From positions 62,001 through 126,000 of the forward strand of contig JADFSR010000007.1 in assembly GCA_022560615.1 (NCBI GenBank): a DNA stretch of 64,000 bases, written 5' to 3'. Positions 1-64,000 of the stretch are shown piece after piece. The notes under the pieces are model-generated. The model was given only the letters and a program-made list of their open reading frames with translations, searched no databases and was not told the origin of the DNA. Position 1 is the stretch's first letter, and every line of letters starts with the position of its first letter. Source of the stretch: Gemmatimonadota bacterium. GTDB taxonomy: Bacteria > Gemmatimonadota > Gemmatimonadetes > Longimicrobiales > Gaopeijiaceae. The translations under genes and the position numbers were made by a program.

Positions 1-419
1 TACGCGAGCGTGCCGAGCGCGATCTCCACGTACCGTGGGTGACGGATGACGGCGTAGATCCCCTGGTTGAGCAGCTTGCCGCCCGAGCCGTCCGCGTCGA
101 GTTCAGGGACTCCCGCGAGAATCCCAAAGCTCAGGTACTTCGCGCGCAGGATCGCGAGCCAGATCGCAGGGATGATGAGGACCGCGGCCACGCCGACCAT
201 GATCCAACTCGTGCCGAGGTCGGTGAGCACCAACGCGTCACGGACCGCGAACAGCCCCACGACGCTGCCGAGGAAGAGCACGGTCATCACGGTGTATGTG
301 ATCGGTTTGCCGATCTTCCGCCAGAAACCGACGAACGGGTGGATCACGTACCACCACACGATCGCGGGCGGGAGACTGATCACGAGAAGCACAGCGATGA
401 CGTAGCGGGCGGTCGACAT
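1..419 (-). CDS. ICMT/PEMT-like membrane methyltransferase, C-terminus cut by window edge
   Basis: Reading leftward from an ATG at 419 gives about 139 codons with no stop before the window edge, so the gene is partial at its 3' end. The product has three likely membrane segments (about residues 5-25, 43-60 and 70-92) and the motif RHPRY near residue 126-130, preceded by GIYAVI. That G-Y-x-x-x-RHP-x-Y block is the SAM-binding signature of the isoprenylcysteine carboxyl methyltransferase / phospholipid methyltransferase superfamily, whose members methylate lipids or other small acceptors at the membrane. Substrate cannot be told. It is divergent from the S9 peptidase at 513, with about 90 bp between them. 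Confidence 0.7.
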   Translation of the reverse strand, partial: MSTARYVIAVLLVISLPPAIVWWYVIHPFVGFWRKIGKPITYTVMTVLFLGSVVGLFAVRDALVLTDLGTSWIMVGVAAVLIIPAIWLAILRAKYLSFGILAGVPELDADGSGGKLLNQGIYAVIRHPRYVEIALGTLA

Positions 420-483
420 CTGCTCGCTCCCCCTCGGAGAGTCTTGTGCGGCGGCTTTGGAAGATAGACCCTGCTGCTTCCAG

Positions 484-508
484 GTAACTAGGAGAAGTAA
501 CTAGGAGA
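484..508 (+). repeat. Tandem duplication of a Shine-Dalgarno block
   Basis: The 12-mer gtaactaggaga occurs at 484-495 and again at 497-508. Each copy carries an AGGAG core. Only the second is at useful distance (5 nt) from the ATG at 513. The duplication may be a recent slippage event or may offer a standby ribosome site. Confidence 0.6.
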
Positions 509-512
509 CCCC

Positions 513-2543
513 ATGCGGAAGCTCGCGCTACTCCCCGTGATGCTCTTGCTGGTCGTTCCTGCCTCTGCGCAGGAGCGCCGTGCGATGACCACCGACGACG
601 GCCTCGACATGGTCCGAGTCGGCGGAGCCACCATCTCTCCCGACGGTAGCTGGGTTCTCTTTTCGAAGTCCGAGCTCGACTGGGACGAGAACGAACGCAA
701 GACGACCTGGTGGCGGGTTCCGACGGAGGGCGGCGAGCCCTACCGCTTCATTGGAGAAGAGGGCGGCAACGGGTTCCAGTTCTCGCCCGACGGGAGTACG
801 CTCTCGTTCACACGTTCCATCGACGACAAGACGCAGCTGTTCCTCATCCGCACCGACGGTGGCGAGGCTCAGCAGTTGAGCAAGCACAAGGCATCCGTGG
901 GTTCGCATCAATGGTCCCAAGACGGGTCGAAGATTTTCTTCGTGGCGCCGGAGGCTCGGAGCGAGGAGGAAGAGAAGGCTCGCAAGGACGGAGACGACGC
1001 GATCTTCGTGGACGAGGGCGCCAACGGCCAGCGCGACGGGACCTGGAACAACCTCTGGGTCATCGATGTGGCGTCGGAAGAGGAGAAGCGCCTCACCGAG
1101 GTCGATCACCGCATCGCCTCGTTCGCGGTCTCACCCGCAGGCGACCGCATCGTCTTCACTTCGCGCAGCGAGAATCGGCGAAACCAGCGGAATCTCTCGG
1201 AGATCCGGCTCTTGGACGTTGAAAGCGGCGAGATCCGTCGGCTCACCGAGAACCGCGCACCGGAGAGTCGATTGCTCTGGGCTCCGGACGGTCGGCGCTT
1301 TGCATACACCGCTCGGACCGACGGCGAGTGGGAGCTCGTGCTCGACAAGATCTGGGTCATGGATCCCGAGAGTGGCGACAAGCGCATGGTCTCGGGAGCA
1401 TTCGACGGCAATATCGGCACCTTCGTGTGGACTCCGGACGCGTCCGGCATCCTGTTCAGCGGGCTGCAGGGCACCAACAACAACCTGTTCCGCCTCGATG
1501 TCGCATCAGGCGACGTCGTCAAAGTGACGTCCGCGTTCGGCTCGCTCTCGCCGAGTTCGTTCACGCGGGATCGCACGCACATGGCATACGTCTTTCAGAG
1601 CTTCGACACGCCGACCGACGTGTGGACCGGACCGACCGACGGCACGGGCGGCGTTCGCCTCACGGACGCAAACCCATGGATCGAAGAGGAGATCGCGCTG
1701 GGGAAGGGCGAGCTGATTCAGTGGACCAGCGAGGATGGAACCGCGATCGAGGGCATTCTCATGCTGCCCAACGACGACCGCGACGAAGCGTTGCCGCTTT
1801 TGCTGCACATCCACGGCGGACCGGCGGGGGTCTTCCGGAATGCGTTCTCGACACAGAACCACGTGTGGGCGGGACTTGGCTATGCTCAGCTCTTCCCCAA
1901 CGTGCGCGGGAGCTCTGGCTACGACGACGAGCTGCTGAGCGGGAACGCGCAGGACATCGGAGGTGGAGACTACGCGGATCTCATGACCGGTGTCGACGAG
2001 GTCATCGCTCGGGGCATCGCCGATCCCGATCAGCTGGGGCTGCGCGGTTGGAGTTATGGCGGCATCCTCGGCGGCTGGACGGTCACGCAGACGGACCGCT
2101 TCAAAGGTGCGTCCATAGGCGCGATGGTTTCGGATTGGACGTCCGAGTACGGGCCGGGCTTCAACCACGACGTCCGGCTCTGGTACATCGGCGGTACCCC
2201 GTGGGAGAATCCGGACGAGTGGCGTGAGCGGTCGGCTCTCACGCACGTCGCGAACGTCACGACGCCAACGCTCATCCTACACGGGATGAACGACCGGACC
2301 GACACGGAGCCGCAAAGCATGATGTTCTTTCAGGCTCTCAAGGATCAGGGCAAGATCGCCCGCTACATACGCTTTCCCAGGGAGCCGCACGGCTTCCGCG
2401 AGCCGCGCCACCAACGCACCCGTGACGTGGAGGAGATCCGCTGGATCCAGAAGTACGTGCGAGGCATAGAGTGGACGCCGTGGGAGCGCCCGAAGGACGA
2501 CGAGAAGGACGAGAAGAAGGACGAGAAGAAGGTGATCTCCTAG
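513..2543 (+). CDS. Secreted S9-family prolyl oligopeptidase-like serine peptidase
   Basis: A 676-residue protein with an N-terminal signal peptide (about residues 1-19, ending PASA-Q), a beta-propeller part with WD40-like/TolB-like SPDG repeats (ISPDGSW, FSPDGST, SPAGDR), and a C-terminal alpha/beta-hydrolase domain. The nucleophile elbow GWSYGG places Ser514. The Asp lies in HGMNDRTD and the His in EPHGF near residue 625. The family cleaves short peptides after proline or other residues outside the cytoplasm. The tail is a Lys/Asp/Glu run (DEKDEKKDEKK) of unknown role. The ATG at 513 follows a strong AGGAG. msrA begins at the very next base after the stop, so the two are probably co-transcribed. 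Confidence 0.92.
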   Translation: MRKLALLPVMLLLVVPASAQERRAMTTDDGLDMVRVGGATISPDGSWVLFSKSELDWDENERKTTWWRVPTEGGEPYRFIGEEGGNGFQFSPDGSTLSFTRSIDDKTQLFLIRTDGGEAQQLSKHKASVGSHQWSQDGSKIFFVAPEARSEEEEKARKDGDDAIFVDEGANGQRDGTWNNLWVIDVASEEEKRLTEVDHRIASFAVSPAGDRIVFTSRSENRRNQRNLSEIRLLDVESGEIRRLTENRAPESRLLWAPDGRRFAYTARTDGEWELVLDKIWVMDPESGDKRMVSGAFDGNIGTFVWTPDASGILFSGLQGTNNNLFRLDVASGDVVKVTSAFGSLSPSSFTRDRTHMAYVFQSFDTPTDVWTGPTDGTGGVRLTDANPWIEEEIALGKGELIQWTSEDGTAIEGILMLPNDDRDEALPLLLHIHGGPAGVFRNAFSTQNHVWAGLGYAQLFPNVRGSSGYDDELLSGNAQDIGGGDYADLMTGVDEVIARGIADPDQLGLRGWSYGGILGGWTVTQTDRFKGASIGAMVSDWTSEYGPGFNHDVRLWYIGGTPWENPDEWRERSALTHVANVTTPTLILHGMNDRTDTEPQSMMFFQALKDQGKIARYIRFPREPHGFREPRHQRTRDVEEIRWIQKYVRGIEWTPWERPKDDEKDEKKDEKKVIS

Positions 2544-3107
2544 GTGACAGGCGTGGAACGTGCGACGCTGGCGGGCGGCTGTTTTTGGTGCATCGAAGCC
2601 GTGTTCGAGCTCGTGGAGGGCGTCAGCCTGGTTAAGTCCGGGTACGTGGGCGGTGCCGTGCCCAACCCGACGTACGAGCAGGTGTGCACCGGCACCACCG
2701 GTCACGCCGAAGTCGTACAGGTCGAGTTCGAGCCCGAAGTCATCTCTTACGGTGAACTGCTCGAGATCTTCTTCGGTGTGCACGACCCGACGACGCTCAA
2801 CCGTCAGGGCAACGACGTTGGCACGCAGTACCGCTCCGCCATCTTCTACGAGGATGAAACGCAGCGCGATATCGCGCTCGAGGTGATCAGGGAGCTCGAC
2901 CGTGACGGTCCCTGGGATAGCCCGATCGTCACGACGGTGGAGCCGCTCGCTTCCTTCTATCCCGCGGAGGAGTACCACGACGAGTATTTCCGGAGGAACG
3001 GGGAGCAGCCGTATTGCCGGGTCGTCGTGGCACCCAAGCTCGGGAAGTTCCGTCAACGCTTTGCCCATCGGATGAAGTCCGGGAGCGGGGAGTCGGGCGG
3101 CGCCTAG
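2544..3107 (+). CDS. msrA: Peptide methionine sulfoxide reductase MsrA
   Basis: 187 residues starting at a GTG that directly follows the stop of the S9 peptidase. The active-site motif GCFWC is at residues 12-16, with Cys13 as nucleophile, followed by the usual E-x-x-F. The blocks YVGG, GTTGHAE and the D/Q-rich NDVGTQYRS loop are all present. MsrA reduces methionine-S-sulfoxide in proteins using thioredoxin. The gene sits immediately downstream of a secreted peptidase but the protein itself has no signal peptide, so it should be cytoplasmic. A further Cys at PYCRV near residue 155 could act as resolving cysteine. Confidence 0.95.
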   Translation: MTGVERATLAGGCFWCIEAVFELVEGVSLVKSGYVGGAVPNPTYEQVCTGTTGHAEVVQVEFEPEVISYGELLEIFFGVHDPTTLNRQGNDVGTQYRSAIFYEDETQRDIALEVIRELDRDGPWDSPIVTTVEPLASFYPAEEYHDEYFRRNGEQPYCRVVVAPKLGKFRQRFAHRMKSGSGESGGA

Positions 3108-3281
3108 GCTGTGCCGGATCTTGGCAGGCCAAGTGGCAGAACGTTTTTTTGGGAACGTCGGCGTGCTTCAACGTCGGATGGTTGCATACGGCGCGATTGA
3201 TGCGGAACTTCCTTCTTCGCCCGGGGATATGGGCGACAACAACCTATTCGACACTATCCCCCCTTGCAGGAGAGTAGACGC

Positions 3282-3713
3282 ATGGCCAAGCCCGACGGGC
3301 CCCTCGTGAGAGTGTGGAGGGATCTCGCCGAGGAGGGCTACCTGTACGCGGAGATCTCGCGGATGCATCCGCCGTTCTCTGTGGATCAGGTGCGCCACTA
3401 TTGCCTCGGACACACGGGACGGAAGATCGGTGGTCCGATCCAAAAGGTGGATCGGTGGTACGGATCGAACGTGTGGCTCCGCGGAGCAAACTCTCCGCAT
3501 GCCGAGTTGACCGAGAAGCAGGCCCGAAGAGTCCTGGACGACTGGGACGAGAAGGCCGACAGATGGCGCAAGTCCGGAGCCGATTGGGCTCGGAAGCTGG
3601 GCGTATCGCCCAGCACCATCTACATGCTTCGGCGTGGCGAGACGTGGAAGTTCCTCGAGCATCCCAATCAGGGGCGGAAGCCGAAGAAGGCGCGTAAGAA
3701 GCGCTCGAAGTAG
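3282..3713 (+). CDS. Small DNA-binding protein with C-terminal helix-turn-helix
   Basis: 143 residues from an ATG at 3282 that has CAGGAGAG upstream; a TTG at 3264 would lie before that ribosome site and is less likely. The second half reads like the HTH tail found in HNH/homing-endonuclease-type and recombinase-like proteins: ANSPHAELTEKQARRVL, then a helix pair ending GVSPSTIYMLRRGETWKFL. The C-terminus is a basic tail (KPKKARKKRSK). No catalytic domain is visible in the first 60 residues, which contain SVDQVRHYCLGH. I do not recognise an exact family. DNA binding is inferred from the HTH and the charge. A strong hairpin terminator follows at 3736. Confidence 0.7.
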   Translation: MAKPDGPLVRVWRDLAEEGYLYAEISRMHPPFSVDQVRHYCLGHTGRKIGGPIQKVDRWYGSNVWLRGANSPHAELTEKQARRVLDDWDEKADRWRKSGADWARKLGVSPSTIYMLRRGETWKFLEHPNQGRKPKKARKKRSK

Positions 3714-3735
3714 CTCGGTTCCAGCGTCGCTGAGC

Positions 3736-3765
3736 GCCCCGGTCCGCCGTGTAGCGGGCCGGGGC
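3736..3765 (+). terminator. GC-rich hairpin, probable terminator
   Basis: Arms GCCCCGGTCCGC (3736-3747) and GCGGGCCGGGGC (3754-3765) pair over 12 positions with one T-G wobble around a 6-nt loop. It lies 23 bp after the stop of the HTH gene, is followed by a mildly T-rich stretch, and ends before the amidohydrolase gene. Confidence 0.7.
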
Positions 3766-3815
3766 ACTCGTGTCTTACTATCACGAATTCACCATTCCGT
3801 CCGGAAGTGAACTCG

Positions 3816-5441
3816 ATGAAGACGCTCCGTTTCACCGCCCTCGCCTTGCTCGCGCCCGTCTTCAGTGCGTGCGCAGCTGACGCCGACTTCGTCGACGTGC
3901 TTCTCGTGGGGGGCTCGGTTCTCGACGGCTCGGGCTCGGATGCCGCCACGGCCGACGTCGCTGTCTCGGGTGGTCGGATCTCCTTCGTGGGTGACGCGGC
4001 CGCGGCCGGCATCACCGCGGCGGACACGGTGGACGTCCGCGGCCTGACGGTTGCGCCGGGCTTCATCGACATGCACTCGCACGCCGAGTTGGACACGGAC
4101 CACGGGCGGGACGCGCGCGCGTTCCTCTATCAGGGCATTACCTCGGTCGTGCTGGGCGTCGACGGCGGAGGCGGGAAAGAGGTCGCCGCCCGCCTCGGAA
4201 GGTGGGCGAGCGACGGTATCGGCGTGAACGCGCTGCTCTTCGTGGGGCATAACGCGGCGCGTCGGGCCGCGATCGGCATGGAGGACCGACCGCCTACCGC
4301 CGGGGAGCTCGACGCCATGCGTGCTTTCGTGCGGAAGGGCATGGAGGAGGGGGCCTACGGGCTGTCGTCCGGGCTGTTTTACCTACCTGGCAACTACGCC
4401 GAGACCGAAGAGGTCATCGAGCTCAATCGCGTCGCCGCCGAGTACGAAGGGGCGATCTACGACACCCATGACCGAGATCTCGGAGCGTCGTACCCATCGT
4501 TCGGGTATCTGAGGTCGATCGCCGAGGGGATTCGCATCGGGGAGGAAGCCGGCACCAAGGTCATCTTCAGCCACTTCAACGTCCAGGGCGCTCACAACTA
4601 CGGCCGGGCCCCCGAGGGGGCGGCGCTCATCGAAGAGGCTCGGGCGCGCGGCGTCGAAGTCGCGGGAGCCCACCATTCGTATACGGCCACCCAGTCGAAC
4701 CTGCGCTCGTACACCGTCCCGAGTTGGGTCGTCGCCGGAGGCGACACCGCGATGATCCGCCGCTTCGACGATCCCGACACACTCTCGATCATCGATCGTC
4801 AGACCCGGGAGATGCTCGCGATCCGGGGTGGGGCCGACCACATCCTCCTCGTGGACGAGCGGCCCGACCTGAATGGCAAGACGCTGGCGGACGTGGCGAC
4901 GGAATGGGGACTCACCGCGCCCGAGGCGGCCCGACGGATTCTGCGGACCGGTAATGCCTCGGTCATGAACCTCGACCTCTACGATCCGGAGAACACCCGT
5001 TACCTCGCCGGCGTCGACTGGATGATGACGTGTACCGATGGCAGGGACCCCGGTCCGACGCGACCGGTGACGCACCCGAGGGCGTTCGGCTCCTTCACCA
5101 AGAAGCTGAAGGACCTCGTGATCGACGAGCGGCTCATCACGCTGCCGTACACCGTGCGCTCGATGACCGGCCTAGCGGCTGATTTTCTCGGCTGGACCGA
5201 TCGTGGCTATCTGCGCGTGGGCATGGCCGCCGATATCGTGGTGCTGGACATGACTCGGGTGCAGGACATGGCGACGTACGAGGACCCACACCAGTACTCG
5301 GAGGGCACGGTTCACGTGCTCGTGAACGGCGTGTTCGCCATCCGGGAGGGCTCGGCAACGGGCGAAATGCCGGGTCGCCCCCTCGTGCGCGGTGGTGGCG
5401 TATTCACGAGGACCTCGATGGCTGGTGAGCCCGAAGGATGA
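3816..5441 (+). CDS. N-acyl-D-amino-acid deacylase-type amidohydrolase lipoprotein
   Basis: 541 residues from the ATG at 3816 (GGAAG nine bases upstream; a GTG at 3807 is less likely). The N-terminus is a lipoprotein signal ending VFSAC, so Cys near residue 18 would be lipidated. The first metal-binding strand is GFIDMHSHAELD, preceded by a typical amidohydrolase beta-sandwich (VLVGGSVLDGSG, VRGLTVAPG). Later blocks include FSHFNVQG, the RPV-THPRAFGSF segment and SMTGLAADFLGWTDRGYLRVGMAADIVVLD, all characteristic of the D-aminoacylase subfamily. It likely hydrolyses N-acyl-D-amino acids or related amides in the periplasm. There is no operon partner: a terminator precedes it and the next gene is convergent. 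Confidence 0.9.
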   Translation: MKTLRFTALALLAPVFSACAADADFVDVLLVGGSVLDGSGSDAATADVAVSGGRISFVGDAAAAGITAADTVDVRGLTVAPGFIDMHSHAELDTDHGRDARAFLYQGITSVVLGVDGGGGKEVAARLGRWASDGIGVNALLFVGHNAARRAAIGMEDRPPTAGELDAMRAFVRKGMEEGAYGLSSGLFYLPGNYAETEEVIELNRVAAEYEGAIYDTHDRDLGASYPSFGYLRSIAEGIRIGEEAGTKVIFSHFNVQGAHNYGRAPEGAALIEEARARGVEVAGAHHSYTATQSNLRSYTVPSWVVAGGDTAMIRRFDDPDTLSIIDRQTREMLAIRGGADHILLVDERPDLNGKTLADVATEWGLTAPEAARRILRTGNASVMNLDLYDPENTRYLAGVDWMMTCTDGRDPGPTRPVTHPRAFGSFTKKLKDLVIDERLITLPYTVRSMTGLAADFLGWTDRGYLRVGMAADIVVLDMTRVQDMATYEDPHQYSEGTVHVLVNGVFAIREGSATGEMPGRPLVRGGGVFTRTSMAGEPEG

Positions 5442-5458
5442 GCGCCGGCGCACGCGCT

Positions 5459-5785
5459 CTACCCCGGGTCGCCCTCCCCTGCGCTTCCCTCAGCCTCTGG
5501 CTCCTCCTCGAGCGGGGCTAGTCGGCTAGGCGGTGGAGCGAGCGGGAGCGCACCGCCCAGTAGCTGCTCCGTGAAGTCCAGTCGCGCGTCCACATTGCGC
5601 ATCTGACGTCCCAGCTCCGCGAGCTCTTTGCGCATCACGCGGTACTCCGGTGCCCCGAGCTCCCCGGGTGGGGACGCCAAGTCCACCTTGCGGAGGATCC
5701 ACTGCGTCAGCAGCGTGCCGGCGGAGCCGATGGCTCCACCCGCTACGAATACCACTGCGAGGCTGACCCAGACTTCTGGGCCCAT
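5459..5785 (-). CDS. Small membrane-anchored coiled-coil protein, unknown function
   Basis: 108 residues from an ATG at 5785 with AGGAC about 10 nt upstream. Residues 5-28 form one hydrophobic helix (VWVSLAVVFVAGGAIGSAG), followed by a charged helix (RKELAELGRQMRNVDARLDFTEQLL) and a Pro/Glu-rich tail. The architecture recalls PspB-like small membrane proteins but I cannot show homology. It lies convergent with the amidohydrolase gene, 17 bp from its stop. Confidence 0.7.
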   Translation of the reverse strand: MGPEVWVSLAVVFVAGGAIGSAGTLLTQWILRKVDLASPPGELGAPEYRVMRKELAELGRQMRNVDARLDFTEQLLGGALPLAPPPSRLAPLEEEPEAEGSAGEGDPG

Positions 5786-5918
5786 GCGAGACCGTCCTGT
5801 GAAATGAAGACTTGGGCGCCCGCCCGATCCATACCACGACGGCCGGCGCGCGGTCCAAGTTTCGGGGGTCGGGCCGGCAAACGCCACCCGGAAGGTCCTA
5901 TCTTCTGGGCCGGAGCGG

Positions 5919-7470
5919 CTAGTCGCGCGACCCCGAGGGCCAGCCGAAGCGCTGCAGGAAGGCCTGATCGGCGTCCTTCCAGATCGCTTCGAGCCGCGCC
6001 ATGGCGTCCGCCGCCGCGGCATCTTCTCCCGCCTCGGTCGCGGCCGTGGATAGCCCGACCAGCGAGCTGGTGCGCCGCGGCGCAAGTTCGAGCGCTTTCC
6101 GGAAAACGAGCACTGCCTCCGCGGGACGATCACTCATCAGGTAGACCGCGCCGAGCAACTCGTGCGGTGGTTGCAGGCTCGCCGGAGGACCGAACTCGAT
6201 CGGGAGGGTCTCCTCCAGCACGGCCGCCTCAGTGAGCAGTCCAATAGCCTGATCCACGTCGCCTCCGTCGAAGGCGATGAGCGCCGCCAACTCCATGTGG
6301 GCGATGCGAAGCCGCGGATTCTCGGTGGTGGGGCGGGAGCCCAGCTTGATGAGCATCTCCTGCGCGGTATCTCGATCCCCCTTCCTGATGGCCGCGATGC
6401 CCGTGATGAAGTCGTAGCCGGGGTGATCTACGTCCGCGCTCAAGCGTTCTGCTGCATCCCAGTCGCCCAGGTCGAGTACGTGACGGGCGCGCATGTTCAC
6501 GAAGTAGTTCACCTCGCCGAGGTTGGCTCCCGAGAGTACGCGCTGTAGGCACTCAGTTACGCCCCGCTCGGCGTGGTCTATCTTGCCCTGTTGGAGCCAA
6601 CCGTAGTGGAGCCACGACGTGTAGTGCCCGCACGGGTTCGAGGGCTGGCCGAGCTCGGCGTTGCGACCGTTCTGGACATCGCGCGCACGGACGTTCGCCG
6701 CCACGACATCGTCCCACATGCCCGACGCCAAGAAGATGTGCGACGTCATGTGCTGGGCATGTCCAGCATCGGGCGCGATGCCCGAGTAGGCACGAGCGGC
6801 CGGTAGACCCAGAGGCGCGTGCACAGGGTCGTCGAACGCATGGATGATGTAGTGCACCGCACCAGGGTGGTTCGGATTCAGACCGACGATCGACTGCGCC
6901 ACCGCAGCAGCTCGCATGTACGTCGTGAAGTCTCGCTCGCCGTCCGTGCTCCCGAGAATCGCGAGCGAGTAAAACGCGCGCGCCTCGAGGTCGTCGGGAT
7001 ACGCGCTCATGAGCCGCTCCATGGCCCCCATGTAGGCGACGTCGCGTTCAGTCTTGGTGCCCTCTCCGTACAGCACGTCGAGCGTCGCGAGATACGCCGC
7101 TTCACGGTTGGGTGGGAGCCCTCGACTGACGGGCTTGGGCACTCGCCGCATACCGCCCGAGCGCGACCAGCGCGGCCGGCTTGTCCTGTTGCCGCCAGAG
7201 CGGGTGGTTGTACGTCATTGCCTCGCCCCAGTATGCCAGCGCGAAGTCGGGATCGATCTCCTGGGCCTTCCTGAACTCGGTCGCTGCATCACCGAACTCG
7301 AAGGAGTGGAGAAGTAGCACGCCGTCTAGGAAGGAAGCCTGCGCTTCGGGCGTCCCCGAGTTCAGGAAGTCCAGGGATCCGAGGCGCCGCTTCTGGGCGA
7401 GCAGATCGTCGTGACCGGTGAGCAGGACGCCGAGGGCCAGCGCGAAGGCGGGGAGGATAGAGCTCTTCAT
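5919..7470 (-). CDS. Secreted TPR protein, interrupted by a +1 frameshift
   Basis: The 5' part (7470 down to a stop at 7102) encodes a signal peptide (LGVLLTGHDDLLAQ) and the first TPR-like helices (ASFLDGVLLLHSFEF, AYWGEAMTYNHPLW). The 3' part (reading frame open from about 7151 to 5919) continues with REAAYLATLDVLYGEG and further repeats to residue ~516. The two frames join if one C is removed from the run near 7108-7113: APT then joins NREAAYLATLD directly, and the total length becomes an exact multiple of three. So this is one gene with a 1-base insertion, probably a sequence error. The ATG at 7470 has GGAG seven bases upstream; a GTG at 7476 is too close. TPR proteins of this kind are scaffolds; the partner is unknown. 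Confidence 0.8.
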
Positions 7471-7614
7471 AGTCACGCTCCAAGCCGGCTCAGCCGACGA
7501 TCATGAGACTGCGTGCATCGAAGCGTTCGTCTCGAGCGCTCGGCGCGCAAGGCTTCCCGGGTCGCTTGCCTCACGGCGCCTCTCACAGGCATCCTCTCGA
7601 TCACGGAGGTGGAT

Positions 7615-8328
7615 GTGGAGCTACACATCGGTACGAGCGGTTACAGCTATAGGGAGTGGAAGGGCAGCTTCTACCCCGAAGATCTGTCCAACAAAGACAT
7701 GCTCTCCTACTACGGGGAGCGCCTGGGCGCAGTCGAGATCAACGCCACGTTCTATCGCCTGCCGAAGACATCGGTGCTGGAGAGCTGGGCCGAGCAGGTG
7801 CCGGACGGCTTCAGGTTCTCGATCAAGGCGTCTCGCAAGATCACCCACTTCGCGCGCCTCAAAGCCGCGTCGCAGGAAGCGACTGAGTACTTGCTGTCGA
7901 CGCTCGGCTCTCTCGGGGATCGCATGGGCGTGTTGCTCTTCCAGCTGCCTCCGAACTTCAAGAAGGACATCGAGCGCTTCTCCGGATTCTTGGGGATGCT
8001 GCCGGAGGGCACCCCCGCCGCTTGGGAGTTTCGCCACGACAGCTGGTACGACGACGAAGTGTATGATCTGCTGCGCGACCGTGGGATGGCGTTGGTTTGC
8101 GCGGATACCGAAGAGTCGGGAGACGACGAGCCCATCGTGCACACAGCCCCCTGGGGATACCTGCGTCTGCGCAGGCCCACGTACGACGATGGCGACCTCG
8201 AGCGATGGGCTCGGAGTGTGGCCGCCCCGGAGTGGGAACGCGCCTTCATCTTCTTCAAGCATGAGGACGAGGGCGCCGGTCCCAAGATGGCAGGCCGGTT
8301 TGCAGAGATCGCACGCGAAGTCGGCTGA
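7615..8328 (+). CDS. DUF72 family protein
   Basis: About 237 residues from a GTG at 7615 with GGAGG five bases upstream. The frame is open further up to 7513, but homologous sequence starts at LHIGTSGYSYREWKGSFYP, the classic DUF72 N-terminus. Other family blocks are EINATFYRLP, FRFSIKASRKITH, LLFQLPPNFKKD and AWEFRHDSWYD. The fold is a TIM barrel of unsettled function. It is short for the family, lacking nothing obvious. No operon partner is evident; about 180 bp of sequence without a recognisable gene follow before the ABC operon. Confidence 0.92.
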   Translation: MELHIGTSGYSYREWKGSFYPEDLSNKDMLSYYGERLGAVEINATFYRLPKTSVLESWAEQVPDGFRFSIKASRKITHFARLKAASQEATEYLLSTLGSLGDRMGVLLFQLPPNFKKDIERFSGFLGMLPEGTPAAWEFRHDSWYDDEVYDLLRDRGMALVCADTEESGDDEPIVHTAPWGYLRLRRPTYDDGDLERWARSVAAPEWERAFIFFKHEDEGAGPKMAGRFAEIAREVG

Positions 8329-8512
8329 TCGAGACGCGACGCACGGCGGCGCTGCTCCTCCCTCCGCGCGGGCAACGAAGCGGCTCGCGATCGCGTCGAA
8401 AGTCGCAGTGGACAAGCCCATGGAGTACGTGTAGTATCGAGCGCTTTCGTGGCGACGGACGTGGCGATCTTTGGGCGAAACGCTGACTTGGTTCGCTGCA
8501 TATGGAGTGTAG

Positions 8513-9541
8513 ATGATCTCAGTTGAGGGCGTTACAAAACGGTACGGTGCGGTGACCGCGGTCGACGACTTGAGCTTCACGGTCGACCGCGGGGAGGTCG
8601 TCGGCTTCCTCGGCCCGAACGGAGCCGGCAAGACCACGACCATGCGCATGATCACCGGCACGCTTCAGCCGGACGAGGGCGCAGTGCTGTTCGACGGCGC
8701 ACCGATAGCTGACGACCTCACCGAGGCAAAGCGCCGGGTCGGGTATCTGCCCGAGGCGAACCCGCTCTACCACGAGATGCTCGTCGCGGAGTACCTCGAG
8801 CACGTCGCGGAGTTGCGGGGGCTTTCCCTGGATGAGGCGCGCTCGGGCATCGCGGACGCGGTCGACGAGACCGGCGTGAGCGAGGTCTTCTATCGGCCCA
8901 TTGGGGAGTGCTCGAAGGGGTATCGGCAGCGCATCGGTCTCGCAGGCGCGATCCTGCACCGGCCCGAGGTGCTCATACTCGATGAGCCGACGGAGGGGCT
9001 CGACCCGAACCAGCGTGTGGAGATCCGCCGTCTGGTCGGGAGCCTCGGCCGCGAGCGCACGGTGCTGCTGAGCACGCACGTGATGCAGGAGGTCGAGGCG
9101 ACATGCTCGCGGCTCGTCATTCTCAACGAGGGTCGACTGGCCGCCGATGGGAGCGTGGAGGAGCTGCTCGCCAGCCTGGCCGGGGCCGTGCGCTACGTGG
9201 TCGAGGCCGTGGGCTCGGGAGTCGCCGACGCGCTGGCGGGGCTGCCCGGGGTCTCTGGTCACTCCTCTGAGGAAGTGGACGGCCGCGTGCGCGTGGTGCT
9301 CGACTCTCACGGTGAGGAGGACCTGAGGCCTCGCATCTTCGAGCTCGCGCGGGACAGCAGCTGGACCCTGTGGGAGCTCCATCGCGAGCGGGCGACCCTG
9401 GAGCAGGTCTTCCGAAATCTGACGTCGGACGGCGCCGCGGGCTCGACCGGCCGACGGGACGTCGGACACCCCGAGGGTGAGTCTGAGGCCGATGTCGAGA
9501 ACGTCGGTGAGGAAGCCAGCGAGAGCGAGGTAGACGTGTGA
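8513..9541 (+). CDS. ABC transporter ATP-binding protein, GldA-like
   Basis: 342 residues; ATG at 8513 with GGAG five bases upstream. The Walker A is GPNGAGKTT (about residues 36-44), the signature region is CSKGYRQRIGLAGA, the Walker B is LILDEPTEGLD, and the H-loop is LLSTHVMQEV. This matches the ATPase of gliding-type (GldA/F/G) and related ABC-2 exporters. The last ~40 residues are an acidic, low-complexity extension (ESEADVENVGEEASESEVDV) not needed for ATPase function. The permease gene starts within the stop codon (TGATG at 9539-9543), so translation is coupled. Confidence 0.93.
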   Translation: MISVEGVTKRYGAVTAVDDLSFTVDRGEVVGFLGPNGAGKTTTMRMITGTLQPDEGAVLFDGAPIADDLTEAKRRVGYLPEANPLYHEMLVAEYLEHVAELRGLSLDEARSGIADAVDETGVSEVFYRPIGECSKGYRQRIGLAGAILHRPEVLILDEPTEGLDPNQRVEIRRLVGSLGRERTVLLSTHVMQEVEATCSRLVILNEGRLAADGSVEELLASLAGAVRYVVEAVGSGVADALAGLPGVSGHSSEEVDGRVRVVLDSHGEEDLRPRIFELARDSSWTLWELHRERATLEQVFRNLTSDGAAGSTGRRDVGHPEGESEADVENVGEEASESEVDV

Positions 9542-11760
9542 TGCGGGGAACGTGGACCATCGCGCGGCGCGAGCTGCGCGGCTACTTCGATCAGCCGACG
9601 GCGTACGTTCTGATCGTAGCCTTTCTGGGCCTCTCGCTCTTCCTTGCGTTCCGGACGATGTATGCGTCCGGGACCGCGACCATGCGGCCCCTTTTCGACT
9701 TGCTGCCGTTGCTCTTCGCGGTCTTCGTACCGGCGGCGACCATGCGCGCGGTGGCTGAAGAGCGTCGCGGCAACACGCTCGAGTGGCTCATGGCCCAGCC
9801 GCTCTCCGAGAGCGAGTTCGTGCTCGGCAAGTTCTTCGGCAACTGGGCCTTCGTGCTCATCGCTCTAGCCGGTACGGTGCCGACCTCGATCGGTATGTTG
9901 ATGGTCTCCGAGGCGGACGCGGGCATCGTCCTTGCACAGTACCTGGGGGCTGGGCTCCTGGTGGGGCAGTTCGTGGCGATCGGGCTCTGGGCGTCCAGCA
10001 TCACGCGCGATCAGATCACGGCGTTCATCATCGCGGCCGCGCTGAGCTTCGCGCTCTTTCTGATCGGCCTGCCGGTCGTACAGATCGGGCTTCCACCGTC
10101 GATTTCTGGGGCTCTCGCGCGGCTCTCGGTGCTCGGTCATTTCGAGAACGTCGCACGAGGAGTGGTCGATCTTCGGGACGTGCTCTACTTCGTGTCCACG
10201 ACGGGGCTCTTCCTGATGCTCGCCGTCGGCGCGGTCAGCCGGGAGCGCCTGAGCCCGGAGCGCGACGAGTTCAAGCGACTCCGGGTCGGTTCGGCGGTCG
10301 TTGCCGCGCTGGTGATCGCGCTGAACTTGCTCGGAAGTCACGTGCGTGGTCGCCTCGATCTCACCGCGGGCAACCTGTATACGCTCGCGGACGGTTCCCG
10401 GGAGTTGCTCGGGGAGTTGGACGACCTCGTGCAGATCAAGCTCTTCGCGTCAGCCGAACTGCCCGCGGAGCTCCAACTCCAGCTGAGGGATGTGCGAGAC
10501 CTGCTCGCGGACATGCGGCGTGCGTCCAACGGCAACCTCGTCGTTACCGACGTGGATCCGGACGACGACGAGGACGCTGCGAGCGAGGCCTCCTCGTTCG
10601 GGATCTTCCCGGTCGAGTTCAACGTATTGCGCGAAGATGAATTCCAGATCCGGCGTGGCTATTACGGTCTGGCGATCGTGTACGCCGACGAGCAGGAAGT
10701 CATGCCGATCATTCTGCGCACGGACGACCTCGAGTTCCGGATCGCGTCGGCTATCTACCGCATGACGAACGAAAGCAGGGCCGGTGTCGCGTTCGTGCGG
10801 GGGTTCGGGGCCAAGACCGCTGCGGAGATCCCGGGGCTCGCGCAGAGCCTCGCAGACAGGTACGACTTCCGTTCCATCGACATCGCGGGTGACTCGGCGG
10901 CGGCGATCTCCCGGGACTCGACCGAGGTGCTCGTCGTCGCCGGCCCCACACAGATGTTGGACAGCATGGCGGTGCAGCGCGTGCGTGACTTCGTTGCCGC
11001 GGGTGGCGCGGCGCTGTTGCTGCTGGAAGCCGTTCAGCTGAGCCCGCAGTCTGCACAGGCCATGCCAGTCCGCTCGGGTCTGGAACCTTTGCTGGAGGAG
11101 AACGGGATCGGCTTTACGGGCAGCATGCTGATGGATCTTCAGTCGAGTGAGCACGTAAATCTGGGACGGCGTGGCCTGTTCAGTGTGATCGCACCGTATC
11201 CGTTGTGGCCGATCACGGTTCCCGGTTCGGATCATGCGATCACGAGCGGACTCCACTCCCTCACCGTCGCGTGGGCGACCGAGCTCGAGGTGCGCGATAG
11301 CACACGTGTGACGCCGCTCTGGACCACGACCGCGGCAGGCGCCGTGCAGGGCCCCATGGCGCCGATCATACCCGACCAGGATTGGAGTCGCCCGCCTGAG
11401 GAGCTCAGGGTTCGCACGGTCGCTGTGGCGGTCACACCGGCCGAGGGAGAGGCGTCCGGCCGTTTGGTCGTGGTCGGCGACGCGTCGTTCGCCGAAGCGC
11501 AGTTCATGCAGTCGAACCCGACGAACCTGGTCTTTCTCGCGAACTCGATCGATTGGCTCGCACAGGACGAGGCGCTGATTCGCATCCGGTCGAAGAATCG
11601 TACGCCCCCGAACCTGGTATTTCAGTCCGACTTCACGCGCACGTTCCTGAAGTGGGGCAATCTCATCGGGATTCCGCTCGCCTTCGTGCTCTTCGGCGCG
11701 GTCCGAATCACCGGGCGCCGACGCAGGGCGGAAGCCCGCTGGGGAGGGATCGTGGCATGA
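9541..11760 (+). CDS. ABC-2 permease fused to GldG-like auxiliary domain
   Basis: 739 residues. Residues ~15-245 carry six hydrophobic helices of an ABC-2 permease (GldF-like, including PLLFAVFVPAATMRAVAEERR and NTLEWLMAQPLSESEFVLGKF). A seventh helix near 258-278 leads to a large extracytoplasmic domain (~280-700) of the ABC_transp_aux/GldG type, beginning with NLYTLADGSRELL, and the protein ends in a final transmembrane helix and basic tail. In Bacteroidota GldF and GldG are separate proteins; here they are one chain. Together with the ATPase upstream and the DUF4340 protein downstream it forms a complete exporter-like unit. The transported substrate is unknown. Confidence 0.9.
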   Translation: MRGTWTIARRELRGYFDQPTAYVLIVAFLGLSLFLAFRTMYASGTATMRPLFDLLPLLFAVFVPAATMRAVAEERRGNTLEWLMAQPLSESEFVLGKFFGNWAFVLIALAGTVPTSIGMLMVSEADAGIVLAQYLGAGLLVGQFVAIGLWASSITRDQITAFIIAAALSFALFLIGLPVVQIGLPPSISGALARLSVLGHFENVARGVVDLRDVLYFVSTTGLFLMLAVGAVSRERLSPERDEFKRLRVGSAVVAALVIALNLLGSHVRGRLDLTAGNLYTLADGSRELLGELDDLVQIKLFASAELPAELQLQLRDVRDLLADMRRASNGNLVVTDVDPDDDEDAASEASSFGIFPVEFNVLREDEFQIRRGYYGLAIVYADEQEVMPIILRTDDLEFRIASAIYRMTNESRAGVAFVRGFGAKTAAEIPGLAQSLADRYDFRSIDIAGDSAAAISRDSTEVLVVAGPTQMLDSMAVQRVRDFVAAGGAALLLLEAVQLSPQSAQAMPVRSGLEPLLEENGIGFTGSMLMDLQSSEHVNLGRRGLFSVIAPYPLWPITVPGSDHAITSGLHSLTVAWATELEVRDSTRVTPLWTTTAAGAVQGPMAPIIPDQDWSRPPEELRVRTVAVAVTPAEGEASGRLVVVGDASFAEAQFMQSNPTNLVFLANSIDWLAQDEALIRIRSKNRTPPNLVFQSDFTRTFLKWGNLIGIPLAFVLFGAVRITGRRRRAEARWGGIVA

Positions 11761-12671
11761 GCGAACGCACGCTGAAGCAGCTCGTCGGTGCTCTTGTCGT
11801 GGTCGTGGCAGTGTGGGCGATCGCGACGCTGCTGTCAGGCGGCGGCGGCGGCGTTCCGAGTGCCAGCGGAGAGATCGCGGCAGTCTTCGACGGCGTTACG
11901 GAGGCTACCGTGACCGAGGTTCGCATGTCGAGCGCGTCCGGCGAGGTCGTCTTGGCCGGAGGCGCGGGCGCCTGGACCGTCAACGACCTCCGTGCCGACT
12001 CGGGAACGGTCACCCGCTTTTGGAACGTGGTCACCGGGCTCCAGGTGGGCGGACTCGTCGCGAGCAACCCCGCTAACCACGGCCGCATGGGTGTCGCCGA
12101 CGACAGCGCGGCGACGCTCGAAATCGATGTCGGCGGGGAGACCCGCGCGCTCGTGGTCGGCGACCAAGGCCCTCGTTTCGGTACGTCGTACGTGCGTCTG
12201 CCGGGACAGGACGAAGTCTATGTAGCCGAAGGAGATCTGCGCTCGCACGTGCGGCGCCGGCTCGCGGACTGGCAGAACAGGCGCATCATCCGCATCGATA
12301 CGAGCGCGGTCGCACGCGTCGAGATCGAGCGGGACGGAGAACCATACGTGCTCGTGCGGGGTGACAGTCTCTGGACGTTCGAGGGAGGCGCCGAGACGAA
12401 CAGCAACACCGCGAGGGGGGTGCTGTCCGAGCTCGCCAACCTCATCGCCGCCGGGATCCTCAGCGAAGCCGATTCGCTTGCGCAGAGCGAGCGCGGTGGG
12501 ACGACCGTTGCGCTCGACGCGGACGGGAACGTGCTCGCCGAGGTGACCATCGGGACCGGTACGTCCGAACGCTGGGCCAGAGCGGCCGGAGACGACGTGA
12601 TCTACCGACTTGCTTCGTTCCGGATCGACCGGATCACGCCGACTCGGGAGCGGATGGAGCCGAGCTCGTAG
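11757..12671 (+). CDS. DUF4340 domain-containing protein
   Basis: 304 residues; the ATG at 11757 overlaps the permease stop (ATGA), so the long upstream frame extension is not used. One N-terminal membrane helix (residues 7-26) and a Gly/Ser linker precede repeated beta-rich segments (VTEVRMSSASGEVVLAGG, WTVNDLRADSGTVTRFW; VARVEIERDGEPYVLVRG, WTFEGGAETN) typical of DUF4340. Proteins of this family follow GldG-like genes in many genomes and probably sit on the outer face of the membrane as an accessory subunit. It ends the three-gene operon. Confidence 0.88.
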   Translation: MSERTLKQLVGALVVVVAVWAIATLLSGGGGGVPSASGEIAAVFDGVTEATVTEVRMSSASGEVVLAGGAGAWTVNDLRADSGTVTRFWNVVTGLQVGGLVASNPANHGRMGVADDSAATLEIDVGGETRALVVGDQGPRFGTSYVRLPGQDEVYVAEGDLRSHVRRRLADWQNRRIIRIDTSAVARVEIERDGEPYVLVRGDSLWTFEGGAETNSNTARGVLSELANLIAAGILSEADSLAQSERGGTTVALDADGNVLAEVTIGTGTSERWARAAGDDVIYRLASFRIDRITPTRERMEPSS

Positions 12672-12674
12672 CCT

Positions 12675-13436
12675 TCAGCCGTACGCCTCAGCGCGACCTA
12701 CTCCGCCGAGCTCTTCGAGTTCGGCCTTTAGTGGCGCCCAGTACGCGCGATCCAGCGTGCGTACGAGAACCTCCTCCGCGTTGAGTTGAGCACGGATGTG
12801 ATCGAGGTCGCCAGAGAGAACCTCATGCAGGAGGGGGCGCTCGGACGCCAGGTCGCGGATCTCGTCAGGGAACCTGGCGGCGCTCTCTACCAGGATCTCC
12901 GGAGTACGGAGTTCTCTAAACCAGAACTCGATCTGCGGCGGGGTGGGCGACGCGTAGTTCTGATGGTAGTGCGCCTCAACGAGCCGGCGCAGCATCGGCC
13001 AGTCCTTGTCACGTTGCGTTTTCTTCGAAGCAACAAGATCCTCGAGCGCCAAAGTCTCGACCGCGCCGAGCCCGGTTAGGTCGAAAGTGGTACGCCGATT
13101 CCACAGCACGTCGAACTCGTCGACGCCGCGCATCCGCGTCATCACATCGATGCGCAGACCCATCGCCTCGGGGTGTTGGCTCCGAAAATGAACTGCGTGA
13201 CCACGTTCGAGATAGCTGATATCGAACGGCGGCACCGCAATCACCGCAGCGTTGAGATGGCCCATGGCGCTTTGAAGACAGGCAAGGTTCTCCGGTGAGG
13301 CCAGTACCGCGAAATCGGTGTCCCGACTAAACTCCGCTGCGCCGTAGAGCACGCACGCTTGGCCGCCCATCAGGAGCGCCTGAACGCCGTGCTCCCGCAT
13401 CGTCGAAAGGGCTTTGGAGGTCGGGTTCGGGCTCAA
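12675..13436 (-). CDS. Nucleotidyltransferase-fold protein (AbiEii/MenT-like group)
   Basis: 253 residues. The motif MGGQACVLYGAAEFSRDTDFAVL holds the GG...A and D-x-D of the polymerase-beta-type nucleotidyltransferase fold, and DLVASKKTQRDKDWPML follows as in many phage-defence and TA nucleotidyltransferases. The likely start is TTG at 13436, because AGGAGGT lies five bases upstream and no such site precedes the ATG at 13400. That ribosome site is inside the overlapping upstream ORF (13327-13593). Target unknown: relatives modify tRNA or other RNAs. The neighbouring Xre-RES pair makes a TA or defence role plausible. Confidence 0.82.
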   Translation of the reverse strand: MSPNPTSKALSTMREHGVQALLMGGQACVLYGAAEFSRDTDFAVLASPENLACLQSAMGHLNAAVIAVPPFDISYLERGHAVHFRSQHPEAMGLRIDVMTRMRGVDEFDVLWNRRTTFDLTGLGAVETLALEDLVASKKTQRDKDWPMLRRLVEAHYHQNYASPTPPQIEFWFRELRTPEILVESAARFPDEIRDLASERPLLHEVLSGDLDHIRAQLNAEEVLVRTLDRAYWAPLKAELEELGGVGRAEAYG

Positions 13437-13593
13437 GACTACCTCCTAGTGTGCGGAATGTGGCCCACAGGTGGCTACTCGCCACCCACCGTTCATCCGG
13501 GCTCATGCGGTACCATTCGAGGACCTCATCCTCGACGCACGATTCGAGCGCCTGCGAGCGGCTGGGATGAGGGCTGGAATGGGTGTTGGCCAT
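13327..13593 (-). CDS. Small ORF overlapping the nucleotidyltransferase out of frame
   Basis: About 88 residues from ATG 13593 (alternative ATG 13602). The sequence has good protein character: VLEWYRMSPDERWVASSHLWATF followed by GGSLEPEPDLQSPF. Its last ~110 nt overlap the start of the nucleotidyltransferase gene in another frame, and it contains that gene's ribosome site. I recall similar short SLxPEPDxQSPF proteins next to this nucleotidyltransferase type but cannot confirm this. It may be the antitoxin-like partner. Confidence 0.5.
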   Translation of the reverse strand: MANTHSSPHPSRSQALESCVEDEVLEWYRMSPDERWVASSHLWATFRTLGGSLEPEPDLQSPFDDAGARRSGAPDGRPSVRALRRSGV

Positions 13594-13762
13594 GGGCGAC
13601 ATCCCTGTGATGAGTAACTCCCAACCTAGGATACCCGGCGAACCGCCATCTGGCCGGATTCAGTGCGTGCCCAATACAGCGTTACCCTCAGGCCGACGAC
13701 CAGTTTCCCGCAACGGCGGCGCGCAGGATCTCAGGCGCCACGACCTCCTGTGTGGCTGCGCC

Positions 13763-14344
13763 TCAGCCCGCCAGCTCGATGCCGAGCCACTCGGCGGCCC
13801 CGGTCACGGCTGCGTGAGTCATCGCCAAGCGCTCGGGCTCGTCGAAGGAAATGCCGGCTGCCGCACGCGCGGTGAAGAGGGTGCAGGTGTGCCAATCACC
13901 CCAAAAGCTCGACCACCAGCGCAGACCGGCAAATCCCCCATCCCACACACGTCGAGCCAGAGGTTGCGTCGCGTCCCGGCGCCGAGACGCGGAGCGATCA
14001 GGGGCGACACCGGTCCTCAAGAGGACCTCAGGATCGCACAGATCCGCGATGGAGGTGCCGGAGATGTCCACGGCGACGCGAACCAGCGCCAACGGGAGCA
14101 TCGCTCGTACGAGGTGCGCCGTTCCGATTCGTTTTCCACGCCACGGCTGGATCATCTCAGCCACCGCATGCTCCGGGGACTCGGCGAGGTAGAGCACGTG
14201 GGAAAGCTCCCTGGGAAGATCGAACCGGCCACGCCCGGTCGGCGCCGGCACATGGGAGGGAGAGAAGCGGGCGCCGCTCTTGGCTGACGCGTCCCAGGGG
14301 AAGACCCGCCACAGCTCCAACTGGGTCCTGTCAGGCGTAGACAC
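13763..14344 (-). CDS. RES-domain toxin of a Xre-RES toxin-antitoxin system
   Basis: About 193 residues from a GTG at 14344, overlapping the antitoxin stop by 14 bp. The RES-family blocks are visible: LWRVF, RFSPSHVPAPTGRGRFD, LYLAESPEHAVAEMIQ (the conserved Glu), and near the C-terminus GISFDEPERLAMTHAAVTGAAEWLG. RES toxins degrade cellular NAD+. The domain is somewhat divergent, with an insertion around SASRRRDATQPLARR. Order antitoxin-then-toxin and the overlap are standard for this system. Confidence 0.85.
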   Translation of the reverse strand: MSTPDRTQLELWRVFPWDASAKSGARFSPSHVPAPTGRGRFDLPRELSHVLYLAESPEHAVAEMIQPWRGKRIGTAHLVRAMLPLALVRVAVDISGTSIADLCDPEVLLRTGVAPDRSASRRRDATQPLARRVWDGGFAGLRWWSSFWGDWHTCTLFTARAAAGISFDEPERLAMTHAAVTGAAEWLGIELAG

Positions 14345-14714
14345 CAGCCTTCTCCGCCTCGATGGCGCCGATGACGTCCGCCACATGCCCTCGCCGAATC
14401 AGGAAGGCGGGAGCTCGGTCCTGGAGATGGGCGTTGGACCCGCTGAGCCAGCCCTCTACAGCCTCCTGCTCGAGCCAGCGATCGAGCATCTCCACCACTA
14501 AAGACAGGCCCGCCAGGCGATCCGAGTTGTCGGGGTCGGGGACCTGGCCCCGCCGCCAGCGAGAAATCTGAGACGGAGAGACATCGAGAATAGCCGCGAC
14601 CGCTCGATCAGATCCCAGCCCAGCCCGGCATACCTGTAAATGCCAAGCGGAGCGCGCTCGCTCTATGGACAGCCGTTCGTCGGGGGGACGACGGGCAGGT
14701 ATGGCGGTGCTCAT
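14331..14714 (-). CDS. Xre/MbcA/ParS-type antitoxin of the RES system
   Basis: About 127 residues from ATG 14714; a TTG at 14732 is an alternative and neither has a clear ribosome site. Residues ~40-60 form an HTH (VAAILDVSPSQISRWRRG) and the C-terminus has the toxin-binding layout of the MbcA/ParS family (WLSGSNAHLQDRAPAFLIRRGHVADVIGAIEA...YA). It should neutralise the RES toxin encoded directly downstream and repress the operon by binding the tandem repeats at 14742-14775. Confidence 0.87.
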   Translation of the reverse strand: MSTAIPARRPPDERLSIERARSAWHLQVCRAGLGSDRAVAAILDVSPSQISRWRRGQVPDPDNSDRLAGLSLVVEMLDRWLEQEAVEGWLSGSNAHLQDRAPAFLIRRGHVADVIGAIEAEKAGVYA

Positions 14715-14741
14715 GGGGGAACATATATGCAAGGCATATTG

Positions 14742-14775
14742 TTGCGCAACTGATTACATTGCGCAACCGATTATG
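14742..14775 (-). promoter_or_regulatory. Tandem 17-bp operator repeats upstream of Xre-RES
   Basis: Two direct repeats of 17 bp, TTGCGCAACTGATTACA (14742-14758) and TTGCGCAACCGATTATG (14759-14775), followed by a partial third unit (TTGCA). The first is embedded in a perfect palindrome GTTGCGCAAC (14741-14750). Their position 30-60 bp ahead of the antitoxin start and their helical-turn-like spacing suggest binding sites for the antitoxin HTH. Confidence 0.65.
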
Positions 14776-14828
14776 TTGCAGTGGGGCGTGTCGCAGCGCA
14801 AGATGAGCTCTCGGGACAGGGCTACACA

Positions 14829-16394
14829 CTAGCCCACGTCGAACGATATGCCTTGGGCCAGCGGCAGCTCGGTGCTCCAATTCACCGTATTCGTCTGCCG
14901 ACGCATGTACGCTTTCCACGCGTCCGAGCCGGACTCACGTCCACCACCGGTCTCCTTCTCACCACCGAACGCGCCACCGATCTCGGCACCTGAGGTGCCG
15001 ATGTTCACGTTGGCGATGCCGCAGTCCGAGCCACGGTGCGAGAGGAAATACTCGGCCTCGCGGAAGTTGTCCGTGAAGATCGAGGAGGAGAGCCCCTGCG
15101 GAACGTCGTTGTGCATATCGAGTGCCTCGTCCATTTGTGCGACTGCCTCGGCCGGTGTCACGTCGGCCGAGCCGTACTCGATGATGTAGAGGATGGGCGC
15201 GAACGTCTCGTCCTGAACGATCTGGTACTGGTTCTGCGCCGCTGCGATGCAAGGCGTGACATACAACCCGCCCGGGTATTCGTCGCCCTCTAGGCACTCG
15301 CCGCCGTAAAGGATCTCGCCCCCCTCATCCTGGACCTTCTGACGTGCCGCCAGGAGGTCGTCGACGGCCTGCGCGTTGACGAGGGGGCCCATGAGCGTGT
15401 CGTCATGGAGTGGGTTGCCGATTCTTACACCCTCGTACGCGTTCACGAGGCGGGTGACGAGCTCGTCGCGAACCGAGCGGTGCACGATGATTCGACGCGT
15501 GCTGGTGCAGCGCTGGCCCGCCGTGCCGACCGAGCCGAAGAGGATCGCCGGCAGCGCGAGATCCAAGTTCGCATGCGCCGTCACGATGATGGCGTTGTTG
15601 CCGCCGAGCTCGAGGATTGTGCGCCCGAGTCGCTTCCCGACCACCTCGCCCACGCGCTTGCCGACGGCGCACGAACCTGTCGCTGAGACGAGCGGGATGC
15701 GTTTGTCGTGGAGGAGTCGGTCGCCCACCGTCGAGCCCTTGCCGACCGTGAGCGAGAAGATCGCAGGATCGACGTCGTTTTCCACGCACACTTCGGCGGC
15801 GATCTTCGTGACCGCGATCGCAGTGAGGGGCGTGCCCGAAGCCGGCTTCCACACCGTGGAGTCACCGCACACGGCCGCGAGCGCCGCGTTCCAGCTCCAC
15901 ACCGCCACGGGGAAGTTGAATGCGCTGATCACCCCGACGACCCCGAGCGGATGCCACTGCTCGCGCATGTGGTGGTCGGGCCGTTCGCTCGTCATGGTGA
16001 GGCCATAGAGCTGACGGGAGAGACCCACCGCGAAGTCGCAGATGTCGATCATCTCCTGGACCTCGCCCTGACCCTCAGCTTTGATCTTTCCCATCTCGAG
16101 GGTGACGAGCTCGCCGAGCGTCTGCTTTTTCTCGCGCAGCTTGTTGCCGAGCTGGCGTACGATCTCTCCGCGCCTCGGAGCCGGCACTTTGCGCCACTCG
16201 AGGAATGCCGCGTATGCCTCGTCGACGATCACGTCGTACTCGTGCTCGGTGACCTGCTGAACCGTCGCGAGGCGGGAGCCATCGATGGGCGAGTAGACCT
16301 CGAGATCCGGCCCGGATCCTACCCATTCGCCGGCGAATCCACCGGGGTTCACTTCTCCGATACCGAGTGCGGAGAGAATCTCGTCCCTGGTCAT
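14829..16394 (-). CDS. Antiquitin-type aldehyde dehydrogenase (ALDH7/AmaB-like)
   Basis: 521 residues. The catalytic Cys is at 296 in GTAGQRCTSTRR and the general-base/NAD region ELGGNNAIIV is the hallmark of the ALDH7 (antiquitin, alpha-aminoadipate semialdehyde / piperideine-6-carboxylate dehydrogenase) branch. Also visible: FNFPVAVWSWN and the C-terminal FGGEKETGGGRESGSDAWKAY. It probably oxidises L-alpha-aminoadipate semialdehyde in lysine degradation to aminoadipate. The ATG at 16394 overlaps the dnaE stop by 4 bases, so it is co-transcribed with dnaE, an odd pairing that may only reflect compaction. Confidence 0.9.
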   Translation of the reverse strand: MTRDEILSALGIGEVNPGGFAGEWVGSGPDLEVYSPIDGSRLATVQQVTEHEYDVIVDEAYAAFLEWRKVPAPRRGEIVRQLGNKLREKKQTLGELVTLEMGKIKAEGQGEVQEMIDICDFAVGLSRQLYGLTMTSERPDHHMREQWHPLGVVGVISAFNFPVAVWSWNAALAAVCGDSTVWKPASGTPLTAIAVTKIAAEVCVENDVDPAIFSLTVGKGSTVGDRLLHDKRIPLVSATGSCAVGKRVGEVVGKRLGRTILELGGNNAIIVTAHANLDLALPAILFGSVGTAGQRCTSTRRIIVHRSVRDELVTRLVNAYEGVRIGNPLHDDTLMGPLVNAQAVDDLLAARQKVQDEGGEILYGGECLEGDEYPGGLYVTPCIAAAQNQYQIVQDETFAPILYIIEYGSADVTPAEAVAQMDEALDMHNDVPQGLSSSIFTDNFREAEYFLSHRGSDCGIANVNIGTSGAEIGGAFGGEKETGGGRESGSDAWKAYMRRQTNTVNWSTELPLAQGISFDVG

Positions 16395-19300
16395 GACCGG
16401 ACCGTCCTGACCAACCGAACATTTCCGCGCCCGAACAGCTTCTGCAGCGCCTCTAGCGTCTCTGCGTTCGGGGCCACGCGAAGCGAGCGCGACCGTAGCC
16501 GCGGGGCGGGCTCACCGTTGTCGCTGCCCACCAGGACCCAGACCGGCGAGGGGCCAGGGTGTTCCATGAGAACCTGCTTCGCCCGTTCGAATGCCTCCAC
16601 CGCGACGTCGGACCCCAGCTCCAACTCGATCTGCACGGCGAGCTCGCCGGCGTCCGTGACCTGCTCGAGGAGCCGCGCGGAGTCGAGGAAGATTGGTGGA
16701 TCCTCTTCGTCGCGCTCCCGCCCGCTCACCTTGCCGGAGAGGAGGAGCACGGCATCCTGGACGAGGACCTCCTTGTACGTCTGCCACACGTCGCGGAAGG
16801 CGAGCACCGTGGCGGTTCCGTGGAAGTCCTCCACGGTGATCTTCCCCCACTCCGAGTTGTCGCGCCGGGAGATCTGCCGGCTGACCGACGTGACCACGCA
16901 CGGCAGGTCGACCGGCTGCCCGAGTTGATCCTGCAGAGAAGCCGTCGAGACCGGCTCGAACGCGCGCACCACCTCCCGAAAACGGTCGAGCGGGTGGCCC
17001 GAGATGAAGAAGCCCAGCGCCGCCTTCTCCCGCGCGAGGCGGTCTGGCTCCGACCACTCGGGAATGTTGGGTAGGCTTGGCGCGGAGCTGGGAAGTTCGG
17101 ACGCGTCCCCGAAGAGAGATGCCTGCCCAGCCTCGATCTCCGCCTGGCGGACCTGGACTTCTCCGTACGAGGCGTCGAGCCCCGCAAGTAGCTGCGAGCG
17201 GTGGCCGAAGTCGTCGAGGGCGCCCGCTGCGATGAGCGCCTCGCAGGCTCGCTTGTTCAGCGCGCGGATATCGATGCGCTCCAGGAAGTCGAAGAGCGAC
17301 GTAAAGCGCCCGTGTTGGCGCGCGTCGAGCACCGAGTGCGCCGCGCTTTGTCCTACACCGCGCACCGCACCGAGCCCGAAGCGGATCTTGCCAGCCTCGG
17401 TCACGGTGAACTTCCACCCCGACTCGTTCACGTCCGGAGGCAGGACCTCCAGCGCCTCCTCGAGCTTCGGAAGGTAGCGTGGCAGGTCGCGACACGCGCT
17501 GATGTACTTCACGACGCTGTCGGTATTGTCGAGCACCGACGAGAGCAGTGCCGCCATGAACTCGGCCGGGTGGTGTGCCTTCAGCCACGCGGTTTGGTAG
17601 GAGACGAGCGAGTATGCCGCAGAATGACTTCGGTTGAAGCCGTATCTGCCGAACGTCTCGATCTGGCTGGAGAGTTCTAACGCGATACGCTTATCGACCC
17701 CGCGCGCGACGGCGCGCTCGACGAACTTGCCGAGCTCCTCTTTGATGAGCGAGGCGATCTTCTTACCGACCGCTTTCCGGAGTACGTCCGCTTCGCCGAG
17801 CGTGAAGCCGGCGAGCTCGGAAGCGATGCGCATCACCTGTTCCTGATACACGATGACGCCGTACGTCGGCTCCAGGACCTTCTCGAGATCCGGATGCGGG
17901 TAGGTGACGTCCTTGCGCCCGAGCTTCCTGTCGATGAAGACGTCCGTCATGCCCGAGTCGAGTGGCCCCGGCCGGATGAGCGCGTTTGTGGCGATGAGAT
18001 CCTCGAAGCGGTCGCACTTCATCGCGCGCAGCTTGTCGTTCGCGAGATTCGACTCGAACTGGAAGACGCCGGAGTTGCCGCCGCGGGCCAGCATCTTGTA
18101 CACGGCGGGGTCGTCGAGCGGGATGTCGTCGATGGTGTCGTAGACGTCGCCGGTGTCCGGATTCTCGAGCTTGCCGTGCTTCGCCTTCAGCATCACCACG
18201 GCGTCGTGGATGACGGTGAGAGTCCTCAAGCCGAGGAAGTCCATCTTGAGCATGCCCACGTCATCGAGGCAGTTCATGTCGTACTGCGTGACGACCATCG
18301 CGTCGTCACCGTTCCCGCCGTTCTTCCCGGTCGGCACGGAGACGGGCACGTAATCGTCGATCGGGCCCGGGGCGATGACGACGCCGGCCGCGTGCACCGA
18401 CGCGTGGCGCGCCAGCCCTTCGAGCGTGATCGAGTAGTCGAAGAGCTGCTTGTGGCGTTCGTCGAGGTTGTAGAAGTCCTTCACCTCTTTGAGGCCGTCG
18501 ACCGCCTCCTGGACCGTGAACGCCTGGCCGGGCTGGTTCGGGATCAGCTTCGCGATCCGGTCCGTCTCGGACGGCTCGAAACCCAGAGCACGGCCGACGT
18601 CGCGGATGACCGCGCGGCTCTTCATGGTGCCGAACGTGATGATCTGCCCGACCGCGTCCTTGCCGTACTTCTGGCGGGTGTACTCGATTACCTCGCCGCG
18701 TCGCTCGTAGCAGAAGTCGATGTCGATATCCGGCATCGAGATCCGCTCGGGGTTCAAGAAGCGCTCGAAGAGCAGGTCGAACTCGAGAGGATCCAGGTTC
18801 GTGATGCCGAGGGCGTACGCGACCAGTGAGCCGGCGGCAGACCCGCGGCCGGGCCCGACCGGAATGTCATGATCGCGAGCCCAGCGGATGAAGTCTTGGG
18901 TGATCAGGAAGTAGCCGGCGTACCCGGTGCCCTTGATGACCTCCATCTCGTAGTCGAAGCGCTCCTGCGCTTCGGTCGGGAGGGGGTCGCCGAACCGCCG
19001 TTTCGCGCCTTCGAGCGCGAGGTGCTCGAGGAATTCGTTCTCGTCCGAGTGCCCTTCGGGGAGCGGGAATGCAGGGAGGAGGTACGTCTTCTCGAACTTG
19101 AGATCGACTTCGTCCGCGATCTTGAGCGTGTTCTCGATAACGTCCGGGCGGTCCGGGAAACGCGACGCCATCTCCTCGGCGCTCTTGAAGTAGAGGCCCT
19201 CGTCGTAGCGCATGCGCGCGGGATCGTCGCGATCCTTTCCGAGCCCGATGCACAGCAGGATGTCGTGTGCCTCGTGGTCTTCCGGCCGCAGGAAGTGCGC

Positions 19301-19918
19301 GTCGTTCGTCGCGACCACGGGGAGCCCGAGCTCTTCGGCGAGCTTGAAGATGTTCTGGTTGAGCTCGGCCTGGCCTTCCGAGTCGTGCGCCTGCACCTCG
19401 AGGTAGTAGCGCCCGTCGAAAAGGTTCGCGTACCACTCTGCCGCCTCCCTCGCGCCGTCCCAGTTGTCCGCCGTGAGGTGGCGCGCGACCTCACTCGCCA
19501 TGCACGCGGACGAGACGATGAGGCCCTCGCTGTACCTGGCGAGCACCTCGCGATCGACCCTTGGACGGTGGTAAAAGCCCTCCGTATACCCGATGGAGGA
19601 GAGCTTCACCAGGTTCTTGTATCCCACCTGATCACGAGCCAGCAGGATCAGGTGGTAGTAGGCGCGCTCACCTTGGCCAGAGCGGGAACGGTCGCGGCGG
19701 TCACCCGGGGCGACATACGCCTCCATGCCGACGATGGGCGTGATGCCTTCTTTGCTCGCCGTCTTGTGGAAGGTCCACGCTCCGAACATGCAGCCGTGGT
19801 CCGTGAGGGCCAGGCCAGGCATCTCGAGCTCTTTGGCCCTCCGGACGAGGTCGCCAATGCGGTTGGCACCGTCGAGAAGAGAGTATTCCGAGTGCGTATG
19901 GAGGTGGACGAAGCTCAA
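16391..19918 (-). CDS. dnaE: DNA polymerase III alpha subunit
   Basis: 1175 residues, full length. The PHP domain begins at once (FVHLHTHSEYSLLDGA, LTDHGCMFGAW), the polymerase core has VGPGRGSAAGSLVAYALGIT (about residue 356) and the catalytic aspartates in PDIDIDFCYERRG (about 394), then KKIASLIKEE, the GYGFNRSHSAAYSLVSYQTAWLKAHHP-type fingers segment, a tandem HhH region and a C-terminal OB fold (PCVVTSVSRQISRRDNSEWGK). This is the replicative polymerase. A weak TTGACA-like promoter element may lie in the hairpin region at about 20034-20057. Confidence 0.97.
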   Translation of the reverse strand: MSFVHLHTHSEYSLLDGANRIGDLVRRAKELEMPGLALTDHGCMFGAWTFHKTASKEGITPIVGMEAYVAPGDRRDRSRSGQGERAYYHLILLARDQVGYKNLVKLSSIGYTEGFYHRPRVDREVLARYSEGLIVSSACMASEVARHLTADNWDGAREAAEWYANLFDGRYYLEVQAHDSEGQAELNQNIFKLAEELGLPVVATNDAHFLRPEDHEAHDILLCIGLGKDRDDPARMRYDEGLYFKSAEEMASRFPDRPDVIENTLKIADEVDLKFEKTYLLPAFPLPEGHSDENEFLEHLALEGAKRRFGDPLPTEAQERFDYEMEVIKGTGYAGYFLITQDFIRWARDHDIPVGPGRGSAAGSLVAYALGITNLDPLEFDLLFERFLNPERISMPDIDIDFCYERRGEVIEYTRQKYGKDAVGQIITFGTMKSRAVIRDVGRALGFEPSETDRIAKLIPNQPGQAFTVQEAVDGLKEVKDFYNLDERHKQLFDYSITLEGLARHASVHAAGVVIAPGPIDDYVPVSVPTGKNGGNGDDAMVVTQYDMNCLDDVGMLKMDFLGLRTLTVIHDAVVMLKAKHGKLENPDTGDVYDTIDDIPLDDPAVYKMLARGGNSGVFQFESNLANDKLRAMKCDRFEDLIATNALIRPGPLDSGMTDVFIDRKLGRKDVTYPHPDLEKVLEPTYGVIVYQEQVMRIASELAGFTLGEADVLRKAVGKKIASLIKEELGKFVERAVARGVDKRIALELSSQIETFGRYGFNRSHSAAYSLVSYQTAWLKAHHPAEFMAALLSSVLDNTDSVVKYISACRDLPRYLPKLEEALEVLPPDVNESGWKFTVTEAGKIRFGLGAVRGVGQSAAHSVLDARQHGRFTSLFDFLERIDIRALNKRACEALIAAGALDDFGHRSQLLAGLDASYGEVQVRQAEIEAGQASLFGDASELPSSAPSLPNIPEWSEPDRLAREKAALGFFISGHPLDRFREVVRAFEPVSTASLQDQLGQPVDLPCVVTSVSRQISRRDNSEWGKITVEDFHGTATVLAFRDVWQTYKEVLVQDAVLLLSGKVSGRERDEEDPPIFLDSARLLEQVTDAGELAVQIELELGSDVAVEAFERAKQVLMEHPGPSPVWVLVGSDNGEPAPRLRSRSLRVAPNAETLEALQKLFGRGNVRLVRTVRS

Positions 19919-20033
19919 TGCAGCGGGTCTGGGCGGCGAGTGCTGAGACGGCGACGAGAGTATTCTAGCGCACGCTGGAGTCGGCGCCAGACGGCGAGGG
20001 GAAAGACGGGCCTTGCGGGCGAGGTTTTATTGT

Positions 20034-20057
20034 AAAGTGTTGTCAAGGCGACACTTT
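20034..20057 (-). terminator. Hairpin between TonB receptor and dnaE
   Basis: Arms AAAGTGTTGTC and GGCGACACTTT pair over 11 positions (two T-G wobbles) with a 2-nt gap. It lies 44 bp past the corrected stop of the TonB receptor gene on the same strand and has only a weak T-tract. Read on the minus strand it also contains TTGACA, so it could instead be part of the dnaE promoter. Confidence 0.4.
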
Positions 20058-20100
20058 GGGCCCGTTCCGAATGAAGCGAATGGCCGAGAGGAGTAGAGCC

Positions 20101-23100
20101 CTATCTCCAGGTCACCTTCAGACCGATCTGCGCCTGCCACTGCGACTCGGGGGACGAGTTCACGAATAGGATCCAGGGCAGTGATTTCCCCCTGATCGTT
20201 GACGCGGGTGGTGATGCCTCCGGCCCAGTTCGCGTACAGCACATTCGTGAACGGGTCCCGCTCATAGAGCTCGAGAACCGGAATCGTGTTCGGTGCCTCT
20301 CGTACGAGTCCCCAGTCCGAGCCGAGAAAGTTGAGCACGTTGACGAGATCCGCTTCGATGCGGACGTCGGTGCGGCCGATCGGCACTGTGTGGGAGATGC
20401 GCACGTCCAGCCGGTTACGCCATGGTGCCCGGCATGCGTTGCGCGGCATCGTCGTGCCCGCGTATGCGCCCAGACAAGGCTCGGTCGCGATCGCACTGCC
20501 GAGCAGGGTCGTCGAGACGATCCCGATCATCGGCACCTCGCTCAGCACCTCCGGCACGTAGAGCAGGTCGTTGTTCCGGTCGAACGCCGGCCCGAAGCCC
20601 GGATAGCCGTCCCCGTTCACGTCGCCGCGGTATACGTAGGAGTAGGGTAGACCGGATTCTCCCGTGTAGAGCAGCGACAGCTCGGAGTCGTCGAGGCCTG
20701 GAATCGGATTCCCGAAGATCGCCAATACCACCTTGTGGGGTCGGTCGAAGCGAGAGGTCTCCAGTTCGGGGCGGTTCGGGTGACCCTGCACGCCGTTCGC
20801 TCCGAAGTTCGACAGGATGTCGTTGAAGGTGAGGCTCGCCCGATCGTAGGAACGAGCGTACGCGTAGCCGGCCTGGAAACGGATGCGGTCCGTGACCTGC
20901 CCGCGCACCTCTCCCAAGAACGAGTATGCGTAGTCGTCGGAGCGGTTAGTGACGTGTAGGACCTGCGCGAACTCCGGGTTGATCCGTGTCGGTGTGTACC
21001 CAAGCGCGCTCGGAGTCCCGAAGTTCGGGCGCCCGCCGTAGCCGAGCGTGTATGCGGGGTGCTGTTGATCCACGACGGCCGGGCCGATGTTGATGTCCTC
21101 GACGAAGACCTGATTGAGCGCGCGCGAGAAGATGAAGCCCACGGTCGCGCTCAGGCGGTCGGTGATCTGCCGATCGATGCCGAGCGAGACCTTGATGTCC
21201 TGGGGGAACTGGAAGTTCTCGTCGAAGAGAGTGACGGTGCGGCGGAGCGAGCCCGGCGTGCCTGCCACGCAAGACGAGGGGGGCGCACCGGGGTCGAAGG
21301 CCGGCGCGCGGTTGTCGCCTAGGTTGTCCTCGATGTTCGGACCCCCGTCGCAGACGAGCGTCGCCGTGCGCAAGTGGGTGTTCGCGTAGGCGTTGGCCAC
21401 CCACACAAAAGGTGGACGTCCCACGAACAGTCCCAAGCCACCGCGTAGCTGTGTTACGCGGTCGCCGTCGCTCTGCCAGCGAAAGCCGACCCTGGGGCTG
21501 AAGAGCAACTGTCGCGTGGGCACCACGTTCGTGCTTTTCCCGAAGAGTCTCTGCACCTCGATATTCTCGTCGGGCCGCACCGGCATGACAGGTATGTCGA
21601 GCCTGAGCCCATACGAGAGCGTGAGGTTGCGGGTCGCCTGCAGTTCGTCTTGCACGTGCCCTGCCAGTTCCCAGACGTCGAACGCGACACGTGACGGCTC
21701 GCCGCTCTCGAGCAAAGTGCGCTCGTAGTAGAGCGGCGTGTTGTTCACGACGTCGGTGATCGTCCCGAAGCGGTAGTAGCCTGCGGAGCCGGGCAGGTAG
21801 AGCTGGTCGATCGAAAAGCGCGCTGCCGCGACGCCGAACGTCACGGTGTGGTCACCCCACTCGGCGGAGAGGTTGTCGCTGAGTTGGAGCATCGTCTGCT
21901 TCAGGTCGTCAGCCTGACTGAAGTAGCGGGACCCGACGCGCACCGCTCGATTCACACCGATGCCGTCGAAGGCCGAGTGTGTCTCAACCTCGACCTGCGG
22001 CCAGTTCGCGAGGGGAGCGCTCGCGTCCGTGACCCTTTGCACTGTGGCATGCGCCTCGTTCGACCACCGTCCGAACGTGGACAGCGCCTGCAACGTGGTC
22101 GCGTAGCTGCGCGATGAGAGCTCGACGGTGTTCGAAGAGAGTTCGTACGACTCGAACGCCGTTCGGTTGGGCGCCCCGTCATCGTCCGCACCGGCGAAGA
22201 TGTGACGTACACTGACCCGGTGCTGAGGGTTGATCCGCCAATCCAGGCGCGCAAAGAGATTGCCGAGCGTCCGCTCCAGGACATAGTCGCTTGCGTCACC
22301 GATGTCGAGCCCGTACGTGGAGCCGAACGCGAAACTGAGTGAGTCGATGGTGCTTTGGCTGACGCGGGTCAAGATCGGGTTGTCCCGGCCAAGATTGAAT
22401 CCGTTCGGTGGCTGGCCGCGCTGTTCGAGCTCGCCGGCGACGAAGAGATGGAGCCGGTCACGGATGAGGGGCCCGCCGAGGCTGAAGCCGTACAGGTCGC
22501 GCGACACTCCGGACGGCTCAACGGTGAAACCCGGGACCGTCAGGTCGCCCGTGAGCGCGGGGTTGCGCAGATACGCGAATCCTGCGGCCTCCCATCGGTT
22601 GGTTCCCGTGTGTGTCACGGCGTTCATGACTCCACCGGTGAAACCGGAGAATCGGGTATCGAACGGCGCGACGAGAACCTCGTACTGCGCGACCGCCTCT
22701 AGCGGAATCAAGCGCGCGCCCGCTCGTCCGCCGGGCGTCCCCGCGGCCGTCAGACCGAACACGTCCTTCGTGAGCGAGCCGTCGATGAGGACCGCGTTGT
22801 AGCGGTCGTTCTGACCGGCTACGCTGAAGCCGCCGTCCGAGGTCCTTACGAGTGGAGACAGCACGGAGAGCTCGGTCAGGTCCCGCGAAAGGAGCGGCAG
22901 CGACGTGACCGTTCTCCGGTCGACGAAGGTCGCCGGACCGATCTGGGGTATGCGGAAGACTGCATCGCGCTCCAGTTCGACGCGCAGCCCCGCCAATGGG
23001 ATCGCTTGCTGCTGGACGGTGATATCGAGGTCGAGGATCTCTCCTAGCCGCAGCCGGATGTCCCCCTCCTGAACCGTTCCGAATCCGAGTCCCGAAACCG

Positions 23101-23372
23101 TAAGCAAGTACGGCCCGCCCGGCGGGAGCAGTCGGAGCGCGAAGCGCCCGTCAGCGCCTGTCAGCCGTTCGTAGCGCGCGCCCCGTAGACTCGAGCGTCA
23201 ACTGGACCTCTGCGCCCACGACCGCGGCGCCGTCCGCAGTCCGGACCGTGCCCCGGATCGCTGATGTGCTCGCGCTCTGAGCCGCAGCGCCGAGGGGCAG
23301 GGAGAGCGCGGCCAACAGGCTGAGCAGGGCGGGCGGCGACCAGGATGAAGGGGCTTGGGCCACTTGGGTCAT
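20101..23372 (-). CDS. TonB-dependent receptor with CarboxypepD-like N-domain (Oar type), two frameshifts
   Basis: Three frames belong together. An ATG at 23372 opens a signal peptide and a carboxypeptidase-regulatory-like domain (AIRGTVRTADGAAVVGAEVQL). Removing one base from the CCCC run at 23181-23184 joins this to GARYERLTGADGRFALRLLPPGG and the long plug/barrel frame. Removing one base from the GGGGG run at 20149-20153 restores the usual C-terminus SQWQAQIGLKVTW and a stop at 20101. The corrected length is an exact multiple of three (1089 residues). The plug has NDRYNAVLIDG and the barrel many aromatic-rich strands. Such receptors import large substrates across the outer membrane with TonB energy; the ligand is unknown. 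Confidence 0.85.
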
Positions 23373-23415
23373 CGCGCGACCTCGATCTGGGCGGCACGAC
23401 CACATCGTCGACCCG

Positions 23416-24423
23416 TCAGGCGGCTCCGCACCGGAACGTGTCCAGAATCGTCTCGAGTTGGATCATATACTCGTACTTCTTCTTGCCCGGCGCGTAGAGC
23501 CAAGAATCGATCAGGTACATGCGGTTCTGGTTCTCGCACAGCACCGCGCGCGTGATGAACGGGCCTCCTGCGGGCCAGCCGCGGTCGGGTGGATTCGTCC
23601 ACTCGGCATGGATCTGATACGCGTAGCGTCCGCGGTACTCAAAGGGTTCCGCATGTGCGTTGTCCAGCGCGTTCACCTGTGGCTCCGAGTAGTAGCCGGC
23701 GACGACCTGCTCCCGCCACTCGAGGATGTCCTCTGGTTGCAGGTCCGAGGGGATGGGTGTCCGCCACGTCACGACGATCTCCCGGATGAGCTCGGCGGGA
23801 TCGGGGTTGTCGTTGCGGAAGACATAGACCGAATCAGCACTGCTCCATCGGTACACCTCGGGAAGCAGTAGCGCGAAGCCGGCCTCGGCATGCAGCGTGT
23901 CCGCGAGCGCCGAGTCCACGCCGGACATATACATGCGGTTGCGCACCCACTGGCGGTACTGACCATCGAGCAGCTCGTTCACGTCCGCGAGATGTGGACG
24001 CAGATCGTCCGCTCCTCCACCCTCCGGGAGCAAGACGAGCGTGATCGACTGGCCGTGAGCCCAGACGTCGCCGAGCTGATGTACGCCCGGTTGGCTGATC
24101 CGCTCGTGCGCGCGATCCAGCGCCTCGACCACTACCGCATCGGTAGCGCTCCCCACGAGCAGGATCTGGCGGAAGCGCCGCAGATCCCTCCAGAACTCCG
24201 CGAAGGGCTGCTGGTAGGTGACTGTGAACGTCTTCTCGTCACGTACCGTGCGGATGGTGGGCTCTAGAGCCCCGTAGACGTCGTCCTCCACCTCGCTCCA
24301 CAGCTCCGGACTCATCACTGCGATGATGGTGTTCACGTCGCCGTACGCGATGCCGCTGGTGTCACACGCCGCCGCCCCGATCGCGAGGAGCGCGAGGACT
24401 CCGACCGTCGTCAGTCTTTTCAT
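23416..24423 (-). CDS. DUF4837 family lipoprotein
   Basis: 335 residues with a lipoprotein signal (LLAIGAAAC, Cys20). The body fits DUF4837: IIAVMSPELWSEV at the start, FWRDLRRFRQILLV, a VWAHGQSITLVLLP segment, and near the end GGPFITRAVLCENQNRMYLIDSWLYAPGKKKYEYMIQLETIL. The family is known mostly from Bacteroidota and is of unknown function, presumably anchored in the outer membrane. It lies between the M3 peptidase and the TonB receptor on the same strand. Confidence 0.8.
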   Translation of the reverse strand: MKRLTTVGVLALLAIGAAACDTSGIAYGDVNTIIAVMSPELWSEVEDDVYGALEPTIRTVRDEKTFTVTYQQPFAEFWRDLRRFRQILLVGSATDAVVVEALDRAHERISQPGVHQLGDVWAHGQSITLVLLPEGGGADDLRPHLADVNELLDGQYRQWVRNRMYMSGVDSALADTLHAEAGFALLLPEVYRWSSADSVYVFRNDNPDPAELIREIVVTWRTPIPSDLQPEDILEWREQVVAGYYSEPQVNALDNAHAEPFEYRGRYAYQIHAEWTNPPDRGWPAGGPFITRAVLCENQNRMYLIDSWLYAPGKKKYEYMIQLETILDTFRCGAA

Positions 24424-24431
24424 GCTTGTTT

Positions 24432-26513
24432 CTAAGCGCCCAGGGGACCGAGGTTCCGCTCCAGGAGAGCTCCGGAGTCCGGGTCGCGTCCCATGAACTC
24501 GCGGAACAGGTCCTCGGGATCGGCAGAATCTCCCCGGCTCAGAATGGAGTCGACGTAGCTGCGTCCGGTCTCGCGGTTGAAGACTCCCTCCTGTTTGAAG
24601 CGCGTGAACGCATCCGCATCCAAGACCTCGGACCAGAGGTAGCTGTAGTAGCCGGCCGCATATTCCCCGGCGAAGAGGTGTGTGAACGTGGTAAGGCCGT
24701 GCAGCTCTGCGAAACGCGGCTGCACCGCGAAGTCCGCGAAACGGGACTCCCCGAATGCCATCACCTCATGACCCTGGTTCTCGTCGACCGCTTCGTTGGG
24801 GGCACCGGCCGCGTCCGCGCGCAGCTTCGGCGCCAGCTCGTTGTGCAGCGCTAGGTCGACCGTGCCCAGCGACAATTGCCGCATCTGCGCCCAGCCGCCC
24901 ATGTAGCGGCGTGCCGCAACCATGCGATCGAACAACTCTTCAGGCAGGAGATCACCGTTCTCGTGGTGCCGAGCGAAGAGATCGAGAGCCTCGCGCTCCC
25001 AGGTCCAGTTTTCCATGAGCTGGCTCGGTAGCTCCACCCAGTCCCAAGCGACGTGGATGCCCGCGCGGCCCGAAACCTCCACCCGAGACGTGCAGTGGTG
25101 CAGGAGGTGTCCGAACTCGTGGAAGATGGTCTCCACCTCGCGGTGCGTCAGCAGCGCGGGTCCGTCGCCATCGGACGGCGTGAAGTTTCCACAGATCGCT
25201 CCGAGATGTGGCGAAAAACCGCCCTCTCGAGGCCCGCCCGTGATGAAGTCGTTCATCCAGGCGCCCGGACGCTTTTCCTTTCGTGGGAACCAGTCCGTGT
25301 AGAACGCCCCCAGCTGCTCGTCGGACTCGTCGAAGATCTCGTAGTAGTCAACGTCCGGGTGCCAGAGCTCCTCGATCTCACGCTTCTCGACCCGGAATCC
25401 GAAGGTACGGCGGACAACGGCGAACAGGCCGTCGAGTACCTGGTCGAGTGGGAAGTACGGGCGCAACACCTCGTCGTCGATGTCGAAGCGCGACTTCCGA
25501 AGCCTCTCCATCACGAAGCTGGCGTCCCACGGCTCCACTTCGTCGATGCCCAGCGTAGCGGCGAAGCTGCGCAACTGATCGACGTCGCGCTGCCAATACG
25601 GCCGCGTGCGGCCCACGAGCTCACGCTCGAACTCGATGGCGCGCTCACCCTTCCCGGCCATGCGGTCCTCGAGTACGTAGTCGGGGAAACTCGTGTAGCC
25701 GAGGATCTCAGCGACCTCATCGCGCAGCCGCAGGATGCGTGCCAGGAGAGGTCGATTGTCGAACTCGCCTTCGCGGCATCGCGTGACGAACGCGTTGTGG
25801 ATCTCGAGGCGAAGCTCCCGGTCCTGGCAATGCTTGAGGATCGGCTCTACCGAAGGGTAGTCGAGCGTGAGAAGCCACCCGCTGAGTCCGTCTTCCTCGG
25901 CCTTCGCCCGTGCCCGCCTCAACGCCGCGTCCGGAACGCCCGCCAGACGGCCCTCGTCCGTGATGTTGAGCTCGTACGCCGCCGTCGCGTCGAGCACGTT
26001 TTCACTGAATTTCTGTTGCAGCTTGGCGAGCTCGACCGTCAGCTCTTGCAGACGCTCTTTGTCCTCCGCGCCGAGATCGGCTCCCGCTCGGCGGAAGTCG
26101 CGAACCGTCTTTGTCAGGTGGCGCTTTCGCGTGCCGGTCAACTCGAATGCCTCGCTCGTCTCAGCGAACGTCTTGACTCGCTTCCACAGTGCAGCGTTCA
26201 GGGGCAGGCTGGACCAGAAGGCCGACATCTCGGGCAACACCGCGTTGTACGCTTCACGCAATTCGGGGGTCTCGACAACGGAGACGAGATGGCTGGCGGG
26301 CACGATGCATCGACTCAGCCGCTCCGAGATCTCGTCGAGGCGTTCGATCGTGTTCTGCCAGGTCGCGGTGCCGGTCTGCCGAGCGAGAGCATCGATCTCG
26401 GTCTGCGCCGCCGCGAGAGCCTGGCGAATTCCGGACTCTACGTGCTCCGCCTTGATCAGGTGGAAGGGAATCCTGAACTCGGCCGAGAGCAGTGGGTTGG
26501 GCGAGTGCGTCAT
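24432..26513 (-). CDS. M3-family zinc oligopeptidase (oligopeptidase A-like)
   Basis: 693 residues from ATG 26513 (homologous sequence starts MTHSPNPLLS; an ATG at 26561 adds an unlike stretch). The zinc motif HEFGH is at residues 465-469 (TIFHEFGHLLHH) with the downstream Glu in the WVELPSQLMENW block, which is a strong M3 signature. YCG/YYSYLWSEVLDADAF and the C-terminal GRDPDSGALLERNLGPL match oligopeptidase A/Dcp proteins. It should degrade short peptides in the cytoplasm; no signal peptide is present. Confidence 0.94.
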   Translation of the reverse strand: MTHSPNPLLSAEFRIPFHLIKAEHVESGIRQALAAAQTEIDALARQTGTATWQNTIERLDEISERLSRCIVPASHLVSVVETPELREAYNAVLPEMSAFWSSLPLNAALWKRVKTFAETSEAFELTGTRKRHLTKTVRDFRRAGADLGAEDKERLQELTVELAKLQQKFSENVLDATAAYELNITDEGRLAGVPDAALRRARAKAEEDGLSGWLLTLDYPSVEPILKHCQDRELRLEIHNAFVTRCREGEFDNRPLLARILRLRDEVAEILGYTSFPDYVLEDRMAGKGERAIEFERELVGRTRPYWQRDVDQLRSFAATLGIDEVEPWDASFVMERLRKSRFDIDDEVLRPYFPLDQVLDGLFAVVRRTFGFRVEKREIEELWHPDVDYYEIFDESDEQLGAFYTDWFPRKEKRPGAWMNDFITGGPREGGFSPHLGAICGNFTPSDGDGPALLTHREVETIFHEFGHLLHHCTSRVEVSGRAGIHVAWDWVELPSQLMENWTWEREALDLFARHHENGDLLPEELFDRMVAARRYMGGWAQMRQLSLGTVDLALHNELAPKLRADAAGAPNEAVDENQGHEVMAFGESRFADFAVQPRFAELHGLTTFTHLFAGEYAAGYYSYLWSEVLDADAFTRFKQEGVFNRETGRSYVDSILSRGDSADPEDLFREFMGRDPDSGALLERNLGPLGA

Positions 26514-26579
26514 AGGTGTGGGGACGTCGAGCACGTCTGGGGTGCGGGACAAGGTATGCATGCCGGGCGACCCGGATAG

Positions 26580-26840
26580 TGGTCAGAGGTCGTCAGCAAG
26601 CCGTCATCATCGCTCGCCGGCATCTACGGTCTCGACGAAGTACACGACGTGCACGTGTGGACCCTGACGAGCGGCTTCGTCGCGATCTCGGCGCACGGCG
26701 TGATCGATGATCCCACCGATCACAGTCGTGTGCTGAACAAGGTTCGAAAGCTCGTGGCGGGCCATGGGATCGGTCACGTGACTTTCCAGATCGAAATGCG
26801 CAAGCTATACCAGATACCGACCGAGGAGAGAGCGAGGTGA
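26580..26840 (+). pseudogene. C-terminal remnant of a CDF-family cation efflux protein
   Basis: The frame 26580-26840 encodes SLAGIYGLDEVHDVHVWTL and continues TSGFVAISAHGV...GIGHVTFQIEMRKLYQ. This is the cytoplasmic metal-binding C-domain of CzcD/CDF transporters (V-H-D-x-H-V-W-T motif). All six transmembrane helices are missing: upstream the frame is closed by a TAG at 26577 and no homologous sequence precedes it. A GTG at 26649 could start a short product, but a remnant is more likely. It abuts the 5' end of the divergent M3 peptidase gene. Confidence 0.75.
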
Positions 26841-26914
26841 TCTGCAAAGAGCATGTCGCGCCGGGGAGGCTCGAGGCGGATGAGGATGACCACGAGGGCC
26901 GGCCCGATGACGGC

Positions 26915-26998
26915 GAAGATTGTGAGGACGACGAAGATTGTGAGGACGACGAAGATTGGGACGATGACGAATGGGATGATGACGAATGGGATGATGAC
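26915..26998 (+). repeat. Acidic-codon minisatellite
   Basis: Units of 18 bp (gaagattgtgaggacgac at 26915-26932 and 26933-26950, a variant at 26951-26968) run into two 15-bp units gaatgggatgatgac (26969-26998). In the +3 frame starting at GTG 26837 it reads as a 65-residue Asp/Glu-rich peptide. I see no protein family in it and regard it as a slippage repeat rather than a gene. Confidence 0.75.
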
Positions 26999-27169
26999 GA
27001 CGAAGACGAAGTGGACGACCAGGAGGACGAGTAGCGGCTGCTATCGGCCACGGGCTGCTGGGGCTCAGTCGAATTCGTGCACGGCGGGCGGTTGCTGCAG
27101 GTAGCTTCTCCCGGGCAGAGAGGACACTTTGCTGCCTCCTCGAACGAGACCTCAGCGCAGGAAAGCCAA

Positions 27170-29905
27170 ATGCGGGTCCTAACTGTCGTCGCCGGTGCGT
27201 GCCTGCTGGCGCTTCCCGCTCCCATCGCCACCCAGATCCCCACGCCTGAGTCGGTGCTCGGATATTCGGTCGGCTCTGATTTCGAGCTGGCCAACTACGA
27301 GCAATCGCTGGAGTACTTTCAGCGGCTCGCCGCCGCTTCTGACCGCGTCGAGTTACGCGAGATCGGCCGGACGAGCTTTGGCCGTCCGTGGCACCTCGCG
27401 CTGATCTCGTCGGCCGAGAATCTCAGGAACGCAGAGCGTTACCGGGAAATCGCGCACCAGCTCGCGTACCCCACCGACGACCTGACCGCGGCCGACGCGC
27501 GAGCGCTCGCCGAAGAGGGCAAGGCGATCGTGCACATCGACGGGGGGCTGCACGCCACCGAGGTCGCGCACGCGCAGCACACGATACAGCTCGCATACGA
27601 CCTCGTGACGGGCGACGACGATCCGGAGATCGCCGCGATCCTCGACAACGTCATCCTCGTGCTGTGGTTCAGTATCAACCCGGACGGCCAGACGATGGTG
27701 TCGGATTGGTACTACGAGAACCTCGGCACGCCGTACGAGGTCGCGGGCACGCCGTTCCTGTATCAGAAGTACATCGGGCACGACAACAACCGCGACGGCT
27801 ACATGATCAACCAGATCGAGTCGCGGGTGGTGACGCGCGTGGATCGGTATTGGGAGCCGCAGATCATCTACAACCACCACCAGACGGCTCCCTTCCCGGC
27901 GCGCATCTGGATTCCGCCCTTCGCGGAGCCGATCAGCCCGAATGTGCATCCTCTCATGTGGCGCACCGTCAACCTGATCGGGATGGCGATGGCGCAGGCG
28001 CTCGAGGAGCGTGGTCAGAAGGGCGCCGTGCACATGAGTGGATTCGACGCCTGGTACCCCGGCTTCTTGGACCACGCGAACAACTTCCACAACATCGCGT
28101 CGTTTATGACCGAGACAGGTCTGTACCGCTACGCGACGCCTCATTTCTACACCATCAACGACTTCCCGGAGGATCAGCGCGATCTTCGTCCGCAGTCGCT
28201 GTACGCGAGTCCCTGGGAGGGCGGCTGGTGGCGCATCAGGGACGCCGTCGACTACATGCTGACCGCTTCGGTGTCGGTGCTCGACGTGGCGGCGAAGTAC
28301 AAGAACGACCTGCTCTTCAACCGCTTCCAGGCGGCCAGAGACGTCATCGAAAAGTACCGGGCCGGCCCCCCGTACGCCTATTTCATCTCCCAAGACCAGC
28401 GCGACCCCGTGGCGGCCGTCGAGATGCTGCGTCGACTCGCGTTCAACGGCATCGACGTCAGGCAGCTCTCCAGCTCGGTCACCGTGGACGGCGTCAGCCA
28501 TCCCGCCGGCACCTGGGTCATCGTCATGGACCAGGCGAACGCGAACTTCGTGCACCAACTCTTTGCGGTGCAGGACTATCCCGATCTGCGCGAGTATCCG
28601 GAGGGCCCCCCGGAACAGCCGTACGACGTGTCCGGCTGGACGCTGCCATATCAGTTCGACGTGAGGGTCGTCGAGGCTCGTACGCCGTTGGGTGACGAGG
28701 TGCGCAGCGCTATGGCCGAGGTACGCGCAGACCCGCTGCCGTGGGATGCGCCAGGCGATGCGCAGGCGTGGGACACGCCTCCCGGTGTGGGTTTCGACAG
28801 CCACCCGGTCGCGCGCGCGATCGTGCCGCCGCCGGGCGTAGCGACCGGTGGCGGCGGGGCCCTGCTCCTCGACCCTGCGCAGAACAACTCGTACAAGGCG
28901 CTTGCCGAGGTGTGGCGGAACGGGGGCAGCGCCCGCTTTCAGCCTGGCTCCCCGGGGGCCGAGGGTGCGGGCGGCTCGAGCGGCCGCTGGATCATCACCG
29001 GTCTGTCGGGCAACGCACAGAATGCTCTCGTAAGCCGGTACGCTCTACGTGCCTCGCGCGGCGGTTCGGCAGGTGTGGTGGTGAGCCAGCCACGAATCGG
29101 TCTGTACCGCTCGTGGAACGCGAGCATGGACGAAGGCTGGACACGCTGGCTCCTCGAGATGTACGGCATCCCGTTCACGAGCCTCTACAGCGCGGACGTG
29201 AGAGCGGGCGACCTGGGCTCCCGCTACGACGTGATCGTGCTCGCCGACATGCGCGGCGGGCAGATCGTCGACGGGTTCGCGAACGGCTCCGTACCGCCCC
29301 GGTACGTGGGAGGCATCGGGCCGGAAGGGGTGCGGGAGCTCGACGCGTTCGTCCGCAGCGGGGGCACGCTCGTCGCGATCAATCGCTCGAGCGGTTTCGT
29401 GATCGACGAGCTGCATCTGCCGGTCGAGAACGTGATCCAGGACGTGCCGCGGGCCGAGTACTTCGCCGGCGGGGCGATCGTGGAGTTGCTCGTGGATCCC
29501 TCCCACCCCGTCATGAGCGGCATGAGCGAGCGCTCGAAAGTATTCGTCGGCGGTAGCCCGGTCTTCACGACCACAGAGGACTTCGACGGGCACGTGCTCG
29601 CGAAGTACCCCGAGAACGGGTCACCACTCCTCTCCGGATACTTCCTCGGTGAGGAGCACGTGCAGGGGTACGCGGCGGCGCTCGACGTGAAATACGGAGA
29701 CGGCCGGGTCGTTCTGCTCGGTCTGAAGCCACAGTGGCGGGCTCAGCCGTTCGGTACCTTCAAGCTGCTCTTCAACGCGGTGCTCTACTCGCGTGAGGTC
29801 GCCGCGGAGGCCCCGGACAACGACGAGTTCTGGACCGCACCGGCCGAGGATGAGGATGAGGATGAGGGTGAGCCTGGGGAGGAGGGTGAGGGTGAGGGGA
29901 ACTGA
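27170..29905 (+). CDS. Secreted M14-family zinc carboxypeptidase-like protein
   Basis: 911 residues; ATG 27170 has AGGAAAG upstream and begins a signal peptide (TVVAGACLLALPAPIATQ). The M14 zinc site is visible as HIDGGLHATE (H-x-x-E) with a later His in YNHHQT. ILVLWFSINPDGQ, GHDNNRDGYM and ETGLYRYATPHFY are typical of the large Gemmatimonadota/Acidobacteria-type M14 proteins. The second half (~560-880) is a GATase-like/ThuA-like segment (DVIVLADMRGGQI, SGGTLVAINRSSGF). The C-terminus is a run of Glu/Asp/Gly. It should trim peptides outside the cytoplasm. Confidence 0.9.
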   Translation: MRVLTVVAGACLLALPAPIATQIPTPESVLGYSVGSDFELANYEQSLEYFQRLAAASDRVELREIGRTSFGRPWHLALISSAENLRNAERYREIAHQLAYPTDDLTAADARALAEEGKAIVHIDGGLHATEVAHAQHTIQLAYDLVTGDDDPEIAAILDNVILVLWFSINPDGQTMVSDWYYENLGTPYEVAGTPFLYQKYIGHDNNRDGYMINQIESRVVTRVDRYWEPQIIYNHHQTAPFPARIWIPPFAEPISPNVHPLMWRTVNLIGMAMAQALEERGQKGAVHMSGFDAWYPGFLDHANNFHNIASFMTETGLYRYATPHFYTINDFPEDQRDLRPQSLYASPWEGGWWRIRDAVDYMLTASVSVLDVAAKYKNDLLFNRFQAARDVIEKYRAGPPYAYFISQDQRDPVAAVEMLRRLAFNGIDVRQLSSSVTVDGVSHPAGTWVIVMDQANANFVHQLFAVQDYPDLREYPEGPPEQPYDVSGWTLPYQFDVRVVEARTPLGDEVRSAMAEVRADPLPWDAPGDAQAWDTPPGVGFDSHPVARAIVPPPGVATGGGGALLLDPAQNNSYKALAEVWRNGGSARFQPGSPGAEGAGGSSGRWIITGLSGNAQNALVSRYALRASRGGSAGVVVSQPRIGLYRSWNASMDEGWTRWLLEMYGIPFTSLYSADVRAGDLGSRYDVIVLADMRGGQIVDGFANGSVPPRYVGGIGPEGVRELDAFVRSGGTLVAINRSSGFVIDELHLPVENVIQDVPRAEYFAGGAIVELLVDPSHPVMSGMSERSKVFVGGSPVFTTTEDFDGHVLAKYPENGSPLLSGYFLGEEHVQGYAAALDVKYGDGRVVLLGLKPQWRAQPFGTFKLLFNAVLYSREVAAEAPDNDEFWTAPAEDEDEDEGEPGEEGEGEGN

Positions 29906-30243
29906 GAGCGGGGCCGGCCCTTGGTGGAGACACCGCGGTTGTCCTTCGCCTGCTTTTCGCGGTTATCGCGCCGGACCCGGTAGTGGGTCGGCTCGCCCTC
30001 AGTGGAGACCGCGAAGCTAAGGACGTTCAGAAAGATCAGCAGCGGCGTCAGCGTCGCGGACAGTCCGAGAAGGAGGGTCGCGCGACTCGATTCATCGTTC
30101 GCGGGCATCCCGACCTCGATCGCCGCGTCCCCTCGCGCCGTGGCCTCGATGACTCGGTCGAGCGCCGAAATCGATACGAGCACCCCGAGAGCGCCGATCG
30201 CGCCGGTTGAATAGACCAGACGTCTGAGCTTGTTCGTCGTCAT
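29785..30243 (-). CDS. Small two-helix membrane protein, convergent overlap with M14 gene
   Basis: 152 residues from ATG 30243 with a poor ribosome site. Residues 9-28 and 58-82 are hydrophobic helices (YSTGAIGALGVLVSISAL; LLLGLSATLTPLLIFLNVLSF). The last ~40 residues overlap the 3' end of the M14 gene and are a Ser/Pro run that is only the complement of its acidic codons, so the natural C-terminus probably ends near TEGEPTHYRVRR. I do not recognise a family. Coding is suggested by the sensible helices, not proven. Confidence 0.45.
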   Translation of the reverse strand: MTTNKLRRLVYSTGAIGALGVLVSISALDRVIEATARGDAAIEVGMPANDESSRATLLLGLSATLTPLLIFLNVLSFAVSTEGEPTHYRVRRDNREKQAKDNRGVSTKGRPRSQFPSPSPSSPGSPSSSSSSSAGAVQNSSLSGASAATSRE

Positions 30244-30489
30244 CTGATGCGGGAGTAGTGGCGCAGTTCTCCGTCAGCTTCTACAGCAAGCGATGGGCCG
30301 GCCCACGGTTGCGAATTCTAGTGTCCTTAAGTCAGGACAGGACAAAGGGATACGGTGTTCGACCCCTCGGTGGCGAAGTCCTCTATTCGCTATTCTTTGC
30401 CGGCCGCGGCAAGGATGGGTTGACTCGTGCGAGCCTGAAGTCGGGCCGCGAATGAAACTCTTTGAGGGTCGGGTGGGGTAGAGGGTCGC

Positions 30490-31275
30490 ATGTTTCCAAT
30501 GACCACGTGGGTGAAGCGCCTTCTCATCGCGAACATCGCGATGTACTTCGTGTCGGCGTCGGTGCCGATGGTGTACCGGATGATGGTCCTGTACCCACCG
30601 GAGGTATTGATCCGGCCTTGGTCACTGGTGACCTACATGTTCCTGCACGGCGGTATGCGCCATCTGATCTTCAACATGATCGGGCTGTACTTCTTTGGGC
30701 CGCGTCTCGAGGACCGGCTCGGAGCCAAAGTATTTCTTTGGCTGTATTTCCTCTCCGGAATCGGGGGGGCGCTGTTCAGCCTGATCTTTTCGCCCCTGGC
30801 GCTGGTGGTGGGTGCGTCGGCCGGCGTATATGGCGTCCTGCTCGGCTTCGCCATGTACTGGCCGCGGGAGAAGATCTACCTGTGGATGATCCTGCCCGTG
30901 GAGGCGTGGTTGCTCGCCACCATCCTCGTGATCGCGTCGCTCTACTCGGGCATCAACCCGTCGGCGGGGTCGAACACGGCGCACTTCGCCCACCTCGGTG
31001 GCCTCGCCTTCGCATTCGGGTTCCTGAAGTGGTCGGAGTGGAACAAGGGGGCGGCGCAGCGCGCCTTCCAGGCGAAGTTCAACCCGAACGCCACGCCTAC
31101 GGGCATGGTGGGTGACCGGCTCGCGGCGGCCCGATGGAAAGGCATCTCAGTCGACGGGCTGCACGAGCTGAACCGCGAAGAGGTCGTGCGCCTGCTGAGC
31201 AAGGTCGACGCCGATGGAGCGGCGAGCCTCACGGTCTCGGAACGCCAATTCCTCGACCGGATGTCGGCGGGGTGA
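30490..31275 (+). CDS. Rhomboid-family intramembrane serine protease
   Basis: 261 residues. The catalytic Ser110 is in GASAGVYG and the catalytic His168 in HFAHLGGLAFAFG. The first loop has HGGMRHLIFNMIGLYFFGPRLE, the family's H-x-x-x-N region. There are six membrane helices, then a ~65-residue soluble C-terminal tail (KWSEWNKG..., DGLHELNREEVVRLLSKV) with an SHOCT-like helix. It cleaves transmembrane substrates in the inner membrane. Its start ATG 30490 has GGGTCG-type purine-rich sequence upstream. Confidence 0.93.
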   Translation: MFPMTTWVKRLLIANIAMYFVSASVPMVYRMMVLYPPEVLIRPWSLVTYMFLHGGMRHLIFNMIGLYFFGPRLEDRLGAKVFLWLYFLSGIGGALFSLIFSPLALVVGASAGVYGVLLGFAMYWPREKIYLWMILPVEAWLLATILVIASLYSGINPSAGSNTAHFAHLGGLAFAFGFLKWSEWNKGAAQRAFQAKFNPNATPTGMVGDRLAAARWKGISVDGLHELNREEVVRLLSKVDADGAASLTVSERQFLDRMSAG

Positions 31276-31298
31276 GCCGCCGGTAGGCCTCGATAGCG

Positions 31299-31919
31299 TT
31301 GTCGCCCGACTCCTCTCGACATGCGATTCCGGCGCGGGTCCACCGCGTCGAGCAGACGATCCAGAGGAGCCGTTTCATCACGTCCGGCGCGCATGCTCCC
31401 GACGCGGACGCTGCGCACGCCTTCATCCAGCGCGTCCGCGACGAGTTTCCCGACGCTACTCACAACTGTTGGGCTTTCGTAGCGGGTCCTCCCGGCAGCA
31501 CGGCCCACATCGGCATGAGCGACGACGGTGAGCCACACGGCACGGCCGGGCGCCCTATGCTCACCGCGCTCCTCCACGGAGGCGTTGGCGAGATCGTCTC
31601 GGTGAGCACGCGCTACTTCGGCGGCGTGAAGCTCGGCACTGGGGGGCTCTCCAGGGCCTACTCGGGCGGGGTGAAGCTCTTGTTGGATTCCCTGCCCGTC
31701 GAGGAGAGGGTGGAGCGATCCTTCGTTGAGGTAACCGTCAGCTACGCGGACGTCGATGCGCTGCAGCGGCTGATGGAAGAGTCGGACGTAACGGTCGAAG
31801 CCGAGGAGTACGGAGCAGAGGTACGGTACTCGTGTGGCGTCCCGGCCTCCGCACTGGACACGTTTCGAGGCGCCGTGGCCGACGTCACCCGGGGAGCGGG
31901 CGTCGTCCGAGAGGTTTGA
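31299..31919 (+). CDS. yigZ: YigZ/IMPACT family protein
   Basis: 206 residues from a TTG at 31299. The N-domain has the UPF0029/IMPACT signature: SRFITSGAHAPDADAAHAFI, DATHNCWAFVAG, SDDGEPHGTAGRPML, YFGGVKLGTGGLSRAYSGG. The C-domain is the ferredoxin-like half (VTVSYADVDALQRLMEE). Its molecular role is uncertain; the eukaryotic relative is a translation regulator. It is 24 bp from the rhomboid gene and convergent with the M24 peptidase. Confidence 0.9.
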   Translation: MSPDSSRHAIPARVHRVEQTIQRSRFITSGAHAPDADAAHAFIQRVRDEFPDATHNCWAFVAGPPGSTAHIGMSDDGEPHGTAGRPMLTALLHGGVGEIVSVSTRYFGGVKLGTGGLSRAYSGGVKLLLDSLPVEERVERSFVEVTVSYADVDALQRLMEESDVTVEAEEYGAEVRYSCGVPASALDTFRGAVADVTRGAGVVREV

Positions 31920-31941
31920 TCGCCCTGAGCTGGATCCTAGA

Positions 31942-33237
31942 TCAGTGCTCCCAGTTCGCGAACGGCTCTTCGAGCGACGGACTCTGGGGTGTGAACAGCT
32001 CGGCCCCGTCCTGGGTGATGACCATGTCGTCCTCGAGGCGCACGCCGAACTCGCCGGGGATGTAGATCCCGGGCTCGTCACTGAACGTATTGCCCACCGC
32101 GAGGGGCACCTTGTTGCCCTTCACGAGATACGGCCACTCGTGCCCGTCCATGCCGATGCCGTGGCCGACGCGGTGCGTGAAGAATTTGTACCCCGGACCG
32201 TATCCGGCGTCCTCGATGACCTTCCGAGCAGCTGCGTCGACATCTTCGGCGGGCACTCCGGGGGCCGCTGCTTCGAACGCTGCGGTCTGAGCCCGATACT
32301 CGATGTCGTAGACGCGTTTCATCTTGTCGGTCGGGGTGCCGAGCACGAAGGTCCGGCTGATGTCGGAGCGGTAGCCCTCGATGGCGCACCCACCGTCGAT
32401 GAGCAGGATAGTGCCCTCACGGATGACCTGAGGCGTGATCGAGCCGTGAGGGAGCGCGGACCATTCACCGGTCTGGACGCCCGCCCCGCCGGCGAACCCG
32501 AGTCGCTGGTGAGCCATTGAGACGAGTCCGGCGAACTCGCGCTGGGTCATGCCCTCGTCCATCGCGAGATACGCCGCCTTGTAGGCCGTGAGTGTCAGCT
32601 CGTTTGCGAGCTTCATCAGCGCGAGCTCGTGCTCGTCCTTCACGCCGCGGCAGCCTGCGCTGACCGGAGTGGCGTCTGCGACCGTGAGCGCCGGCGCAGC
32701 GCGTGCGATGCCGTCGCTGAAACGGAACTGCATCGTCTCTTCCGCACCGACCTTGCCGGTCGTGATGCCGCGGTCACGTAGACCCTGGGCAACGAGCTCA
32801 TAGGGGCTCTCGTGCTCTTCCCAGGTATAGACGCCGGAGCCGCCCAAGGGTCCGAGAGCGAGTTGTTCCCGTGCGCGTTCTTCCTCGAAGGCGGGACAGA
32901 CCACGAAAGCGTCGCCGCGCACGGGGATGACGACTGTGAACAGGCGTTCTCCGCCGCCCCAGCTCACGTTGGTGAAGTAGACCATCGACGTGCCACCGGT
33001 GAGCACGAGCGCGTCGAGGCCGTGCTCCCGCATGAGGCGCTTGGCCTTCTCGACTCGAGCCGCCCGCTCCGCGGTCGTGATGGGGTGTGCCCGGTCCGCC
33101 CACGAGCTCAGGCGTGCGATCGACGGCGGCATAACCTGCGGAGGAGTCTCGGCCCCGAGCAGCGCTTCGGGCTGAGTGAGCGCGGCGCCCGCTGCCGCGG
33201 CCGCGGAGGCTCCAAGGAAGTGGCGTCTCGAGATCAT
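31942..33237 (-). CDS. M24-family Xaa-Pro peptidase-like protein with Tat signal
   Basis: 431 residues from ATG 33237 with GGAGAG five bases upstream. The N-terminus SRRHFLGASAAAAAGAAL is a twin-arginine signal, so export occurs folded. The creatinase-like N-domain is followed by a pita-bread domain with metal ligands in LLIDGGCAIEGYRSDISRTF, THRVGHGIGMDGHEWP, DEPGIYIPGEFGVRLEDD. It is a dinuclear-metal aminopeptidase for X-Pro bonds or a related creatinase-type enzyme. Export of such an enzyme is a trait of this lineage's peptide scavenging. Confidence 0.92.
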   Translation of the reverse strand: MISRRHFLGASAAAAAGAALTQPEALLGAETPPQVMPPSIARLSSWADRAHPITTAERAARVEKAKRLMREHGLDALVLTGGTSMVYFTNVSWGGGERLFTVVIPVRGDAFVVCPAFEEERAREQLALGPLGGSGVYTWEEHESPYELVAQGLRDRGITTGKVGAEETMQFRFSDGIARAAPALTVADATPVSAGCRGVKDEHELALMKLANELTLTAYKAAYLAMDEGMTQREFAGLVSMAHQRLGFAGGAGVQTGEWSALPHGSITPQVIREGTILLIDGGCAIEGYRSDISRTFVLGTPTDKMKRVYDIEYRAQTAAFEAAAPGVPAEDVDAAARKVIEDAGYGPGYKFFTHRVGHGIGMDGHEWPYLVKGNKVPLAVGNTFSDEPGIYIPGEFGVRLEDDMVITQDGAELFTPQSPSLEEPFANWEH

Positions 33238-33407
33238 GAGTCTCTCCGAAGTACGGTCTGCGGCGACCTCGCCGCCGGTCCAGGCGCGCATGATAGGGCT
33301 TCTGGGGCCGACTCACCACGGGCGGTCGAGCGTGCGCGCGAAACGCTTGTCTGGCTCCGCGGGTCGCCGCAGGTTGACGGTCGCACCGTCACGACGAGGA
33401 GGTCCCA

Positions 33408-34925
<1,518 letters not shown>

Positions 34926-34932
34926 TGTCCCG

Positions 34933-35661
34933 ATGAGCGATCTGCGAATCGACTACGGCGATTTGACCGGCCTGGTGGACGAGGAGCGGAAGCAGTCGGG
35001 GCAGCGCAAAGCGCGGCGGAGCCGGCTGCGCAGGCTCCCGTTCGTGACGCTGAAGTGGGCCGTGGGCCTCGTGGTACTGGCGGTCCTTCCGTTTGCGGTC
35101 CTCATACGTGGTGGCGTTTTCGCGTACCGCGAATGGGCGCTGGGAACCTGGCCGGCGCTCGCGTTGGCGGTGACCGTCACCACGCTCCTTCTCGTGGGCT
35201 ACGCCTGGGCCTTCAGCCGGAAGGTCGGAGCGGGAAAGGGCATGCGTTGGGTGCTCACGAGAGGCGCCATTGCGATCGCGATCGCGTACTCGGGATACGC
35301 GCTCGTCTACGTCGCGAGCGCCAACGTGAAGTCCGAGGATATCCAGGCGCAGTACGCGGCGATCCACCCGCTGCTGCGCGTCGCCGCCAGCTCGCTGATC
35401 CTCGTGGATCCGAGTGCCGTCATCACCGACGCGGGGCGTTCCGTCGAGGACTACTACGCGATGGGCCTGCCCGTGAACGAAGCGTCGCTCCACTTCGAGC
35501 AGGAGGACGGCTTCGTTCACGCGCTCGACCTCAGAACGAATGGTCGTCCGGAATGGAGGAACCGAGCGGTCGAAATGGCCTTCTGGGCACTGGGCTTTCA
35601 CTCGCTCCGCCATGTGGGGACGGCGGACCACCTTCATCTCTCGCTTCGTCTTCCGGGGTAA
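34933..35661 (+). CDS. Membrane protein with C-terminal M15-like metal motif
   Basis: 242 residues. Three hydrophobic helices (about 42-64, 75-95, 112-135) follow a basic N-terminus. The last 70 residues (HFEQEDGFVHALDLRT..., LGFHSLRHVGTADHLHLSLRLPG) contain an H-x-x-D and a D-H-L-H pattern like that of D-Ala-D-Ala carboxypeptidase/MepA (M15) zinc sites. This is only a motif-level match. The gene starts 8 bp after the beta-lactamase-like gene, so both may act on the envelope. A hairpin follows at 35688. Confidence 0.72.
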   Translation: MSDLRIDYGDLTGLVDEERKQSGQRKARRSRLRRLPFVTLKWAVGLVVLAVLPFAVLIRGGVFAYREWALGTWPALALAVTVTTLLLVGYAWAFSRKVGAGKGMRWVLTRGAIAIAIAYSGYALVYVASANVKSEDIQAQYAAIHPLLRVAASSLILVDPSAVITDAGRSVEDYYAMGLPVNEASLHFEQEDGFVHALDLRTNGRPEWRNRAVEMAFWALGFHSLRHVGTADHLHLSLRLPG

Positions 35662-36005
35662 CGTCCGCGGCAGCTGTTTCGCGCTCGACTCCGCCCTCGT
35701 CACCGCTCGTCCGCGGTAGCGGAGTGGGTTGGCACCAGAGCGTCGCGCCGCCCGGCGGATGACTGACCCAGTCGTCCACGAGCCTAGGGCGCGTCTCCCG
35801 TCTTGTTCCCATCGTCTTCTCTCCCTCCGAGCCTGCGAACGCGACGTTCGCGTCCTCGGCAGAAAGCATCGCTCAGGGGAGGGGGCCGTCGCGCTCCGTC
35901 ATGCGGCGTACCGATCGCGACCTACCGACGTAGGGGCTTTGTAACAGCGCGCACCTGAACACGGCGTGGTCTCGTGGCTGGTCAGGTCGCGAGCGGGTTC
36001 GGGCG
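35662..36005. other. Intergenic region without a supported gene
   Basis: This 344-bp gap between the membrane gene and yajQ holds the compound hairpin at 35688-35725 and a small inverted repeat CCTAC-CGAC-GTAGG near 35921. I see no ORF with protein character and no RNA gene in it. Confidence 0.6.
35688..35725 (+). terminator. Compound hairpin after the membrane-protein gene
   Basis: Outer arms ACTCCGC (35688-35694) and GCGGAGT (35719-35725) enclose inner arms ACCGC and GCGGT (35702-35706, 35713-35717). It begins 27 bp after the stop codon. There is no T-run, so it may be a processing or attenuation hairpin instead. Confidence 0.5.
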
Positions 36006-36506
36006 TTAGCGATAGTTCCCGAACGACAGCTCCATGCCGTAGTCCCCGGCGCGAACGAGCGCGATCACCTCCTGCAGCGTGTCGCGCGACCCGGCGGTCA
36101 CCCGGAGCTCGTCGCCCTGAATCGAGACCTGGACCTTCTTGAAGCCGTGGTCCCGGATGTCCTTTGAGATCTTCTTCGCGGTCTCCTGATCGATCCCCTG
36201 CTTGAGCCCGACGGTTATGCGCGCGCGGCCGAGCGACCCCATCTCGATCTTGCCCTCGTCGATGTTCTTCAACGGCACCTTGCGGCGTGCGAGCTTCTCG
36301 CGGAGCACACCCAGCAGAGCCTCCATCCGGTATGCGTCGTCGGCATCGAGCCGGACCACCGCGGCGGCTCGATCGAACTCGAGCGTGCAGCTCGCGCCCT
36401 TGAAGTCGTACCGAGTGGCGATCTCCTTGCTGGCCATGTTCACTGCGTTGTCGACCTCCTGCAGATCGACGCCGGTGGTGATGTCGAACGAGGCTTTCTT
36501 GGCCAT
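36006..36506 (-). CDS. yajQ: YajQ family cyclic-di-GMP/nucleotide-binding protein
   Basis: 166 residues, full length. The family sequence is clear from the start: SFDITTGVDLQEVDNAVNMASKEIATRYDFKG, then the duplicated ferredoxin-like half ending GDYGMELSFGNYR. YajQ homologues bind c-di-GMP in Xanthomonas and act with transcription factors, while others bind nucleotides or RNA. The upstream gene at 36522 lies only 15 bp away on the same strand. Confidence 0.95.
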   Translation of the reverse strand: MAKKASFDITTGVDLQEVDNAVNMASKEIATRYDFKGASCTLEFDRAAAVVRLDADDAYRMEALLGVLREKLARRKVPLKNIDEGKIEMGSLGRARITVGLKQGIDQETAKKISKDIRDHGFKKVQVSIQGDELRVTAGSRDTLQEVIALVRAGDYGMELSFGNYR

Positions 36507-36521
36507 ACTTCTCTCTCCTTT

Positions 36522-37121
36522 CTACGGCCCCGGCGGCCGCCGATTCCGCGCCGCGCCCCGCAGCGCGGTGTCGAGCACCTCGAGCTCATCGCTCCAAGAG
36601 ACGCGCCATCCGTCCGGGACGCGGTCCAGCTGCATGACCTTCACTTCGGAGACGGCGCCGCTGATGCGAGCCGTGGTTCGGTAGACCACGTGCGCCTCGC
36701 CCGACTCTTCCACGACATGCCCAATCACTTCGTCATCTCGGTCGTAGATCGCGTGCATGAGTCCGGGCATGTCGTCGATCATCGTGCCGATGGCGCGGTC
36801 GAAGACGGTGGCGTGATCGAGCGCGGCATACGCCGCGGAGTCCGTGGCTGTGAAATACTCGCGCACGGTGCCGGTCGAGTCTGAGTCGGCGATCATCGTG
36901 ACGGTCTGATGGAATCGGTCGAGCGTCTCCGGGTGGATGAATTGAGCAGCGGTGCTCCAGCGTATGAGCCGTACGGAGCGGAGGAAGAGCTCGGCGGTCG
37001 CCTCAGGGGTGGCGGTGGCGTCGGCGAGCGTCTGCTGGACGCCGGCGCGCAAAGGACCAACCGACAAGGCAACGCCGAGCCAGGCTACCGCGAGAGTGAT
37101 CGAGCCAGTTCGCTTCCTCAT
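36522..37121 (-). CDS. Secreted protein of unknown function, possibly NTF2-like
   Basis: 199 residues with an N-terminal signal (SITLAVAWLGVALSVGPLRAG). The body (ATAELFLRSVRLIRWSTAAQFIHPETLDRFHQTV; EAHVVYRTTARISGAVSEVKVMQLDRVPDGWRVSW) has the helix-then-curved-sheet pattern of NTF2/SnoaL-like or DUF4878-like domains. Not assignable to a named family. It is probably co-transcribed with yajQ. Confidence 0.72.
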   Translation of the reverse strand: MRKRTGSITLAVAWLGVALSVGPLRAGVQQTLADATATPEATAELFLRSVRLIRWSTAAQFIHPETLDRFHQTVTMIADSDSTGTVREYFTATDSAAYAALDHATVFDRAIGTMIDDMPGLMHAIYDRDDEVIGHVVEESGEAHVVYRTTARISGAVSEVKVMQLDRVPDGWRVSWSDELEVLDTALRGAARNRRPPGP

Positions 37122-37187
37122 CCGAGTCGGTACTCCGGGGGACGAGCGGAGTGCCGTGTTTGGAAGCGGCCGGTCGGCTCCATACCC

Positions 37188-37254
37188 TGTTCATTGCATA
37201 CCTACGTGTTCATTGCCGAAGGTAGAAGGGTGGAATATATTCCTCCTATCTACC
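37188..37254 (+). promoter_or_regulatory. Direct repeats and 34-bp palindrome ahead of vapBC
   Basis: TGTTCATTGC occurs at 37188-37197 and 37207-37216. Just downstream, a palindrome spans 37221-37254: outer arms GGTAGA and TCTACC around a perfect core GGAATATATTCC (37232-37243). It ends 14 bp before the antitoxin ATG. This is a convincing operator for autoregulation by the VapB-type protein. Confidence 0.65.
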
Positions 37255-37268
37255 TCCGATGGGGACTC

Positions 37269-37523
37269 ATGGCACTGAACATCAAGAGCGACGAGGCTCA
37301 CCGTCTTGCTCGAGAGCTCGCGGAGGCGACCGGTTCGTCGCTGACTGATGCCGTTACCACGGCCCTCCGGCGGACGCTCAGCGCGGAAACGCGAGTGATT
37401 GGGCCCGATCTCTTGCTGAGAGAGGTGGAAGAGCTTCAGCTCTTCGTATCTGATCTGCCCGATCGGGATCCTCGGACAAACGAGGAGATCCTAGGCTACG
37501 GTGTCACCGGGCTGCCGGGCTAG
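37269..37523 (+). CDS. vapB: VapB-type antitoxin (Rv0623-like)
   Basis: 84 residues from ATG 37269. MALNIKSDEAHRLARELAEATG and SLTDAVTTALRRTL are the ribbon-helix-helix-like N-terminus of the Rv0623/PSK_trans_fac antitoxins. The C-terminal half (LQLFVSDLPDRDPRTNEEILGYG) is the toxin-binding tail typical of that family. The toxin gene starts 2 bp after its stop. Confidence 0.92.
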   Translation: MALNIKSDEAHRLARELAEATGSSLTDAVTTALRRTLSAETRVIGPDLLLREVEELQLFVSDLPDRDPRTNEEILGYGVTGLPG

Positions 37524-37525
37524 TC

Positions 37526-37921
37526 GTGGTGCTCGATACGTCGGCACTGGTGGCGATCCTCCTTGCAGAGCCGGAGGCGGCACCGATGGTGCGGGCGATA
37601 GCCGGCGACGATGTCCGCCTGGTGGGAGCTCCAACGCTGGTGGAGGCCGCCGCCGTCATGGTCGCCAAGAAGGGGCCGGGCGGAGAAGTGGCGCTCGATG
37701 CGCTGCTCGAGCGAATGAATGTCCGCGTGGTCGAGATGTCGATCCCCGCGGCCAAGCTGGCGCGACTCGCTTACGCCCGCTTCGGGAAGGGGGTCGGCGA
37801 TCCAGCGGTGCTGAACTATGGGGACTGCTTGGCCTACGGCGTGGCCATGGCCGAACGACAGCCCATGCTCTTCAAGGGTGACGACTTCGGGCGTACCGAC
37901 GTGGCCGTGGTTCACTACTGA
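37526..37921 (+). CDS. vapC: VapC-type PIN-domain toxin
   Basis: 131 residues from a GTG at 37526. The PIN nuclease acidic residues are Asp4 in MVLDTSALVAIL, Glu40 in APTLVEAAAV, then Asp in NYGDCLAYGVA and KGDDFGRTDV near the end. VapC toxins cleave specific RNAs (tRNA or rRNA loops). It forms an operon with the upstream antitoxin. Confidence 0.93.
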   Translation: MVLDTSALVAILLAEPEAAPMVRAIAGDDVRLVGAPTLVEAAAVMVAKKGPGGEVALDALLERMNVRVVEMSIPAAKLARLAYARFGKGVGDPAVLNYGDCLAYGVAMAERQPMLFKGDDFGRTDVAVVHY

Positions 37922-38039
37922 CCCCCCGCGCCCCCATCCTAATTGGCCAGATGTCCCAATAGGGTCGTCGAGAGCTTCACCTCGAGCCGCGAAAGAACGA
38001 CCGTTGTGGGTTACGGCAATCCGACACAGGGGGACTGGG

Positions 38040-39575
38040 ATGATGGAGCTGAGCGCGCGCTGTATTCGGACCTTCACGACCGTGCTCGTCACGGTCGCCT
38101 TCTTCACGGGCACCACACCTAGTGCAGCGCAGGAGGCGAACGTCGTTCGCTTGACGCTGGACCGGATGGTCGATCTCGCGCTCAGCAACAGCTTCCAGGT
38201 GAGGCAGCTGAACATGAGCATCGACCGGACCCGCCTCAGTCTGCAGGCGCAACGCGCCCGGCTGAAGTCGCGGATCGACTTGAACGTGTCGGCGCCGGAC
38301 TTCCAATCGGTCGCCGCACCGCGTTGGAACTCGACGCTACAACGAGAGGAGATCATCCACGAGAACTCGCGTCGCTTCGAGGCCGAGATCTCGATCCGTC
38401 AGCCCGTGATCCTCTTCGGATATCCGACGGACGGCTACCTGTCGCTGAACAACAGGATCTACCGCTACAGCCAGATCGACAATGACGGCAATAGTGATCT
38501 GCGTTACTACAACCGCTACTTCGTCCGCTACACGCAGCCGCTCTTCCAGCCGAACGGGCTCAAGAACGATATCGAGAGCGCGGAGCTGGATCTCGAGGAC
38601 ACCCAGTTGCGCTTCTACCGCGACGTGGTCGAGCTCGTCGACGACCTCTCCGACGACTACTTCGAGCTCTTCGAGATCGCGTATGAGGAGCTCATCGACC
38701 GCAGCCATGTCGACGACCTGACCGCGGCGGTTGCCGCATCTCGAACGCTCGCCGCCACCGATTCGACGCGGGCCATCGAGGTGGGTCAGATCCAGGTCGA
38801 GTTGGCTAACGCCTCCGAGCAGGTGCGGCAGTCCGAGAGCGAGTTCCGGCTGAACGCGGCGAGCCTGCGCACACGGCTGAACCTTTCCGAGACGGATTCG
38901 ATCACGCTCGACCCCCTCATCTCGGTGCGGCCGGTGACGATCGATGCCGCGCAGGCGACGCAGTTCGCGATGGAGCTGACCCCGCGCATACGCCAACTCA
39001 ACATCGACTTTCGCGAGAACGAGATCAGGCTCGAGGAAACGAAGGGTAGGCGTGGTTTCCGCATGAATCTGGCGTTCAGCTACGGCCGCGAGATGCAGGA
39101 CCCGATCTTCGATCAGATTTGGGCCGATCCCACGAACACGTACACCGTCGACGTGAACGCCTACCTCCCCATCTGGGATTGGGGGGAGCGCAGCTCCCGT
39201 ATCAATGCGTCTCGCATCGGGCTCGATCAGACGAGGCTGCGCATCGAGCAGGCCGAACAGTCGATCCGGTCCGACGTGCAGAACCAGGTGCGCAACGCCG
39301 GAGAGTTCGAGGACCGAGCGGTCGCGATGGAGCAAAATCTCCTGTTGGCGACCGAGCTGTCCGCGTCGAGCCTGGAGCTCTACCGGCAGGGCTCGATCAC
39401 GGCGCTCGACCTGCTTCAGAGCTTTCGGCGACAGGTCGACACCGCGAACAACTTCCTGGACGCCTACCTCGGATGGCGGCGCTCGCTCCTCCGCATCCAA
39501 CAGCTCACGTTCTACGACTTCGAGCGCGGGATGCCGCTGCTGCAACGTTTCGGAGTGCTGGGGGGGACGGACTGA
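38040..39575 (+). CDS. TolC-family outer-membrane efflux protein
   Basis: 511 residues from ATG 38040 (a second ATG follows). A signal peptide ends SAAQ. Two TolC repeats are seen: LTLDRMVDLALSNSFQVRQLNMSIDRTRLSLQAQRARL at the start, and NAYLPIWDWGERSSRINASRIGLDQTRLRIEQAEQSI in the second half. Between them the helices TRAIEVGQIQVELANASEQVRQSE are coiled-coil. It should form the outer-membrane channel of a tripartite exporter; no membrane-fusion or inner-membrane partner is adjacent. Its stop overlaps the next gene. Confidence 0.9.
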   Translation: MMELSARCIRTFTTVLVTVAFFTGTTPSAAQEANVVRLTLDRMVDLALSNSFQVRQLNMSIDRTRLSLQAQRARLKSRIDLNVSAPDFQSVAAPRWNSTLQREEIIHENSRRFEAEISIRQPVILFGYPTDGYLSLNNRIYRYSQIDNDGNSDLRYYNRYFVRYTQPLFQPNGLKNDIESAELDLEDTQLRFYRDVVELVDDLSDDYFELFEIAYEELIDRSHVDDLTAAVAASRTLAATDSTRAIEVGQIQVELANASEQVRQSESEFRLNAASLRTRLNLSETDSITLDPLISVRPVTIDAAQATQFAMELTPRIRQLNIDFRENEIRLEETKGRRGFRMNLAFSYGREMQDPIFDQIWADPTNTYTVDVNAYLPIWDWGERSSRINASRIGLDQTRLRIEQAEQSIRSDVQNQVRNAGEFEDRAVAMEQNLLLATELSASSLELYRQGSITALDLLQSFRRQVDTANNFLDAYLGWRRSLLRIQQLTFYDFERGMPLLQRFGVLGGTD

Positions 39576-40714
39576 GCACCAACACCGCTGACGTTGTCGT
39601 CATCGGCGCGGGCATCATCGGTGCCTCGAGCGCCTGGCACCTCGCTTCGCGGGGCCTCAGCGTCATCGTGTTGGAGAAGGATGTCGCTCCCGCGATGGGC
39701 TCGACCGGGAGGAGCGCGGCCGGTGTGCGCGTGCAATTCACGACGGAGGCCAACATCCGGCTGTCGATGCACTCGCTGCCGGTGTACAGGGAGTTCGAGC
39801 AGAGGCACGGCCACAGAATCGGGTACCAGGACATCGGATACCTCCTGCTCGTACCGCACGACAGATGGGACCGGCATCTGGAGTCGGTTGCTTTGCAACG
39901 CAGTCTTGGTGCTCCGGTCGACGTGCTCGACACCGACGAGGCCCAGCGCTATGTCGACTTCAATGCGGAGGACCTCGCGGGTGCGACGTACGGCCCATGG
40001 GACGGCGTGATCGATCCCCACTTGGCCACGCACGCATGGGTGACGATGGGAAAGGAGCTCGGTGTGGCGTATCGACTCGCGACGCCAGTCACGGAAATCG
40101 CTCCCCGTGGCTCGGGGTGGGAGTTGCGCAGCGGAGACGAGTTCTTCCACTGCGGCCATGTGGTCAACGCGAGTGGCGCATGGTCCGGGGGCGTCGCTTC
40201 ATTGGTCGGTCTGGGAGTGCCAGTGGGCCCGAAGCGCATCCAGATCTTCCTGAGCGCCCCCATCCAGGACACCCGCACCTACCCGTTGACCATCGATCTC
40301 ACCACGGGCGTCTACCTGCGCAGCGAGGGCAAGCGCGTGCTCTTCGGGCTCGACGACCTCGAGCAGGAATATGGCTTCACCGAGGGGGTCGAAGAGGAAT
40401 GGTTGGAGCACGTGCTGCTCACCGGTGTCGATCGCTTCCCCTGGTGGGGAGATCTCGGGATCGATCTGAAAGGCAGTTGGTGGGGCTACTACGGCGTGAG
40501 CCCGGACAACAGCCCAATCATCGGCTTCCACCCCGGTGCCCACGCGTGGATCGACGCGTGTGGCTTTTCGGGGCACGGAATCATGCACGCACCGGCGACG
40601 GGGATGGCGGTCTCGGAGTTGGTCGCCGATGGCGAGGCACATACCGTGGATGTGGGTGCCTTCCGCCACGGACGCTTCACAGAAGATGTGGCCGTGGAAG
40701 CGAACATCTTCTAG
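39572..40714 (+). CDS. DAO-family FAD-dependent oxidoreductase with CTG start
   Basis: About 380 residues. The FAD Rossmann motif ADVVVIGAGIIGASSAWHLA lies at the very N-terminus, so translation must begin close by. No ATG, GTG or TTG is in frame there. The only candidate is CTG at 39572, overlapping the TolC stop (CTGA) and preceded by a G-rich GGGGGGGACGGA stretch. Later blocks GVRVQFTTEANIRLS, HVVNASGAWSGGVA, WWGYYGVSPDNSPIIGF and GFSGHGIMHAPATG are typical of the D-amino-acid/sarcosine/glycine oxidase family. Substrate unknown: an amine or amino acid. Confidence 0.85.
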   Translation: MSTNTADVVVIGAGIIGASSAWHLASRGLSVIVLEKDVAPAMGSTGRSAAGVRVQFTTEANIRLSMHSLPVYREFEQRHGHRIGYQDIGYLLLVPHDRWDRHLESVALQRSLGAPVDVLDTDEAQRYVDFNAEDLAGATYGPWDGVIDPHLATHAWVTMGKELGVAYRLATPVTEIAPRGSGWELRSGDEFFHCGHVVNASGAWSGGVASLVGLGVPVGPKRIQIFLSAPIQDTRTYPLTIDLTTGVYLRSEGKRVLFGLDDLEQEYGFTEGVEEEWLEHVLLTGVDRFPWWGDLGIDLKGSWWGYYGVSPDNSPIIGFHPGAHAWIDACGFSGHGIMHAPATGMAVSELVADGEAHTVDVGAFRHGRFTEDVAVEANIF

Positions 40715-40723
40715 GCAGAGTCT

Positions 40724-41644
40724 CTATTGGACTCCGGCGTTGAGCTCGCTCGTCACGGACTCGGCGATCGTGTAGCGCGGGCTGAGCGATGCCGACTCCG
40801 AGGGCGTGAGCGCACCCTGTGCGGTGAGCTCGGTGATGTGGTGGCCCACGACCCGATCGAGGAACGAGGCGGTCACGTCGCGCACGCCGAGCGCGCGTAG
40901 CGCGAAGATCGGGCGGAAACGACTACCCACGGCGTCCCTCAGATCTGCCTTGGTGATCGAGTCGTGCTCACCGCGGGCTCGCGCGAGCGAGATCGCCCGT
41001 CGCATGAGGGCGCTGCGCGCCGCGTCGGTCGTGACCCAATCGATGCGAGAGCGGTCGTTTTGCTCCATGAACCATGTGAGCGCGAAGAACATCCACGCGT
41101 AGAGGCCGATTCCGAACGAGATGGGCTCGAAAAGCGCGTGTGCGAACATCGGCGCGAGGATCGACGCCTCGAGCACGGTCGACGCGTCCTCGCCGCCGAA
41201 GGCGCTGACCATCGTGGGGAAGAGCCAGATCGTCGAGGCGAGCATGCCGACGACGCCCGACGTGTAGCGTGACAGCCGAAAACGATACGCGGCCTCTTCT
41301 TTGGCCTCGGCCCGAATCGCGTCGCCCTTGGCGACCGAAGAAGGCTTGCGGGCATCGAGCTGGCCCGAGCTGTTGAGCGCCTCGAGAATCGCGGCAACCA
41401 TGGGGGCGACTGTCTCGACTGGAACCAGCGCCGTCGTGCCCGTATCCCCGTCGAGCTCCGCGAGCGCGTCCGAGAGCTCGTTGTAGCGCTCCCGAGATTC
41501 GGTGCTGGCGAAGTCGCCTCCGTTTCGGTCCGGGTGGAGGTCACCGAGCTCCGTGCGGATGTCTCGACGCAGCGCCTCCATGCTCTCCAGCGTCCGCGAC
41601 ATCCCGAGTGACTTGGCTACAGTGGCGAGTCGATCGTCAGGCAT
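40724..41644 (-). CDS. J-domain-like membrane protein
   Basis: 306 residues from ATG 41644. Residues ~10-70 have helices around an HPD motif (GDLHPDRNGGDFASTESRERYNELSDALAEL), which is a DnaJ-type J domain that could recruit DnaK. Two hydrophobic segments (about 135-155 and 175-200) follow, then a soluble C-terminus. Apart from the J motif I do not recognise the protein. It is convergent with the FAD oxidoreductase gene, 9 bp from its stop. Confidence 0.75.
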   Translation of the reverse strand: MPDDRLATVAKSLGMSRTLESMEALRRDIRTELGDLHPDRNGGDFASTESRERYNELSDALAELDGDTGTTALVPVETVAPMVAAILEALNSSGQLDARKPSSVAKGDAIRAEAKEEAAYRFRLSRYTSGVVGMLASTIWLFPTMVSAFGGEDASTVLEASILAPMFAHALFEPISFGIGLYAWMFFALTWFMEQNDRSRIDWVTTDAARSALMRRAISLARARGEHDSITKADLRDAVGSRFRPIFALRALGVRDVTASFLDRVVGHHITELTAQGALTPSESASLSPRYTIAESVTSELNAGVQ

Positions 41645-41832
41645 CCTGCTTTCCCCACCTCGTGTACGCTCTTCGGCCCGTGCATACTGCGACGTGCCTC
41701 GTCTTTCTTTGACGCCGTGATGGCCCCCGTGGTTGCAGATAGAAACGGGCGTCAGCATCCTCTGCCGATGAACAGAGGCCGAATATCAGAGGGTCACGGA
41801 CGACGCGGTGGGGGATTCTGACGGAGATGACG

Positions 41833-42447
41833 TCAGCGACGGTCCCTCGCCACGATGCGCGCTACCGCGATGGTGCTGCCGTCCCGACAGCTGCTCGCTC
41901 CCGAGTACGTACCGTCCACCACCACTTCGTCGCCCGCCCGGAAGGCCCCGAGCTCGCCGGAGAGGGCGTAGAGCAGGTCGTTTTCGTCTCGTAGCGTCAG
42001 ACACGGCCCGCCCTCGTCGGTGACGCGCCCCGTGCGCCGTATCATGCCGTTGGCGTCGGTGACGTGGAACGGATCCGAGATGCCGATCGGACTGAACACG
42101 CCGTCGAGAGCGATCACGTAGAGGGGCCGGTCCCACGTCGCGCCCGCCGGGATCTGGACCGACGCGCTGATCTCCCCCCACTCCCCTTGTGCCGCCAGCC
42201 CGATCGTCTCGAAGCCGGCGTGGAGCATGCCAACCGCAATGTGCACTCGTGCGGCTAGCGGAAGGTTGTCCGAGCGGACCGAGATCTGCGTGCCCGGGGG
42301 GCCGCTCATCGGTACGACGGACTGGATTTGTCGAAGGGAGTCCGCACGGACAAACCGCTGGGCGGCGACGTCCGCCGCCGAGAGCGTCAGAAGGGCGAAC
42401 AGTCCAGCGAGCGTCGTGATCGGCCGGACGATGCGTTGCTCTGGCAT
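41833..42447 (-). CDS. Secreted protein with DUF5818-like C-terminal domain
   Basis: 204 residues with a signal peptide (LFALLTLSAADVAAQ). The middle (QSVVPMSGPPGTQISVRSDNL) looks like an IPT/TIG-type beta-sandwich start. The last 60 residues (GPCLTLRDENDLLYALSGELGAFRAGDEVVVDGTYSGASSCRDGSTIAVARI) have the two-Cys OB-like pattern of DUF5818. Function is unknown. It stands alone between the J-domain gene and the PQQ dehydrogenase. Confidence 0.75.
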   Translation of the reverse strand: MPEQRIVRPITTLAGLFALLTLSAADVAAQRFVRADSLRQIQSVVPMSGPPGTQISVRSDNLPLAARVHIAVGMLHAGFETIGLAAQGEWGEISASVQIPAGATWDRPLYVIALDGVFSPIGISDPFHVTDANGMIRRTGRVTDEGGPCLTLRDENDLLYALSGELGAFRAGDEVVVDGTYSGASSCRDGSTIAVARIVARDRR

Positions 42448-42675
42448 CGAATTGTGCTCCTTGGCGACGTCTGCGATGCCCCGGGTGGGACAGAGCTTCG
42501 AGGTATGTGATGTCGCCCCTGAGCATAGTCGAGAGTCTGTCGCGCGAGCGCCAGGGTCCGGGGACGGATTGAGGTGCCACGTCGGGCACTTGCGGTGCGG
42601 CCACGTCCATCGTGTGCGCCACGCATCCCCATCCGGGGGAGCTGGCCGGCCGGCGGGTCGTAGCCGATCTCCGGG

Positions 42676-44454
42676 TCAGTTCCCCGTGTCAGTTTCCCTC
42701 GGAGCGTCGAGCGTGAACGTCCACACACGAGGGGGATCGCCTCTGCCCCCGACTCCGCCTGCGATCGTCACATATTGACGTCCGTCGAGCACGTAGGTGG
42801 CCGGTGTCGCGGTACCGTTGCCGATCTCGGCGGACCACAGCTCTTCGCCGTTCTGCGCGTCGTAGGCGACAATCATGCTCCCTGTGCCCCAGAAGACCAG
42901 ATTCCCAGCGGTGGACAGCGTGCCTCCGTTCCCTCCCTTACCCGGCACGCGCCACACCTCGCTGTTCGTGACCGGATCCCAAGCGAGCAACAGTCTCGGC
43001 GGTCCGGTCAGCGCGGGACGCTCGGGTCGCCCTTCCGTCGCGCGCTGGCGGATCGTCGTCCCTGTATTCCACCGACCCGGCGTGTATTCGAGCGACTCCA
43101 CCATCTCGTAGTACGAGCTGTTGTTCTGAGCGGGTAGGTAGACGAGGCCGGTGTTGGCATTCCATGCCATCGGTCGCCAGTTGTGAGAGCCAGTGGGGCC
43201 CGGAGACAGGTAGGCGCCCTTCTGGTTCATTCCGTAGCGCGCCTCGGGGGTCTCGATCGGGCGTCCGGACTCGGGGTCGACCTCCGTCGCCCACGTCAGG
43301 TCGTCTGCGAACGCCTCCGCGGATAGGAGCTCCCCCGTAAGGCGATCGAGCACGTAGAAGAATCCGTTCTTGGGTGCCTGCACGATGACCTGGCGCTCGA
43401 GTCCGTCGATCGTCAGGTCGAGCAGCATCAGCGGCTGGGTCGCCGTGTAATCCCAGTCGTCCCCCGGAGTCGTCTGGTAGTACCAGACCATCTCTCCGTC
43501 GTCGGCGTTCAGCGCGATGATCGACGAGAGGTAGAGGTTGTCGCCGCCCCCGGGACTCCGGATGTCACGGTTCCACGGGGCGCCGTTTCCGGTGCCGACA
43601 TAGAGCAGGTTGGCGGTGCCGTCGTAGACCATCGCGTCCCAGGCGGTGCCGCCACCGCCGATGATCCACCACTCGCCATTCCAGGTCTCTGCCGCCACCC
43701 GCATCGCTTCGCTCTCGAAACCATCCGCGGGGTTCCCGGGAACGGTATAAGTGCGCCAGAGTTGCTCACCCGTGTCGGCGTCGTACGCCGTTACGTAGCC
43801 ACGCACTCCGTACTCGGCCCCGCCATTCCCGATGATGACCTTGCCGCGAGCCACGCGCGGTGCTCCGGTGATGCTGTAGTCCCCAGGAGGAGTGGTTTGC
43901 TGGACCCATTCGACGGCGCCGTCCATTTTATTGAGCGCCACCAGACGGCCGTCGAGAAGTCCCACGATCACCTTGTCACCGTAAAGCGCGACGCCACGGT
44001 TGACGTTCCCACAACACACGCTCGGCCCACCCTCCGGCTCGTCGGGGATGGCGGGATCCCAGTGCCAGATCTCTTCCCCTGTTCGGGCATCGAGCGCGTA
44101 GACGAAGCTCATGGGTCCCGTGGCGTACATGACACCATCCGATATCAGCGGCGTGGCCTCGAGCCGCGCTCCGGTTCTCGGTATCCGCCAGCTCCAGGCG
44201 ACGCCGAGACGGTCTACGTTGTCGGAGTCGATCTGATCGAGCGGACTGAAGCGCGTCTCGGCGAGGTCGAGGCCGTGGGTCGTCCACTCCGTCTCCGGCG
44301 CTGGGTTCGCGGGTCGGGGCAAGGGCATAGGAGCGATGCCGGCAACTCCAGTGGGAGCGGGCGTCGAGCAAGCCGACAGAGTGAACGCTGCCACCACCGA
44401 CATGAGAGCCCGGGCGGAACGCCGCTGGCGCGCGCGGGACGGTGACGGCTTCAT
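42676..44454 (-). CDS. PQQ-dependent alcohol dehydrogenase-like quinoprotein, lipoprotein
   Basis: 592 residues from ATG 44454 (AGGAG six bases upstream). A lipoprotein signal ends TLSAC. The eight-bladed propeller repeats are clear (LDARTGEEIWHWD, YDADTGEQLWRT, AYDAQNGEELWSAEI). The vicinal cysteines in GPSVCCGNVNRG match the disulphide ring that contacts PQQ in methanol/ethanol dehydrogenases, and WDYTATQPLMLLDL is the metal-site region. There is no cytochrome c domain, so electrons must pass to a separate carrier. It would oxidise an alcohol or sugar at the envelope. Confidence 0.9.
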   Translation of the reverse strand: MKPSPSRARQRRSARALMSVVAAFTLSACSTPAPTGVAGIAPMPLPRPANPAPETEWTTHGLDLAETRFSPLDQIDSDNVDRLGVAWSWRIPRTGARLEATPLISDGVMYATGPMSFVYALDARTGEEIWHWDPAIPDEPEGGPSVCCGNVNRGVALYGDKVIVGLLDGRLVALNKMDGAVEWVQQTTPPGDYSITGAPRVARGKVIIGNGGAEYGVRGYVTAYDADTGEQLWRTYTVPGNPADGFESEAMRVAAETWNGEWWIIGGGGTAWDAMVYDGTANLLYVGTGNGAPWNRDIRSPGGGDNLYLSSIIALNADDGEMVWYYQTTPGDDWDYTATQPLMLLDLTIDGLERQVIVQAPKNGFFYVLDRLTGELLSAEAFADDLTWATEVDPESGRPIETPEARYGMNQKGAYLSPGPTGSHNWRPMAWNANTGLVYLPAQNNSSYYEMVESLEYTPGRWNTGTTIRQRATEGRPERPALTGPPRLLLAWDPVTNSEVWRVPGKGGNGGTLSTAGNLVFWGTGSMIVAYDAQNGEELWSAEIGNGTATPATYVLDGRQYVTIAGGVGGRGDPPRVWTFTLDAPRETDTGN

Positions 44455-44628
44455 GACGAGCTCCTGCGGGAGGGGACGACCTCTGGATCGTGTCCCGCCA
44501 ACATGCGGTCGGGTCGGTGGGGTCACAAGCGTGGGGGATCGTGGCGGCTTCCCGGACGAACCGCGATCATCCACACGGCGGCCACTCGAAGGACCACGGG
44601 ACATACGGACATAGGGGTGCGAACGACG

Positions 44629-47439
44629 ATGATGACGAGCACTTTCACAGCGCTGCGCTATTCGTTCTTGATCGCTGGGCTAGCGGTTCCGCTCCACGCT
44701 CAGGACCGGGACCCCGTCCAGCCTGAGGACTACGGGCAGTGGGAGTCCCTGGGCTCCGGTACGCTGTCCCCGAACGGAGAGTGGCTTGCGGTACCGATTT
44801 CCCGCGTGAATCGAGAGAACGAGCTCCGTATCCACCGGACGAACTCCGACTCCGTCATCGTCGTAGCGTACGGTGCTCGGCCCGCCTTCTCGGAGGACGG
44901 GCAGTGGGTGGCCTACGCGATCGGTAAGTCCGAGCAGGAAGAGGAGGAGATCGAGGACGGCGACGGGGAAGTGCGGGACGATCTGGGTCTCCTGAACCTG
45001 GCCACCAGCGAGCAGCGCACGATCGCCGAGATCGAGAGCTTCGCATTCGGAGGCGGAGGCACGCATCTGGCTATGGCGCGCTATCCGGCGGAAGACACTC
45101 GGACGATCGTCGTAGAGGGGCTGACCGCGGGTGACCGGGTCAGCTTCGGGGGCGTGGATTCTTGGGCTTGGCAGGATGACGGTGCGCTGCTGGTGTTTAC
45201 GGTCCACGGAGCCGACGGGGTAGGGAACGGCGTTCAGCTCTATGACGCCTCCGAGGGCCGCGTGAGGAGCCTCGACTCGAGCGAGTCCGAGTACGCGCAA
45301 CTGACCTGGAGGGACGATTCGTCCGACCTGGCGGTGCTGCGCGAGTTCGAGGACGAAGACCACGACGAAGCGGGCCACGTACTGCTAGCGTGGCGTGACC
45401 TCGCGGGATCGGCGGCGAGCTTCGAGCTCGACCCGGCGGGTCACGAGTCCATCGGGCTCGACGAACGCATCGTCGCTTTCCGCTCGCTGACTTGGGCCGA
45501 AGACGGCCGATCGATCTTCTTCGGCGTGAAGGAATGGGAGCTTTCCGAGGACGAGACCGACTCGGACTCCGATGCCGATTCGGACTCCGATGCCGACGAC
45601 GACGAAGAAGAAGAAGAAGAAGGGGCCCAGAACGACGAGGAAGACGGAGGGGACACCGACGATGACGACGATTCGGACGGTCTCGGCCTCGACCCCGCGG
45701 AGATGGAGATTTGGCGCTCCAGCGACGAGCGGACGCTGCCTACTCAAAAGCGTGACGAGGAGGACGACGAGCGGCAGAACGACCTCTTCGTGTGGCATCT
45801 CGATTCGGCGCGCACGCTGCGCCTGACGGACGAGACACTCGACCGGCCCCGCGTCGTTGCCGATGGCCGACTCGTGCTCGCGACCAACGATGACGCCTAC
45901 TCGTTCGACGGCATGTTCGGCCGGGGACGGGTGGACCTGTACGCAATCGACCCAGACACCGGCGAGCGCCAGCTTGCCGCGCAGAAGATCGGCTCTCTCT
46001 ACGGGGCCAGCCACATGGGACGATACGTGCACTACTACCGGGATGGTCACTTCTACGCCTTCGACCGCGAAGGCGGGTCGACGATCGCGCTGTCGGCCCA
46101 CGCGGGCAGGACCTTCGCGAACATGGCAGATGATCACCCCGTGCCCGAGTTGCCCTCGTACGGTGTGAGCGGTTGGACCGACGGGGACGCGTCCCTTCTC
46201 GTCTACGATGAGTTCGACGTGTGGGAGCTGCCGGTCGAGGGGATGCCCGGGCGTCTCACCGACGGGCGCGACGAGGAGATCGTGCACCGCATCGCGCGTC
46301 TGGATCCGGACGCGGATCCGGTGGACCTCGACGAAGGCGTATATCTCACGCTCCGTGGCAAATGGACCCTGTACCACGGTGTCGCCCGTCTGCGCGGAGA
46401 CCGGGTCGAGCGCCTGATCTACCAGGACGACAACGTCGCGCGACTCACCAAGGCCAAGAGTGCCGACGTGTACGCGTACGTCGCGCAGGACTTCGACGAC
46501 TCACCCGACTACTTCGTGGGGGACGACTTCGCCGAGGCTCACCAGGTGACCCGCACCAACCCGTTCCAAGCAGACTACGCCTGGGGGTACACGGAGCTGA
46601 TCCCGTACACGAACCACAACGGTGTTCGACTCCACGGCGCGCTCTTCTATCCGGCGAACTACGACCCATCGCGGACGTATCCGATGATCGTGTACATCTA
46701 CGAATTTCGGTCCCGGAACGCCAAGCTGTACTCGGTCCCGACGCATCGGAGCTACTACAACTCGTCGGTTTGGACGGCCGAAGGCTACTTCGTCCTGCAG
46801 CCCGACATCCTCTTCGACTCGCGGGATCCGGGTGTCTCGTCCGCGAAGACGCTCGAGCGTGCGGTTGCGGCGGTGGTGGAGACCGGCATGGTCGACCCCG
46901 AGAAGGTTGGCCTCGTGGGTCACTCCTGGGGCGGCTACCAGGCGCAGTTCGTGCCGACGTATACCGATGTATTCGCCGCGTCGGTGGCGGGAGCGGGCAT
47001 CAGCAACCTGGTCACGATGTACGGCTCGATCTTCTGGGTCGCGGGGGCTCCCGAGTCGGAGCACATCGAGGTCGGTCAGGAGCGCATGGAAGTGCCCTAC
47101 TACGTCGATCCCGAAGCCTTCATGCGGAACTCAGCCGTGTTCAACATCGAATCGCTCAACACGCCCCTGCTCTTGGAGGTGGGTGATTCCGACCAGAACG
47201 TCGATTGGCGTCAGAGCATCGAGTTGTACAACGTCGCGCGTCGCGCGGAAAAGACGCTCACGATGCTCGTCTACCACGGTGAAGACCACGGTCTCAGCCA
47301 GGAGGAGAACCAGGCCGACTACCAACGCCGCATCCTCGAGTGGTTCGACCACTACCTGAAGGGTGAGGAGGCCGCGCGCTGGATCGATCAGGAGATTCCC
47401 TGGCTGGAGCAGAAGGAGACGGTCGGGGACGGTCGCTAG
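44629..47439 (+). CDS. Secreted S9-family peptidase with acidic insert in the propeller
   Basis: 936 residues from ATG 44629 (44632 equally possible). A signal peptide ends PLHAQ. The catalytic Ser766 is in GHSWGGYQ, the Asp in VGDSDQNVDW and the His in YHGEDHGL. Within the beta-propeller, between codons ~305 and ~365 (45550-45730), lies a run of Asp, Ser and Glu (DSDSDADSDSDADDDEEEEEE and on) that interrupts a blade. It is long even for the family. The insert could bind calcium or be disordered. The enzyme resembles other exported dipeptidyl/oligopeptidases in this window (513-2543). Confidence 0.92.
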   Translation: MMTSTFTALRYSFLIAGLAVPLHAQDRDPVQPEDYGQWESLGSGTLSPNGEWLAVPISRVNRENELRIHRTNSDSVIVVAYGARPAFSEDGQWVAYAIGKSEQEEEEIEDGDGEVRDDLGLLNLATSEQRTIAEIESFAFGGGGTHLAMARYPAEDTRTIVVEGLTAGDRVSFGGVDSWAWQDDGALLVFTVHGADGVGNGVQLYDASEGRVRSLDSSESEYAQLTWRDDSSDLAVLREFEDEDHDEAGHVLLAWRDLAGSAASFELDPAGHESIGLDERIVAFRSLTWAEDGRSIFFGVKEWELSEDETDSDSDADSDSDADDDEEEEEEGAQNDEEDGGDTDDDDDSDGLGLDPAEMEIWRSSDERTLPTQKRDEEDDERQNDLFVWHLDSARTLRLTDETLDRPRVVADGRLVLATNDDAYSFDGMFGRGRVDLYAIDPDTGERQLAAQKIGSLYGASHMGRYVHYYRDGHFYAFDREGGSTIALSAHAGRTFANMADDHPVPELPSYGVSGWTDGDASLLVYDEFDVWELPVEGMPGRLTDGRDEEIVHRIARLDPDADPVDLDEGVYLTLRGKWTLYHGVARLRGDRVERLIYQDDNVARLTKAKSADVYAYVAQDFDDSPDYFVGDDFAEAHQVTRTNPFQADYAWGYTELIPYTNHNGVRLHGALFYPANYDPSRTYPMIVYIYEFRSRNAKLYSVPTHRSYYNSSVWTAEGYFVLQPDILFDSRDPGVSSAKTLERAVAAVVETGMVDPEKVGLVGHSWGGYQAQFVPTYTDVFAASVAGAGISNLVTMYGSIFWVAGAPESEHIEVGQERMEVPYYVDPEAFMRNSAVFNIESLNTPLLLEVGDSDQNVDWRQSIELYNVARRAEKTLTMLVYHGEDHGLSQEENQADYQRRILEWFDHYLKGEEAARWIDQEIPWLEQKETVGDGR

Positions 47440-47443
47440 GCTG

Positions 47444-48541
47444 CTAGGCTATCGACCGCAGATACTCCCGGTCCCAGGCCGCTACCATGCTCTCCAGCTC
47501 GGAGTAGGGGCCGGGAGTGTAGGCCTGTGACGAGATGCCCTTCTGCGCTAGGCCGCTCACGCCCCAGTCCTGTTCGTTGGTCATGCTCCAGAAGTCGATC
47601 GCGCCGCTCGGGTCGAAGCCCGGAGCCGCCATCGCTTCGGGATGGAAGAGCCAGTCGCAGATCACGCGCGACTGGTCCGGCGCCAAGCGCTCGATACGGT
47701 GGATGAGCACGTAGTCGGGAAACAGGCTCAACAGCATGTTCGGATAAACCGTGTAGTACTGGACGCAGTTGAGTGCCTCGCCATCGAGGTTGCCGAGTGA
47801 CGGTGCGCACGTCTGTCCGCTCATGGTCATGCTGCCGCCGTCGATCGACATCCGCATGGGGCCACCGAGAAACGGTCCTTCCACCAGGTCGTTCGAGGAG
47901 TTCCTGAACGGCGTGAGCTTGTTCAGGACCGGATGGAGGCTCGGACAGTGATAGCACTCCGAGTAGTTCTGGAAGATCAACTTCCAGTTCGCGGGGATGT
48001 CGTAGCTGATGCTGTGCGCGATCTCCAGCTCGTCCATCGTCCACGAGCCGAATCTGTCGATGAGCGGCGCGAACGCCTGCTCGAAGGGCTCGGGCTTCTT
48101 GGCGAGACTGATGAAGACGCAGCCCTCCCAGACGGCCACCGACACGGAGTTGAGTGGGTAGTCGTCTGCGCAGAACGAGTCCACTTCGTCCATGAATGGC
48201 GCACCGATGAGCGTGCCATCGAGCGCGTACGTCCAGGCGTGGTACGGGCACCGAATGGATTTCGGGAGCTGGCCCTCAGGCTCGGTGAGCAGGCGCGTCC
48301 CGCGGTGCCGGCACACGTTGTGGTGCGCCCGGAGCTCGCCCTCGGAGTCTTTGAGCACGATGACGCTCTCCGACTCGATCTCGCACAGGAAGTAGCTGCC
48401 CGGACCCGCGAGCGAACTCGCGCGTCCAGCGTAGATCCAGCGCTCGAAGAAGACGTTCCGGGTCTCGGTCTCATAGACCTCCTGACCGGTGTAGTACCTT
48501 CGCGCGAGGGTCTTCGCGCCCTGGGCGGTGCGGGTCGACAT
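47444..48541 (-). CDS. Rieske-type oxygenase alpha subunit, GbcA/CntA-like
   Basis: 365 residues from ATG 48541. The Rieske cluster ligands are C77-x-H79 (NVCRHRG) and C98-x-x-H101 (RCPYHAW). The mononuclear iron region has NYSECYHCPSLHP and the Asp in TNEQDWGVSGLAQKG. This subfamily includes glycine-betaine demethylase GbcA, carnitine monooxygenase CntA and stachydrine demethylase, which remove N-methyl groups. It is divergent from the GcvT/oxidoreductase operon at 48631 and probably works with it. A reductase partner is not adjacent. Confidence 0.9.
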   Translation of the reverse strand: MSTRTAQGAKTLARRYYTGQEVYETETRNVFFERWIYAGRASSLAGPGSYFLCEIESESVIVLKDSEGELRAHHNVCRHRGTRLLTEPEGQLPKSIRCPYHAWTYALDGTLIGAPFMDEVDSFCADDYPLNSVSVAVWEGCVFISLAKKPEPFEQAFAPLIDRFGSWTMDELEIAHSISYDIPANWKLIFQNYSECYHCPSLHPVLNKLTPFRNSSNDLVEGPFLGGPMRMSIDGGSMTMSGQTCAPSLGNLDGEALNCVQYYTVYPNMLLSLFPDYVLIHRIERLAPDQSRVICDWLFHPEAMAAPGFDPSGAIDFWSMTNEQDWGVSGLAQKGISSQAYTPGPYSELESMVAAWDREYLRSIA

Positions 48542-48630
48542 GGCGTGTCCTGAGCACGTGGGTGGTGCGGCAACCTCGCGGAAATTACCGGCCTTTCCGA
48601 CGTCACAGAAGCGGCATAGACTCCGCAGCC

Positions 48631-49848
48631 ATGTTGAGAACCACCCCGTTCCATTCGCGTACGGCACGCCTGATCCAGGCGCAGAATTGGCGCCGCTGGT
48701 CGGGGTATCTCGCGGCGAGCTCGTACGAGCTCCACCACGACCGCGAGTACTGGGCGATCCGTAATTCGGCCGCGCTGATCGACGTCTCGCCGCTCTACAA
48801 GTACCGGATCGAGGGGCCGGACGCCGAGCGACTTCTGGACCGCGTCGTGACCCGCGACGTCACCAAATGCAAGCTGCATCAGGTGCTCTATACACCCTGG
48901 TGTGACGAGGACGGAAAGGTGATGGACGACGGCACGCTGGCTCGGCTCGCCGACGACTCGTTCCGGCTCACTTCGGCCGAACCGAACCTGCGCTGGCTGC
49001 AGGACAATGCCCTCGGTATGCACGTCTCGATTCGGGACATCTCGGACGATCTGGCCGCGCTGGCGCTCCAGGGTCCCAACGCCCGTCGGATTCTGCACGA
49101 CGCCGCGAATGGAGTGGCGGATGACCTGCGCTTCTTCCGACTCACGAAAGGTGAGATCGGGGGTGTGCCCGTCGAGATCACGCGAACCGGGTACACAGGT
49201 GACCTCGGCTACGAGATCTGGACCGAGCCCGCCAACGCGGAAGCGCTCTGGGATGGGCTGATCGAGGCAGGGGACGCGCATCGCATTCTCCCCGCGGGCA
49301 TGCTCGCGCTCGACATCGCCCGCGTCGAGGCGGGCCTGGTTCTGATCGGCGTCGACTACGTGCCCGCGCATCGCGCGATCATCGAGGACCGGAAGTCGTC
49401 TCCCTTCGAGCTGGGACTCGGCTGGACGGTCAAGCTCGACAAAGCGGGGTTCGTCGGACGCGCTGCGCTGATCGCCGAGAAGGAGCGGGGGCCCGAGTGG
49501 GAGTTCCGGGGGCTCGACGTCAGTTGGGATTCTCTCGAAGCGCTGTACGGAGAGGTCGGCCTTCCGCCCCAGCTTCCCTCCGAGGGCTGGCGGACGAGCG
49601 TTCCGGTCTATAGCGGCAGCACGCAGGTCGGGTACGCCACGAGCGGTTGCTGGTCCCCACTGCTCAAGAAGTACATCGCGCTCGCGCACATTCAGACCAG
49701 GTACGCCGGCGTCGGCACCGACCTGCACATGGAGGTCACCGTCGAGCACTACCGGAAGAAGGCGATGGCTCGGGTGGTCGAGTCACAGTTCTTCAACCCG
49801 GAGCGGAAACGCGGCACCCCGAAGGTGGGAGGGGAGGTGTCAGGATGA
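48631..49848 (+). CDS. GcvT-family aminomethyltransferase (T-protein/DmdA-like)
   Basis: 405 residues from ATG 48631. The glycine-cleavage T-protein fold is clear: YWAIRNSAALIDVSPLYKYRIEGPDAERLL, ITRTGYTGDLGYEIW, GMLALDIARVEAGL, and the C-terminal barrel GYATSGCWSPLLKKYIALAHI. These enzymes move a methyl or methylene group to tetrahydrofolate. It is not part of a gcv operon here: its neighbours are two FAD oxidoreductases and a Rieske oxygenase, which points to catabolism of a methylated compound. It overlaps the next gene by ATGA. Confidence 0.92.
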   Translation: MLRTTPFHSRTARLIQAQNWRRWSGYLAASSYELHHDREYWAIRNSAALIDVSPLYKYRIEGPDAERLLDRVVTRDVTKCKLHQVLYTPWCDEDGKVMDDGTLARLADDSFRLTSAEPNLRWLQDNALGMHVSIRDISDDLAALALQGPNARRILHDAANGVADDLRFFRLTKGEIGGVPVEITRTGYTGDLGYEIWTEPANAEALWDGLIEAGDAHRILPAGMLALDIARVEAGLVLIGVDYVPAHRAIIEDRKSSPFELGLGWTVKLDKAGFVGRAALIAEKERGPEWEFRGLDVSWDSLEALYGEVGLPPQLPSEGWRTSVPVYSGSTQVGYATSGCWSPLLKKYIALAHIQTRYAGVGTDLHMEVTVEHYRKKAMARVVESQFFNPERKRGTPKVGGEVSG

Positions 49849-51431
49849 GCGCGAGCCGGTACGACGCGATCATCGTCGGGGGTGGTCACAACGGCTTGGT
49901 CACCGCGGCCTACCTCGCGCGGGCGGGCAAGAAGGTGCTGGTGTTGGAGAAGCGGCACGTGCTCGGGGGCGCCGCGGTCACGGAGGAGATCTATCCGGGG
50001 TTCAAGTACTCGGTGTGCTCCTATGTGGTGAGCCTGCTGCGACCCGAGATCATCCGTGACCTCGAGTTGCCGAAGCACGGGCTGCGGATATTGCCGCTCG
50101 AGAGCACCTTCACGCCGCTTCCGAACGACGACTATCTCGTGCGTTGGGGGGATCACGATCTGACGCGGCGGGAGATCTACCGGCACTCTGCGCGGGACGC
50201 CGACGCGTACGACGACTTCGGCAAGCTGATGTATCAGCTCGCGGTGGCGGTGAAGCCGATCCTCGCCATGGTACCCCCCGATCCGACGTCGATGAGTCCC
50301 AAGGACCTCATGGGATTCCTCAGGCTCGGGAAGCACTTCCGGGGCCTCGGCCACGAGCAGTTCCACGTGCTGTACAAACTCATGACCATGAGCTCGGCGG
50401 ACTATCTGGACGAGTGGTTCGAGACCGAGGCGTTGAAAGCGACGATGTCGTCGAGTGGGATCATCGGCACCTTCCTCGGGCCGCGGTCACCCGGCACCGC
50501 GTACGTGCTCCTCCACCACTACATGGGTGAGATCGACGGAGCGATGCGCGCCTGGGGCTTCCCCAAGGGTGGGACCGGTGCCGTGAGCGAGTCGATCGCG
50601 AGCGCGGCTCGATCGCACGGCGCGGAGATCATCACCGAAGCCGGGGTCGCTCACGTCACGGTGAAGAACGGTAAGGCGACGGGTGTCGTTCTGGACGACG
50701 GTAGGGAGTATGCCACCTCTGTCGTAGTCTCGGCCCTGGACCCGAAGCGCACGTTCCTGGGCCTAGTCGACGCGAGACACCTGCCCGACGACTTCGTTCG
50801 CGACATCGAGCGCTTCAAGATTCGCGGCTCTTCCGGCAAAGTGAACCTGTCGCTCAGCGAGCTCCCGAACTTCACGTGCAAGCCGGGCGTGGGCCCGCTG
50901 CACAAGGGCGCGATCTCGATCAGCCCGAGCGTCGACTATCTGGAGCGCGCGTACGACGAGGCCAAGTACGGTGACTTCTCCAGCCGTCCGTACATGGACA
51001 TCATCATCCCCTCCATGATCGACGCTGGCATGGCGCCTCCGGGCAAGCACGTCATGTCGATCTTCGTGCAGTACGCGCCGTCGGATCTGCGCGGCGGTTG
51101 GGACGAGACCAAGCGTGAGGCATTCGGAGACGCGGTCGTCGACACGCTCGCCCAGTACGCCCCCAACCTCCCGGACGCGATTCTGCACCGGCAGGTGCTG
51201 ACGCCCTGGGACATCGATCGGGACATGGGGCTCACGGACGGCAATATCTTTCACGGCGAGCTCTCGCTGCATCAGCTCTTTTGCATGCGGCCCACGGTCG
51301 GGTACGCCGACTACACCACCCCGCTGCGGGGCTATTACCAGGCCGGCTCCGGGACCCACCCCGGCGGAGGAGTAACGGGGGCCTCCGGGCGCTTGGCCGC
51401 GCTCAAGATTCTGAAGGACGCACCCCGATGA
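49845..51431 (+). CDS. PYROXD2-like FAD/NAD(P) oxidoreductase, first of two
   Basis: 528 residues from ATG 49845, overlapping the GcvT gene. The N-terminal dinucleotide motif is YDAIIVGGGHNGLVTAAYLARAGKKVLVLE and a second FAD contact is the C-terminal GSGTHPGGGVTGASG. The family is the phytoene-desaturase-like PYROXD2 branch. Its true reaction is unsettled; related enzymes oxidise hydrocarbon or amine-like chains. It is a paralogue of the next gene (about 40% identical by eye), so the pair arose by tandem duplication. Confidence 0.92.
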   Translation: MSASRYDAIIVGGGHNGLVTAAYLARAGKKVLVLEKRHVLGGAAVTEEIYPGFKYSVCSYVVSLLRPEIIRDLELPKHGLRILPLESTFTPLPNDDYLVRWGDHDLTRREIYRHSARDADAYDDFGKLMYQLAVAVKPILAMVPPDPTSMSPKDLMGFLRLGKHFRGLGHEQFHVLYKLMTMSSADYLDEWFETEALKATMSSSGIIGTFLGPRSPGTAYVLLHHYMGEIDGAMRAWGFPKGGTGAVSESIASAARSHGAEIITEAGVAHVTVKNGKATGVVLDDGREYATSVVVSALDPKRTFLGLVDARHLPDDFVRDIERFKIRGSSGKVNLSLSELPNFTCKPGVGPLHKGAISISPSVDYLERAYDEAKYGDFSSRPYMDIIIPSMIDAGMAPPGKHVMSIFVQYAPSDLRGGWDETKREAFGDAVVDTLAQYAPNLPDAILHRQVLTPWDIDRDMGLTDGNIFHGELSLHQLFCMRPTVGYADYTTPLRGYYQAGSGTHPGGGVTGASGRLAALKILKDAPR

Positions 51432-53005
51432 GCGTCTCTTACGACACCGTCGTCATCGGGGCGGGGCACAACGGCCTCGTCACGGCCGCGTACCTGGCGA
51501 GGGCTGGTCACAAAGTGCTCGTGCTGGAGCAGCGCGACGTGGTCGGGGGCGCCGCCTCGACCGAAGAGGTATTCCCGGGCTTCAAGGTCGACACGGGCGC
51601 TCACCGGATCGGCGGACTCAGTACCGCGGTCGTGAGCGATCTGGGATTGGCCCGCCACGGGCTCGAGCTGCTCGACGCGGACGCCAGCGCGTTCGTTCCC
51701 GTGGTCGATGGAACGCCGCTCACGCTCTGGCGCGACTCCCGCAGGACGGCCGAGGCGATCCGGGAGATCTCGACCGCGGATGCCGACGCGTGGCTCCCGT
51801 TCACCGAGCTGATAGGGAAGGCTGCCGGCTTCCTGGAAGCGGCGTGGACGTCGACTCCACCGGATGTGACCGGTAACGACCTCGGGGACCTGATCGCCTC
51901 GGCGAAGCTCGGGATGAAGCTGCGCAAGCTCGGCAAGAGGGACATGGTCGAGGTCATGCGGATTCTGCCGATGTCCGTGTACGAGCTGCTCGGGGACTGG
52001 TTCGAGAGCGACCTCGTGAAGGGAGCCGTGGCCGCGTCCGCCGTGAGTGGCCTCTGCCAGGGTCCGATGGCTGGCGGGACCGTGTACACGCTGCTGCATC
52101 ATCACGTCGGCGCGGGCGTGGGGGTCATCCGTCCGACACGGCGCGTGAGGGGCGGAATCGGGCGACTGAGTGAAGCGCTCGTGGCTGCTTGCGAGGAGTC
52201 AGGGGCAGAGGTTCGGACGGGCACAGCCGTCGAGCGCATCATCGTCGAGGGTGGACAGGCTGTGGGCGTGGTCGTCGGCGGCGCGGAAATTCGTGCCCTG
52301 CGTATCGTCTCGAGCGCCGATCCGCGTCGCACGTTCTTCGAGCTCTTGGAGCCCAGTGAGATGGCGCCGGAGTTCGCTCGCAAGGTGAGCAACATCCGCT
52401 ACCGAGGCGTGTGCGCCAAGGTGCATCTCGCGCTGAGCGGTTTGCCGGACTTCACGTGCCAGCCCGGCGCGGGGGACCACCTGAAGGGTGTGGTTTCTAT
52501 CAGCCCGAGCCTGGAGTACCTCGAGCGGGCATATGATGCGGCCAAGTACGGCCGCGTCTCGGAGCGTCCGTATCTCGAAGTATCGATCCCGTCGCTGTCG
52601 GATCCCAGCGTGGCGCCGGACGGGAAGCACCTCGTGTCGATCGTCTTCCAGTACGCCCCGTATGCGCTGCGGGAAGGCGCGTGGGACGCCGCGGCCGGCG
52701 CGAAGCTCGGCGACCTGGCGGTAGAAACGCTTGCTGAGTATGCCCCCAACTTGCACTCGCTCGTCGAGGCGCGGCATGTCATGACGCCGCTGGACCTCGA
52801 GCGGGCGTTCGGGCTGTCCGAGGGCAACATCTACCACGGTGAGATGACACTGGACCAACTGCTCTTCATGCGTCCGGTGCCAGGTGCCTCCCGGTACCGC
52901 GCGCCGATTGCGCGGCTCTACCTGTGTGGGGCCGGCACGCACCCGGGTGGTGGGGTGACCGGAGTGCCGGGATTCAACGCGGCTCGGGAGATCCTGAAGG
53001 ACTGA
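51428..53005 (+). CDS. PYROXD2-like FAD/NAD(P) oxidoreductase, second of two
   Basis: 525 residues from ATG 51428, again overlapping by ATGA. The same Rossmann start (YDTVVIGAGHNGLVTAAYLARAGHKVLVLEQ) and the same end (GAGTHPGGGVTGVPGFNAAREIL) are present. Divergence from its partner is largest in the substrate domain (residues ~90-220), which suggests two different substrates or a heterodimer. It closes the operon. Confidence 0.92.
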   Translation: MSVSYDTVVIGAGHNGLVTAAYLARAGHKVLVLEQRDVVGGAASTEEVFPGFKVDTGAHRIGGLSTAVVSDLGLARHGLELLDADASAFVPVVDGTPLTLWRDSRRTAEAIREISTADADAWLPFTELIGKAAGFLEAAWTSTPPDVTGNDLGDLIASAKLGMKLRKLGKRDMVEVMRILPMSVYELLGDWFESDLVKGAVAASAVSGLCQGPMAGGTVYTLLHHHVGAGVGVIRPTRRVRGGIGRLSEALVAACEESGAEVRTGTAVERIIVEGGQAVGVVVGGAEIRALRIVSSADPRRTFFELLEPSEMAPEFARKVSNIRYRGVCAKVHLALSGLPDFTCQPGAGDHLKGVVSISPSLEYLERAYDAAKYGRVSERPYLEVSIPSLSDPSVAPDGKHLVSIVFQYAPYALREGAWDAAAGAKLGDLAVETLAEYAPNLHSLVEARHVMTPLDLERAFGLSEGNIYHGEMTLDQLLFMRPVPGASRYRAPIARLYLCGAGTHPGGGVTGVPGFNAAREILKD

Positions 53006-53667
53006 TCAGACGCGGTGCATTGGCTCCAGGCTTGGGTCGGCCGGTCAAGACGCTCACGGAGCTGCGCGAGTGGAAGGCTCATGAAAGCGCCGGCCGCTCA
53101 AGTTCACGCAACGTTCCTCGCCCAGGCCGTGCACCTCGAGTTGCCCCACAGACCCCCGCCCATCTCGCCCGCGCGCGGCCCCCCGCAGGGAGACTTCCTC
53201 CTCGACCAGACCCCGGCCTTCGATCCCGCCGAGGCCGAGCCCATCCCAGAATTCAGCTTCGACCAGTCGCTGCCCGACGAGTTCGAAGACTGAGGGTCTC
53301 CCCCCGCTGTCCTCCCGGACATGCTGAGCCCTTCGGCCACCTCGACCTGCCCGTCTCAACATCCCCTCGTCCCGATCCGCTTTCCGAGCGTCTCCCACTC
53401 CTCGCGCCGCGACGGCGATCGGCCGCGCCCCGCGCCCCTCTCTCCGTGTCCCATCCCGCAACACGACCTACCGTGACTCCCCACCCGAAAGCGCGGTAGA
53501 AATGCCTTCTATGGGCCTGGCGGCGACGCCGGAGCCCGGAGGCTGGCGGCCCTATTTTTAGGCAGCTGCTCCGCCAGCTAACGAATCGTGTAGCCGAGGC
53601 ATCCAGAGTTCGAGTGATCACGGCGAACACACGTCGTCGTCGCACAAAAACGCGAGGAGTCCGATTC
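53006..53667. other. Rearranged intergenic region with no clear gene
   Basis: 660 bp. A plus-strand frame 53015-53293 ends in AEAEPIPEFSFDQSLPDEFED, a proline/acid-rich tail that recalls some transposase ends but is not enough to call. The region holds copy A of the dispersed repeat (53333-53498) and an inverted repeat CTGGCGG/CCGCCAG (53543-53549, 53571-53577) around TATTTTTA, perhaps a terminator. I see no supported coding region. Confidence 0.55.
53333..53498. repeat. Dispersed ~165-bp repeat, copy A
   Basis: From 53333 this segment aligns with 58559-58727 at about 85% identity, with shared runs such as AACATCCCCTCGTCCC and TCTCTCCGTGTCCCATCCCG. The left border is sharp (CGGCCACCTCGACC). 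No terminal inverted repeats or target duplications are clear. It may be a MITE-like or REP-like element. Confidence 0.75.
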
Positions 53668-54699
53668 ATGTACATGCGTCCCGTCCGTTTCCTTCGAGCC
53701 GCGGTCCCGCTGGCGCTCCCGCTTGCGTTCTGGGCGTCACCCATCAGCGGGCAGGACAACGAGTTCGACATCGATATCGCGCGCGTGGGAGTCGGCTCGA
53801 GGTTCGAGCCGTTTCGTGTTACTGAAACCGAGCCGCTGCAGGACGCGATCTCCGCAAAGAAGCTGCAGGGTGACACCCGCGTACTCGTCATGGACCACCC
53901 AGCTGGGCTGCTCGCCTTTCTCACCGATCAGATGGTGTATCACCACGTGGCCCAGGGGGAGACCAACGGTGAGCCATGGATGGTGTCCTTCTGAGTGGTT
54001 TGTAACACAGGGGTCGGTCTGACTCCCACGGTTGACGGCAAGGTTCACCACTTCAGGACTCGCGGCATCTTCAACGGCCTCTCGATGCTCGCCGACGAGG
54101 AAACGGAGACCATTTGGAACCACATCACGGGCAGGGCGGTCTACGGCCCTCTCAAGGGGTCCGTGCTTCCCGTGTTCAATCTCCTGCACATGACGGCTAA
54201 GCAGGCACTGGACCGGTATCCCGGCTTGTCCGTCGCCATCTCGGACCGTCCAGTCCGGGGGCGAAGGGGCATGTTCGCGCCGATCGCCGACCGGATCCCC
54301 TTCCTGCGGGACGGCTTCAGGAGCACGATCGTGAAGGAAGACACTCGTCTTCCTACGATGGATATCGGACTCGGAATCTGGACCGATTCAGAGCAACGGT
54401 TCTATCCGATGGAGGTCGTCCAAGCGGGCGGTGGCGCCATCGTCGATGTCTTCGACGGCAAGCGTCTGGTCGTCTACGTGGAGCCCGGAACGTATGGTCT
54501 GGACGCCTTCTTCACGGAGGAGCAGACGGCCTCCACCGATGGCTCCCTCGTCACAGTCGGCCAGCATCTGGTTCTCGAGAGCGGAGTGCTCCGAGACTCG
54601 AGCGGCGAGCGAATCGAGATCGAGCGGCCGCTTCAGCTGTTCTCGCGGTGGTACGGATTCGCTCTGACGTTCCCCGAAACCACGATCTACGGACGCTAG
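53668..54699 (+). CDS. DUF3179 protein with in-frame TGA at the CxxC position: candidate selenoprotein
   Basis: One frame of 344 codons runs from ATG 53668 (GAGGAG eight bases upstream) to a stop at 54699. A signal peptide ends PISGQ. The only internal stop is TGA at 53992-53994 (codon 109), in VSF-U-VVCNTGVG. DUF3179 proteins have a CxxC at this place (like TYCPLC), so the TGA replaces the first Cys and Cys112 remains. After it, 235 codons continue without a stop and carry the family blocks VDGKVHHFRTRGIFNGLSM, DEETETIWNHITGRAVYGPL and RWYGFALTFP. A SECIS-like hairpin follows at 54010. The alternative is a nonsense mutation in a region that also holds decayed genes. I recall that some database members are named as selenoproteins, unverified. 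Confidence 0.8.
53992..54027 (+). promoter_or_regulatory. Candidate UGA-Sec codon and bSECIS hairpin
   Basis: After TGA (53992-53994) and 15 nt, GGGGUC (54010-54015) pairs with GACUCCC (54021-54027) around the loop GGUCU (54016-54020). The stem is 6 bp with U54024 bulged (or a G-U pair). The loop starts 21 nt after the stop. The E. coli fdhF SECIS loop also has GGUCU, about 18 nt after its UGA. Loop sequence, spacing and codon phase all agree with known bacterial SECIS elements, though GGU CUG also simply codes Gly-Leu. Confidence 0.65.
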
Positions 54700-54732
54700 C
54701 ACACGATTGCGTATAAACTGTGTGCGTCTTGA

Positions 54733-54759
54733 GGTCCGGGTGGGGTAGCGGACCGGACC
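54733..54759 (+). terminator. Hairpin after the DUF3179 gene
   Basis: Arms GGTCCGG (54733-54739) and CCGGACC (54753-54759) are perfectly complementary with a 13-nt loop, 34 bp past the stop. There is no T-run after it, so termination is only possible. Confidence 0.4.
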
Positions 54760-55004
54760 TGGGCTACTGCCGGATTCAGGATCTCGGTTCCGCGATGTAG
54801 GATCGTCCGCCTTGTGCTGCGGTTTGCTACAAGAGTATTCATCCCTGGTTGATGCCGCCTTCGACACTCACCGATATGATCCATCGGTGCGTCGACCCGA
54901 CCTGATGGGCTTGAGCGAGGCAGTTCCGAGTTCCGAGCGCTTGCCCACCCGCTGGGCGGTACGACTCGCAGGCATTTTCATGGACGTTCCGCGCATGTTC
55001 GGTA

Positions 55005-55340
55005 GAACAGGGTCAGGCCACCCTCGACGCGGCGCAGCTTCCCGTGGGGTGGACCGCGGAGGAGCGGACCCGCGTCAGGATCAAGTGCATGCTTCCCTTC
55101 GGCGCCTCGTGCCCCGCCGGGAACTTGTGGCAACTTCTGATGCGCCTCACCGGCTGGTTGATCACGGGTTTGGCGGTCTCCTTGGGCGCCCCCTTCTGGT
55201 TCGACCTGCTACAGCGGTTCGTCAGCCTCCGCGGCGCAGGTAGAGGTCCGCGGGTGCAGCCGCAGACGGGGCGCGCGCGCACGGCCTCCTCCGGTGTGAG
55301 CGCCACGGCCGGAGCCGCTGACGAGGACACGGCCTACAGA
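55005..55340 (+). pseudogene. C-terminal remnant of a membrane protein (GAPFWFD family)
   Basis: The frame reads QATLDAAQLPVGWTAEER, then LTGWLITGLAVSLGAPFWFDLL, then QRFVSLRGAG. The GW-L-TALAVSLGAPFWFDLL-x-RGAG end is familiar from many bacterial membrane proteins of unknown function. The N-terminal part is absent and no start codon with a ribosome site precedes it, so I regard it as a remnant. Confidence 0.65.
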
Positions 55341-55368
55341 GGGTCCGATCCGCCTGCTCCGTGTTTCA

Positions 55369-55440
55369 GGGTCGACATCGATATCGCACCGGTGGGACTG
55401 ATGGCTCCCTCGTCACGGTCGGCGAGGATCTTCTGTTGGC
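55369..55440 (+). pseudogene. Internally deleted second copy of the DUF3179 gene
   Basis: GACATCGATATCGC (55371 on) matches the 5' part of the intact gene (53767 on, DIDIA-VG). It is joined directly to GATGGCTCCCTCGTCAC (55399 on), which matches the 3' part (54538 on, DGSLVTVG). About 750 bp of the gene, including the TGA region, is missing between them. Confidence 0.7.
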
Positions 55441-55448
55441 GCCTGCGG

Positions 55449-56333
55449 CTACCCCACCCAGGCCGGATCGGCGGAGTCCGTGGCTGGCTGAGCCCCGCGG
55501 TATCCGTGGTTGGCCGCGGGTGAGCGGTCGTAGACCGTCTGGCCCTCTCCTTCATTGAGGCTCCAATAGCCCTGTAGGCCATCCGAGCTGACATCGACGC
55601 CCGTCTCGTGAACCGCCTGGATCTCCGCGGGTGAAAGGCTCCTCGACCACATGGCGGGGTCCTCGATCTCACCTGGGAAAAACCAGATCGGCGGCTCTTT
55701 GCCGCCGGGCGGCAGCGGTCCGATCTGGCCGTGCGTCGCCCCCAGGCTCAGGAACTGTCGGTTGTTGGACGATGGGGTACCGGTTCCTTCACAGCGGGCG
55801 CGCTCCGCGCCGTCCACGTAGAAGACCAGAGTGCCGCCCGCGTCTCGAGTGAGGGCCACATGGTGCCATGCGCCGTCAGCCACGAACATGTCGTCCGACT
55901 CGCAAACCCCCTGCCGTACACAGTCGTTGTTCGGGTAGCAGTAGTTGTCCTCGTTGGACGCCTCGAGCATGACCTCCAATGAACCCGTCCGTCCCACATA
56001 CATCTGCCAGCTCAAGTTGAAAGAGTTGTCGTCCTCACCTCTCGCGATGACCGCCGCTCGCGCGCTCGGAGTCGTCAGCCGTATCCGGGCGGCGATGGTA
56101 AACACCTCGGTCGGGAACGAGGCATTCCATGGAACGAGGACGCGGTCGTCCACGCCGTCGAACATCAAGTGGAAGTCCTGTCCGGATTCCGGTGGCGGAT
56201 CGCCGGGGTCGAAGTCTGAGGTCGTGTCATCATCGTCGATCACGGGTTCCATGGCGTCCTGCGCTCCGCAGGCGCCGACAGTCCCGAGCATCAATGCGAT
56301 CACCCATCTACGAATTCGGCGCGGCTCTGGCAT
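55449..56333 (-). CDS. LamG/concanavalin A-like lectin-domain lipoprotein
   Basis: 294 residues from ATG 56333, whose ATGA overlaps the multicopper oxidase stop. The signal ends GTVGAC (lipobox). The LamG_3/laminin-G-like domain is visible in LMFDGVDDRVLVPWNASF, FTIAARIRLTTPS, DGAWHHVALTRDAGGTLVFYVDG and the closing GEIEDPAMWSRSLSPAEIQAVHETG. It is a carbohydrate or surface-binding module displayed at the envelope, co-expressed with the copper oxidase. Four Cys in the middle (NYCYPNNDCVRQGVCESDD) may form disulphides. Confidence 0.87.
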   Translation of the reverse strand: MPEPRRIRRWVIALMLGTVGACGAQDAMEPVIDDDDTTSDFDPGDPPPESGQDFHLMFDGVDDRVLVPWNASFPTEVFTIAARIRLTTPSARAAVIARGEDDNSFNLSWQMYVGRTGSLEVMLEASNEDNYCYPNNDCVRQGVCESDDMFVADGAWHHVALTRDAGGTLVFYVDGAERARCEGTGTPSSNNRQFLSLGATHGQIGPLPPGGKEPPIWFFPGEIEDPAMWSRSLSPAEIQAVHETGVDVSSDGLQGYWSLNEGEGQTVYDRSPAANHGYRGAQPATDSADPAWVG

Positions 56334-57901
56334 CACTGGGCTCCAGTCTCGACGACGAATTGGCCCATCATGCCAACGTCTTCGTGCTCGAGGATGTGGC
56401 AGTGGAACATGTAGGGGCTCGTGGAATCCGCGTAGTCGCGGAAGCGCTTCACGATGCGAACCGTCTCGAACGGCCGGACCAGCACCACGTCCTTCCACCC
56501 GAGCTCGTTCTCCGGGGGGGCGAACCCGTCGCGGGTGAGTATCTGGAACGAGTCCCCATGTACGTGAAAGGGGTGCGCCTGGGTCGTCGGGTTGGTGATC
56601 TCCCAGACCTCCGTGTCACCCAGGCGGATGCTCTCGTTGATCACGTCGATGTCCATGCGCTGGCCGTTGATACCGAACGGATTCGCCGCGAGCTCGAACG
56701 GTCGGGCGCTCGCCAGGTTGATGGCCTCAGAATCGGAAATCGCCTCCACGGTCGTGAGTCCGGCTGGGATCGTGGTGACGGGGTTCGAGCGCGCAGCGCC
56801 CACCGTGATGTCGAGCAGATCGAAGTCTGCGGTATCCCACGTGTCCTGGAGCGGGAACGGGACCATCGATGTGCCCAGGCCGCTGTTGAAGCTTCGCAGC
56901 TTGAACGTGGTGCCCTGGTCGGAGCCCAGGTCGAGGAGGATCTCAGCCCGCTCGGCTGGGGCCAGGAGCAGTCGGGAAAGCGGCACCGGCGCGCGCAGAA
57001 ATCCGCCGTCCGACGCCACCTGGTGGAAGGTGCGGTTGTCGCTGAAACCCAGGTTGTAGATGCGGGCGTTGGAAGCGTTCAGGATGCGGAGGCGCACAAC
57101 CTGCGCCCCCACTTCTAGCACGGGCGCTTCCGCGCCGTTGACGAGAAAGTGCCCACCCTTCCGCAGCGCGGGATCCGATGCGGGGTTGAAGTCCGTGGGG
57201 AAGTGCAGCAGCTCTCCGTCGTCGTGGAATCGCCGGTCCTGCAGGATCAGCGGGATGTCGTCCACTCCGTAGGTTCGCGGTAGCGGCAGCGCGTCCGAGA
57301 TGTCGTCCTCGACGATGATCACGCCTGCCAGACCTTCGTACACCTGATAGCCGGTGCTCGTCGGGTCGAAGATCACCCCCTGCCCAGTGGGAGCGTGATG
57401 ATGCGGATGGTACCAGTACGTGGATGCGCGATTGAGAACCGGGAACGAGGCCGACCATACGGCGCCCGGGTCGATGCGCTGATGCGGTCCGCCGTCCATG
57501 ACCGCCGGCACGTGCATGCCGTGCCAATGCGTCGTCGTATTCACGCCGATGTTGTTGGTCACGTTGAGCGAGACGTCGGAGCCAGAGCGCAGGAACAACG
57601 TGGGACCGAGGTTGTCGCCGTTGTACCCCTTGGTGGGAGTCGTTTTGTCCCGGAGGAACTCCCGCGTCCCGGTCCGCATCTCGAGGTTGAACGTCGACGC
57701 GACCAGCATTTCCGGGATCGGGAGCGGGGTAGGGGCGACGCTCGGATCCGAATCGCTGGGACCCGAATCGGTCTCGTCCAGGGGCCCCACGCTGTCTTCA
57801 GAACAGGCCGAGAGACCTACCGTAGGCAGCGCTACTCCGGCGGCGGCTCCCGCGGCGAGTCGCAGCATCTTCCGCCTCGATATCGGCGATCGTATGAGCA
57901 T
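56333..57901 (-). CDS. Multicopper oxidase with Tat signal
   Basis: 522 residues. The N-terminus ISRRKMLRLAAGAAAG is a twin-arginine signal followed by SAC. All four copper motifs are present: THWHGMHVP, WYHPHHH, HPFHVHGDSFQ and MFHCHILEHEDVGMM, so type 1, 2 and 3 centres should be complete. It is of the CueO/bilirubin-oxidase-like three-domain type. It may oxidise cuprous ions, phenols or metals in the periplasm. The lipoprotein downstream overlaps by 4 bases, a rare pairing. Confidence 0.93.
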   Translation of the reverse strand: MLIRSPISRRKMLRLAAGAAAGVALPTVGLSACSEDSVGPLDETDSGPSDSDPSVAPTPLPIPEMLVASTFNLEMRTGTREFLRDKTTPTKGYNGDNLGPTLFLRSGSDVSLNVTNNIGVNTTTHWHGMHVPAVMDGGPHQRIDPGAVWSASFPVLNRASTYWYHPHHHAPTGQGVIFDPTSTGYQVYEGLAGVIIVEDDISDALPLPRTYGVDDIPLILQDRRFHDDGELLHFPTDFNPASDPALRKGGHFLVNGAEAPVLEVGAQVVRLRILNASNARIYNLGFSDNRTFHQVASDGGFLRAPVPLSRLLLAPAERAEILLDLGSDQGTTFKLRSFNSGLGTSMVPFPLQDTWDTADFDLLDITVGAARSNPVTTIPAGLTTVEAISDSEAINLASARPFELAANPFGINGQRMDIDVINESIRLGDTEVWEITNPTTQAHPFHVHGDSFQILTRDGFAPPENELGWKDVVLVRPFETVRIVKRFRDYADSTSPYMFHCHILEHEDVGMMGQFVVETGAQ

Positions 57902-58072
57902 GCATTAGGAGATGTGTCGCGACCGCCGTTTGTTAGCTCAGCTCGGAGTCGCTGCCTTGGCGGTCACCGCCCGCACCGAGGGGCACCCGAACGCCCTTTT
58001 TGCCCGTGATGCGCCAGGCGATCCACGAGGTCGATCCATGGAGGTGCTGTGGTGCGAGCAGATTCCCTCGAT

Positions 58073-58575
58073 CTAGTACCGGATCTCCCCACCGTTGACG
58101 TGGAACGTCTGACCCGTGATGTAGCTCGCATCTTCGGACGAAAGGAATGCGTAGGTATTCGCGAGCTCCTGCGCGAGGCCCACACGCCCTAGGGGTATCT
58201 GCTCCAGGTTCGGGTGCGCGACGTACGCTCCCGGGACCACGTGGTTCACCAGGATGTTGTAGGGTGCCAGCTCTACCGCGAGCGCCCGGGTCATGCCCAT
58301 CGCTCCCATCTTCGAAGCGCACACGTGTGACCAGTTGCTTCGTCCGTGGAAGGAGTTCAGGCCCGACACGGTGATGATGCGGCCGTAGCCGTTGGCGATC
58401 ATGCCGGGAACGACGGCACGGGTGCAGAAGAAGGGGCCGTCGAAGTTGACGGCCGCCGCGGCGCGCCACTCGTCAATGCTCATCTCCGTAAGAGGGCTCG
58501 ACCCTCGGAAGCCGGCGTTGTTGATCAGAATGTCGATGCGTCCGAGACGCTCCAGCGCCTCGGCCACCTCGACCC
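58073..58575 (-). pseudogene. 5'-truncated short-chain dehydrogenase
   Basis: The frame carries LGRIDILINNAGFRGSSPLTEM, then DEWRAAAAVNFDGPFFCTRAVVPGM and the C-terminal EDASYITGQTFHVNGGEIRY of an SDR. The N-terminal Rossmann TGxxxGIG half is absent and the sequence upstream of about 58560 is copy B of the dispersed repeat. The usual catalytic Tyr of Y-x-x-x-K is also missing: the segment reads VCASK, with Val in its place. The frame stays open into the repeat (to 58717), but a functional enzyme is unlikely. Confidence 0.8.
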
Positions 58576-58727
58576 GCCCGCCTGAACATCCCCTCGTCCC
58601 ACTCCACCTTCCGAGCGTCACCCACGCCTCGCGCGGCGATGGCGATCGGCCGCGCCCCGCAGCCCCTCTCTCCGTGTCCCATCCCGCAACACGGCGTACC
58701 GCGACTCCCGCGTCCATAGAGCGGTTG
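58559..58727. repeat. Dispersed ~165-bp repeat, copy B
   Basis: Matches copy A (53333-53498) over its whole length. Its left edge coincides with the point where the SDR gene loses homology, so insertion or recombination at the repeat seems to have removed the SDR 5' half. Confidence 0.75.
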
Positions 58728-58779
58728 GACCGGCTATCCTTCGACTATCTTTCGGTTCGACCGACTATCCTTTATCCGT

Positions 58780-58998
58780 TTATCCGCCAGTACCGTCGAC
58801 CCGTCCGATGTCCTCCTCCGGCACCGGTATGCTCTCGGGTGGGACTTCCACGACCCGCCCTTCCCGCCATATCGCGATCGGTATACCTAGCTGACGGTGA
58901 CCGATCATGACACGGCGGTGCGCCCGCTCGATAGCCGCGTCGATCGCGGTCCCGTCCCGAATGATTGCCGCAACGTCTCTGGTTCCGCGACGTATCAC
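58780..58998 (-). CDS. Small protein downstream of the decayed zeta-like toxin
   Basis: 72 residues from a GTG at 58998 with GAGGGG upstream, two bases after the stop of the remnant at 59001. The sequence AIERAHRRVMIGHRQLGIPIAIWREGRVVEVPPESIPV is like the short proteins that accompany COG4185/zeta-type toxins. It is intact, unlike its partner. Confidence 0.6.
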   Translation of the reverse strand: MIRRGTRDVAAIIRDGTAIDAAIERAHRRVMIGHRQLGIPIAIWREGRVVEVPPESIPVPEEDIGRVDGTGG

Positions 58999-59000
58999 TG

Positions 59001-59264
59001 CTACCCCTCTTCGACGTGTCGGCGAACGACCGCCCACCGCTCGGTATCGACCACTTTGAACTCACGCGCCCCAGCGCCGTGGGCAATGAGGGGCGTGGGT
59101 GGGATGGCGCTGGCGTCGTAGAGCCTCCAGGTCACCGCAAGGTCCGCTGACGGCAGCCAAAGATAAAAGATGTGCCGATCATACCCCATCGCCTCGAGCT
59201 CGCGCAGAAACGTGTGAAGGGTACGGCCCGAGAGGGTGCTCTTTCGGGAGATTCTGAAGGATGA
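59001..59264 (-). pseudogene. Decayed zeta-like toxin (COG4185 ATPase)
   Basis: The open frame reads STLSGRTLHTFLRELEAMGYDRHIFYLWLPSADLAV and passes straight into TWRLYDASAIPPTPLIAHGAGAREF. In zeta-like proteins the first block (ETTLSGR, then FLWLPS) and the last block (SWRLYDNS) are separated by ~70-80 residues carrying the substrate site. The N-terminal Walker A is missing too. So both ends and the middle are lost: a remnant. Confidence 0.72.
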
Positions 59265-59284
59265 CTAGCGAGCACATGCAGTCG

Positions 59285-59299
59285 TGACTAGAATAGTCA
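59285..59299 (+). promoter_or_regulatory. Palindromic operator over a -10 box, probable leaderless start
   Basis: TGACTA-gaa-TAGTCA is a perfect inverted repeat ending one base before the antitoxin ATG (59301). It contains TAGAAT (59289-59294), a good -10 hexamer, 6 nt before the ATG. Transcription would start at or next to the ATG, giving a leaderless mRNA whose promoter is covered when the antitoxin binds. Confidence 0.6.
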
Positions 59300-59300
59300 T

Positions 59301-59588
59301 ATGTTGTCGATCTCCGTTTCTCAGCTGAAGGCGCGCCTGTCGGAATGCCTCCGGCTGGTCCGGGGCGGAAACACACTCGTCGTGACCGACCGCGGGACCC
59401 CCGTGGCCATGGTTTCGCCCCTTCCGCCGGCCGAGAATGAAGGCTCCATGGCGTCTCTGATCGAACAGGGGCTCGTAGCCCCGCCGCCGAAGTCGCTCCC
59501 AGAGGACTTCTGGGACCGGCCGCGTCCTTCGGATCCGGAGGGACTCGGCCTGAAGGCGGTCCTGGAGGAGAGGGCCTCGGGCTGGTGA
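59301..59588 (+). CDS. Phd/YefM-type antitoxin
   Basis: 95 residues. The N-terminus SISVSQLKARLSECLRLVRGGNTLVVTDRGTPVAMVSPL is the prevent-host-death fold. The C-terminal part (LIEQGLVAPPPKSLPEDFWDRPRP) is the usual extended toxin-binding tail. It is translationally coupled to the PIN toxin (TGATG). Confidence 0.92.
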   Translation: MLSISVSQLKARLSECLRLVRGGNTLVVTDRGTPVAMVSPLPPAENEGSMASLIEQGLVAPPPKSLPEDFWDRPRPSDPEGLGLKAVLEERASGW

Positions 59589-60010
59589 TGTTTTGGGACA
59601 CTTCCGCGATCGTGCCGCTGCTGGTAGATGAACCGGTGACGACCGCGGTGTGCGACCGCGCACGCTCCGGTCCGGGAATGGTCGTGTGGTGGGGCACTTC
59701 CGTGGAATGTGCGTCGGCGATTGCCAGGCTGGAGCGGGAGCACGCCTTGGATGCGGCGGCGACGGACGTCGCCCGAGGTCTACTCGACGACCTCGTCGGC
59801 TCCTGGTACGAGGTCGCGCCGACGGACGCGGTCCGTGGGCATGTGCGTAGGCTCCTGCTTCGGCACGCACTCCGTGCCGCCGATGCGCTCCAGCTCGGTG
59901 CGGCGTTGATCTGGGCCGAGGATCGACCGGATACCCACCGGTTCTGCACGCTCGACGACCGACTCGGGACGGCGGCACGTCGGGAAGGGTTCACGCTGGT
60001 CGAATTCTAG
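59588..60010 (+). CDS. PIN-domain toxin (VapC-like)
   Basis: 140 residues from ATG 59588 (GTG 59585 also possible). The acidic PIN residues are in MFWDTSAIVPLLVDEP, TSVECASAIARLE, LRAADALQLGAAL and FCTLDDRLGTAARREGF. It should act as an RNase controlled by the Phd-type protein upstream. Confidence 0.92.
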   Translation: MFWDTSAIVPLLVDEPVTTAVCDRARSGPGMVVWWGTSVECASAIARLEREHALDAAATDVARGLLDDLVGSWYEVAPTDAVRGHVRRLLLRHALRAADALQLGAALIWAEDRPDTHRFCTLDDRLGTAARREGFTLVEF

Positions 60011-60049
60011 GCCGAACGAGGCGTGCCACCGCGTCTCCGCGGGAACGTC

Positions 60050-61218
60050 CTACGATCCGCTTTGTGTGAGGTGATCGAGGAAGCAAGGCAGATTGCAGGA
60101 GACGCGGCGACCGTCGCCACTCGGTCGATTGGTCTGCGAGACCAAAAAACGGTGCGATGCGTTGATCATGTCGGCCGTCTTGTTCAGTCGTGCCATGTCC
60201 TTGGGGCCGGGCGAGGATGTCAGCTTGATCTCGACACCCCACAGGGTCGTCCCGAAATCCAATACCAAGTCGAGTTCGTATTGATCGCTGGTCCTGAAGT
60301 AGTAGGCATCGAACGTTCGCCCATGCGCCGACAGCTGCCCGATGGCCTGCTCGATCACATAGCCCTCCCAGCTCGCGCCGACCCACGGTTGGGCGAGCAA
60401 AGCCCTCTCGTCCGACACGTTCAGTAGGGCGTGGAGCAGACCGCTGTCGCGCCAGTAGACCTTGGCGCTCTTAACCAAGCGCTTTCTGATATTGGTCTTA
60501 TAGGGCTGCAGCCTCCGGATCAGGAAGGCCCCAACCAGGTAGTCGACGTAGCTGTTGACTGTCTGGTATGAGAGTCCCAGGCTTTGGCCCACCTGCGAAG
60601 CATTCCACGCCTGGCCGTGTAGCGCTGCCAGCATTCGTGATAGGCGCTCCGTGGTCTGCGGTTTGGCAGGCAAGCCCCAGGTCGGCAGGTCGCGCTGAGA
60701 GATCAGCGCCAGGTAATCCAGTTGCCACTGTGAAAAGCGCTTGGGCTCCAACACGCCGCCATCGGGATAACCCCCGCACAACCAGCGGCGTTCACGCGAC
60801 GCCTTCGTGTCCAGTTCGCTCAGGAGAAACGGTGTCAGCTCGATCAATGACAGACGGCCTGCCAGCGATTCCGAGACTTGGACCATGAGTGAAGGTGACA
60901 CGGAGCCCAGAAGCAGAAAGCGCCCCATGCGCTTGCGGTCCCGGTCAATCGCCCCGCGCAACCGGGCGAAGACCTCGGGCCAGCAGTGGGCCTCGTCCAA
61001 GATCAGGAGATCCTTTTCGGCCATCAGCCGGTCCCAGTCGAGGTCCAGGCGCAGGCGCTCAGCTTCCTGCTCGAGGTCGAAATAGGCCCCCCCTATCCTA
61101 TCGCCTGTGCAAGAGTGGTCTTCCCGCACTGGCGGGGGCCGACGAGTGCCACGGCCGGATAGGTCTCCACGCGCTCCAGGAGGAGCTGGTCAATCGTCCG
61201 TCGGATCATGTTTTGCAT
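60050..61218 (-). pseudogene. AAA/DUF4143 ATPase broken by a 5-bp duplication
   Basis: From ATG 61218 (or 61209) the frame encodes MIRRTIDQLLLERVETYPAVALVGPRQCGKTTLAQAIG with a complete Walker A, then meets a stop. The next frame continues GAYFDLEQEAERLRLD, Walker B LLILDEAHCWPEVF, and a DUF4143 C-domain (GASWEGYVIEQAIGQL, FYFRTSDQYELDLVLDFG, WGVEIKLTSSPGP). The break is ATAGGATAGG, a tandem copy of ATAGG (about 61092-61101). Removing one copy joins AQAIG to GAYFDLEQ exactly and gives 388 codons. The intact family is an ATPase of unclear, possibly selfish or TA-linked, role. Confidence 0.85.
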
Positions 61219-61247
61219 TTTAGAAATCAATTTCTATTTCGCAAAAC
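61210..61247 (-). promoter_or_regulatory. 38-bp imperfect palindrome at the ATPase start
   Basis: Outer arms GTTTTGC (61210-61216) and GCAAAAC (61241-61247) enclose inner arms TAGAAAT and ATTTCTA (61221-61227, 61230-61236) around CA. The AT-rich block is unlike its GC-rich surroundings and covers the start of the ATPase gene, so it is a likely operator or promoter of that gene. Confidence 0.65.
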
Positions 61248-61271
61248 CTCAACTGGGACGGTTACGGAGCT

Positions 61272-62180
61272 CTACTGATCGTCCTCAAACAACTCGGTGG
61301 TCAGGTACCGGCTCCCCGAGTCCGGCGCGATGCATGCGACGCGGTGCCCCGGTCCCAACTCGCGCGCAATCTTCAGCGCTGTCCAGAGGATGGCGCCGCT
61401 GCTCATTCCCACGAAGAGCCCTTCCTCGCGCGCCAGTCGACGAGCCAGCGGGAAGGCGTCCTCCTCGAGGACCTTCTCGATCCGATCGATCACTGACTGG
61501 TCGAGGTTCTCAGGGATGAATCCGGGCCCCATCCCCTGAAATTTGTGCTGGCCACGCGGCTCTCCGGAAATGACGGCGCTCCTCGCGGGCTCGACAACTA
61601 CGACCAGCACGTCATCGAGGCGCTCCTTCAGGAACTTTCCGACGCCTGAGATCGTGCCTCCGGTACCGCTTCCGTATACGAAGGCGTCGATCCGTCCGTC
61701 GAGCCCATCCCAGAGCTCAGGGGCGGTGGTCTCGTAGTGGCTCCTCGGATTGGCCGGGTTGGAAAACTGGTTCGGTAGGAACGCCCCCGTCTCGTCACGG
61801 ATTCGCTCTGCCTCCTCGATTGCGGCGATCATGCGCAGCTCCGGATCCGTGAGCACGAGCTCAGCACCGTAGGCGCTAAGCGTGCGCTTCCGCTCCATGC
61901 TCATCGAAGAGGGAAGGCATAGGACGAGCCTGTATCCGCGTGCGGCAGCGACCTGTGCCAAGCCGATGCCGGTGTTGCCGGACGTGGGCTCCACGATCGT
62001 GTCACCGGGGGAGAGAAGTCCCTTCTCTTCTGCGTCGAGGACCATGGCGAGCGCCGGCCGATCCTTGATGGAGCTGCCGGGGTTCATGCCCTCCAGCTTG
62101 ACCCAAACCTCGGCGGAGTCGGGCTCGACGACCTTCTCCAGCCGAACCACCGGCGTGCGCCCAATCAGCGCATCGATCAC
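61272..62180 (-). CDS. cysK: Cysteine synthase (O-acetylserine sulfhydrylase)
   Basis: 302 residues from a GTG at 62180. The PLP lysine is in NPGSSIKDRPAL, the substrate loop is EPTSGNTGIGLA and the phosphate loop GSGTGGTISGVG. NPANPRSHYETTAPELW is present too. It makes cysteine from O-acetylserine and sulfide. No cysE or sulfate genes are beside it. Confidence 0.94.
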   Translation of the reverse strand: MIDALIGRTPVVRLEKVVEPDSAEVWVKLEGMNPGSSIKDRPALAMVLDAEEKGLLSPGDTIVEPTSGNTGIGLAQVAAARGYRLVLCLPSSMSMERKRTLSAYGAELVLTDPELRMIAAIEEAERIRDETGAFLPNQFSNPANPRSHYETTAPELWDGLDGRIDAFVYGSGTGGTISGVGKFLKERLDDVLVVVVEPARSAVISGEPRGQHKFQGMGPGFIPENLDQSVIDRIEKVLEEDAFPLARRLAREEGLFVGMSSGAILWTALKIARELGPGHRVACIAPDSGSRYLTTELFEDDQ

Positions 62181-62343
62181 GGCGTTGCCCCATCAAGAGT
62201 CACATCAGGTGTTCACTTCTCCCGATCATCGCGAAAACACCGGCACCCGGAAAGAACCCGTCTAGCGCAGCGGCTACCCGGGCGTCCACCGGAAACCAAG
62301 AGTCAGCGCGTCGAACCGTCGCGCATCGAAGTCGGCGCCAGGG

Positions 62344-62811
62344 TCAATGAGGGGTGTGCTTACGCCGCACGTAGAGGGTCTTGAGCACGGTTGCGACCAC
62401 TTCGTCCCCCTCGTCCAGGACCTCGAGCGTCCATTGCGGCAGGCACTTGTCGCCGTTCGCCGTAGCCGCTCGCATTGCCGCGATCTCTTCGTCGGTGACG
62501 CGGACCGTGGCGTGCACCGTGCCGACTCCTGGCTTCCGGAAGCCGATGGTCGCCTCCTTGTCCCAGACGACGTAGTCGGGGCCCAGCCGTTGCATCAGAA
62601 GGATCATCAGGTGCGGATCGACCATCGCGTACAGGCTGCCCCCGAAGTGCGTCCCGACCAGGTTGAGGTTCTGCTCGGTGAGCGGCATCTCCACGCGAAT
62701 CTCGCTGGCGTCCTCGGCGATGTGCGTGACGAGGACGCCCCCGCCGGCGTAGGGCGGATAGGCGTTGAGTTGGGCGCGCAGGGACTCTGGGTTCCAACCG
62801 TCGTCAGTCAT
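62344..62811 (-). CDS. Hotdog-fold thioesterase-like protein (DUF4442)
   Basis: 155 residues. The blocks NLNLVGTHFGGSLYAMVDPHLMILLMQRLG and YVVWDKEATIGFRKPGVGTVHATVRV match the DUF4442/YiiD-C hotdog family, which resembles acyl-CoA thioesterases. Substrate is unknown. It lies alone between cysK and a secreted protein gene on the same strand. Confidence 0.85.
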   Translation of the reverse strand: MTDDGWNPESLRAQLNAYPPYAGGGVLVTHIAEDASEIRVEMPLTEQNLNLVGTHFGGSLYAMVDPHLMILLMQRLGPDYVVWDKEATIGFRKPGVGTVHATVRVTDEEIAAMRAATANGDKCLPQWTLEVLDEGDEVVATVLKTLYVRRKHTPH

Positions 62812-62877
62812 GGCTCCACTCGCGGGCGGGGTCGGTCGCGCCGTTGGGATGCGACCAACCGCTGGAGGCTATCCGCG

Positions 62878-63426
62878 CTAGAACGCGATGTCGATGCCCG
62901 CGAACGAAGCCCAGACCCATTCGCCTCCCGTCCGCGATACGTCCACGACCAAATCATCGAAGTCCGTAGCTCCGAACTCGGCGAAATAGTGGCCTCCAAC
63001 AGCTAACCTCACGCTCACCGGCCCCGTCAACGGGAACCGCAGTTGCAAGTATGCGGGAATGGACCAGTGCCAGAAGTCCTCCTTCACATCACCTCCGAAT
63101 CGGTGGAGGGCGAAGCCTGCCACGGCGTCCAGGGGCGAAGACCCCAAGGGCACCTCGACAGTGGGCTGAAGCGAAAGCATCGTGATCTTGGAGCCATCGG
63201 GATCGATCTTGTCGTCGGAGTTGAAGCTCCACCGCCAAGCACCTGTAAAGCGGCCCCGTACCCGCTCCCCTTCCGTGTACACGGAAAGCGCCGGGCCGAT
63301 CATCTTCGGGCCGCTCAGCTTGTGGATGAAATCCAGGACTGCTCCCATGCCTTGTGCCTGAACGGGCTGCTGGGTCCCCAAGCTGACGACGACTGTCAGG
63401 ACCGAGCAGAGTACGAGCCTCTTCAT
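62878..63426 (-). CDS. Secreted protein, possibly a small outer-membrane beta-barrel
   Basis: 182 residues from ATG 63426 with GGAGGG six bases upstream. A signal peptide ends VQAQG. The rest alternates in the manner of short beta-strands (RVRGRFTGAWRWSF, IPAYLQLRFPLTG, VSVRLAVGGHYFAEFG) and ends with GIDIAF, a terminal Phe as in barrel proteins. No named family recognised. Confidence 0.7.
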   Translation of the reverse strand: MKRLVLCSVLTVVVSLGTQQPVQAQGMGAVLDFIHKLSGPKMIGPALSVYTEGERVRGRFTGAWRWSFNSDDKIDPDGSKITMLSLQPTVEVPLGSSPLDAVAGFALHRFGGDVKEDFWHWSIPAYLQLRFPLTGPVSVRLAVGGHYFAEFGATDFDDLVVDVSRTGGEWVWASFAGIDIAF

Positions 63427-63475
63427 GCGACCCTCCTTCACTGTGAGTAACCATGGTGGGATTGCCACGTGATCA

Positions 63476-63991
63476 TCAGGGGTCCGCGTCCTCGAACGCG
63501 TCCATACCCTCGAACAGGTATCCGATCGTACCCAGGCGCTCGAGATCCAGCGAACCGTCCTTGCGATACCTCTCCGTAGACTGAGTCCCGGGTCTGTAGA
63601 TCACGACCTCGGCATCTGTCTCGATGAGGATATACGCTGGATCCCCGTTGAACAGTGCCCTTGGATGCTCGTTGTTCCAAATGAGTCGCCAGGGCAACGT
63701 CATGATCACAACGAGGATGATCATCCACGCGAGACTGCCCCACTTCGCTGCAATCACGCGTCCGCCCCCGCCCTCTCTCCTGCGCACGTAGCGAAACACG
63801 CGATGGTATCCGGCGGCCAGCACGATCACGAGAAGCGTGAAGGAGAAGTAGAAGCCTTGGTGAAGGGACTGGAACATGGGCGACAAAATGCCCGTGTCAT
63901 GAGGCTCGAAGAAGACCAAAAGCAGACCCCAGAAGACCGTTATGAGCAAGACGCCGGACAAGACAGCGGACACGAAGTACACATCGGCCAC
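63476..63991 (-). CDS. Membrane protein of unknown function, may begin beyond the window
   Basis: 171 residues from a GTG at 63991; the frame stays open to the window edge, so the true start may lie beyond. Three hydrophobic helices are seen (VSAVLSGVLLITVFWGLLLVFF; FYFSFTLLVIVLAAGY; LAWMIILVVIMTLPW), followed by a soluble C-domain with VVIYRPGTQSTERYRKDGSLDLERLG. Function unknown. Confidence 0.7.
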   Translation of the reverse strand: MADVYFVSAVLSGVLLITVFWGLLLVFFEPHDTGILSPMFQSLHQGFYFSFTLLVIVLAAGYHRVFRYVRRREGGGGRVIAAKWGSLAWMIILVVIMTLPWRLIWNNEHPRALFNGDPAYILIETDAEVVIYRPGTQSTERYRKDGSLDLERLGTIGYLFEGMDAFEDADP

Positions 63992-64000
63992 GGTAGTTGG

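Follow-up and report, generated by a model that had tools for sequence, protein, structure and literature searches.

A DUF3179-family gene of a Gemmatimonadota bacterium is predicted to encode a selenoprotein with a UxxC site and an in-frame SECIS hairpin

The window analysed here is a 64,000-nucleotide stretch of contig JADFSR010000007.1 from a Gemmatimonadota bacterium, whose genome assembly is 4.5 Mb in size and 99% complete. It contains a DUF3179 gene (Table 1) with a single internal stop codon, a TGA at codon 109. As the initial annotation had stated, this TGA takes the place of the first Cys in the CxxC motif of DUF3179, and the second Cys is kept. When the TGA is read through, the protein matches the PF11376 (DUF3179) profile over residues 60–277, above the curated cut-off of 27 bits; the NCBIfam version searched holds no model matching the protein. 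Positions 109 (the TGA) and 112 are the only Cys positions, giving a UVVC site at residues 109–112. The protein is probably exported, judging from an N-terminal segment that resembles a signal peptide and is of low confidence (disordered) in the AlphaFold model. A promoter scan found nothing. The flanking genes in the window encode amine-oxidase-type flavoproteins, a laminin-G-like protein and a multicopper oxidase, and no conserved operon or gene neighbourhood pointing to a partner was found across the loci.

Table 1. Coordinates of the features of the predicted DUF3179 selenoprotein gene in the window.
Feature	Position	Strand	Description	Evidence
Predicted DUF3179 selenoprotein gene	53668–54699	+	343 codons, TGA read as Sec, stop TAG	PF11376 match of 85.1 bits; low dN/dS on both sides of the TGA
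Probable ribosome-binding site, GAGGAG	53654–53659	+	8 nt 5' of the ATG	Sequence
Signal-peptide-like N-terminal segment	53668–53754	+	Basic, then hydrophobic, ending ISGQ	Translation
N-terminal module of the DUF3179 tandem repeat	53821–54243	+	Contains the candidate active site	Model pLDDT 94.5; hhalign repeat
His92-His93	53941–53946	+	No variation among the 26 aligned Sec proteins	Alignment
Predicted Sec109 codon, TGA	53992–53994	+	First position of UxxC	Aligns with Cys of homologues
Cys112	54001–54003	+	Candidate resolving Cys of UxxC, invariant	Alignment
SECIS hairpin	54010–54026	+	Stem 54010–54015/54021–54026, loop GGUCU 54016–54020	234/234 pairs, compensatory changes
D-x-E-...-W-x-H (D143, E145, W150, H152)	54094–54123	+		Invariant in Sec and Cys subfamily members
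C-terminal module of the repeat	54340–54696	+	Without Cys/Sec site; contains invariant RWYG	Alignment, model, hhalign

Homologues have either Cys or a TGA in the column of codon 109. The fixed codon is TGA in 39 distinct genes and TGC or TGT in six near and ten distant relatives. Eleven DUF3179 genes are found in the source genome, nine of them stop-free and two with exactly one TGA each, namely the gene in the window and a paralogue (L025) with its TGA at the same codon. TGA-type DUF3179 genes occur in 19 of the 121 genomes of the same family. Across the phylum, the subfamily was found in 22 of 395 Gemmatimonadota genomes from five families, and each match spanning the site has exactly one TGA; the sole stop-free match in this sample is a fragment beginning behind the site. 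The named loci with the same TGA belong to Gemmatimonadota, Acidobacteriota, Gammaproteobacteria and the cultured Bacillota species Melghirimyces thermohalophilus. Relatives from Chloroflexota (Anaerolineae) and one from Bacteroidota have TGT or TGC at this codon and retain the second Cys. Because independent assemblies and genomes share the TGA, among them the paralogue and a copy with 91% identity, it is not a read error. Two Sec-type DUF3179 genes lie in tandem in one Gemmatimonadota genome (L071:5001-7127), with a similar pair in genome G159. The Melghirimyces thermohalophilus gene (L086:5001-5861) has a perfect SECIS stem and a shorter C-terminal module, and selA is present in its genome.

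The TGA might instead be a true stop, making the locus either a pseudogene or two genes, one with a 108-residue product and one starting from GTG at 53995. Translation table 11 does read TGA as a stop, and this GTG follows it directly. We nevertheless consider a true stop very improbable given a TGA shared by 39 distinct genes, the Cys homologues that read as one protein, the compensating hairpin described below and purifying selection both before and after the TGA. Measured against three relatives, dN/dS is 0.08–0.15 before the TGA and 0.06–0.26 after it; the downstream values exclude a decaying tail and indicate that purifying selection goes on.

The initial annotation had proposed a search for the selenocysteine machinery, and selA, selB, selC and selD are all found in the source genome: tRNA-Sec with anticodon TCA scored 66 bits, SelA 541 bits and SelD 386 bits, and SelB was over the cut-off in a profile search. 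SelD has a classical in-frame Sec TGA of its own in the motif HGAGUACK (L029:1501-1600), which is an internal positive control for Sec decoding. General reassignment of TGA to Trp, Gly or Cys would formally give the same readthrough, but it is even less credible than a true stop. TGA is an ordinary stop elsewhere in this genome, ending selA and four of seven Cys-type DUF3179 genes, none of which has an in-frame TGA; moreover, the aligned residue is Cys, and tRNA-Sec and SelB are present. The tRNA-Sec gene shares its strand with a Cys-type DUF3179 gene and is located about 1 kb downstream of it (L002, L009; G000:C15:6045-6959 and 8013-8105).

Among the 19 family genomes with a TGA-type DUF3179 gene, 16 have SelB over the cut-off, and the remaining three are 63–83% complete. 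Since SelB is frequent in the family overall (92 of 121 genomes), this co-occurrence is consistent with Sec decoding but weak by itself. selA is found in 13 of the 14 genomes behind the named TGA loci and in four of the six behind the Cys loci; none was found in one draft genome from Acidobacteriota that carries a TGA copy (L075). A block of family genera (G065–G087) mostly lacks SelB over the cut-off and has no TGA-type DUF3179 gene, which suggests loss of selenocysteine use in these genera.

The in-frame hairpin downstream of the TGA (GGGGUC-GGUCU-GACUCC, 17 nt) occupies nucleotides 16–32 after the codon. In the 39 distinct TGA genes, every stem pair forms (234 of 234). Resampling of synonymous codons with the proteins kept gave a mean of 194 and a maximum of 207 pairs; complete stems are present in all 39 genes, compared with nine expected and a maximum of 16 in the resampled sets. 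No complete stem remained when the 3' arm was slid, and the stem is absent from all 16 Cys genes. On 28 non-redundant rows we counted 26 double-sided changes, as opposed to 5.9 in shuffled alignments (reached in 0 of 500), and a covariation of 0.522 compared with 0.253 (0 of 500); four of the six pairs have changed on both sides. The stem pairs couple codons, so that residues are swapped: Gly-Val...Thr-Pro is encoded in 21 genes and Gly-Thr...Val-Pro in seven, and the rest include Ile...Val, Ile...Ile and Ala...Ala. Thus, the RNA constrains the protein. By this comparative evidence, the hairpin is a true SECIS. The initial annotation had also suggested RNA folding as a check; folding energies of single sequences are not significant (z of about -1 to +0.3), and the comparative evidence is decisive.

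The same annotation had likened the hairpin to the SECIS of Escherichia coli fdhF. The two share an in-frame position just 3' of the UGA, a GGUCU loop and the codon phase, and the 6-bp stem described earlier is confirmed. The claimed agreement in distance is not, as GGUCU begins 19 nt after the TGA in fdhF and 22 nt after it here, one codon further out, and the stem sequences are unrelated. In 38 of the 39 genes the first two loop nucleotides are AG or GG, and the loop is mostly AGnnU; GGUCU is found in nine, and within this alignment that exact loop is characteristic of a subgroup. The earlier argument that a TGA at this one codon followed by such a hairpin is unlikely by chance is borne out by its recurrence in 39 distinct genes. 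As the homologue column, the sel genes and the recurrent TGA all agree, the original proposal of a probable DUF3179 selenoprotein is supported, and the TGA at codon 109 is almost certainly decoded as Sec.

In a quick tree with long branches, rooted with classical DUF3179 proteins as the outgroup, two changes between Sec and Cys are needed. The Anaerolineae Cys clade splits first, and the Bacteroidota Cys protein is nested within the Sec clade. The simplest reading of this order, which we offer tentatively, is that Sec was gained once and reverted to Cys once.

The AlphaFold model of the protein (pLDDT 85.8) consists of two similar β-rich halves. The halves of classical DUF3179 proteins align with each other in hhalign (98.8% probability, E-value of 1.2e-16, 120 columns), which indicates that DUF3179 is a tandem duplication; the duplication was not seen when hhalign was run on the halves of the Sec alignment alone. 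The Cys/Sec site is present in the first module only. His92, 17 residues before Sec109, is expected from the strand register to face it across the β-hairpin formed by strands 94–99 and 102–109. A His at this distance before the Cys is kept in 17 of 17 classical DUF3179 proteins checked; His92 and His93 are replaced by Tyr and Asn in Chloroflexota Cys members. We saw no thioredoxin fold around the UxxC motif: the model is mostly β-structure with short helices, and there is no thioredoxin among the PDB matches listed. No solved homologue was found by sequence.

When the first module was modelled alone, a Foldseek search returned Rieske-fold proteins as all 13 best PDB matches, with probabilities of up to 0.98 and E-values of 0.05 or worse. 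The module may thus resemble the fold of the Rieske ferredoxins and the NirD small subunit, but the CxH...CxxH ligands of the [2Fe-2S] cluster are absent, Cys/Sec being found at positions 109 and 112 only, and there is no convincing sequence similarity. A Pfam search of the protein gave no Rieske (PF00355) match, and hhalign against about 30 Rieske loci gave a weak match for the second module (28% probability at best) and none for the first. The spacing of 17 residues between His and Cys is common to DUF3179 and most Rieske proteins. We also considered whether UxxC corresponds to the second Rieske motif; in the one profile alignment that gave any signal, CxxHGxxFD pairs with D-E-E-T-G-T-x-W-N in the second module and not with UxxC, and we therefore do not propose that Sec stands in for a ligand of the cluster. 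A Rieske-like origin of the DUF3179 modules is best treated as a lead. Going further, it is conceivable, though rather doubtful, that DUF3179 consists of tandem Rieske-fold modules that lost the Fe-S cluster and gained His, Sec and Cys in one of them, yielding a selenol redox enzyme on a non-thioredoxin scaffold. In a viral fold library, the fold is matched with an E-value of 1.4e-7 by A0A1V0SD44, an uncharacterised protein encoded by Indivirus ILV1, which suggests that there may be a DUF3179-like protein in giant viruses such as this one.

The most likely activity, which we favour with some reserve on the strength of the UxxC pattern, is a thiol/selenol redox reaction. In the proposed sequence of events, SelB and tRNA-Sec would decode the TGA at codon 109, directed by the hairpin starting 16 nt downstream. 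Sec109 and Cys112 would form the UxxC pair in the first of the two duplicated modules, with the invariant His92 beside Sec109 and perhaps assisting; Sec109 would attack the substrate, and Cys112 would resolve the intermediate via a selenenylsulphide.

The main rival to this redox role accepts the selenoprotein and has Sec109, Cys112 and His92 (perhaps also His152) bind a metal, the protein being a carrier or metalloenzyme and not a dithiol-type oxidoreductase. The His92-His93 pair, 17 residues from the site and invariant in the Sec proteins, would suit such a role, as would the possible resemblance of the first module to the metal-binding Rieske fold. A role in copper handling is imaginable because a multicopper oxidase is encoded nearby in three loci: the window (56333–57901), L063 and the gammaproteobacterial locus L080 (2.5 kb upstream). 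However, this neighbourhood is not general, the Rieske ligands are not conserved, His92 and His93 are substituted in the Chloroflexota members, and many classical members have CxxT at the site. On balance, we regard a metal site as unlikely.

DUF3179 domain-containing proteins (PF11376, UxxC/T) are a listed selenoprotein family, credited to a 2007 study of the deltaproteobacterial symbiont of Olavius algarvensis (PMC9312934; PMC13188914), and the gene in the window is a member of this family. Neither review mentions Gemmatimonadota or Acidobacteriota, and a literature search of incomplete coverage found no paper joining Melghirimyces and selenoproteins. What is new is the Sec-only clade, the covariation of the SECIS and the tandem duplication of DUF3179 with its His-Sec/Cys-Cys site in the first module. 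A gene caller that takes every TGA as a stop splits such genes in two at the candidate active site. The occurrence of a Sec-only subfamily throughout the phylum, in the genomes searched, suggests that selenium chemistry matters for function, which is testable in the cultured Melghirimyces thermohalophilus. The DUF3179 SECIS set also illustrates cleanly how a recoding signal imposes paired amino-acid changes on a protein.

Compared with the classical Cys-type DUF3179 proteins (CPLT, CPLC and CTLC types), to which the nine stop-free copies of the source genome belong, the predicted selenoprotein has the same two modules, the same column for Sec or Cys and the same His 17 residues before it, but the classical proteins are only about 21–28% identical to it, have Cys in place of Sec and lack the SECIS hairpin. 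With the published DUF3179 selenoproteins it shares PF11376, a Sec in the UxxC motif and Cys homologues at the same column. It differs from them, as the reviews describe them, in belonging to a UxxCN(T/S)G subfamily whose members in the searched Gemmatimonadota genomes are all of the Sec type and which has two Sec paralogues in several genomes.
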